In this document: in pieces, positions 1 through 23,029 of the stretch | Numbering within the stretch: position 1 is the first letter of the stretch | Layout: every line of letters begins with the position of its first letter | Origin: a virus | IMG/VR virus record: IMGVR_UViG_3300017782_000238 | Location: 1-23,029 of that record | DNA: 23,029 nt | Reading direction: 5' to 3' (one strand) | The notes under the pieces: generated by a model | The model's input: the letters and a program-made list of their open reading frames with translations, nothing else | What the model was told of the DNA's origin: nothing | Databases searched by the model: none | Made by a program: the position numbers and the translations under genes

Positions 1-25
1 AGTATTTAACATCAGGAAAAATATA

Positions 26-355
26 ATGGATGATATAAACAAACAAAGCAAAAGATTTTACGAAATCATAGATGTAATTAAAACATTACACGATAAAAAA
101 CGACATGATTATGGTGCAAATGAGGATATCTTTGCTAACTTTAGACTATCAGAGTTATCAGGTATTCCTGCTTGGCAAGGTTCGGTTGTTCGTATGGGTG
201 ATAAGTATGCTCGTATAAGTAATTTTATTAAAAAAGGTGAATTTAAATTTAAAGAAGAAGGTATCAAAGACACTTTAATGGACATGGCGATTTATAGTTT
301 AATTACTATGATACTTTTTGAGGAAGAAGAGGAGAAACATGACAAAGATAGTTGA
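26..355 (+). CDS. DUF1599-like (nucleotide modification associated domain 1) protein
   Basis: A 109-aa all-helical protein. The visible pattern is a Lys/His-rich helix followed by HDYG (residues 27-30), then F-A-N-F (36-39), then R56...DK (59-60)...R63, and finally an acidic E78...DTL (82-84)...D86..A..Y90 helix. This matches DUF1599, an all-alpha family related in style to MazG-like NTP pyrophosphatases and often encoded beside nucleotide- or base-modifying enzymes. The acidic residues in the last helix would be the metal ligands. The start at 26 follows an AGGAAAA ribosome site at 14-20. The 3' end overlaps the oxygenase gene by 17 nt, so the two are probably translationally coupled. The family call is from motif memory. 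Substrate is unknown; a role in phage nucleotide-pool or base modification is inference. Confidence 0.6.
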   Translation: MDDINKQSKRFYEIIDVIKTLHDKKRHDYGANEDIFANFRLSELSGIPAWQGSVVRMGDKYARISNFIKKGEFKFKEEGIKDTLMDMAIYSLITMILFEEEEEKHDKDS

Positions 356-1139
356 TATGGGTAGAATAAATGAGGGTGATGATACAGCCTTAGAAGGCAC
401 AGGTGTTGTTAATTCAGATAGACCTACAACAGTTGACGCAAAAGAATTACCTGAAGGCACTATGATGGAGATAACACAACCTGGAACAAACAAAAAATTT
501 ACATATCCTGCGATGGCATTAGCAGGTGGCGATTATCATAAAATCATACAAGCGTCTGATGGTTTACTTTCCGAAGAAGATATTAAAAGATATTATGATA
601 CTGTTATGAAGATGGACTGGCAAGATGGTTGGTACTCATCTGATAAAATGAAGAAAGAAGCAAAGACACCAGGATATAAACATATTCATTTAGGCGGTAG
701 TGATACCGAAGAAACAGATTATGAAATAGAACAAGATTGGGTTAAAGAGATATGGGATAAAGTAGATCCTGAAAATGTAAAATTACTTAGACACTATCTT
801 AATGGTCATCATGCAAATCAATCAGGCGGTATTCATCTTGATGGTTGGACTGGCGATCAATATACAGTTATCGTTTATCTTACACCAGACTGGACACCAG
901 ATGATGGTGGTTCGATAGAGTTTTGGACACCTAATCTTACAGACGAAATGAGAGCGATGGCAGTAAATACACCATATGGTTTCTCAGGTAGTTCAGAAAT
1001 GAATATCGTTAAATCATACTGGCCAAAACCAGGTAGAGTTGTAGTCTTTGACGCAAGAATACCTCATGTTGCAAGGGCAGTAGAAGGTGATAAATTTAGA
1101 GTTTCACTAGTATTTAAGTGTAGAAAAGTAAACTATTAA
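339..1139 (+). CDS. 2OG-Fe(II) dioxygenase (prolyl-4-hydroxylase-like)
   Basis: A 266-aa protein with the full double-stranded beta-helix signature of Fe(II)/2-oxoglutarate oxygenases: HxD at H166-D168, a distal His at 243 (RIPHVARAV), and Arg254 (KFRVSLVF) to bind the 2OG carboxylate. The stretch between (VIVYLTPDW, GGSIEFW) is the usual core strand pattern. I chose ATG 339 over the upstream TTG at 318 because GGAGAA sits at 331-336. The roughly 60 N-terminal residues are phage-specific. Such proteins hydroxylate protein side chains, small molecules or nucleic-acid bases. The substrate cannot be read from sequence. Coupling to the DUF1599-like gene hints at nucleotide or base chemistry, but the fold looks closer to prolyl hydroxylases than to TET/JBP enzymes. 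Confidence 0.85.
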   Translation: MTKIVDMGRINEGDDTALEGTGVVNSDRPTTVDAKELPEGTMMEITQPGTNKKFTYPAMALAGGDYHKIIQASDGLLSEEDIKRYYDTVMKMDWQDGWYSSDKMKKEAKTPGYKHIHLGGSDTEETDYEIEQDWVKEIWDKVDPENVKLLRHYLNGHHANQSGGIHLDGWTGDQYTVIVYLTPDWTPDDGGSIEFWTPNLTDEMRAMAVNTPYGFSGSSEMNIVKSYWPKPGRVVVFDARIPHVARAVEGDKFRVSLVFKCRKVNY

Positions 1140-1142
1140 CGC

Positions 1143-1178
1143 TTGACAAAATGATACTGCTAGTATATAAATAGCAGT
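1143..1178 (+). promoter_or_regulatory. Promoter: sigma70-like -35/-10 overlapping a T4-type late box
   Basis: TTGACA (1143-1148), a 17-nt spacer, and TATAAA (1166-1171) form a near-consensus sigma70 promoter. The -10 is also part of TATAAATA (1166-1173), exactly the T4 late-promoter consensus. The ATG of the next gene lies at 1179, about where transcription would start, and no Shine-Dalgarno sequence precedes it, so the message may be leaderless. An inverted repeat (1154-1162 with 1172-1180) surrounds the -10 box. Confidence 0.7.
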
Positions 1179-1180
1179 AT
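1154..1180. repeat. 9-bp inverted repeat centred on the -10 box (operator-like or hairpin)
   Basis: ATACTGCTA (1154-1162) and TAGCAGTAT (1172-1180) are perfect reverse complements separated by nine bases that contain most of the -10/late box. The right arm runs into the start codon at 1179. As DNA this is an operator-like dyad. As RNA it is a hairpin that could end upstream transcripts, although no T-run follows. Confidence 0.6.
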
Positions 1181-2579
1181 GGCACTACTAAAAAAGACAG
1201 ACTTTTTTGAAGCAGGCAAAGAAAAGACTGCTTCTGCAGGAAAATATTCAGGCAAAACTAGAAAACAAATAATTCTAGAAAAGATAAAAAATAAAGAACC
1301 TTTTAGTATAGGTACCACAGCAGGTGGACCTAAACTTATGGGTACATCTTTAGAAGATAAATCTTTTCCGTTTATACTTTCTACAAAATCATCAGGTGAT
1401 ATAGCAATCACAAAAATATTCAAAGATCCAGACTTTGGTGGCGGTGCTGGTTCAGGTGGTGGTGCTGAAGATACAAAAATTACAGAATCAGGTCAATGTT
1501 ATTATACATCATTAGTTTTTAATATTATAAAAAGACCACTTAAAAAAACAGATTATACAACTGCTAATCTTAAAAAAGCAGCTAAGTTCGTACAAGCAAC
1601 AATCAAGTTAGAAGATTTTTTAAAAAAAGGGCCACAAGATTGGTTTGACAATGACATATACGGTAGAACAGCAAACCTAATCTATCAAAAGTATTCAAGA
1701 AAATTTAAAGGACCAGTTTATTGTCATAGAGGTTCTGCATTTATGAGTGATGTGTATGCAGCCAAAAAATCAGTTATGAAAACTGATAAATTTTCAGCAC
1801 CAGGATCATTCTCAGATGATAAATGGAATCCAGGTGATATATGGTTATCATCTTTACCACCCAATTCTAAACCTTTTAATAAGGCAACAACATGGGCAGA
1901 GTTAAATCAAATGGTATTAGAGAGTGCAGGTGAATTAAACACTAGTAGAGATACAACAACATTAGGAGTATCATTAAAGAAGTTAGGAGTATCAGGTAAA
2001 GTTGATACTTATAATAGTGCAAAAAGAAAACATAATGTCAATGTTAGATTTAAAAATTTCACATTTGGTAAATCAGGAGATTTTTTCAGTTCAATAGATG
2101 TGTATATAAGATTTGATGTTGCTGAAGTTCAGTTAAGAGCATTCAATAGTACAAGTGCATGGCAAGGTGAGATAAAAGGACTTGCGGCTGCAGGTGGTAA
2201 AATAGGTGGTGGTAATTTAAATTACTATCTAGAGAAACACGCTAAAAAATCAATAGGTTATCCTGGTGATAATAGGTCAAGAGGTACATCATGGAGCGAA
2301 ACGCCTGCGAATAAAGTAGATATAAACAAAATGTATGCTCTGTATGTTAAATTTAATAAATTACAAACAGCTAAAATACCAACAGTAAGTTTATCTGAAT
2401 TTAAAAAACGACTAAAAGAAAAAGGTGCTTCTTTTCAATTTTCAAAGAATATGTGTTTGATGTTCTTAAACTCTTTTTTAGAATCTACTCCGATCATTAA
2501 AAATAAAATATCTACTGAAATAGTAAGATATGCAGCTTCTAATACAGAAATCTCTAGTTTTTACATCAAAGTAAATTAA
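1179..2579 (+). CDS. Conserved marine-myovirus-type protein, function unknown
   Basis: A 466-aa, Lys- and Ser-rich soluble protein with no signal peptide or membrane segment. Features seen: a Gly-rich linker at about residues 87-97 (GGGAGSGGGAED), a stretch with CHRGSAFMSDVY, and a KWNPGDIW motif about 40 residues later. Aromatic-rich strands and a Gly-rich AAAGGKIGGGN patch follow. The KWNP-D-W block reminds me of proteins in other T4-like marine phages, but I cannot name a family. The first residues (KKTDFFEAGK) loosely resemble the capsid-targeting-like N-termini downstream. It has its own promoter with both sigma70 and late-type boxes. The start codon sits at the predicted transcription start with no ribosome site. 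Late expression suggests a virion or assembly role; this is inference. Confidence 0.5.
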   Translation: MALLKKTDFFEAGKEKTASAGKYSGKTRKQIILEKIKNKEPFSIGTTAGGPKLMGTSLEDKSFPFILSTKSSGDIAITKIFKDPDFGGGAGSGGGAEDTKITESGQCYYTSLVFNIIKRPLKKTDYTTANLKKAAKFVQATIKLEDFLKKGPQDWFDNDIYGRTANLIYQKYSRKFKGPVYCHRGSAFMSDVYAAKKSVMKTDKFSAPGSFSDDKWNPGDIWLSSLPPNSKPFNKATTWAELNQMVLESAGELNTSRDTTTLGVSLKKLGVSGKVDTYNSAKRKHNVNVRFKNFTFGKSGDFFSSIDVYIRFDVAEVQLRAFNSTSAWQGEIKGLAAAGGKIGGGNLNYYLEKHAKKSIGYPGDNRSRGTSWSETPANKVDINKMYALYVKFNKLQTAKIPTVSLSEFKKRLKEKGASFQFSKNMCLMFLNSFLESTPIIKNKISTEIVRYAASNTEISSFYIKVN

Positions 2580-2587
2580 CAAATTGC

Positions 2588-2629
2588 TTGACTATTATAA
2601 ATAATAATATATAATATAAATGGAAAGAG
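2588..2629 (+). promoter_or_regulatory. Promoter: sigma70-like plus late box, with ribosome site
   Basis: TTGACT (2588-2593), a 16-nt spacer and TATAAT (2610-2615) give a sigma70-like promoter. A perfect T4 late box TATAAATA lies at 2596-2603. GGAAAGAG at 2622-2629 is the ribosome site for the ATG at 2636. Early and late transcription could therefore start here from offset sites. Confidence 0.65.
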
Positions 2630-2635
2630 TGTTAA

Positions 2636-3862
2636 ATGCAGAAATTTCAAGATTACCTCGTAGAGGACAAAAATACACATCTTGAACATCTGGAAGACGA
2701 GATAATTAATAATGGAACTAAAGGTGCTAAAACCGCAATTGAATTTCTAAAGTCTATCAAAAAGATGTTACAAGGCAAAAAGGGGTCTACCGTATCCGTC
2801 AAATGGGATGGTGCACCTGCTGTATTCTGTGGTATCAATCCAGAGAACGGAAAGTTCTTTGTTGCTACTAAATCTCTATTCAATAAAACACCTAAAATCA
2901 ATTATACTAATTCAGATATATCTAGAAATCACGGTGGTGCGTTAGCAGATAAACTAAAAGAATGTTTAAAGCACTTACCTTCTCTAGGTATCAAAGGCAT
3001 TTTACAAGGCGATTTACTCTTTACAAGTGGTGATAAAAAGACTGCCACAGTAGATGGTACAAAGTCAATCGTATTTACACCAAACACTATATCATATGCT
3101 GTACCTGTTGTTAAGACAGGATTGTTTGGTAGTTCTCTTTACAATAATATTGATAAAGCAAAAGTTGGTATTATATTTCATACATCATATTCAGGTAGTA
3201 CAATCGCAGGATTAAAAGCAGCCTTTGGTGCAAGTGTAAGTTCATTAAAGAAAAATAAAAATGTATTCTTTGATGACGCTAATTACAAACAAGCTGGTGT
3301 TGCATTTGATGACGCTGAAGAAAAGGCATTTGATAATATAATCAGAATGGCAGAGGGTTCTGCTTACAAAGCAGGTAAGTTTATTGACTTACTCAAAAAA
3401 GATCAAGGACCATTATCTCTAGGCATTCAACTAAAAACATTTTTCAATACTTACATAAGACAAGGCACAGCAATTACAAATACATCTAAGTTAGCAAATA
3501 ATTTTGAAGTATATTTTAGAGGTAGAATTAAAAAAGAAATAGATAGTAAGAAAACACCAGCAGCAAAACAAAAGTATGAAGAAATACTAAACGCTGGTAT
3601 CAAAATATTAAGACCAAACAAAGATGGTCTCTACTTTGCTATTGCAACATATATAACATTTCAATCAGCGAAAGCTGTATTATTAAGAAAATTAAATCAG
3701 ATACAAAGTATCGGTTCATTTTTAAGAACTAAAGATGGATACAAAGTTACAAATCCTGAAGGATATGTAGCAATCAAAGGATCTGGTGCTGTTAAACTTG
3801 TTGATAGATTAGAGTTCAGTAGAGCAAACTTTAACATGGCAAAAGATTGGGTAAAAGGATGA
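2636..3862 (+). CDS. Putative covalent nucleotidyltransferase (ligase-like KxDG motif) protein
   Basis: A 408-aa protein. Residues 54-64 read SVKWDGAPAVF, where K56-x-D58-G59 matches motif I of the ligase/capping nucleotidyltransferases, in which the lysine carries AMP or GMP. Further along are ATKS (77-80), GILQGDLLF (121-129), which could stand for motif IV, and KVGIIFHT (176-183). From memory, similar proteins in marine myoviruses are filed as a DUF (possibly DUF6267); I could not check this. The N-terminus MQKFQDYLVED resembles a capsid-targeting peptide with an LxE cleavage site at residues 8-10. The gene overlaps the next by an ATGA junction. Bases around the KxDG codons are unusually GC-rich (about 48% by my count in 2761-2820). 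An RNA or DNA end-modifying role is possible but unproven. Confidence 0.5.
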   Translation: MQKFQDYLVEDKNTHLEHLEDEIINNGTKGAKTAIEFLKSIKKMLQGKKGSTVSVKWDGAPAVFCGINPENGKFFVATKSLFNKTPKINYTNSDISRNHGGALADKLKECLKHLPSLGIKGILQGDLLFTSGDKKTATVDGTKSIVFTPNTISYAVPVVKTGLFGSSLYNNIDKAKVGIIFHTSYSGSTIAGLKAAFGASVSSLKKNKNVFFDDANYKQAGVAFDDAEEKAFDNIIRMAEGSAYKAGKFIDLLKKDQGPLSLGIQLKTFFNTYIRQGTAITNTSKLANNFEVYFRGRIKKEIDSKKTPAAKQKYEEILNAGIKILRPNKDGLYFAIATYITFQSAKAVLLRKLNQIQSIGSFLRTKDGYKVTNPEGYVAIKGSGAVKLVDRLEFSRANFNMAKDWVKG

Positions 3863-4143
3863 TAGATTCATTTAGAACATTTATTACAGCCGCACAAAAA
3901 ACAAAGAAGTGTCCAGAGGGATATAGATTTGATAAAAGATTACAAGTTTGTGTGCCTATTGGAGTAAGTAGATATTATCCTTACTATGGTGCAAGAAGTA
4001 ACGGAGATCAACAAACTGATACATCTAACGACAACAATCAGAACGGTAATGGATCTAATGGTAATAATCAAAATGGTAATGGTCAAAGTGGTGGTAATGG
4101 TAGTAATAATACAGGCAACGGAAATGGTGGTAACGGATCATGA
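3859..4143 (+). CDS. Small protein with Cys pair and Asn/Gly-repeat tail
   Basis: A 94-aa protein. I use ATG 3859 (ATGA overlap with the previous stop) rather than TTG 3847. The N-terminus MIDSFRTFITAAQK is amphipathic and similar in spacing to the capsid-targeting-like leaders nearby. Residues 17-34 (KCPEGYRFDKRLQVCVPI) hold two cysteines, C18 and C31, in a C-P-x-G-[YW]...C-V-P pattern also found in related form (CWTGYK...NCVP) in the 809-aa protein. Residues 57-94 are almost only Asn, Gly, Ser and Gln and are likely disordered. No enzymatic function is apparent. A linker or internal head protein is possible. Confidence 0.6.
   Translation: MIDSFRTFITAAQKTKKCPEGYRFDKRLQVCVPIGVSRYYPYYGARSNGDQQTDTSNDNNQNGNGSNGNNQNGNGQSGGNGSNNTGNGNGGNGS
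4027..4140 (+). repeat. Low-complexity coding repeat (Asn-Gly-rich tail)
   Basis: Imperfect tandem AATGGT/GGTAAT units encode the Asn/Gly/Ser tail of the 94-aa protein. Such repeats can change copy number by slippage, so tail length may vary between related phages. Confidence 0.6.
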
Positions 4144-6389
4144 AAAGTTTTAATCAATTTAAAGAATCAATCATTGATATACCTAGACGCACATATGCGC
4201 CTGGTGTTTTTGATGATGAAGATACAGACAATCCTAAAATAAAAGATAGTGTTTTAAGAATGATTACAAAACAGTTTCAAGAATTTGAGACTGAATATCC
4301 TATACTTAAATATTCTCTAATAGGTTCTATACTTACAAAAAGATATCGTAATGACGCTGATTTAGATATTAATGTTTTGTTTGATGTGCCAGAAGAAAAA
4401 AGAGAAGAAGAAAGATTACGACTATCTAAAAAATATCTATCATCTAAAAATCCTGATAACATACAAGGTAAACTAATACCAGGCACAAGACATCCTGTCA
4501 ATTATTATTTTATTACAGATGAAGAAACTTATGACGATCAAAATAAAAAAGCAGACGCTGTATTTGATATCAAAGGTCAGTCATTCGTAAAACGACCAGA
4601 AGATTTTGAGTTCAATCCTAACTTATATATGAGAGACTTTCAAAGACAAGTTGACAAGATTGATATACTTAAAGGTGAATTGAAAAGAGATATTATAGAT
4701 TATGATGAATTGACAGAATTAAAACCTGGTGAGATAAAAGATTTAGAAAAAAGAACAAGCAACAAACTTGGTGAGATAGAAAAGAGCATACAAGACCTAA
4801 CAAACATAGGTGATAAAATTGATACTGAAAGAAGAGCTGCATTTGACACAGATATGACACCAGATGAAATCAAAACTTACAGTATTAAGAACAGATTACC
4901 TGCAAATGTAATCTATAAAATGTTAGAAAAGTATCACTATCTTAAACTATTGAAAAAATGTAAAAAGATTTTAGACGATGGTGAAGTTACAGATGATGAA
5001 ATAGATTCGTTAAAATATGTTGATGACGCCCAAAGCGAAGCGAGGGCGGTTGGTGAGGCATTAAACAAAGACAGCACCTTGGTATTCGCCTTTGGAAGGT
5101 TCAACCCTCCTACCATAGGCCACGCTAAACTTATGAGTAAGGTGATAACTGAAGCACGAGGCAATCGGGCAAATCATGTTGTCTATGCTAGTGCCTCTAC
5201 CGACAGTAGAAAAAATCCATTAGATGTAAATACAAAAGTTCGTTTTATGAAAAAGATGTTTCCACAAAATAACATCAAAGCTGCAGGCGGCAATCAAAGA
5301 ACATTCATGGAGATATTAAAGTTCATGGATCGTATGTATGGTAATATTGTCATGATTGCAGGTAGTGATAGAGTTCGTGAGTTTCAAACACTTGCAGACA
5401 AATACAATGGTAGAGATTATAATTACAAGTCAATCAAACTAGTATCATCAGGAGAAAGAGATCCTGACGCTGAAGGTGTTACAGGTATGTCTGCTTCTAA
5501 GATGAGAGAAATGGCAAAGAGAAACGATTATAGAAGTTTTAAACAAGGTGTGCCTAACTTATCAGATTCAGATAGTAAACAATTATTTGACGCTGTTAAA
5601 AAAGGTATGGGTATCAAAGAAGGTATCGAGAGTTTTACTAACTTTTTAAATAATGATTTACGAGAAGAATATCATCAAGAAAAAATATTCAATGTCGGTG
5701 ATATGGTAGAACATTTAGATGGCACAATGGGTATGATCGTAAGACGAGGCTCTAATTATGTGTCAATGGAAACTGATGATGGTCTTATTAAGAAGGCATG
5801 GTTGTATGATGTGCAATCACTAGAAGAAGGACCTAGAATACCTAGAAAGAAAGGTCAACCTGCAGGTTCAGATAAACACTCTGATTTATATACGGATGAA
5901 AATCCAAAAGGCACAATCAAAGGTTTAGGGTTTAAAGATGTAGAAACTGCAAAAGCGAGTGTAGCAAAAATCAAATCATCTGGTAAAACTCATGCACATA
6001 AGATACAGGCTGCGATTGCAATGGAACAAAGAGCAAGAGTTATGGGTAAAAAGGCAGAAGCCGCAGTATATCGTAAGTATATCAATCAAATGAAAGAGAA
6101 AACTAAGAGAATGAACAAAGAGGAAAGATTACTTGATGTTCTAGAAAAAGAGTTAAATGTAAAAGAATCTTACGAAATAGGCACAGATGAGTATGCTCAA
6201 CACACAATGAAAATGACGCCAGGTCAACCTGTGCAGAATTTTAGAAAGATTACAGACAAAATTACCGATAAGGATCTTGAAAAATTTAAGAATGAAGATG
6301 AAACAATAGATAAATATAAGAAAAGATTTAAAGAAAACTGGAAAGTCGAACTAGACAAAGCAGTTGAAAGAATGAAGGAACAACTATAA
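4140..6389 (+). CDS. Pol-beta-type nucleotidyltransferase fused to NMNAT-like cytidylyltransferase and C-terminal modules
   Basis: A 749-aa multidomain protein. Residues 1-10 (MKSFNQFKES) look like a capsid-targeting peptide. Residues 58-80 (GS...RNDADLDINV) match the Gly-Ser and Asp-x-Asp pattern of polymerase-beta-type nucleotidyltransferases. A helical linker follows (about 165-300). Residues 314-470 are an NMNAT/cytidylyltransferase Rossmann domain: GRFNPPTIGH with T325-x-G-H328, and SASKMR at 451-456 in place of ISSTxxR. IKE|G (492-495) then leads to a small beta module (FNVGDMVEHLDG...). LEE|G (561-564) leads to a Lys-rich helical module (SDKHSDLYTDENPKG...HKIQAAIAMEQRA), which I recall as a stand-alone protein in other marine phages. 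Both sites fit the T4 prohead-protease consensus. A role in NAD or nucleotide metabolism is inferred. GC rises sharply from about 5025, at the domain junction. Confidence 0.75.
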   Translation: MKSFNQFKESIIDIPRRTYAPGVFDDEDTDNPKIKDSVLRMITKQFQEFETEYPILKYSLIGSILTKRYRNDADLDINVLFDVPEEKREEERLRLSKKYLSSKNPDNIQGKLIPGTRHPVNYYFITDEETYDDQNKKADAVFDIKGQSFVKRPEDFEFNPNLYMRDFQRQVDKIDILKGELKRDIIDYDELTELKPGEIKDLEKRTSNKLGEIEKSIQDLTNIGDKIDTERRAAFDTDMTPDEIKTYSIKNRLPANVIYKMLEKYHYLKLLKKCKKILDDGEVTDDEIDSLKYVDDAQSEARAVGEALNKDSTLVFAFGRFNPPTIGHAKLMSKVITEARGNRANHVVYASASTDSRKNPLDVNTKVRFMKKMFPQNNIKAAGGNQRTFMEILKFMDRMYGNIVMIAGSDRVREFQTLADKYNGRDYNYKSIKLVSSGERDPDAEGVTGMSASKMREMAKRNDYRSFKQGVPNLSDSDSKQLFDAVKKGMGIKEGIESFTNFLNNDLREEYHQEKIFNVGDMVEHLDGTMGMIVRRGSNYVSMETDDGLIKKAWLYDVQSLEEGPRIPRKKGQPAGSDKHSDLYTDENPKGTIKGLGFKDVETAKASVAKIKSSGKTHAHKIQAAIAMEQRARVMGKKAEAAVYRKYINQMKEKTKRMNKEERLLDVLEKELNVKESYEIGTDEYAQHTMKMTPGQPVQNFRKITDKITDKDLEKFKNEDETIDKYKKRFKENWKVELDKAVERMKEQL

Positions 6390-7330
6390 TGTATAGAAAA
6401 AGAATGAGAGAAGCCTTAGCAGAAGCAAGAGCATATAGAGATCCTCTTGAAGAAGCAAAACTGCCAAGACAACTAAAAGATAAGAACAAAGAAGCGATGG
6501 TTGCTAAAGGTGGAAAAACTATTGTTATAGATAAATCAGACTTACCAGTTTACATAGCAAAAGGTTGGCAACTTGCTGAAGAAACAATTAATGAAATGAA
6601 TGCTGTTAATTATGCAAGAAAATTATCTTCTTATGCTGTTAAAAGAGGTGGTATTGATAAAACTTCTTTTATGAAAATTGCAAACAGTATGGCGAATGCA
6701 AACAATGATACAGATATTAAAAGAATTGGCAAACAAGTTGATGATATGGATACAGAACCAAGAGATTTAGTTAAAGGTTCTATTGCAATACATATGGGAC
6801 CAAAGACATTCGAAAAAATGTTTGGTGATCGTTTAACTGCAAGTGATATAAAACAGTATAGAAGAATGACACCAAGTGACCTGGCAGAAGAAACAATTAC
6901 AGAATTTAAAAGAATGAGTGTCTTTATACCAGACCCATTTAAAAGAGCAGCTGCAATAAGAGATATATCAAGATTTGGTGGTGGAACAGGTTTTAAAATT
7001 GATGTAGGTAGTAAAACAATTAAAGTAGATGGTAAAGGTAAAGACTTAAATAAATTTGCTATAGATTTAAAAAACTTCTACGGTGCTCAAATAAAAGCAG
7101 AATCAGTAGAATTAGAAGAAACATTTACTAAAAAAGATTTCAAAGACAACGAAAGAGATAACGAACACGGATTAAATGCAAAAAAAGTTGTAGATATGTT
7201 TGGCACAGGAGCAGAAAAAATGAAGATTGACGCTATAAATGCAAGACACAATATGAGAGGTTCTATTTCTAGGGAAGATCAAAGAACAAGAGATGCTATA
7301 GTAAACAAATATTATTCGAGGTTAAAATAA
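6389..7330 (+). CDS. Modular 313-aa phage protein with repeated (L)xE sites
   Basis: The start overlaps the previous stop by one base (TAATG). The N-terminus MYRKRMREALAEA carries LAE|A at 10-13, and LEE|A follows at 20-23. Then come a short module with IVIDKSDLPVYIAKGWQLAEE, a helical module, and a beta/alpha module from about 173 (RMSVFIPDPFKRAAAIRD). The last is a C-terminal basic module (FTKKDFKDNERDNEHG...). The boundaries carry LAE|E at 62-65 and 165-168 (within a repeated LAEETI) and LEE|T at 242-245. These fit the (L/I)xE cleavage rule of T4 gp21, so the protein may be a chain of small modules released in the prohead. No enzymatic motif is recognised. The modules feel familiar from other marine phages, but I cannot name them. 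Confidence 0.6.
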   Translation: MYRKRMREALAEARAYRDPLEEAKLPRQLKDKNKEAMVAKGGKTIVIDKSDLPVYIAKGWQLAEETINEMNAVNYARKLSSYAVKRGGIDKTSFMKIANSMANANNDTDIKRIGKQVDDMDTEPRDLVKGSIAIHMGPKTFEKMFGDRLTASDIKQYRRMTPSDLAEETITEFKRMSVFIPDPFKRAAAIRDISRFGGGTGFKIDVGSKTIKVDGKGKDLNKFAIDLKNFYGAQIKAESVELEETFTKKDFKDNERDNEHGLNAKKVVDMFGTGAEKMKIDAINARHNMRGSISREDQRTRDAIVNKYYSRLK

Positions 7331-7334
7331 TACC

Positions 7335-9764
7335 ATGAGTATAAAGTTTTCAGATTTAAAAGAATTTACAGTAGCTCAACTAAAGAAGTTACAAAAAGAA
7401 TACGAACCTTTACGAGGTAAAACTATATCAATACCTAATGCAAATAAATTAAGTGCTATGATGGATAGACTATCAAAAATGCAACTTAAAGTATTAGCTG
7501 CAGCAGATATACCATTCGTAACAACTAGTGCTATATCTAAACTTGTCATGAAACATGGAATGAAATTTACAGATTTTACTGCTAAACAACTAAACATGAG
7601 TGAGGCAGATGAGTTACAAACTGAGGCTTGTTGGACTGGTTATAAACAAGTAGGATTAAAAAAGAAAGGCAATAAAATGGTACCTAATTGTGTGCCAGAA
7701 AGTGTGGTTAAAGAAATGTTTGGAGACATAATAAACGAAATAAATGATTTAAGAGGATCTTTTTCAAATGCTCAATTAGAGAGAATGAAACAAGAATGGA
7801 AAAATAAACCTGCTTCTGCTTTAACACAAGGCGTTAAGCAAATGATTATGAACATGGACTCACCAACGAGAGCTGCACTAGAAAACGCAAAAATTAATCA
7901 CATATCAAAATTTGCTGGCTCTACATTTGAACAAAAAGAAAGTGTTGATCCATCTTGTAAGATTTGTGAAGGCGAAGCTTGTCAATGTGCTCAAGGCGAA
8001 GATTTAAACGAAGCAAAAAATCTGAATGATCTTAAAAGGATGTTAGATAAAACTACTCTATTAACACCTAAAGAAAAGAAAGATATTCAATCTTTAGAAA
8101 AGTCTATGGGTTCAAAGGGTTATCAGAAAGTATTAAAACAAATGTTTTCAGAAGATATACAAGAAGGTATGGTCAAAAGAGTAATGCAGACTATACATGA
8201 TAAACTTTCAAAAGAAGGTGGCGCTGCTGGGTTTGATGATTTAGCAAAAGAAGTAAAAAAAGAATTTGGTATTACTATCACTAAAGACACTCTGAAAAAT
8301 ATGCCTGGTGTCAAACAACACAGAGATGGTGATTACATATTAGAAGCAGACTTATCAAAATCGCAAGTTAAAATGGTTCATAAGGCTGCAGACAAAATGT
8401 CAAAGAAAGACTTTGTACAAAGATATGGTAAAGACGGTGATAGTGTTAGATATGCAACAGCAACTAACATGGTCAAAAAGAAACTTGGTATTGCAGAAAT
8501 GACTAAGGAAAAAATCAATAAGGGAGAAAATAAAATGCAAGAACAATCTTATAAAGACAAGTTCAACGCTACCATGAAAGACTTTGGGATTAAATCCCTT
8601 GGCGATCTGAAATCTGATGACGAGAAGAAAAAGTTTTTCAAAGCAGTTGACGCTAAACATGACGCAAAAGACGAAATGAAAAAAATGAATGCTATGAAAA
8701 TGAAAGAAGATGAAGTAGCACCAGAACCTATGAAAAAATTAAATGTAGGCGATAAAAAAGAAATGAAAAAAATGAAAGAAGAAGCAGAACCATTAACAAG
8801 AGACACTATGTCTTTGGCTGATAAAGATCCAATCAATGCTATGAAAATGAATGCTATGAAAATGCCTATCAGATCCATGAAAATGAATGCTATGAAAGAT
8901 ATGGATAGCAAAGATGAAATGATGAAAAAAGAGATGATGAAAAAAGAAATGATGAAGAAGATGGAAATGATGAAGGCTGAAACAGATCCAGAAAAGATGG
9001 AGATGATGAAGAAAGAAATCATGACAAACATGAAGAACATGGATTCTATGGACAAAGAAGAAATGATGAAGAAAATGGAAATGGCCATGAAAGAATATGG
9101 CACCATGATGGCGATGAAAATGAAAGAAGGATTTGCTTCTGACGCTCAAAGAAGGGCTGCGTTTGCAAGTGGTTACAAAGAAAAAGGCAAAGACAAAAAA
9201 GAGATGATGTCAAAAATGAATGCCATGAAAAAGATGAATTCCATGAAGAAAATGAATGCTAACGTAAACATTGACAAAGATGAAATGAAAAAGATGAATG
9301 CTATGAAGATGAAAGAAGCTTTAGGGCAAGAACCTATGAAGAAAATGGATTCTAAAGGCACAGAGGGTGGCGCTAAAACAGACGCTGATATGTCAAAAGT
9401 AAAAGACAAACAAAAACCTTTGATGGCGATGATGAAAAAAGAAAAGTATTTACCACTTAAAGCAGGTAGTATTCAGGCAGTAGTTGCTGAAATGCAAATG
9501 AAAGAACAAGAACTAGTTGAAGTAAAAGGTAATGAACTTGAAAAAATGATACAAGACTATTTAAGAAAAGGCGGAACAATTAAAAAACTTCCACCTGCAT
9601 TAGCAAAAGGCATGAAACCATCTGAAATGAAACCACATGAGATTGGTAAAATGGGTATAATCAAGTCTATGAAAATGAAAGAAGTAAGAGAGTTTGTTGA
9701 CACTTATAATAAACACTTCTTATTAAACTACAAAGCAGAAGAACTTATTAATGAAGTACAATAA
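7335..9764 (+). CDS. 809-aa protein with Met/Lys-rich repeat region, probable internal head or scaffold-like protein
   Basis: Order of parts: helical N-terminal module (1-85) beginning MSIKFSDLKEF; EACWTGYKQVGLKKKGNK...PNCVP (97-121), a Cys-pair module; a helical stretch; C208KIC-EGEA-CQC (208-218), a possible metal-binding cluster; LNE|A (224-227) and ILE|A (335-338), both prohead-protease-like sites. Residues 441-680 form a Met/Lys/Asp/Glu-rich region with 54 Met in 240 residues by my count (units such as MNAMKMK, EMMKK). Within it is FASDAQRRAAFASGYKEKGK (600-619). A helical C-terminus follows. An in-frame ATG at 8535 has a strong ribosome site and may give a second, 409-aa product. The region is charged and probably helical. 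A DNA-associated core or internal protein is inferred, and no family is recognised. Confidence 0.6.
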   Translation: MSIKFSDLKEFTVAQLKKLQKEYEPLRGKTISIPNANKLSAMMDRLSKMQLKVLAAADIPFVTTSAISKLVMKHGMKFTDFTAKQLNMSEADELQTEACWTGYKQVGLKKKGNKMVPNCVPESVVKEMFGDIINEINDLRGSFSNAQLERMKQEWKNKPASALTQGVKQMIMNMDSPTRAALENAKINHISKFAGSTFEQKESVDPSCKICEGEACQCAQGEDLNEAKNLNDLKRMLDKTTLLTPKEKKDIQSLEKSMGSKGYQKVLKQMFSEDIQEGMVKRVMQTIHDKLSKEGGAAGFDDLAKEVKKEFGITITKDTLKNMPGVKQHRDGDYILEADLSKSQVKMVHKAADKMSKKDFVQRYGKDGDSVRYATATNMVKKKLGIAEMTKEKINKGENKMQEQSYKDKFNATMKDFGIKSLGDLKSDDEKKKFFKAVDAKHDAKDEMKKMNAMKMKEDEVAPEPMKKLNVGDKKEMKKMKEEAEPLTRDTMSLADKDPINAMKMNAMKMPIRSMKMNAMKDMDSKDEMMKKEMMKKEMMKKMEMMKAETDPEKMEMMKKEIMTNMKNMDSMDKEEMMKKMEMAMKEYGTMMAMKMKEGFASDAQRRAAFASGYKEKGKDKKEMMSKMNAMKKMNSMKKMNANVNIDKDEMKKMNAMKMKEALGQEPMKKMDSKGTEGGAKTDADMSKVKDKQKPLMAMMKKEKYLPLKAGSIQAVVAEMQMKEQELVEVKGNELEKMIQDYLRKGGTIKKLPPALAKGMKPSEMKPHEIGKMGIIKSMKMKEVREFVDTYNKHFLLNYKAEELINEVQ
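8521..8537 (+). promoter_or_regulatory. Internal ribosome site and in-frame start inside the 809-aa gene
   Basis: AGGGAG at 8521-8526 sits eight bases before an in-frame ATG at 8535 (Met401). Translation from here would give a 409-aa protein (8535-9764) beginning MQEQSYKDKFNATMKDFG and carrying the whole Met-rich region. The site is as good as those of separate genes in this window. Confidence 0.5.
8655..9374 (+). repeat. Degenerate Met/Lys codon repeat (ATGAAR-rich)
   Basis: Imperfect repeats of ATGAAAATG, AATGCTATG and GAAATGATGAAR encode residues 441-680 of the 809-aa protein. Units vary in order and spacing, consistent with growth by slippage or unequal recombination. On the other strand the same repeat creates long spurious ORFs rich in His, Phe and Ile. 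Confidence 0.8.
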
Positions 9765-10332
9765 AACATTCGCTGAAGCTCTTAGACAAGTTAGAGAAGA
9801 TGGACATACTGATGTAGCATCAGCTATTAGATCGTGTAAAACGACAATAGAAGACGCTGGTCAAATGCTATCTAAACTACAAGGTATGAATCCTGAAGGT
9901 GATTTACCAAGTTGGTGGATGAAAAAGATTGCTGTTGCTTCTGATAGTATGAATAAACTAAGAGATTATCTTTTAGTGCCTTCAACAAATGAACAAAAAG
10001 AAGAACCTAAAGCAGAACCTAAAGAAGATAAATCTGCAGGTGAAATACAAACTCTTAAAAATAAGATTCAACAATTAGAACTTGAACTTAAAATAGAAAA
10101 AGATAAAACTGTTAAACCTGAACCTAATCCTGATACAGGTGAAGTGCCATTAAGAACTGGACTTGCACAAGCACTCTTAGATAAAAAAGATAAGAATAAA
10201 CCAGAACTAAAGTCAACAGACAAAAAGAAATTAAAAATGAGTTTAGGTAAATCTAAAGTAGATGTAAATCCTGATGTAGAATTAGGTATATACTCTGGTG
10301 GTCAAAAAACACCTAACGGAAATCTACATTAA
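9751..10332 (+). CDS. 193-aa phage protein, capsid-targeting-like N-terminus and coiled coil
   Basis: The gene overlaps the end of the 809-aa gene by 14 nt. The N-terminus MKYNKTFAEALRQ has FAE|A at 7-10. Residues 20-75 form a helical domain with DLPSWWMKKIAVASDSMNKLRDYL, a motif I recall from many marine myovirus proteins (LP-W---KI--A------DYL). Residues 80-95 are a Lys/Glu/Pro linker. About 97-120 is a heptad-like coiled coil (IQTLKNKIQQLELELKIEKD). The C-terminus is Lys-rich and probably disordered. No enzymatic function is seen. Its position among the modular proteins suggests a virion or assembly role. Confidence 0.6.
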   Translation: MKYNKTFAEALRQVREDGHTDVASAIRSCKTTIEDAGQMLSKLQGMNPEGDLPSWWMKKIAVASDSMNKLRDYLLVPSTNEQKEEPKAEPKEDKSAGEIQTLKNKIQQLELELKIEKDKTVKPEPNPDTGEVPLRTGLAQALLDKKDKNKPELKSTDKKKLKMSLGKSKVDVNPDVELGIYSGGQKTPNGNLH

Positions 10333-10345
10333 AGGATAGATCTCC

Positions 10346-10873
10346 ATGAGAGATTACAAAGAATTTTACAGAGAAGCGAAAGGCGATATGCCTCGTATCT
10401 ATGTTGATATGGATGGAGTGTTATGTGATTTTGTCTTAGCTGCAAAAAGAGCTACAGGGCAAGACTGGACAGGTTTACGATCTGGTCAAGATTGGGAATC
10501 CATAAGAAACACTAAGAATTTTTGGGCAAATATGCCTTGGACTAGAGATGGTAAACAACTCTGGTCTTATCTCAAACAGTATAATCCTCATATTCTATCA
10601 GCATTTAGTCCAGATGATCCGAACTGTAAACCAGGAAAGATGAGATGGTTAAGAAAAGAAGTAGGATATACGCAAAATTTTATGATAAACATTGTGAGGC
10701 GTAGAGAAAAGAAAGACTTTGCTATGAAAGGTAGTGATGTGGGTAAGAAACCTGCAATTTTAATTGATGACTATCCTAAAAATGTAACACAATTTAGGGC
10801 AGCTGGGGGTATAGGAATATTACATACGAGTACTTCATCTACTATAAATCGGTTGAAGAAGATTGGTTTTTGA
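10346..10873 (+). CDS. HAD-family 5'(3')-deoxyribonucleotidase-like phosphatase
   Basis: A 175-aa protein. HAD motif I is D21-M-D23-G-V-L-C-D-F, with D21 the nucleophile and D23 the general acid. Ser84 (HILSAFSP) can be motif II, Lys135 or a nearby Lys motif III, and LIDDYPKN (139-146) is motif IV with D141/D142 binding Mg2+. This fits the NT5C type, which dephosphorylates deoxyribonucleoside monophosphates. The first 14 residues precede the catalytic domain and read MRDYKEFYREAKG, the closest match here to the T4 capsid-targeting sequence (MKTYQEFIAEA), with YRE|A at 8-11. AAAGGA at 10331-10336 serves as ribosome site. If the leader works, this enzyme would be packed in the head and delivered to the host, where it could change dNMP pools early. 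Confidence 0.75.
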   Translation: MRDYKEFYREAKGDMPRIYVDMDGVLCDFVLAAKRATGQDWTGLRSGQDWESIRNTKNFWANMPWTRDGKQLWSYLKQYNPHILSAFSPDDPNCKPGKMRWLRKEVGYTQNFMINIVRRREKKDFAMKGSDVGKKPAILIDDYPKNVTQFRAAGGIGILHTSTSSTINRLKKIGF

Positions 10874-10879
10874 TAAATA
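10872..10879 (+). promoter_or_regulatory. T4-type late promoter box (GATAAATA)
   Basis: GATAAATA overlaps the stop codon of the nucleotidase gene and lies 50 nt before the ATG at 10930. It fits the NATAAATA late motif. The leader contains a GTTAATTAAC palindrome (10886-10895) and the ribosome site AAGGAG (10917-10922). Confidence 0.55.
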
Positions 10880-10929
10880 GTAGCAGTTAATTAACAAAAG
10901 AAACTAACTTATTAATAAGGAGAGATAAT

Positions 10930-11613
10930 ATGCCTTTATGGGGAAATTCAGATGCCGTTGAAGCGAAACCTAAACACTTCACGGATGCTGAAAAATTAAA
11001 TGTTTACGCAACTGAAAAAGGTTGGGTAAAGAAAATTACAGGAACTGGTGGACGTGCTGGTCGAATACAAGAAGAAGTTATTGTAGCGATTGGCGATTTA
11101 AATACCTCTCTAAACCTTGCAGACATTACAGCTATTGATTGGAACATTGATAGTTTTGATAAGTCTGATGGTGGAACACTAAGCGTAACAGTTACTTTCA
11201 ACGAAGAAGTTGAAGTTGCTACCGACGGTGGTACACCACATCTTGCTGTTACAAATGGTAACCAAGGTTCAGGTTCAGGTCGTGGTCCACACAATCTATT
11301 ATACGCAAGTGGTTCTGGCACAAACAGACTTACATTTGAACTTGCAATTGCAGCTGCTAATGCGGCAACAAATGCTTCAGATGTACTTTCAATCGCTGCT
11401 AACGCAGTCGCTTTGAATAGTGGAACTATCAATGAGAAAGCAACTGAAAAATTTGTTTTAGAAGAAGGAACAAATTCTGGAAGTGCTGACGAGTTCATAG
11501 AACTAGAGGGTGCTACTGCTGGTCGTATCATGCAAGAACAAAATACTGCTTCTACAATTACTAGTGCAACCGCTATCGGAACTGCTGCTGGTACAATTAC
11601 TGTAGCTGCGTAA
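10930..11613 (+). CDS. Virion structural protein with adhesin-type Ig-like domain
   Basis: A 227-aa Ala/Thr/Gly-rich protein. The N-terminus MPLWGNSDAVEAKPKHF is a signature I recall from abundant structural proteins of T4-like marine phages (MxLWGN), followed by GWVKKITGTGGRAGRIQEE. Residues 82-177 read like one repeat of large bacterial adhesins: TLSVTVTFNEEVEVATDGGT, then SGSGTNRLTFE, then AVALNSGTI. That is a roughly 95-aa Ig-like beta domain. The tail repeats a GRIxxE segment (199-204, compare 45-49), so the Ig domain may be an insertion. It has a late promoter box and a strong ribosome site. Likely a surface or decoration protein of head or tail. The virion role is inferred from family memory and late control. 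Confidence 0.65.
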   Translation: MPLWGNSDAVEAKPKHFTDAEKLNVYATEKGWVKKITGTGGRAGRIQEEVIVAIGDLNTSLNLADITAIDWNIDSFDKSDGGTLSVTVTFNEEVEVATDGGTPHLAVTNGNQGSGSGRGPHNLLYASGSGTNRLTFELAIAAANAATNASDVLSIAANAVALNSGTINEKATEKFVLEEGTNSGSADEFIELEGATAGRIMQEQNTASTITSATAIGTAAGTITVAA

Positions 11614-11622
11614 TAAAAGTAT

Positions 11623-11630
11623 TATAAATA
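11623..11630 (+). promoter_or_regulatory. T4 late promoter box (perfect TATAAATA)
   Basis: A perfect match to the T4 late -10 consensus, just after the stop of the previous structural gene and about 110 nt before the next ATG. Transcription should start near 11636-11638, exactly at the foot of the hairpin at 11636-11655. Confidence 0.75.
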
Positions 11631-11635
11631 TTCGT

Positions 11636-11655
11636 ATAGGGCATTAGTGCCCTAT
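11636..11655 (+). other. Perfect 8-bp stem-loop at the expected 5' end of the late mRNA
   Basis: ATAGGGCA (11636-11643) pairs with TGCCCTAT (11648-11655) around a TTAG loop. It begins about six bases after the late box, so it would form the extreme 5' end of the transcript for the 181-aa structural protein. Such a 5' hairpin could protect the mRNA. No T-run follows, which makes a terminator less likely. The rest of 11656-11740 holds a weaker CCCC/GGGG pairing (11701-11718 area) and the GGGAG ribosome site (11729-11733). Confidence 0.6.
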
Positions 11656-11740
11656 GCAATTGATCCCTTACGAGATAATATCAATGTATGGGCTAACATT
11701 CCCCGAATACATAAGGGGCTAAATAAATGGGAGAAATAAA

Positions 11741-12286
11741 ATGGCTGATAAAAAAATCACCGCTTTAACTTCATTAGGAACTGCTACAGCAAGAGAAGAT
11801 TTACTTCATGTTGTTGACGATCCTTCTGGAACACCGATTAACAAAAAAGTAACTATCGCTGAGATGGAAAATGCTCTAAGAGCACCTGTATCTTTAGCAG
11901 ATACTGCTTCTATCACAGCAACTGCTGCTACTAACGCAGGAAGAACTAACGTATTTCCTGACACATCACAAAATACAACTGTAACACTACCAACACCAAG
12001 TGCTGGTCTGTCTTTCAGATTTATTTATGGTGGTGCAGCTGCAGACGCTACTGACCATATCATCAAAACTACTGGGAACACTTTGTTCTTCAAAGGTGCT
12101 TTAACACACCTAGATACTGACGGTAACACAAACGCTTCAGTATTTTCTGATGGTAACTCAAACAGCATACTAACATTAGCAACACCTCAATCATATGTTA
12201 TAGACATTGTTGGATCTTCAGCAACTGTATATTTCATTTCAGGATTTGTTTCTGACGTTACTGCTCCAGCATTCTCTGACGCTTAA
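11741..12286 (+). CDS. Virion structural protein ([10 protein letters not shown] family)
   Basis: A 181-aa protein with the N-terminus [20 protein letters not shown] followed by [17 protein letters not shown] recall this leader from many marine phage structural proteins. The rest is Thr/Ala/Ser/Asn-rich beta sequence (residues 50-181) with few charges, typical of decoration or fibre-related proteins. It contains no cysteine and no signal peptide. It is driven by a perfect late promoter with a hairpin-capped leader and closed by a UUCG hairpin, so it appears to be an independent, strongly expressed transcription unit. The exact place in the virion is unknown. Confidence 0.6.
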
Positions 12287-12316
12287 TAATTAGAGAGTTG
12301 GTTACTTAAAACTTTT

Positions 12317-12336
12317 AGAGGGCCTTCGGGCCCTCT
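12317..12336 (+). terminator. Rho-independent-like terminator with UUCG loop
   Basis: AGAGGGCC (12317-12324) and GGCCCTCT (12329-12336) form a GC-rich 8-bp stem closed by TTCG. This is by far the most stable hairpin seen in the window. It follows the structural gene and precedes a new ribosome site. The T-tract after it is poor (TTACTTAATA), so termination may be partial. Confidence 0.75.
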
Positions 12337-12358
12337 TACTTAATAGAATGGAGACGTT

Positions 12359-12592
12359 ATGAGTATAACTAAAGAACAAATTGAATTGAGAAAGTCTAAC
12401 TTAGAGAAAGACTTTCAAAATGTGAAACAACAAATTGAAGAAGGTCAAGTCAAGATTAATACTATGAGAAATAACTTGAATGCCTTGGCAGGTGCAATAC
12501 AACAATGTGATGTATTCTTAAAAGAGATTGCAGACAAAGACGCACCAATGCCAGCAGAAAAACAACAAGCTCTTGATATTGCAACTTCATAG
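12359..12592 (+). CDS. Small coiled-coil protein
   Basis: A 77-aa protein that is nearly all helix. MSITKEQIELRKSNLEKDF continues into a heptad-like coiled coil to about residue 62, with a single Cys at about 50. GGAG (12350-12353) is the ribosome site, just after the UUCG terminator. Similar short coiled-coil proteins occur in marine T4-like phages, but I cannot name the function. It could be a chaperone or assembly factor. Confidence 0.6.
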   Translation: MSITKEQIELRKSNLEKDFQNVKQQIEEGQVKINTMRNNLNALAGAIQQCDVFLKEIADKDAPMPAEKQQALDIATS

Positions 12593-12604
12593 GAGAAAAG
12601 ATTA

Positions 12605-12778
12605 ATGGACAAACTAACACAGGAAGAATTAAACGGTCTATCGCCAAGAGCGAGAAAACAACACGAAGATTCTAATGAGGTTCTTGCTGAAATAACAACA
12701 GAAAATCCTAATAAAGATTTAGTTGTTGAGGAAGATAAACCTAAAAAGAAAAAGGAAAAACAAAATGAAGAGCTTTAA
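12605..12778 (+). CDS. Small 57-aa charged protein
   Basis: The ORF starts at ATG 12605 after GGAGAAAAG (12593-12600) and ends at TAA 12778. It reads MDKLTQEELNGLSPRARKQH, then an acidic middle, then a basic DKPKKKKEKQNEEL tail. It is soluble and rich in Lys and Glu, with no domain recognised. Its 3' end overlaps the next gene by 14 nt, which supports it being translated. The good ribosome site and tight spacing are the main evidence. Confidence 0.55.
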   Translation: MDKLTQEELNGLSPRARKQHEDSNEVLAEITTENPNKDLVVEEDKPKKKKEKQNEEL

Positions 12779-13202
12779 ACAATTTAATGAAGCAGGATAT
12801 ACAGATAGATTTGCTCATCAATCAGTAGAAGATGATAATGTGGGTATCTTTGATGTTGCAAATCCTGATTCTTTGCAAAAAGTTAATGCTTATGTAGGTG
12901 CAATTGCTGAACAAGAATATTTACAACCAGGTGCTGCTATGCACCAACTAGCGATGAAACTAGGAACTATTGGTCTAAGTTACACTATACCTAAAATTGA
13001 AGGTAATAAAGGCAAATCAGTAGTAGAAGTTTCTCAGTTTGGTGGAAGATATGGCAAGACATCTGATAACACTACTTCAGGTGAAGGCGATATTGAAAAC
13101 GGCGATGGTATTTCTCATAGAAAAGAAGGTGGTTTAAAACTGGAATTCAATTGGGAAAAACAATCAAATAACACTTACAAAGTATTTGCAAATTTAGTTT
13201 AA
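12765..13202 (+). CDS. 145-aa conserved phage protein with capsid-targeting-like N-terminus
   Basis: I use ATG 12765 rather than TTG 12723, because AAGGAA precedes it and the N-terminus MKSFKQFNEAG matches its paralogue-like leader MKSFNQFKES at 4140. FNE|A falls at residues 7-10. The body has DNVGIFDVANPDSLQKVNAY and AMHQLAMKLGTIGLSYTIPK, which I recall as conserved among marine myoviruses, then a Gly/Ser-rich loop and a C-terminal beta strand (YKVFANLV). No catalytic motif is seen. It is likely a virion or assembly protein, but the evidence is only the leader and the neighbourhood. Confidence 0.6.
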   Translation: MKSFKQFNEAGYTDRFAHQSVEDDNVGIFDVANPDSLQKVNAYVGAIAEQEYLQPGAAMHQLAMKLGTIGLSYTIPKIEGNKGKSVVEVSQFGGRYGKTSDNTTSGEGDIENGDGISHRKEGGLKLEFNWEKQSNNTYKVFANLV

Positions 13203-13206
13203 TTAA

Positions 13207-13228
13207 ACACATATATATTGATATGTGT
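13207..13228 (+). other. 8-bp AT-rich hairpin between genes
   Basis: ACACATAT (13207-13214) pairs with ATATGTGT (13221-13228) around ATATTG. It lies just after one stop and 14 nt before the next ATG, which lacks a clear ribosome site. It could be a weak terminator or mRNA processing signal. Low GC makes either uncertain. Confidence 0.4.
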
Positions 13229-13242
13229 AGATTGGTTTTATT

Positions 13243-13611
13243 ATGAGTGATTTTAAGGAGTTAACGCCTGAGAATATTAATATGTTTGCTATCAAACATT
13301 ATGATAATCCTCATTGTGTTGACGAACAAGAGTTCTTAGATGATATGAAACGATTTAAATATCTGAAAAGATTATTTAGAAAGTATGATACAACTAAAGA
13401 ATTAAAATCAAGATTAATAATCAATCACATAATTATTCTTGCAAATGTATTTAATATTGACGCAGCCACTACTTTATTGTTTTTTAAAATAGATAGAAAA
13501 CATTGGTCAATACTTAAAACAATTCTTGTGTTTCTACATTATATGCCAGAAAACGATATGACTGATATTAGAATAAATCAAAAAGTTATGAGTGAGTTAG
13601 GAAAAATATGA
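13243..13611 (+). CDS. 122-aa conserved T4-like marine phage protein
   Basis: A helical protein. The N-terminal half has FAIKHYDNPHCVDEQEFLDD and KRFKYLKRLFRKYD. The second half is hydrophobic helix (LIINHIIILANVFNIDAATT, LLFFKIDRKHW). The pattern HYDNP-C---EF--D--RFKY-KRLF is one I recognise as conserved among marine myoviruses, with unknown function. It has no classical signal peptide. The hydrophobic stretches are short and could be core helices rather than membrane spans. The ATG at 13243 has no strong ribosome site. The stop overlaps the next start (ATGA), so the two genes are coupled. Confidence 0.6.
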   Translation: MSDFKELTPENINMFAIKHYDNPHCVDEQEFLDDMKRFKYLKRLFRKYDTTKELKSRLIINHIIILANVFNIDAATTLLFFKIDRKHWSILKTILVFLHYMPENDMTDIRINQKVMSELGKI

Positions 13612-14171
13612 GTAGAGTTATAGACGCCTTAATTGCTTATAGAGTTGTAAAACTTTTAGTAACACCTTTCAATAAAACAGAAGCATTTAAATTAGGTATT
13701 ATTGATGATAAAGGTAAGGTATTAATTAAATCAAAAGATTTTCTCAAAACATTTTCAAGTCAACAACTACCAAAAGCACGAAAAGCATATACTATGCTGA
13801 TTCGTTTTGTATTCAATTTAAAAAGATTATTAAGTAAAGTGGGTATTCGTGGTCCACTAACAACAGCTGCAGCCGCGGCTATAGCATTTTTCAAAGAAGA
13901 AAACGGTCAAAATGATTATGTTGAGAGAGTAGTTTATAAACACCTGAAAGAAAATGGTTTTGAGTTTGAAGTAAATGAGAACTATGGTGACTTAATGAGA
14001 CCCGGTACATATAGAGTTAAACGTAATATTACAGATTTAGAGGGTGATATAGTCATAAATATAGATGAAGAAGTTATATTTGAAGGCAAAACAGATACTA
14101 TTATGGGATATGATGTTTTCAAGTATAAGAATGTATATTTAACTACGGAGGACTTATATGCCAACGCCTAA
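13608..14171 (+). CDS. 187-aa conserved phage protein, unknown function
   Basis: It opens with MSRVIDALIAYRVVKLLVTP and continues FNKTEAFKLGIIDDKGKVLI, a stretch I recall as strongly conserved in marine T4-like phages. Residues 55-78 form a basic helix (KARKAYTMLIRFVFNLKRLL). Residues 83-95 (PLTTAAAAAIAFF) are a short hydrophobic segment. From about 128 a beta domain follows (RPGTYRVKRNITDLEGDIV, then VFKYKNVYLTTEDL). The last seems a small SH3-like or barrel module. It is coupled to the previous gene and overlaps the next by 14 nt. No catalytic residues can be pointed out. Possibly a structural or assembly protein. Confidence 0.6.
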   Translation: MSRVIDALIAYRVVKLLVTPFNKTEAFKLGIIDDKGKVLIKSKDFLKTFSSQQLPKARKAYTMLIRFVFNLKRLLSKVGIRGPLTTAAAAAIAFFKEENGQNDYVERVVYKHLKENGFEFEVNENYGDLMRPGTYRVKRNITDLEGDIVINIDEEVIFEGKTDTIMGYDVFKYKNVYLTTEDLYANA

Positions 14172-14997
14172 TACAGCAGACGCTATGAAAAGACATAAAG
14201 CTGGTAAAGCAGGCTTTACAGATAAAGCACACTTGAAAGCAAAAGGTCTAATACCTAGAGCAGATGGTACGAAAAGAAAAAGTCCTAAATATGAAGATTT
14301 AGACGCACAACCACAAGATAGAGATGTTAAAAAAGTAAAAGGCACACAACCTAAAAAATACTACAAAACATTAGATAAAACTACAAAAAAGAAAAGAGCA
14401 GCTTTCTTTAAGAAAAAAGGAGGCACTTATAAAAAATCAGATGATAATGACGATTATAAAGCAGCACCCGGTGATGAGAAGGCAAAAACTAAACCATCTA
14501 CTTTTACTAAGAAATTTAAAAAGATGTATGGTGAAGATGCCCCAGCAAATGCTACAGGCACAGCAGTTGCAGGAACAGGTGATGATTCATCTACTGTGGT
14601 TATGAAGAAAAAGAAAGATAAGGAAACAATGAAAGATAGACTATTAAAAAGATTTAAAATTAAAGAGACTATTGATAGAACAGTTCCTGATTTAGAAAGA
14701 CCTAAAGATGAAATCAAAGAAAAAGTAAAACATCTAAAAGCAATGGCGATGAGTGAAGCAGATTTAGATGAGGCAATCAAAGGTCTACAAAATAAGGCAA
14801 AGAAAACTGGTATGCCTTATTCAATATTAAAACAAGTTTACAATCGAGGTATGGCTGCATGGAAAGGTGGACATAGACCTGGTGCAACGCAACAACAATG
14901 GGCGTTTGCAAGAGTAAATAGTTTTGTAACTAAATCATCTGGAACATGGGGCGGCGCTGATAAAGATTTAGCAAAAAAAGTTCGAGCTTCTAAGTAG
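14158..14997 (+). CDS. 279-aa modular basic protein (DUF5824-like C-terminus)
   Basis: A strong ribosome site (CGGAGG) precedes ATG 14158. The modules are: MKRHKAGKAGFTDKAHLKAK (10-29) with IPRADGTKR; a KKYYKTLDKTTKKKRAAFFK block (66-85); a YKAAPGDEKAKTKPSTFTKK block (100-119); a low-complexity linker; LDE|A at 203-206; then a C-terminal domain with MPYSILKQVYNRGMAAWKGG (219-238), HRPGATQQQWAFARVNSFV and WGGADKDLAKK. The last part resembles what I remember as DUF5824, common in phages; this is not checked. The protein is very basic. Module boundaries again fall near (L/I)xE sites (IKE|T 168-171, LDE|A). Nucleic-acid binding or an internal head role is inferred. Confidence 0.6.
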   Translation: MPTPNTADAMKRHKAGKAGFTDKAHLKAKGLIPRADGTKRKSPKYEDLDAQPQDRDVKKVKGTQPKKYYKTLDKTTKKKRAAFFKKKGGTYKKSDDNDDYKAAPGDEKAKTKPSTFTKKFKKMYGEDAPANATGTAVAGTGDDSSTVVMKKKKDKETMKDRLLKRFKIKETIDRTVPDLERPKDEIKEKVKHLKAMAMSEADLDEAIKGLQNKAKKTGMPYSILKQVYNRGMAAWKGGHRPGATQQQWAFARVNSFVTKSSGTWGGADKDLAKKVRASK

Positions 14998-15000
14998 TAA

Positions 15001-15156
15001 ATGTCAAAGTTATACAAAGAATTTATCAAAGAATATGGTATGGGATATAATGCTTTATACATGAAACCCATGGCCGCACTTAATCCATTAAGAAAAAAAG
15101 AAAATGTAAAGAAAGTGAAAGAGAGATGGATAAAGGAACTGAAAAAGAAGAAATAA
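15001..15156 (+). CDS. Small 51-aa basic protein with capsid-targeting-like N-terminus
   Basis: The ORF runs from ATG 15001 to TAA 15156, just after the previous stop. It reads MSKLYKEFIKEYGMGYNALY, then a Lys-rich helix ending in ELKKKK. The first eleven residues follow the T4 internal-protein leader closely (Y-x-E-F-I-x-E) with IKE|Y at 9-12. After the leader only about 40 basic residues remain, similar in size and charge to small internal head proteins. No upstream ribosome site is strong, so the call relies on spacing and the leader. Confidence 0.5.
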   Translation: MSKLYKEFIKEYGMGYNALYMKPMAALNPLRKKENVKKVKERWIKELKKKK

Positions 15157-15227
15157 GAGTGAGAACTCTCTATATGCCAGCTGAGATGGCAGCATGGGGA
15201 GATGATTCAACAAAGGAGAACAATCAA

Positions 15228-15386
15228 ATGGAATGGTTAAAAGGAAGAGTAAAAGAGATATCAACATGGTCAGGTGCTTCATTAATTGCACTTGGTCTCC
15301 TAATCGTATTAGGCGGTCCTTTCGTTAATATTTTAGCGTGGGCAGCTATCGTTTGGGGTATAATCTCTATTGTTAAAAAAGGTTAA
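15228..15386 (+). CDS. Small two-helix membrane protein (holin-like candidate)
   Basis: From ATG 15228 this gives a 52-aa protein, MEWLKGRVKEISTW followed by two hydrophobic helices (ASLIALGLLIVLGG and VNILAWAAIVWGIISIV) and a KKG tail. AGGAG at 15214-15218 supports this start. The same frame is open further back, to ATG 15174 (70 aa) or ATG 15126 (86 aa, overlapping the previous gene by 31 nt), but that extension has weaker ribosome sites and no recognisable sequence. A short amphipathic start plus two membrane spans next to spanin genes makes a holin possible. Other small inner-membrane roles cannot be excluded. Confidence 0.6.
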   Translation: MEWLKGRVKEISTWSGASLIALGLLIVLGGPFVNILAWAAIVWGIISIVKKG

Positions 15387-15402
15387 ATTATAAAGGACTA
15401 AT

Positions 15403-15984
15403 ATGGAAATATTAATAACTTTAGCTATGAAGTTCTGGCAATGGTCTATACTAATTGCATTAATTATCATAGGATTTATTGTCAATCTTTTCGATAAGAA
15501 AGTTGATAGTAGAGTTAATTTTAAATACTCAGATTATCCTATGATGAAACCTATAAAGATTGCAACAAAAGGCAAGGGTTTTTTCAAAATGATATTAATG
15601 TGGTTACTTGGTGTTAGACATTGGGAAATTGCAAAAGACTTTGAGTATGAATTAAATAATCAAAAATTTGTGATACCAGCTGGATTTAAATTCGATGGTG
15701 CAAGTATACCTAAATTCTTGCATATGTTTTTATCACCAGTTGGCGTATTACTAATAGGTGGTCTTGTACATGATTATGCTTACAAATATGAAACATTATT
15801 ATGTAAAAATAAAAAAGATACTATTGGTGATATTACTCAAAAGAAAGCAGATCAAATCTTTAGAGATATTAATATAGAGATAAATGGTTTTTATTTAATG
15901 AACTATTTAGCATATTGGTCTTTAAGATTAGGTGGTTTCATGGCTTGGAACAAACACCGTAAGGTAAACGCAAAAATAAAATAA
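15403..15984 (+). CDS. Membrane-anchored DUF1353-family protein
   Basis: A 193-aa protein. An N-terminal membrane segment (about residues 14-30, SILIALIIIGFIVNLF) is followed by a soluble domain with the DUF1353 signature: FVIPAGFKFDGASIPKFL (89-106) and GLVHDYAYKYE (120-130). H123-D124 and D98 may be functional. DUF1353 proteins are frequent in phages, and their activity is not known to me. AAAGGA precedes the start. The gene overlaps the i-spanin gene by one base (TAATG), so it belongs to the presumed lysis block. A role at the cell envelope, perhaps peptidoglycan-related, is inference. I see no classical endolysin in this window. Confidence 0.65.
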   Translation: MEILITLAMKFWQWSILIALIIIGFIVNLFDKKVDSRVNFKYSDYPMMKPIKIATKGKGFFKMILMWLLGVRHWEIAKDFEYELNNQKFVIPAGFKFDGASIPKFLHMFLSPVGVLLIGGLVHDYAYKYETLLCKNKKDTIGDITQKKADQIFRDINIEINGFYLMNYLAYWSLRLGGFMAWNKHRKVNAKIK

Positions 15985-16433
15985 TGTTACAATTAAGAAT
16001 AGCGTTGATCGTAGTACTACTTGCAGGTGCAGGTGGTGGTTATTTGTATGTTAATAAACTACAAAAAGACAACGCTATTCTAAAAACAAACGCAATCAAA
16101 TTAGAATCTGCCGTTGACGATCAAAAGGCAGTCATTGAACAACAAACAAAAGATTTAAAAAAAATTAGAAGTACAATAAAAGAAATAGAAGAAGTCAATG
16201 CTAAATTACAAGCAGATAGAGATGCATTGAACAATAGACTAGGTAAACATGATATAGGCAATCTTGCAGAGAATAAACCTGGTCTTGTAGAAAAGATTAT
16301 AAACAAAGCAAGTGATAGTGCTGCTAGATGTATGGAGATTGCGTCTGGTAGTCCACTAACAGAGGAGGAGTTAAATGGTAAACCGAATAGGGAATGTCCT
16401 AGTTTCTGGCCTAGCGATACTACTTCTAAGTAG
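15984..16433 (+). CDS. Inner-membrane spanin subunit (Rz-like)
   Basis: A 149-aa protein with a single N-terminal membrane segment (about residues 5-23, RIALIVVLLAGAGGGYLYV). A long Lys/Glu/Gln-rich coiled coil follows (about 25-90), then a C-terminal part with two cysteines (AARCMEI and NRECPSFW). This is the i-spanin layout, in which a type II anchored protein spans the periplasm to meet an outer-membrane lipoprotein. The lipoprotein gene starts inside this one in another frame, as in lambda Rz/Rz1. In lysis the pair disrupts the outer membrane after the wall is cut. The call rests on topology and arrangement, not on residue-level family matching. Confidence 0.7.
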   Translation: MLQLRIALIVVLLAGAGGGYLYVNKLQKDNAILKTNAIKLESAVDDQKAVIEQQTKDLKKIRSTIKEIEEVNAKLQADRDALNNRLGKHDIGNLAENKPGLVEKIINKASDSAARCMEIASGSPLTEEELNGKPNRECPSFWPSDTTSK

Positions 16434-16734
16434 TTGTGCAGCTGGTGTTAAAACACTAGAGACTTATAGTATAGAAAAGAAAAGAGAACCATTAGATTTA
16501 ACTATGCCTGGTCCTTTAAAGTTGCAAGATATTGACTGGATTATTATTACAAAAGAAAATGCTGACGAGGTGTTTGAAAAAATAAAAAACGAAAAGAATG
16601 GTGACTATGCTTTGTTTGCATTAACTGATACTGGTTATGAAAAGATAGCACTTAACTTTGCTGATATTCGAAATAAATTAGCAGAACAAAGACAGATTAT
16701 ATTATCTTATAAAGAATACTATGAATCCGAGTAA
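16375..16734 (+). CDS. Outer-membrane lipoprotein spanin subunit (Rz1-like)
   Basis: A 119-aa protein with a signal peptide (MVNRIGNVLVSGLAILLLSS) ending in the lipobox LLSSC, so Cys21 would be lipidated. The mature part has DIDWIIITKENADEVFEKIK, then LFALTDTGYEKIALNFADI and a QRQIILSYKEYYE helix, a pattern I recall from marine myovirus o-spanins. Its start lies 59 nt inside the i-spanin gene with a very strong AGGAGG site (16363-16368). Overlap, order and lipobox together support a spanin pair. It is larger than lambda Rz1. Confidence 0.75.
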   Translation: MVNRIGNVLVSGLAILLLSSCAAGVKTLETYSIEKKREPLDLTMPGPLKLQDIDWIIITKENADEVFEKIKNEKNGDYALFALTDTGYEKIALNFADIRNKLAEQRQIILSYKEYYESE

Positions 16735-16735
16735 G

Positions 16736-16743
16736 AATAAATA
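16736..16743 (+). promoter_or_regulatory. T4-type late box (AATAAATA) close to the start codon
   Basis: AATAAATA ends five bases before ATG 16749, the same spacing as TATAAATA to ATG 1179. Both sites share ATAAATA-NN-AGTATG. No ribosome site is visible between, so a leaderless late message is possible. Confidence 0.45.
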
Positions 16744-16748
16744 TAAGT

Positions 16749-17201
16749 ATGTCAGACCTAGAAAAACTTAAAACAGAAATAGCATTACTAAAGAAAGACG
16801 CTAAGACTGGTGAGCTCATTCATCAAAGATTAGAAATCGCTGTAGATAAACTCACAGAAATAACTGTATCACTCAAAGGTATGATTGCTCAACAACAAAC
16901 AAAGTTAGAAAGAGCAGAACAAACAGATGATGATATTTTTGTTACTTTAGAATCTCGAAGAAAAGAATGGGATACCGATCTCAAAGAATTACATTCTAGG
17001 ATTACTACAAATAGTAGAGAACTAAGAGAGCTACAATATCAATCAGAAACTAAATTACTCAACGAAATACGAATGGTAAGAACTCAATTATCTGAAAGAG
17101 TTGGTGTATTAGAGAAATGGCGTTGGGTTATTATTGGTGGTTCTATTATTATTGGACTCATGATGTCTAATCCTGATAGTCCGTTGTTTAAGATGTTTTA
17201 G
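16749..17201 (+). CDS. Coiled-coil protein with C-terminal membrane anchor
   Basis: A 150-aa protein. Residues 1-120 are charged heptad-like helix (MSDLEKLKTEIALLKKDAKT through SERVGVLEKW). A single membrane segment follows at about 124-140 (WVIIGGSIIIGLMMS), then a short PDSPLFKMF tail. This layout resembles XhlA-type haemolysin/holin-associated proteins and other tail-anchored phage proteins; no specific family is certain. It follows the spanin pair, so a lysis or envelope role fits. A late-type box (AATAAATA) lies five bases before the start codon and no Shine-Dalgarno sequence is seen. Confidence 0.6.
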   Translation: MSDLEKLKTEIALLKKDAKTGELIHQRLEIAVDKLTEITVSLKGMIAQQQTKLERAEQTDDDIFVTLESRRKEWDTDLKELHSRITTNSRELRELQYQSETKLLNEIRMVRTQLSERVGVLEKWRWVIIGGSIIIGLMMSNPDSPLFKMF

Positions 17202-17205
17202 TTGC

Positions 17206-17241
17206 TTGACTTTACCATTATATAGTGTTATAATGTGTTCA
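17206..17241 (+). promoter_or_regulatory. Strong sigma70-like promoter with extended -10
   Basis: TTGACT (17206-17211), a 17-nt spacer and TATAAT (17229-17234), with TG one base upstream (17226-17227), make an extended -10. The primase ATG at 17241 is seven bases after the last base of the -10, the usual start point of transcription. CATTATA/TATAATG (17216-17222 and 17229-17235) also form a 7-bp dyad over the -10. Confidence 0.8.
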
Positions 17242-18254
17242 TGTCATCTTTCATTGATATTAAGTTTCTCAATCTTCTATCTACCAGACTAGAAAAATTC
17301 AAAAGAAAATCAGACTTTCTCTATAACTTTAGATGTCCTCATTGTGGTGATTCTAAGAAATCATCTACAAAAGCAAGAGGTTTCGTTTATCGTAAAAAAT
17401 CAGATATGTTTTTCAAATGCCATAATTGTGGTGTGGGTCAGACATTAGGTAATCTAATTAAATTTTTAGATCCCACAATGCACAAAGAATATATCTTTGA
17501 AAGATTTAAAGAAGGTAAAACACAAGAAGAAAAACCAGAGTTTGATTTTACACCATCTAAAATTTTAAAAAAGAAATCTGCCTATGATAGAATATTAGAT
17601 GAGTTAATTAGTTTTGATAAATTAGTTACAACACATCCTGCAAAACAATTTGTTTATAAAAGATTAATACCAAAAGAACATTGGGATAAATTTTATTTTT
17701 GTCCTAAGTTCTATGAGTGGACTAATAGTATTGTACCTAATAAATTTCCTAGTTTAAGAGACGATCACCCTAGAGTAGTAATACCTTTCTTTGATAGAGA
17801 AGGTAAGTTTTTTGCTTTTCAAGGTCGTGCATTTGGTAAAGAAAAACCAAAGTATATTACAATTAAGTTTGACGAAACAAAACAAAAAATATATGGTATC
17901 GATAGATTAGATTTAAATAAACCTATTAAGATTACTGAAGGTCCTATTGATAGTTTATTCTTAGACAATGCTGTCGCACTTGCAGGTGCTGACGCAAATA
18001 TAAAAATTAACCACGAACAATGTACAATGATCTTTGATAATGAACCACGCAATCAAGAAATTGTAAATCGTATGATAAAGGCTGTTGATAAAAAATTTAA
18101 CTTGGTTGTGTGGCCAAAAACATTGAAATATAAAGATATTAATGATATAATTATTTCAGGAAAAACATCAACAGAGATTGAAACTATTATAAGTAATAAC
18201 ACATATTGCGGACTTACAGCACTACAACATATTAACAACTGGAAAGGTATTTAA
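17241..18254 (+). CDS. 61: DNA primase, T4 gp61 type
   Basis: A 337-aa protein from ATG 17241; the GTG at 17235 lies within or just next to the -10 box and is unlikely. An N-terminal zinc ribbon has CPHC (32-35) and CHNC (60-63). A TOPRIM-like core follows, with ITEGPIDSLF (231-240, E233 catalytic/metal) and MIFDNEPRN (263-271, D266), then KYKDINDIII (297-305). HPRVVIPFFD and FAFQGRAFG are usual strands before the TOPRIM. Size and motif order fit T4 gp61, which makes RNA primers for lagging-strand synthesis with the gp41 helicase; no helicase is in the window. It has its own strong promoter and appears to be leaderless. It is probably the first gene of the primase-nrdA-nrdB unit, since nrdA starts 5 nt after its stop. 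Confidence 0.85.
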   Translation: MSSFIDIKFLNLLSTRLEKFKRKSDFLYNFRCPHCGDSKKSSTKARGFVYRKKSDMFFKCHNCGVGQTLGNLIKFLDPTMHKEYIFERFKEGKTQEEKPEFDFTPSKILKKKSAYDRILDELISFDKLVTTHPAKQFVYKRLIPKEHWDKFYFCPKFYEWTNSIVPNKFPSLRDDHPRVVIPFFDREGKFFAFQGRAFGKEKPKYITIKFDETKQKIYGIDRLDLNKPIKITEGPIDSLFLDNAVALAGADANIKINHEQCTMIFDNEPRNQEIVNRMIKAVDKKFNLVVWPKTLKYKDINDIIISGKTSTEIETIISNNTYCGLTALQHINNWKGI

Positions 18255-18259
18255 CAGAC

Positions 18260-20596
18260 ATGGTCTCTAACGAACAAATTAATGTAAATAAAAGAAACGG
18301 AAGAGGTCTAGAAGCCTTAAATATTGACAAGATTCACTCAATGGTAGGATTTGCAACAGAGGGTATAACAGGTGTTAGTGCTTCTCATGTTGAAATGAAT
18401 AGTGGTATACAATTCTTTGACAAAATATCAACAGAGGATATACAACAAATATTAATTAAGTCAGCAAATGATCTTATAAGTTTAGAAAATCCTAACTATC
18501 AGTATGTCGCAGCAAGACTATTACTATTTTCTCTAAGAAAAAAACTATTTCATAGATTATGGGAACACCCAAAATTTTTAAATCATATTAAAGTATGTAT
18601 TGAAAAGGGTATGTATGATGAAGAAATCTTAGATAATTATACAGAAGCAGAGATTGACAGAATGGGTATGTGGATTGACCATGAAAGAGATTACAATTTT
18701 ACCTATGCAGGTCTCAGACAAGTTATGGATAAATATCTTGTTCAAGATAGAAGCACAGGTGAAATATTTGAAACACCACAATTTATGTATATGATGATTT
18801 CAGCAACATTGTTTGCAAAATATCCAAAAGAAAGTAGATTACAATATGTCAAAAAATACTATGACGCAATTAGTAAATTTAAAATTAATATTCCCACGCC
18901 TGTTATGGCTGGTGTTCGTACTCCTCTTAGGCAGTTTGCGAGTTGTGTATTGGTTGATTCTGATGACACTCTTCCTAGTATCTTTTCTTCCGATATGGCT
19001 ATTGGTAGTTATGTTGCCCAAAGGGCCGGTATCGGGATTAATGCTGGCAGAATTAGAGGAATTAATTCAAAGATTCGTGGTGGTGAGATACAACATACTG
19101 GCGTCATTCCTTTCCTTAAAAAATTTGAAGCAACGGTTAGGTGTTGCACACAAAATGGAGTTAGAGGCGGATCAGCAACAGTTCACTTTCCAATCTGGCA
19201 CCAAGAAATAGAAGATATACTTGTTTTAAAAAACAATAAAGGTACAGAGGATAATAGAGTAAGAAAACTAGACTACTCTATACAAGTATCTAAATTATTT
19301 TATGAGAGATTTATTAAAGATGAAGAAATAACTTTATTCTCACCACATGAAACACCTGGTCTGTATGAAGCATTTGGTATGCCAGAGTTTGATGAGATGT
19401 ATGAAAAGTATGAAAGAAAAACATCTATTAGTAAAAAGAAAATAAGAGCACAGACTTTGTTTATGGACTTACTTAAAGAAAGAGCAGAGACAGGTCGTAT
19501 TTACATTATGAATATAGATCATTGTAATACTCATTCATCATTTAAAGATAAAGTTTATATGTCAAATCTATGTCAAGAGATTACATTACCTACTAAACCA
19601 ATCAAACATATTGATGATGAAGAAGGTGAAATTGCTTTATGTATTTTATCTGCTATCAATCTAGGTTTAATTAAAGATAAGGAAGAACTAGAGGAACTAT
19701 GTGATTTATCTGTAAGATCATTAGAAGAAATTATAGACTATCAAAAGTATCCTGTTAAGGCTGCAGAAAAATCTACTCTTGCGAGAAGAAGTTTAGGTAT
19801 TGGCTACATTGGTCTTGCTCATTATCTTGCAAAGAATAAAGTTAAGTATGATAACAAAGAAGCATGGATGTTAGTTGATGAGATTACAGAGGCATTTCAG
19901 TATTATCTATTAAAATCAAGTAATACACTAGCGAAAGAAAGAGGTGCTTGTGAATACTTTGATAAAACTAAATATAGTGATGGCATTCTGCCAATTGATT
20001 CATATAAAAAAGATGTTGACGATATAGTCAAAAGAAAGTACAGTTATGATTGGACTAGTTTACGAAACGATATCAAGAGCAACGGGTTACGACACTCAAC
20101 ACTATCGGCCCAAATGCCGTCAGAGAGTAGTTCAGTTGTCTCAAATGCTACGAACGGTGTTGAACCACCTCGTGATTATCTTTCAATTAAAAAAAGTAAA
20201 AAAGGAACACTTAAACAAATAGTTCCTGATTACAACCGACTAAAGAATTTCTACACATTGTTATGGGATATGAAAAGTAATGAAGGTTACATTAATACAA
20301 TTTCTGTTATGCAGAAATACTTTGACCAAGCGATAAGTGGAAACTGGAGTTATAATCCAGAGAACTACAAAGACGGCGAGGTGCCTGTGTCAGTAATGGC
20401 AAATGACTTATTAACTACATATAAACTAGGATGGAAAACATCCTATTATCAAAACACATATGACGCAAAACAAGATGTAGAAGAACCTGCACATTCTGTT
20501 GGGTGGCATGATGATGTAAAAGATAGTACTAAGACCAGAGAGGAATTTAAAACAGATGAAGATTATCAAGAATATTGCGAGGCGTGTGCTATATAA
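18260..20596 (+). CDS. nrdA: Ribonucleoside-diphosphate reductase class Ia, large subunit
   Basis: A 778-aa protein of normal family length. An ATP-cone-like N-terminus (VNKRNGRGLEALNIDKI) is followed by the catalytic barrel. C229 (FASCVLVD) and C461 (IALCILSAINLG) are the redox pair. N436-x-C438-x-E440 (MSNLCQEITLP) is the radical cysteine site. PSESSSVVSNATNG near residue 620 binds substrate phosphate. Tyr-Tyr (KTSYYQNTYD) is in the radical path, and a C-terminal CEAC passes electrons from thioredoxin or glutaredoxin. All key residues are intact. GGAAAGG lies upstream of the start, and the gene overlaps nrdB by one base. It makes dNTP precursors for phage replication. Bases 18890-19200 and 20070-20170, over active-site codons, are GC-richer and use codons unlike the rest. 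Confidence 0.95.
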   Translation: MVSNEQINVNKRNGRGLEALNIDKIHSMVGFATEGITGVSASHVEMNSGIQFFDKISTEDIQQILIKSANDLISLENPNYQYVAARLLLFSLRKKLFHRLWEHPKFLNHIKVCIEKGMYDEEILDNYTEAEIDRMGMWIDHERDYNFTYAGLRQVMDKYLVQDRSTGEIFETPQFMYMMISATLFAKYPKESRLQYVKKYYDAISKFKINIPTPVMAGVRTPLRQFASCVLVDSDDTLPSIFSSDMAIGSYVAQRAGIGINAGRIRGINSKIRGGEIQHTGVIPFLKKFEATVRCCTQNGVRGGSATVHFPIWHQEIEDILVLKNNKGTEDNRVRKLDYSIQVSKLFYERFIKDEEITLFSPHETPGLYEAFGMPEFDEMYEKYERKTSISKKKIRAQTLFMDLLKERAETGRIYIMNIDHCNTHSSFKDKVYMSNLCQEITLPTKPIKHIDDEEGEIALCILSAINLGLIKDKEELEELCDLSVRSLEEIIDYQKYPVKAAEKSTLARRSLGIGYIGLAHYLAKNKVKYDNKEAWMLVDEITEAFQYYLLKSSNTLAKERGACEYFDKTKYSDGILPIDSYKKDVDDIVKRKYSYDWTSLRNDIKSNGLRHSTLSAQMPSESSSVVSNATNGVEPPRDYLSIKKSKKGTLKQIVPDYNRLKNFYTLLWDMKSNEGYINTISVMQKYFDQAISGNWSYNPENYKDGEVPVSVMANDLLTTYKLGWKTSYYQNTYDAKQDVEEPAHSVGWHDDVKDSTKTREEFKTDEDYQEYCEACAI

Positions 20597-21696
20597 TGTC
20601 TAAAGTATTTAACACAGAGCAAGTAGATTGGCTAAAACAACCTATGTTTTTCGGAGAAGAACCTAACACACAAAGATTTGACCAACAGAAATATCCTATC
20701 TTTGAAAAGTTAAATCAACAACAACTAGGTTTTTTTTGGAGACCAGAAGAGGTATCTCTACAAAAAGATAGAAACGATTTTCAACAATTATCAGATGAAC
20801 AGAAACATATCTTTACATCTAATTTAAAATATCAAACATTATTAGATAGTGTACAAGGTCGTGGACCATGTCTGGCATTCTTACCATTTTGTAGTTTACC
20901 TGAATTAGAATCTATGTTAGTTGCATGGGACTTTAGTGAGACAATACATAGTCGTTCATATACTTACATAATGAAAAATGTTTATCCTGATCCTACTGCT
21001 GTTCTAGATACAATTGTCGAAACACCAGAGATTATGGCAAGAGCTGAAACTGTAACAGAGGCATACGATAAGTTTATTACATATGCTCATCAATATCACT
21101 TGAATGGTAAAGGCACACAAAAAGAATTAAAGAAATTATTATATCTTACACTAGTTAATGTAAACATACTAGAAGGTATAAGATTCTATGTTTCTTTTGC
21201 TTGTAGTTTTGCATTTGGTGAATTAAAACTTATGGAAGGTTCTGCTAAAATTATATCTTTAATTGCAAGAGATGAAAACTTACATCTTGCAGTATCACAA
21301 AACATCATAAATAACTATCGAAATAAAGAAAACGATAAAGAGATGTTAGATATCATAAAAGAAACTGAGCAAGAAGTATATGATATGTATAATACTGCTG
21401 TTGAACAAGAAAAAGCTTGGGCAACATACTTGTTTAAAGAAGGTTCTATGATTGGTCTAAATGATAAACTATTAAATCAGTATGTAGAATTTATGGCAAA
21501 TAAAAGAATGAAGGCAATTGGTCTAAAAGGAGTTTATGACCAACCATCAAACAACAATCCATTACCATGGACTCAACATTGGTTGAATAGTCGTGGATTA
21601 CAAAATGCACCACAAGAAACTGAAATAGAAAGCTATATCGTTGGTGGTATTAAACAAGATGTTGAGAAAGAGACCTTTAAAGGATTTAAACTATGA
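20596..21696 (+). CDS. nrdB: Ribonucleoside-diphosphate reductase class Ia, small subunit
   Basis: A 366-aa protein from ATG 20596, which shares one base with the nrdA stop. The TTG at 20575 is inside nrdA and rejected. The diiron ligands are present: D in TLLDSVQGR, E and H in FSETIHSRSY, E in NILEGIRFY, and E/H in RDENLHLAV. The radical tyrosine is the last residue of SETIHSRSY. The C-terminus (ETFKGFKL) is the usual flexible tail that docks on NrdA. It generates the tyrosyl radical for NrdA. Composition is uniform and AT-rich, unlike the GC islands in nrdA. The stop overlaps the zinc-ribbon start (ATGA). Confidence 0.95.
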   Translation: MSKVFNTEQVDWLKQPMFFGEEPNTQRFDQQKYPIFEKLNQQQLGFFWRPEEVSLQKDRNDFQQLSDEQKHIFTSNLKYQTLLDSVQGRGPCLAFLPFCSLPELESMLVAWDFSETIHSRSYTYIMKNVYPDPTAVLDTIVETPEIMARAETVTEAYDKFITYAHQYHLNGKGTQKELKKLLYLTLVNVNILEGIRFYVSFACSFAFGELKLMEGSAKIISLIARDENLHLAVSQNIINNYRNKENDKEMLDIIKETEQEVYDMYNTAVEQEKAWATYLFKEGSMIGLNDKLLNQYVEFMANKRMKAIGLKGVYDQPSNNNPLPWTQHWLNSRGLQNAPQETEIESYIVGGIKQDVEKETFKGFKL

Positions 21697-21860
21697 CGAA
21701 AAACCCCAATCTAAAGACAGTATGTGATAACTGCTCGGCAACATACATAGTAAAACATGATTTGCCAGAAGATTATATCGAGCAGTTTTGTCCATTCTGT
21801 GGAGAAGAACATGAAGAAATTGAGGAAACGATAACAGATATTGATGAAAACTGGAACTAA
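21693..21860 (+). CDS. 55-aa zinc-ribbon protein
   Basis: The ORF runs from ATG 21693 (ATGA overlap with nrdB) to TAA 21858-21860. Cysteines form two knuckles, CDNC (11-14) and CPFC (33-36), 18 residues apart, a typical small zinc ribbon. The tail is very acidic (EEHEEIEETITDIDEN). It overlaps the next gene by 17 nt, so it is coupled on both sides. It could bind protein or nucleic acid; the link with ribonucleotide reductase is only positional. Confidence 0.7.
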   Translation: MTKNPNLKTVCDNCSATYIVKHDLPEDYIEQFCPFCGEEHEEIEETITDIDENWN

Positions 21861-22287
21861 CTGGACCTATAAAGGTAAAGTAGTTGAAGAACTGCCAGAA
21901 GATTGTGAAGCTTTTGTTTATCTAATAACAAATCTAATCAATCACAAGAAATATGTAGGTAAGAAGTTAGCAAAATTCAAAACTACAAAGAAACCACTCA
22001 AAGGTCGAAAGAATAAAAGACGAGGCACAAAAGAAAGTGATTGGAAAACTTATTGGGGTTCCTCTGAACAATTACAAGATGATGTACTTAAACTAGGTGA
22101 ACACAGATTCACTAGAGAAATACTATACTACTGTCCTAGTAGGGGTGTTGCAAGTTACATAGAAGCACAAGAACAGTTTGATCGAAAAGTTTTAGAGACT
22201 GATGATTACTATAATGGTATTATCAATGTTCGTATTGGTGGCTCAAAAATTTTAAGAGAATCGCTCAAAAAATTGTCAAAAATTTAA
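21844..22287 (+). CDS. GIY-YIG-like endonuclease domain protein
   Basis: A 147-aa protein from ATG 21844; the in-frame TTG at 21841 is possible but less likely. FVYLI (24-28) and YVGKK (37-41) fit the two halves of the GIY-YIG motif. A basic insert follows (TTKKPLKGRKNKRRGTK), then SDWKTYWGSSEQL (65-77), FTREIL (89-94) and E108 (YIEAQE), a candidate metal-binding Glu. Related proteins are frequent in T4-like marine phages. It may be a free-standing homing-type or housekeeping nuclease. It sits right after nrdA/nrdB, genes often invaded by homing elements. Catalytic residues are only partly assignable by eye. Confidence 0.65.
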   Translation: MKTGTNWTYKGKVVEELPEDCEAFVYLITNLINHKKYVGKKLAKFKTTKKPLKGRKNKRRGTKESDWKTYWGSSEQLQDDVLKLGEHRFTREILYYCPSRGVASYIEAQEQFDRKVLETDDYYNGIINVRIGGSKILRESLKKLSKI

Positions 22288-22380
22288 TTTGTCTAAATAG
22301 GATTGAGTAATGCTAAAATAGCTTTACTTGCTCCGAAATTTGATTTGATATCTCAAACTTCACAACACTAAGGCGTGATT

Positions 22381-22500
22381 ATGGCACAGGTAAAAGTCCT
22401 AATAATCGCTGCCTCTAAGTGGTGGTATGATAATGTGTCTCATAGATACGAACCTTCAAAGCACTACTTTAGAGGTATCGGTAAAAAAGAACAAAAGTAG
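22381..22500 (+). CDS. Small 39-aa ORF, hypothetical
   Basis: ATG 22381 to TAG 22500 encodes MAQVKVLIIAASKWWYDNVS followed by a basic tail (HRYEPSKHYFRGIGKKEQK). A hydrophobic strand is followed by an aromatic-rich part (WWYDN, RYEP-KHYF). AAGGCG lies eight bases upstream as a weak ribosome site. It fills an otherwise empty 376-nt interval. Composition looks coding, but no family is recognised. Confidence 0.4.
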   Translation: MAQVKVLIIAASKWWYDNVSHRYEPSKHYFRGIGKKEQK

Positions 22501-22663
22501 AACAAAACTAAAGCATTTTCACGCCCAAGGTGTGTCAAAAGTGTTTCACATACTGAAACAAATCTAAATACTCTCAAAAACCCTTGATTTTATTGACTTT
22601 TTTAGACCATTTTTTTATGGAATAATGCTTGCAATATGACCAAATCTCTGATATATTATAGAT
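22501..22663 (+). other. Intergenic control region with hairpin and promoters
   Basis: This stretch has no ORF. It holds a perfect inverted repeat, TGTTTCA (22542-22548) and TGAAACA (22554-22560), a T-rich segment (22582-22617), a TTGACT at 22593-22598 with only a poor -10 (TATGGA, 22616-22621), and the better promoter at 22629-22657. The preceding 22288-22380 interval shows nothing clear. Confidence 0.5.
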
Positions 22664-22664
22664 A
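22629..22664 (+). promoter_or_regulatory. Sigma70-like promoter with extended -10, start codon at +1
   Basis: TTGCAA (22629-22634), a 17-nt spacer, and TATATT (22652-22657) preceded by TGA. The ATG at 22664 is seven bases after the -10, as for the primase gene, and has no ribosome site. Confidence 0.6.
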
Positions 22665-22897
22665 TGATTAAAAAAGAAAAATACAAAATGGTGTTCAAAA
22701 CCCATGACGGCGAGTGGCATACTCATTCTTTTTACAACCACAAAGAATGTGTAGCTTACAAAGATAAACTTCTTGACGCCTATGCCTGTTCTGATATTAA
22801 GATTTTTCACTATGACTTATCAGATAAAGTTGGTATTGCTCAATGTGTATTTAACGCAATTGGGTTAATTGATATATCAAAAGAGGTATACGCTTAA
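22664..22897 (+). CDS. 77-aa hypothetical protein
   Basis: A small soluble protein, MIKKEKYKMVFKTHDGEWHT and onward, His- and Lys-rich with two cysteines near the middle (KECVAY, DAYACSDI) and a third in AQCVF. A beta-hairpin start (YKMVFKTHDGEWHTHSF) is followed by a helix and KIFHYDLS. Its own promoter places the ATG at the predicted transcription start. The stop overlaps the next ATG by one base. It looks like a small early-type phage protein; no function is recognised. Confidence 0.55.
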   Translation: MIKKEKYKMVFKTHDGEWHTHSFYNHKECVAYKDKLLDAYACSDIKIFHYDLSDKVGIAQCVFNAIGLIDISKEVYA

Positions 22898-23029
22898 TGT
22901 TTCATGTAGTTTATTCTAGACACTATTGGGATCGTGAAGATAATTATGGTACATTTGCTAATTCATGGACTCTTTACAGAAACGTACCATACTCTGAGCT
23001 CTTTAAAATGAAAGACGCTATTCCTTCTC
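22897..23029 (+). CDS. Hypothetical protein, C-terminus cut by window end
   Basis: The ORF starts at ATG 22897, sharing a base with the previous stop (TAATG), and stays open for 44 codons to the window edge. It reads MFHVVYSRHYWDREDNYGTF, then NSWTLYRNVPYSELFKMKDA. It is aromatic-rich with no domain visible. AGAGG upstream (22881-22885) can serve as ribosome site. Confidence 0.5.
   Translation, partial: MFHVVYSRHYWDREDNYGTFANSWTLYRNVPYSELFKMKDAIPS

What the first reader, a model, noticed from the sequence alone, without database searches (positions are those of the whole stretch)
4140..6389. Pol-beta nucleotidyltransferase fused to NMNAT-like domain, with protease-type cut sites between modules
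The protein shows GS...DADLD (62-76), TIGH (325-328), SASKMR (451-456), and then IKE|G (492-495) and LEE|G (561-564) exactly where modules change. The last module resembles a protein found alone in other phages. This suggests a polyprotein that is split in the prohead. The two transferase types together could make or modify a nucleotide such as NAD or a nucleotidylated target.
Basis: partly seen in the sequence, partly recalled or inferred. Interest (0 to 1): 0.7.

Follow-up and report, generated by a model that had tools for sequence, protein, structure and literature searches.

The report
Head-packaged two-transferase phage protein
A marine T4-like phage encodes a large protein that joins two nucleotide-transferring enzymes and starts with the same kind of short address tag that phage T4 uses to load proteins into its head, so it is probably carried in the virus particle and injected into the host with the DNA.

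Summary
Window 4140-6389 is an intact 749-codon gene of a marine T4-like (Kyanoviridae-type) phage. A pol-beta nucleotidyltransferase domain and an NMNAT/NadD-fold domain are both supported: Pfam matches in 32 of 32 relatives, and the NMNAT fold by Foldseek. All motifs are where stated, and module edges coincide with gene edges in other phages. The N-terminus MKSFNQFKE|S has the layout of the T4 capsid-targeting propeptide (IPII/IPIII MKTYQEFIAE|A). Eleven fetched isolate orthologues of the NMNAT part begin like this (e.g. MKNFSSFLTE|A, MKSFLQFLKE|A). Three of these phages have published mass-spectrometry evidence for the protein in virions, and T4-GC190 was also detected in S-SM1. Three other unrelated window genes carry the same tag. 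So it is very probably internal-head, injected cargo. The 'polyprotein' part is weak: internal (L/I)xE sites are not more frequent than chance, IKE|G is missing in the sister clade, and LxE at 563 is in a third of relatives. Substrates are unknown. Virion-borne NMNAT-like proteins were already reported; new here are the fused nucleotidyltransferase and the T4-type tag shared by unrelated cargo families.

The parts
4140..6389 (+). Gene for the 749-aa fusion protein
   Evidence: ORF; relatives in at least 520 IMG/VR stretches; closest isolate homologue HTVC008M gp130, 52% identity in the NMNAT part
4140..4166 (+). Capsid-targeting-like propeptide, residues 1-9 MKSFNQFKE|S
   Evidence: aromatic residues at 4 and 7, E9 and S10 invariant in 32 relatives; same layout as T4 IPII/IPIII and as isolate NMNAT orthologues
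4170..5039 (+). Pol-beta-superfamily nucleotidyltransferase module, residues about 11-300
   Evidence: PF01909 in 32/32 relatives; no tblastn match in 50,697 isolate phage records
4323..4367 (+). GS ... DxD motif, residues 62-76
   Evidence: G62, S63, D74, D76 invariant
5073..5609 (+). NMNAT/cytidylyltransferase-like module, residues about 312-490
   Evidence: PF01467 in 32/32; PHROGs 3041 and 395, E 1e-68 and 1e-64; Foldseek to NadD/PPAT
5112..5123 (+). TIGH motif, residues 325-328
   Evidence: T325, G327, H328 invariant
5490..5507 (+). SASKMR motif, residues 451-456
   Evidence: all six positions invariant
5613..5624 (+). IKE|G, possible but unproven internal protease site, residues 492-495
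   Evidence: [IL]xE kept in most of one clade with variable P1', absent in the sister clade
5625..5822 (+). SH3-like module with a targeting-tag-like lead-in (IESFTNFLNN), residues 496-561
   Evidence: stand-alone homologues start MKDFKKLREEA, MKDFREIKNKA, MRDFKKLREQA; PHROG 4808
5820..5831 (+). LEE|G, possible but unproven internal protease site, residues 561-564
   Evidence: [LI]xE in 10 of 31 relatives; stand-alone next module in S-SM2 starts at the following residue
5832..6119 (+). Mobile module, residues 565-660
   Evidence: about 80% identical to the N-terminus of an S-SM2 protein encoded between terminase genes; present or absent among relatives
6120..6386 (+). C-terminal helical module, residues 661-749
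   Evidence: kept in most relatives; predicted helices
2636..3862 (+). Neighbour: DUF6267 protein with tag MQKFQDYLVE|D and ligase-like motifs KWDG and EGYV
   Evidence: PF19782 E=4e-122; motifs invariant or nearly so in 27 relatives
10346..10873 (+). Neighbour: 5'-nucleotidase-like (NT5C) protein with tag MRDYKEFYRE|A
   Evidence: PF06941; N-terminus
12765..13202 (+). Neighbour: 145-aa protein with tag MKSFKQFNE|A

Best explanation
This is an internal head (injected) protein of a marine T4-like phage. Its first nine residues act as a T4-type capsid-targeting propeptide that recruits the protein into the prohead core. The gp21-type prohead protease then cuts after Glu9, leaving the enzyme inside the DNA-filled head, and it enters the cell with the genome. 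There the NMNAT-like domain makes an adenylylated small molecule, most likely NAD(P)-type, at the start of infection, while the pol-beta domain transfers a nucleotide to an RNA or protein target. Shown here: domain content, modularity, and the tag shared with T4 internal proteins and with MS-detected orthologues. Inferred: packaging of this particular protein, the cut after Glu9, injection, and both chemistries. The confidence given is for packaging by the tag; I put about 0.35 on the NAD chemistry.
For: T4 IPII/IPIII read MKTYQEFIAE|A in the T4 record; published mutagenesis puts targeting in residues 4 and 7 and processing in 8 and 10, with gp21 cutting after L/I-x-E (PMC9026906). Eleven fetched isolate NMNAT orthologues have this layout: S-CREM2 MKNFSSFLTE|A, S-SCSM1 MKSFLQFLKE|A, S-SZBM1 MRFRQFIIE|A, S-SM2, Syn33, P-SSM7, S-CREM1, P-SSM2, S-N03, S-B64, Melnitz. 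The first three were found in purified virions by MS (PMC10665884, PMC9602691, PMC9146016), and T4-GC190 in S-SM1 (PMC3037559). In IMG/VR loci, M[KR]x[FY]xx[FY] occurs at 98 of 1335 Met near ORF starts versus 6 of 6102 internal Met, in 9 families. 56 of 68 distinct tagged N-termini carry [LIVFY]xE|[AGS] with Glu at 9 or 10, none at 20-24. Four of 26 window genes, in four families, satisfy the full rule; background 8.7e-4 per 14-mer.
Against: No proteomics exist for this phage or for any nucleotidyltransferase fusion. The nearest isolate, HTVC008M, has MKTLKELLRKK at its NMNAT protein, not a clean tag, and no HTVC008M protein meets the strict full rule. Some cyanophage NMNAT proteins lack a tag (S-WAM2; S-PM2, where the domain is fused behind DUF6267). 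P3 here is Phe rather than the T4 Leu/Ile. The rule was widened (Glu at 9 or 10, aromatic P3) after seeing the data, and homologues are not independent. Proteins detected in virion preparations could be contaminants, as some of those authors say. Substrates are unknown and Asn121 may mean the pol-beta domain is not a normal transferase.
Confidence: 0.78

Rival explanations
1. Head polyprotein: after entering the prohead the protein is cut at IKE494|G and LEE563|G, and at Glu9, releasing separate nucleotidyltransferase-NMNAT, SH3-like and C-terminal pieces.
For: Both sites lie in low-confidence linkers at real module edges. In one clade [IL]xE is kept at 494 while P1' varies G/R/S/K. LxE stands at the 563 junction with or without the next module. 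N-terminal fusions keep the [FLV]xE|S of the former start inside the chain, e.g. ...MKTFKTFVE|SIIDIPR in L030.
Against: [LI]xE is not enriched in the protein (6 vs 8.0 expected). Site 494 is absent from the sister clade and LxE at 563 is in 10 of 31 relatives. No excess of such sites in the homologous HTVC008M cluster, while the true head-core proteins do show one. T4 cargo is mostly trimmed at its ends.
Confidence: 0.3
2. A cytoplasmic auxiliary metabolic enzyme (NAD or CDP-type synthesis) made during infection; its detection in virions reflects contamination.
For: The enzyme folds are metabolic; isolate records annotate it as cytidyltransferase or NMNAT; authors of two proteomes raise this caveat.
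Against: It does not explain a T4-type targeting N-terminus shared by nine unrelated families, detection in several independent virion proteomes, or flanking genes also annotated as virion proteins in S-SCSM1.
Confidence: 0.12
3. The short N-terminus is simply the first helix of the enzyme or a translation-start bias of these genes, unrelated to T4 targeting.
For: Lys at codon 2 is common at phage gene starts, the tag is short, and residues 1-15 are modelled with low confidence including a short helix.
Against: The pattern includes a Glu at 9 or 10 followed by A/S/G in 82% of tagged starts, hardly anywhere else nearby, across unrelated folds; the T4 register is reproduced exactly in cyanophage orthologues.
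Confidence: 0.1

Closest known systems
T4 internal proteins IPI, IPII, IPIII and Alt (capsid-targeting-sequence cargo)
   Same: N-terminal M-K-x-aromatic-x-x-aromatic tag followed by a hydrophobic-x-Glu site; gp21-type protease gene in the related isolate; orthologues of the NMNAT part found in virions
   Different: Cargo is a large two-enzyme fusion with no similarity to IPs or Alt; P3 is Phe; processing not shown
Cyanophage virion-associated NMNAT/cytidylyltransferase (T4-GC190; S-CREM2 ORF154, S-SCSM1 ORF91, S-SZBM1_140)
   Same: Homologous NMNAT-like domain (about 45-48% identity in the closest cyanophages) followed by the SH3-like module; same kind of N-terminal tag
   Different: Those lack the pol-beta domain; the tag is not described in the papers found
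Pelagibacter phage HTVC008M gp130 'cytidyltransferase'
   Same: 52% identical NMNAT domain, SH3-like module, same gene neighbourhood (DUF6267, 5'-nucleotidase)
   Different: No nucleotidyltransferase domain and only a weak tag
Polyvalent proteins (Iyer et al. 2017, PMC5512222)
   Same: Multidomain proteins of phages and plasmids, some with pol-beta transferases, thought to be packaged and injected
   Different: Their pol-beta domains are mostly from firmicute elements with ArdC; cyanophages are not mentioned; no T4-type tag described

Membership tests
T4-type capsid-targeted internal head proteins | N-terminal tag with aromatic residues at 4 and 7 | tested here: met
   F4 and F7 in the window protein; F4 nearly invariant in 32 relatives
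T4-type capsid-targeted internal head proteins | Processing site L/I-x-E at the end of the tag | tested here: inconclusive
   F-K-E|S: Glu9 and Ser10 invariant, but P3 is L/I in only 17 of 32 relatives
T4-type capsid-targeted internal head proteins | Phage encodes a gp21-type prohead protease with a compatible major-capsid cut site | tested here: inconclusive
   Not in this 23-kb fragment; HTVC008M gp088 and S-SZBM1_178 are annotated proteases, with candidate capsid sites FLGE|I and ILTE|A
T4-type capsid-targeted internal head proteins | Present inside virions and cut at the tag | not testable with these tools
   Only orthologues without the pol-beta domain have published virion MS
Pol-beta nucleotidyltransferase superfamily | hG[GS] motif and DxD | tested here: met
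   G62, S63, D74, D76 invariant; PF01909 in 32/32
Pol-beta nucleotidyltransferase superfamily | Third catalytic acid on the next strand | tested here: inconclusive
   Strand 119-125 holds invariant Asn121 at the expected place; the fold was not matched independently by Foldseek
NMNAT/NadD-type nucleotidylyl transferases | (H/T)xGH and S-S/A-x-x-x-R-type motifs on a Rossmann-like fold | tested here: met
   TIGH and SASKMR positions invariant; Foldseek probability 1.0 to NadD, PPAT, FAD synthetase
NMNAT/NadD-type nucleotidylyl transferases | Uses NMN or NaMN as substrate | not testable with these tools
   The fold is shared with PPAT, FAD synthetase and cytidylyltransferases
Prohead-processed polyprotein | Conserved protease sites between modules above chance | tested here: not met
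   Not enriched; 494 site missing in the sister clade, 563 site in a third of relatives
Prohead-processed polyprotein | Separate mature fragments in virions | not testable with these tools
   Needs peptide mapping of virions

The most novel reading that the evidence does not exclude
Marine T4-like phages share one T4-type address tag across many unrelated enzyme families (NMNAT, pol-beta nucleotidyltransferase, DUF6267 ligase-like, 5'-nucleotidase, PAP2 phosphatase, P-loop kinase). They would load a changeable kit of nucleotide- and RNA-end-processing enzymes into the head, with fused proteins such as this one cut apart in the prohead, to act in the first minutes of infection, for example restoring NAD or repairing RNA broken by host defence.
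Probability: 0.2. Interest if true: 0.85.

Novelty: new variant of a known kind. Interest (0 to 1): 0.58.

Why it matters
If the tag is what it looks like, head cargo of some of the commonest ocean phages can be read from about ten residues at gene starts, turning many hypothetical proteins into testable injected proteins. It would explain why an NMNAT-like enzyme keeps turning up in cyanophage virion proteomes, which authors could not decide was cargo or contamination. The nucleotidyltransferase fusion, not found in isolate genomes but present in hundreds of environmental contigs, adds an enzyme to that cargo.

Tried and rejected
Internal cut sites as a strong polyprotein signal: rejected after shuffling and conservation tests. 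Homology between the window nucleotidyltransferase and the pol-beta-like S-CREM2 gp156 found in virions: none detectable by hhalign, so a parallel case, not an orthologue. PDB sequence search with the single protein and with the profile: no significant match. tblastn of the nucleotidyltransferase half against isolate phages: no match. A Foldseek match for the nucleotidyltransferase domain: not seen among the listed hits, which are dominated by the NMNAT domain. A clean tag scan of HTVC008M: no protein there meets the full rule, although looser MK/MR-aromatic starts include gp134, gp139, gp142 and gp143 of the homologous cluster. Literature searches for 'capsid targeting sequence' with 'cyanophage' gave only the T4 review, and DUF6267 is in no held paper; subscription papers are not covered.

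Full report
WHAT IS THERE. The window is a 23-kb virus record from IMG/VR. Its gene order matches Pelagibacter phage HTVC008M gp126-gp149: DUF6267, the 'cytidyltransferase', 5'-nucleotidase, DNA primase, ribonucleotide reductase. ORF 4140-6389 encodes 749 aa. Pfam finds NTP_transf_2 at 44-97 and CTP_transf_like at 317-458, both just below the curated cut-off in the window copy but matched by all 32 aligned relatives with best E of 3.9e-6 and 2.1e-6. G62, S63, D74, D76, T325, G327, H328 and S451-R456 are invariant. An AlphaFold2 model (32 sequences, mean pLDDT 66) gives both enzyme domains at about 80 pLDDT and low-confidence linkers at 293-308, 494-514 and 562-597. Foldseek against PDB matches the second domain to NadD, PPAT and FAD synthetase with probability 1.0. 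No listed hit covers the first domain, so its fold rests on Pfam and motifs. Asn121 is invariant on the strand where the third metal-binding acid of this superfamily would be expected (inference), so its activity is uncertain.

MODULES. The nucleotidyltransferase half has no tblastn match in 50,697 isolate phage records but relatives in at least 520 stretches of IMG/VR. Among relatives, module 565-660 comes and goes, and upstream modules can be added: a PAP2 phosphatase in L030 and L052, a zeta-toxin-like P-loop kinase in L081 and L067. Module 565-660 is about 80% identical to the start of an S-SM2 protein encoded between the terminase genes. The SH3-like module is a separate gene in S-PM2, S-WAM2 and S-RIM44. 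In S-PM2 the NMNAT domain is fused behind DUF6267.

THE N-TERMINAL TAG. T4 IPII and IPIII begin MKTYQEFIAE|A (read from NC_000866). The review PMC9026906 states that residues 4 and 7 direct targeting, 8 and 10 processing, and that gp21 cuts after L/I-x-E. The window protein begins MKSFNQFKE|S. Across relatives the first eight residues vary (MKSFRLFKE, MKQFKDYIKE, MKKFREIIE, MKFKDYVLE) while Glu9-Ser10 is invariant. Isolate orthologues of the NMNAT protein repeat the T4 register: S-CREM2 MKNFSSFLTE|A, S-SCSM1 MKSFLQFLKE|A, S-SM2 MKSFFQFLSE|A, Syn33 and P-SSM7 MKKFSAFLTE|A, S-CREM1 MKRYTNFLSE|A, S-B64 MKKFSAFLSE|A, S-N03 MKGFSNFLIE|A, P-SSM2 MKSFSQFLTE|T, Melnitz MKKFSEIIE|A, S-SZBM1 MRFRQFIIE|A. 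The 15 IMG/VR cyanophage-type NMNAT orthologues examined follow it too. Exceptions exist: S-WAM2, S-PM2 and HTVC008M.

STATISTICS ON THE TAG. In the fetched IMG/VR loci M[KR]x[FY]xx[FY] is at 98 of 1335 Met in the first 35 codons of ORFs against 6 of 6102 deeper Met, in nine families. The site [LIVFY]xE|[AGS] has Glu at residue 9 or 10 in 56 of 68 distinct tagged starts and never at 20-24; untagged starts have it at 20-24 in 2.5%. In the window, 4 of 26 genes from four families meet the combined rule, with a background of 8.7e-4 per 14-mer. Caveats: homologues are not independent, and the rule was widened after looking.

VIRION EVIDENCE FROM THE LITERATURE. The NMNAT-like protein was detected by MS in purified virions of S-CREM2 (ORF154; PMC10665884), S-SCSM1 (ORF91; PMC9602691), S-SZBM1 (_140; PMC9146016) and, as T4-GC190, S-SM1 (PMC3037559). 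PMC10665884 also cites S-CBWM1. The authors of PMC10665884 and PMC9602691 could not exclude contamination. S-CREM2 gp156, also detected, is a separate pol-beta-like protein two genes away from the NMNAT gene, not detectably homologous to the window domain.

POLYPROTEIN TEST. [LI]xE occurs 6 times (8.0 expected by shuffling); [LI]xE[GA] 3 times (0.87 expected, p about 0.05). [LI]xE aligned to residue 494 is in 13 of 31 sequences, essentially one clade; in the sister clade the linker reads LAAS. At 563 it is in 10 of 31. The HTVC008M cluster gp126-143 shows no excess of [LIVF]xE[AGS] (11 vs 12.3), while portal, protease, scaffold and capsid proteins do (13 vs 6.4, p 0.01). The internal cuts are therefore possible but not supported beyond position. 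Points in their favour: N-terminal fusions keep the former start and its xxE|S inside the chain, and the SH3 module keeps an F-x-x-F lead-in like the MKDFKKL start of its stand-alone homologues.

CONCLUSION. The best reading is an injected internal-head enzyme of the T4 capsid-targeted kind with a new domain combination. Prohead packaging is likely, trimming after Glu9 is likely, internal splitting is open, and the substrates are unknown.

Noticed in passing
window 2636-3862: DUF6267 (unknown function in Pfam) has invariant K56-W-D-G and E375-G-x-V plus K387, like motifs I, IV and V of the covalent nucleotidyltransferase/ligase superfamily; Foldseek's weak top hits include a DNA ligase complex, T4 RNA ligase 2 and Naegleria RNA ligase (E 0.03 to 1, not significant). 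It also carries the tag MQKFQDYLVE|D.
   Followed up: partly
window 10346-10873 and 12765-13202: A 5'-nucleotidase-like protein (MRDYKEFYRE|A) and a 145-aa unknown (MKSFKQFNE|A) carry the same T4-type head-targeting start.
   Followed up: partly
L093:7013-7726 (S-CREM2 gp156): A stand-alone pol-beta-like nucleotidyltransferase found by MS in virions, two genes from the NMNAT gene; Pfam NTP_transf_2 just above cut-off.
   Followed up: partly
L030:7452-8000, L052:7341-8000, L081:7275-8000: PAP2-type phosphatase or zeta-toxin-like P-loop kinase fused in front of the nucleotidyltransferase; in L030 the old tag-like start is still inside the chain.
   Followed up: partly
L088:4001-4255, L090:3149-4297: Likely annotation errors in isolate records: the SH3-like protein is named 'ribonucleotide reductase alpha subunit' and an NMNAT protein 'ribonucleotide reductase A'.
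   Followed up: no
window 7335-9764: An 809-aa protein with a long Met/Lys-rich low-complexity stretch (repeats like MKKMNAMKM), function unknown.
   Followed up: no
window 5832-6119; L120-L126: Module 565-660 is 62-82% identical to sequences in seven MAG contigs assigned to unrelated taxa; these may be phage contigs binned with hosts.
   Followed up: no
L131:3864-4382 (P-SSM7 T4-GC119): A different protein family starting MKTYSQFIEE|G, almost the T4 internal-protein tag itself.
   Followed up: no

Follow-up and report, generated by a model that had tools for sequence, protein, structure and literature searches.

Does the message of a phage DNA primase gene begin at its own start codon? The question is raised by the 23,029-nucleotide stretch of viral DNA analysed here (the window; IMG/VR record IMGVR_UViG_3300017782_000238), in which the primase ATG lies directly behind a sigma70-type promoter. 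An initial annotation, made from the sequence alone, described the primase message as leaderless, pointed to the same geometry at two further genes (1179 and 22664) and proposed a class of leaderless phage genes.

The primase promoter and start codon

The primase locus comprises the following features:

17206..17211, + strand: −35 element TTGACT of the primase promoter (5/6 consensus match)
17229..17234, + strand: −10 element TATAAT of the primase promoter, with TG just before it (6/6 consensus match)
17235..17240, + strand: GTGTTC, the six bases separating the −10 element from the ATG, without a Shine-Dalgarno (SD) sequence
17241..18254, + strand: DNA primase, T4 gp61-like (PHROG 47 DNA primase, E value of 7e-83)

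Read directly from the window, the site is TTGACT-N17-TATAAT-GTGTTC-ATG, with the ATG at 17241-17243. The hexamers match the consensus at 11 of 12 positions, and their 17-nt spacing falls within the 16 to 18 nt expected of a sigma70 promoter conserved as a unit. The pattern TTGACW-N17-TATAAT-N6-ATG occurs exactly once in the window and in none of 100 dinucleotide shuffles, which bears out the original description of a near-perfect promoter with the ATG right at the predicted RNA start. Because the stop codon (TAG) of the preceding gene lies at 17199-17201, the promoter occupies nearly all of the 39-nt gap between the two genes; no terminator was found in this gap and no SD-like sequence before the primase ATG. 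At sigma70 promoters, RNA starts approximately 7 bases past the last base of the −10 element, and by this usual geometry the A of the primase ATG is the predicted first base of the RNA.

In tblastn searches, the isolates nearest to the primase were the Pelagibacter phages HTVC008M (52% identity) and Mosig (49%), and further out came the OM43 phage Melnitz (47%) and cyanophages (approximately 45%). The gene content also parallels that of HTVC008M, including a deoxyribonucleotidase, a tail assembly chaperone, the primase and both ribonucleotide reductase subunits. Judged by these comparisons, the window, a 23-kb virus fragment, is part of a pelagimyophage whose closest isolate is HTVC008M, and since both the nearest isolates and the gene content match pelagiphages, the host is presumably SAR11 or another streamlined marine bacterium of this kind. 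Rfam and tRNA searches gave no matches in the window.

The ATG at 17241 appears to be the true start. The N-terminus MSS.ID or MS.ID is kept from this codon onward in relatives at 50-94% identity, which share no N-terminal extension upstream of it, and this conservation speaks against an internal start codon preceded by a ribosome site, the outcome that the initial annotation had named as fatal to its reading. The primase of cyanophage S-RIM8 aligns from the same residue, yet its start codon is TTG and its leader is longer. One in-frame GTG, at 17235, falls inside the six bases that precede the predicted RNA start, and its position is not conserved. As a side observation, the annotated primase starts of the Prochlorococcus phages P-RSM4 and Syn33 look truncated; the homology continues as far as a TTG start codon further upstream, which follows a TTGAC promoter.

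Early promoters and their distance to the start codon in relatives

All 33 distinct primase upstream regions of the close clade carry TTGAC and TATAAT, and none has an SD sequence. Their −10-to-ATG gap is 6 nt in 8 cases, 7 nt in 17 and 8 nt in 8, which covers the whole set, and the middle of the spacer has drifted (36-76% column identity). A distant clade with 27 distinct upstream regions likewise keeps the promoter, mostly with TATATT as the −10 element, and lacks an SD sequence throughout (0/27), so that the absence of a ribosome site noted in the window extends to both clades. There the gap is mostly 10-13 nt, with two outliers of 26 and 29 nt, and it measures 11 nt in HTVC008M and 10 nt in Mosig. 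Because of this difference in gaps, the close clade is predicted to be leaderless and the distant clade to have a leader of 2-7 nt; a very short leader, rather than none, is likewise predicted for the HTVC008M primase.

The initial annotation had suggested searching for −10-to-ATG distances across the phage genome. We ran this search on 1678 non-redundant ATG starts collected from the window, its IMG/VR relatives, HTVC008M and Mosig. The distances peaked sharply at 6-8 nt and formed a two-peaked distribution, whose near group had lost SD sequences. TATAAT stood 6, 7 and 8 nt before the ATG of 26, 10 and 7 starts, respectively, compared with 1, 2 and 2 for the reversed motif; together these are 43 starts against 6 expected (Poisson P of approximately 6e-22 relative to the 20-79 nt baseline, a value that ignores the relatedness of the genomes). 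No TATAAT was found within 19 nt of an ATG in two cyanophages or at 3-10 nt in T4, and the 6-8 nt peak of Melnitz was small. Loose whole-genome promoter matching (up to 2 mismatches) blurred the signal, and stricter criteria were used instead. When a good −35 element was required, 118 strong promoters remained, 65 of them at 5-12 nt, 8 at 13-19 nt and 40 at 20-59 nt from the ATG. An SD-like sequence accompanied 1 of the 65 near promoters (5-12 nt) versus 29 of the 40 far ones (20-59 nt; Fisher P of approximately 9e-16). Reversed and complemented hexamers yielded 7 and 13 such 'promoters' against the 118, of which 0 and 1, respectively, were near. T4 gives no matches under the strict −35 filter and hence controls for the position of the motif but not for the distances of strong promoters. 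TATAWT abutting the ATG (0 nt; 15 starts in HTVC008M and 8 in Mosig) was left uncounted as a promoter, since the examples seen were AT-rich spacers linking an SD sequence to the ATG.

The near early promoters precede members of 18 protein families, and in 13 families the distance is 5-8 nt; the genes include the primase, two exonuclease families, UvsY and a PHROG 624 DNA-binding protein; the HTVC008M DNA polymerase has one at 12 nt. One exonuclease family holds both types, with a 6-nt gap and no SD sequence in a close relative versus 28-31 nt and AAGGA in HTVC008M and Mosig. Among long open reading frames behind near early promoters, 62 start with ATG and 1 with TTG. Orthologues share ancestry, and the promoter counts are therefore not independent, but many protein families are involved nonetheless. 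Collectively, these distances argue that pelagimyophages hold a genome-wide class of early genes, not the primase alone, for which leaderless transcription is predicted.

That such a pattern should arise by chance in an AT-rich genome deserves consideration, since TATA-like hexamers are abundant and loosened patterns in the window occur at chance level. Both for the primase promoter and for the wider class, we regard this explanation as refuted by the shuffles, by hexamers that are invariant across relatives, by reversed and complemented controls that come near zero and by the lack of any peak in the AT-rich T4 genome; it is possible for individual weak sites.

Late-type promoters and companion sites in the window

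The same starts point to a second class, which the initial annotation had missed. Of the 1678 starts, 41 (1.3 expected) have ATAAATA, the core of the T4-type late promoter, at exactly 5 nt from the ATG, and the peak is sharp, with 0 starts at 4 nt and 2 at 6 nt. No ATAAATA was found at 4-9 nt before an ATG in two cyanophages or T4, where the motifs are mostly at 20-60 nt; in Melnitz, it stands 5 nt before 3 starts and 20-60 nt before 22. An SD sequence is present in 4 of 53 near late cases versus 33 of 51 far ones, and the near cases spread over 27 families. HTVC008M has near late promoters before genes for, among others, a baseplate tail tube cap, gp25 (baseplate wedge), the DNA end protector, a putative tape measure and a head-tail adaptor. 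In those HTVC008M late examples that we checked by eye, the start coincides with the ATG annotated in GenBank. Starts of long open reading frames behind near late promoters comprise 67 ATG and 5 GTG codons; non-AUG starts are poorly used on leaderless messages (PMC3616915), which fits the ATG preference of the near group. A late sigma factor of the gp55 type is annotated in HTVC008M and absent from the window, itself only a fragment. On these counts, a late class of predicted leaderless genes exists beside the early one.

The two peaks bear on a different reading, in which a very short leader (2-7 nt) is the rule and strictly leaderless genes are one end of the range, the rule being minimal spacing and not a 5′-terminal AUG. 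The distant-clade primases fit such a leader, having gaps of 10-13 nt and, just ahead of the ATG, a conserved TTGCT or GTGTT; the primase gaps of HTVC008M and Mosig fit it too. The commonest early gap is, however, exactly 6 nt and the commonest late one exactly 5 nt after ATAAATA, and from these values the A of the ATG is predicted to be position +1. We consider the short-leader reading a serious possibility that nevertheless falls well short of the leaderless one.

Further sites in the window belong to one or the other class, and one is listed as a contrast:

1143..1148, + strand: TTGACA (6/6) upstream of the late-type promoter of the 1179 gene, conserved in the 91-100% relatives
1155..1179, + strand: inverted repeat TACTGCTA-N9-TAGCAGTA flanking the 1179 −10 element, its last base being the A of the ATG
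1166..1173, + strand: TATAAATA, T4-type late promoter motif, 5 nt before ATG 1179
1179..2579, + strand: 466-aa protein, PHROG 1462, predicted leaderless
2588..2635, + strand: contrasting site TTGACT-N16-TATAAT with a 20-nt gap containing purine-rich GGAAAGAG, before ATG 2636
16736..16743, + strand: late-type motif AATAAATA (core ATAAATA at 16737..16743), 5 nt before ATG 16749
16749..17201, + strand: gene upstream of the primase, PHROG 451 N-terminal part, predicted leaderless from the late promoter
22629..22657, + strand: weaker sigma70-type promoter TTGCAA-N17-TATATT (11/13 relatives)
22664..22897, + strand: 77-aa protein, predicted leaderless

The bases at 1179 and 22664 are as first described. 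The 1179 site reads TTGACA-N17-TATAAA (1166-1171), seven bases and the ATG; it thus shares the primase geometry with one extra base, as had been claimed, but not the promoter type, because TATAAATA is a late-type motif. We read the promoter as late-type, perhaps dual. In the 91% relatives, TTGACA-N17-TATAAATAGCAGT-ATG is kept with a drifting spacer; more distant relatives keep the promoter, but have an AAGGAG leader. The inverted repeat is kept in two relatives (L158 and L128) with one G-T-type change and could be an operator. At the corresponding place in L128 (18038-19123, reverse strand), TTGACA...TATATAAATAGCAGT-ATG precedes a protein with a different N-terminus, as if the gene had been swapped behind a fixed promoter.

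The 22664 site consists of TTGCAA (22629-22634, 4/6), N17, TATATT (22652-22657, 5/6), six bases and the ATG. With the 3 mismatches needed to include it, the window has 7 matches against 5.1 ± 2.2 expected, and the presence of three sites in one window is therefore not itself significant. Hence, the argument from three cases, as initially made, was rejected, although the class it proposed stands on the distance peaks in relatives. Within the window the 22664 site is no better than chance and its case rests on conservation, which rescues the 1179 site as well. One relative (L152) has a different upstream sequence and still TATATT seven bases before the ATG, and another (L149) has a GAGAGG sequence in place of the promoter. 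We also observed that the approximately 70 non-coding bases at 22593-22663 are near-identical in relatives whose 77-aa protein shares only 66-70% identity, that is, they are more conserved than the gene downstream.

A fourth case had been overlooked, the gene at 16749, whose 5-nt late gap is shared by 8 of 14 family members. Both 1179 and 16749 thus have a late motif of the TATAAATA/NATAAATA type at the fixed distance, from which their RNA starts are predicted. PHROG 451 covers both the 16749-17201 gene and the primase, which suggests a fusion or joint annotation of the two in some phages.

The upstream gene also matters for how the primase is expressed. It lies on the same strand and ends 39 nt before the primase ATG with no terminator called between them, and most primase could come from a polycistronic readthrough message, translated without an SD sequence or by coupling, with the promoter real and the leaderless RNA minor. 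Starts without an SD sequence are common in the presumed host lineage; SD-like sequences precede 13.6% of 1113 SAR11 starts (1.2 Mb, three genomes) versus about half of those in the phages. Readthrough leaves unexplained why the gap is 6-8 nt in 33 of 33 upstream regions and why SD loss is confined to the near group, and the timing of the two genes may differ, because the upstream gene has a late-type motif and the primase an early-type promoter. We therefore consider readthrough an improbable main source of primase, although it could add a second primase message that does have a leader.

Interpretation and relation to known systems

What the relatives display directly is promoter conservation, fixed distances to the ATG, absence of SD sequences and almost exclusive use of ATG; from these we infer RNA starts at the ATG and leaderless translation. 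In our view, the primase very probably has its own strong sigma70 promoter and a leaderless message and is one of a genome-wide early and late class, its RNA start being placed by promoter geometry. The initial interpretation is thus largely supported and proves more general than stated. Host RNA polymerase would start the primase RNA at, or within approximately 2 bases of, the ATG, and ribosomes would recognise the 5′-terminal AUG without SD pairing, presumably by 70S-type leaderless initiation as on other near-group messages. Early genes would use sigma70 promoters with the ATG 6-8 nt past the −10 element and late genes T4-type ATAAATA promoters with the ATG 5 nt past the motif. The driver may be genome compaction, the genome being tightly packed and the host lineage itself sparing with SD sequences.

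The comparison with SAR11 did not show that the geometry was copied from the host. In the 1.2 Mb of host DNA, TATANT at 5-6 nt showed a weak excess that did not stand out clearly from the reversed control, and exact TTGACW-N17-TATAAT was absent from either strand of five SAR11 genomes, compared with 6 matches to the reversed pattern. Mimicry is thus unsupported, and because the five genomes lack the exact promoter, the strong promoters are a phage feature; it is possible that the host avoids consensus promoters.

Leaderless genes and both promoter types are already known, and what is new is that one phage group sets both its early and its late promoters on start codons. A TANNNT signal approximately 12 bp ahead of the start codon has served to detect leaderless genes in bacteria (Zheng et al. 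2011, PMC3160421), and the primase resembles such genes in having the first T of TATAAT (17229) 12 bp upstream of the ATG (17241), no SD sequence and an ATG start. Unlike those genes of bacterial genomes, the present ones belong to a T4-like phage group, have full −35 elements and include a second, late-promoter class. The lambda cI message is leaderless, and leaderless mRNAs are translated by 70S ribosomes (reviewed in PMC9031893); the pelagimyophage near group shares with cI the predicted 5′-terminal AUG and the lack of an SD sequence, but whereas cI is one repressor gene in a temperate phage, dozens of protein families with replication and structural genes are involved here. T4-like cyanophages use early sigma70 and late NATAAATA promoters (PMC2984593), as does Melnitz (PMC9004378). 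The motifs are those of pelagimyophages, and the cyanophage primase also has a TTGAC promoter; the start codon, however, lies approximately 20-40 nt downstream in cyanophages, and mostly so in Melnitz, in contrast to the start-adjacent promoters of pelagimyophages. For gp25, Melnitz has TATAAATA and a leader with AGGAG as its SD sequence, whereas the pelagiphage gap is 5 nt after TATAAATA in HTVC008M and 8 nt in Mosig. Late-promoter prediction by cyanophage methods reportedly failed in pelagimyophages (PMC7029224), the same virus group as the window, and start-adjacent late promoters may explain this failure. We found no description of leaderless genes in pelagimyophages in the open-access literature searched.

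A bolder extension is that a large part of the early and late programmes is leaderless and paired with a change of host ribosomes through bS21 that favours SD-independent initiation. The ribosomal protein bS21 is annotated in HTVC008M, and phage bS21 is reported to enter Escherichia coli ribosomes (PMC9976891). We hold the combined scenario to be unlikely, and a role of phage bS21 in leaderless initiation is speculative, bS21 being known here from the HTVC008M annotation.

If the leaderless reading is true, both T4-type promoter classes have shifted onto the start codon in the pelagimyophages, which are abundant ocean viruses, and transcription and translation begin there at the same point. 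Start-adjacent promoters would be a compact way of making protein that the tested cyanophages and T4 do not show. The reading would provide a promoter map for a group in which late-promoter prediction reportedly failed and a way to correct annotated start codons. Natural orthologues with and without leaders (the primase, gp25 and an exonuclease) would become available for studying leader loss, and a testable prediction would follow for SAR11 ribosomes, in a lineage where SD sequences appear rare.
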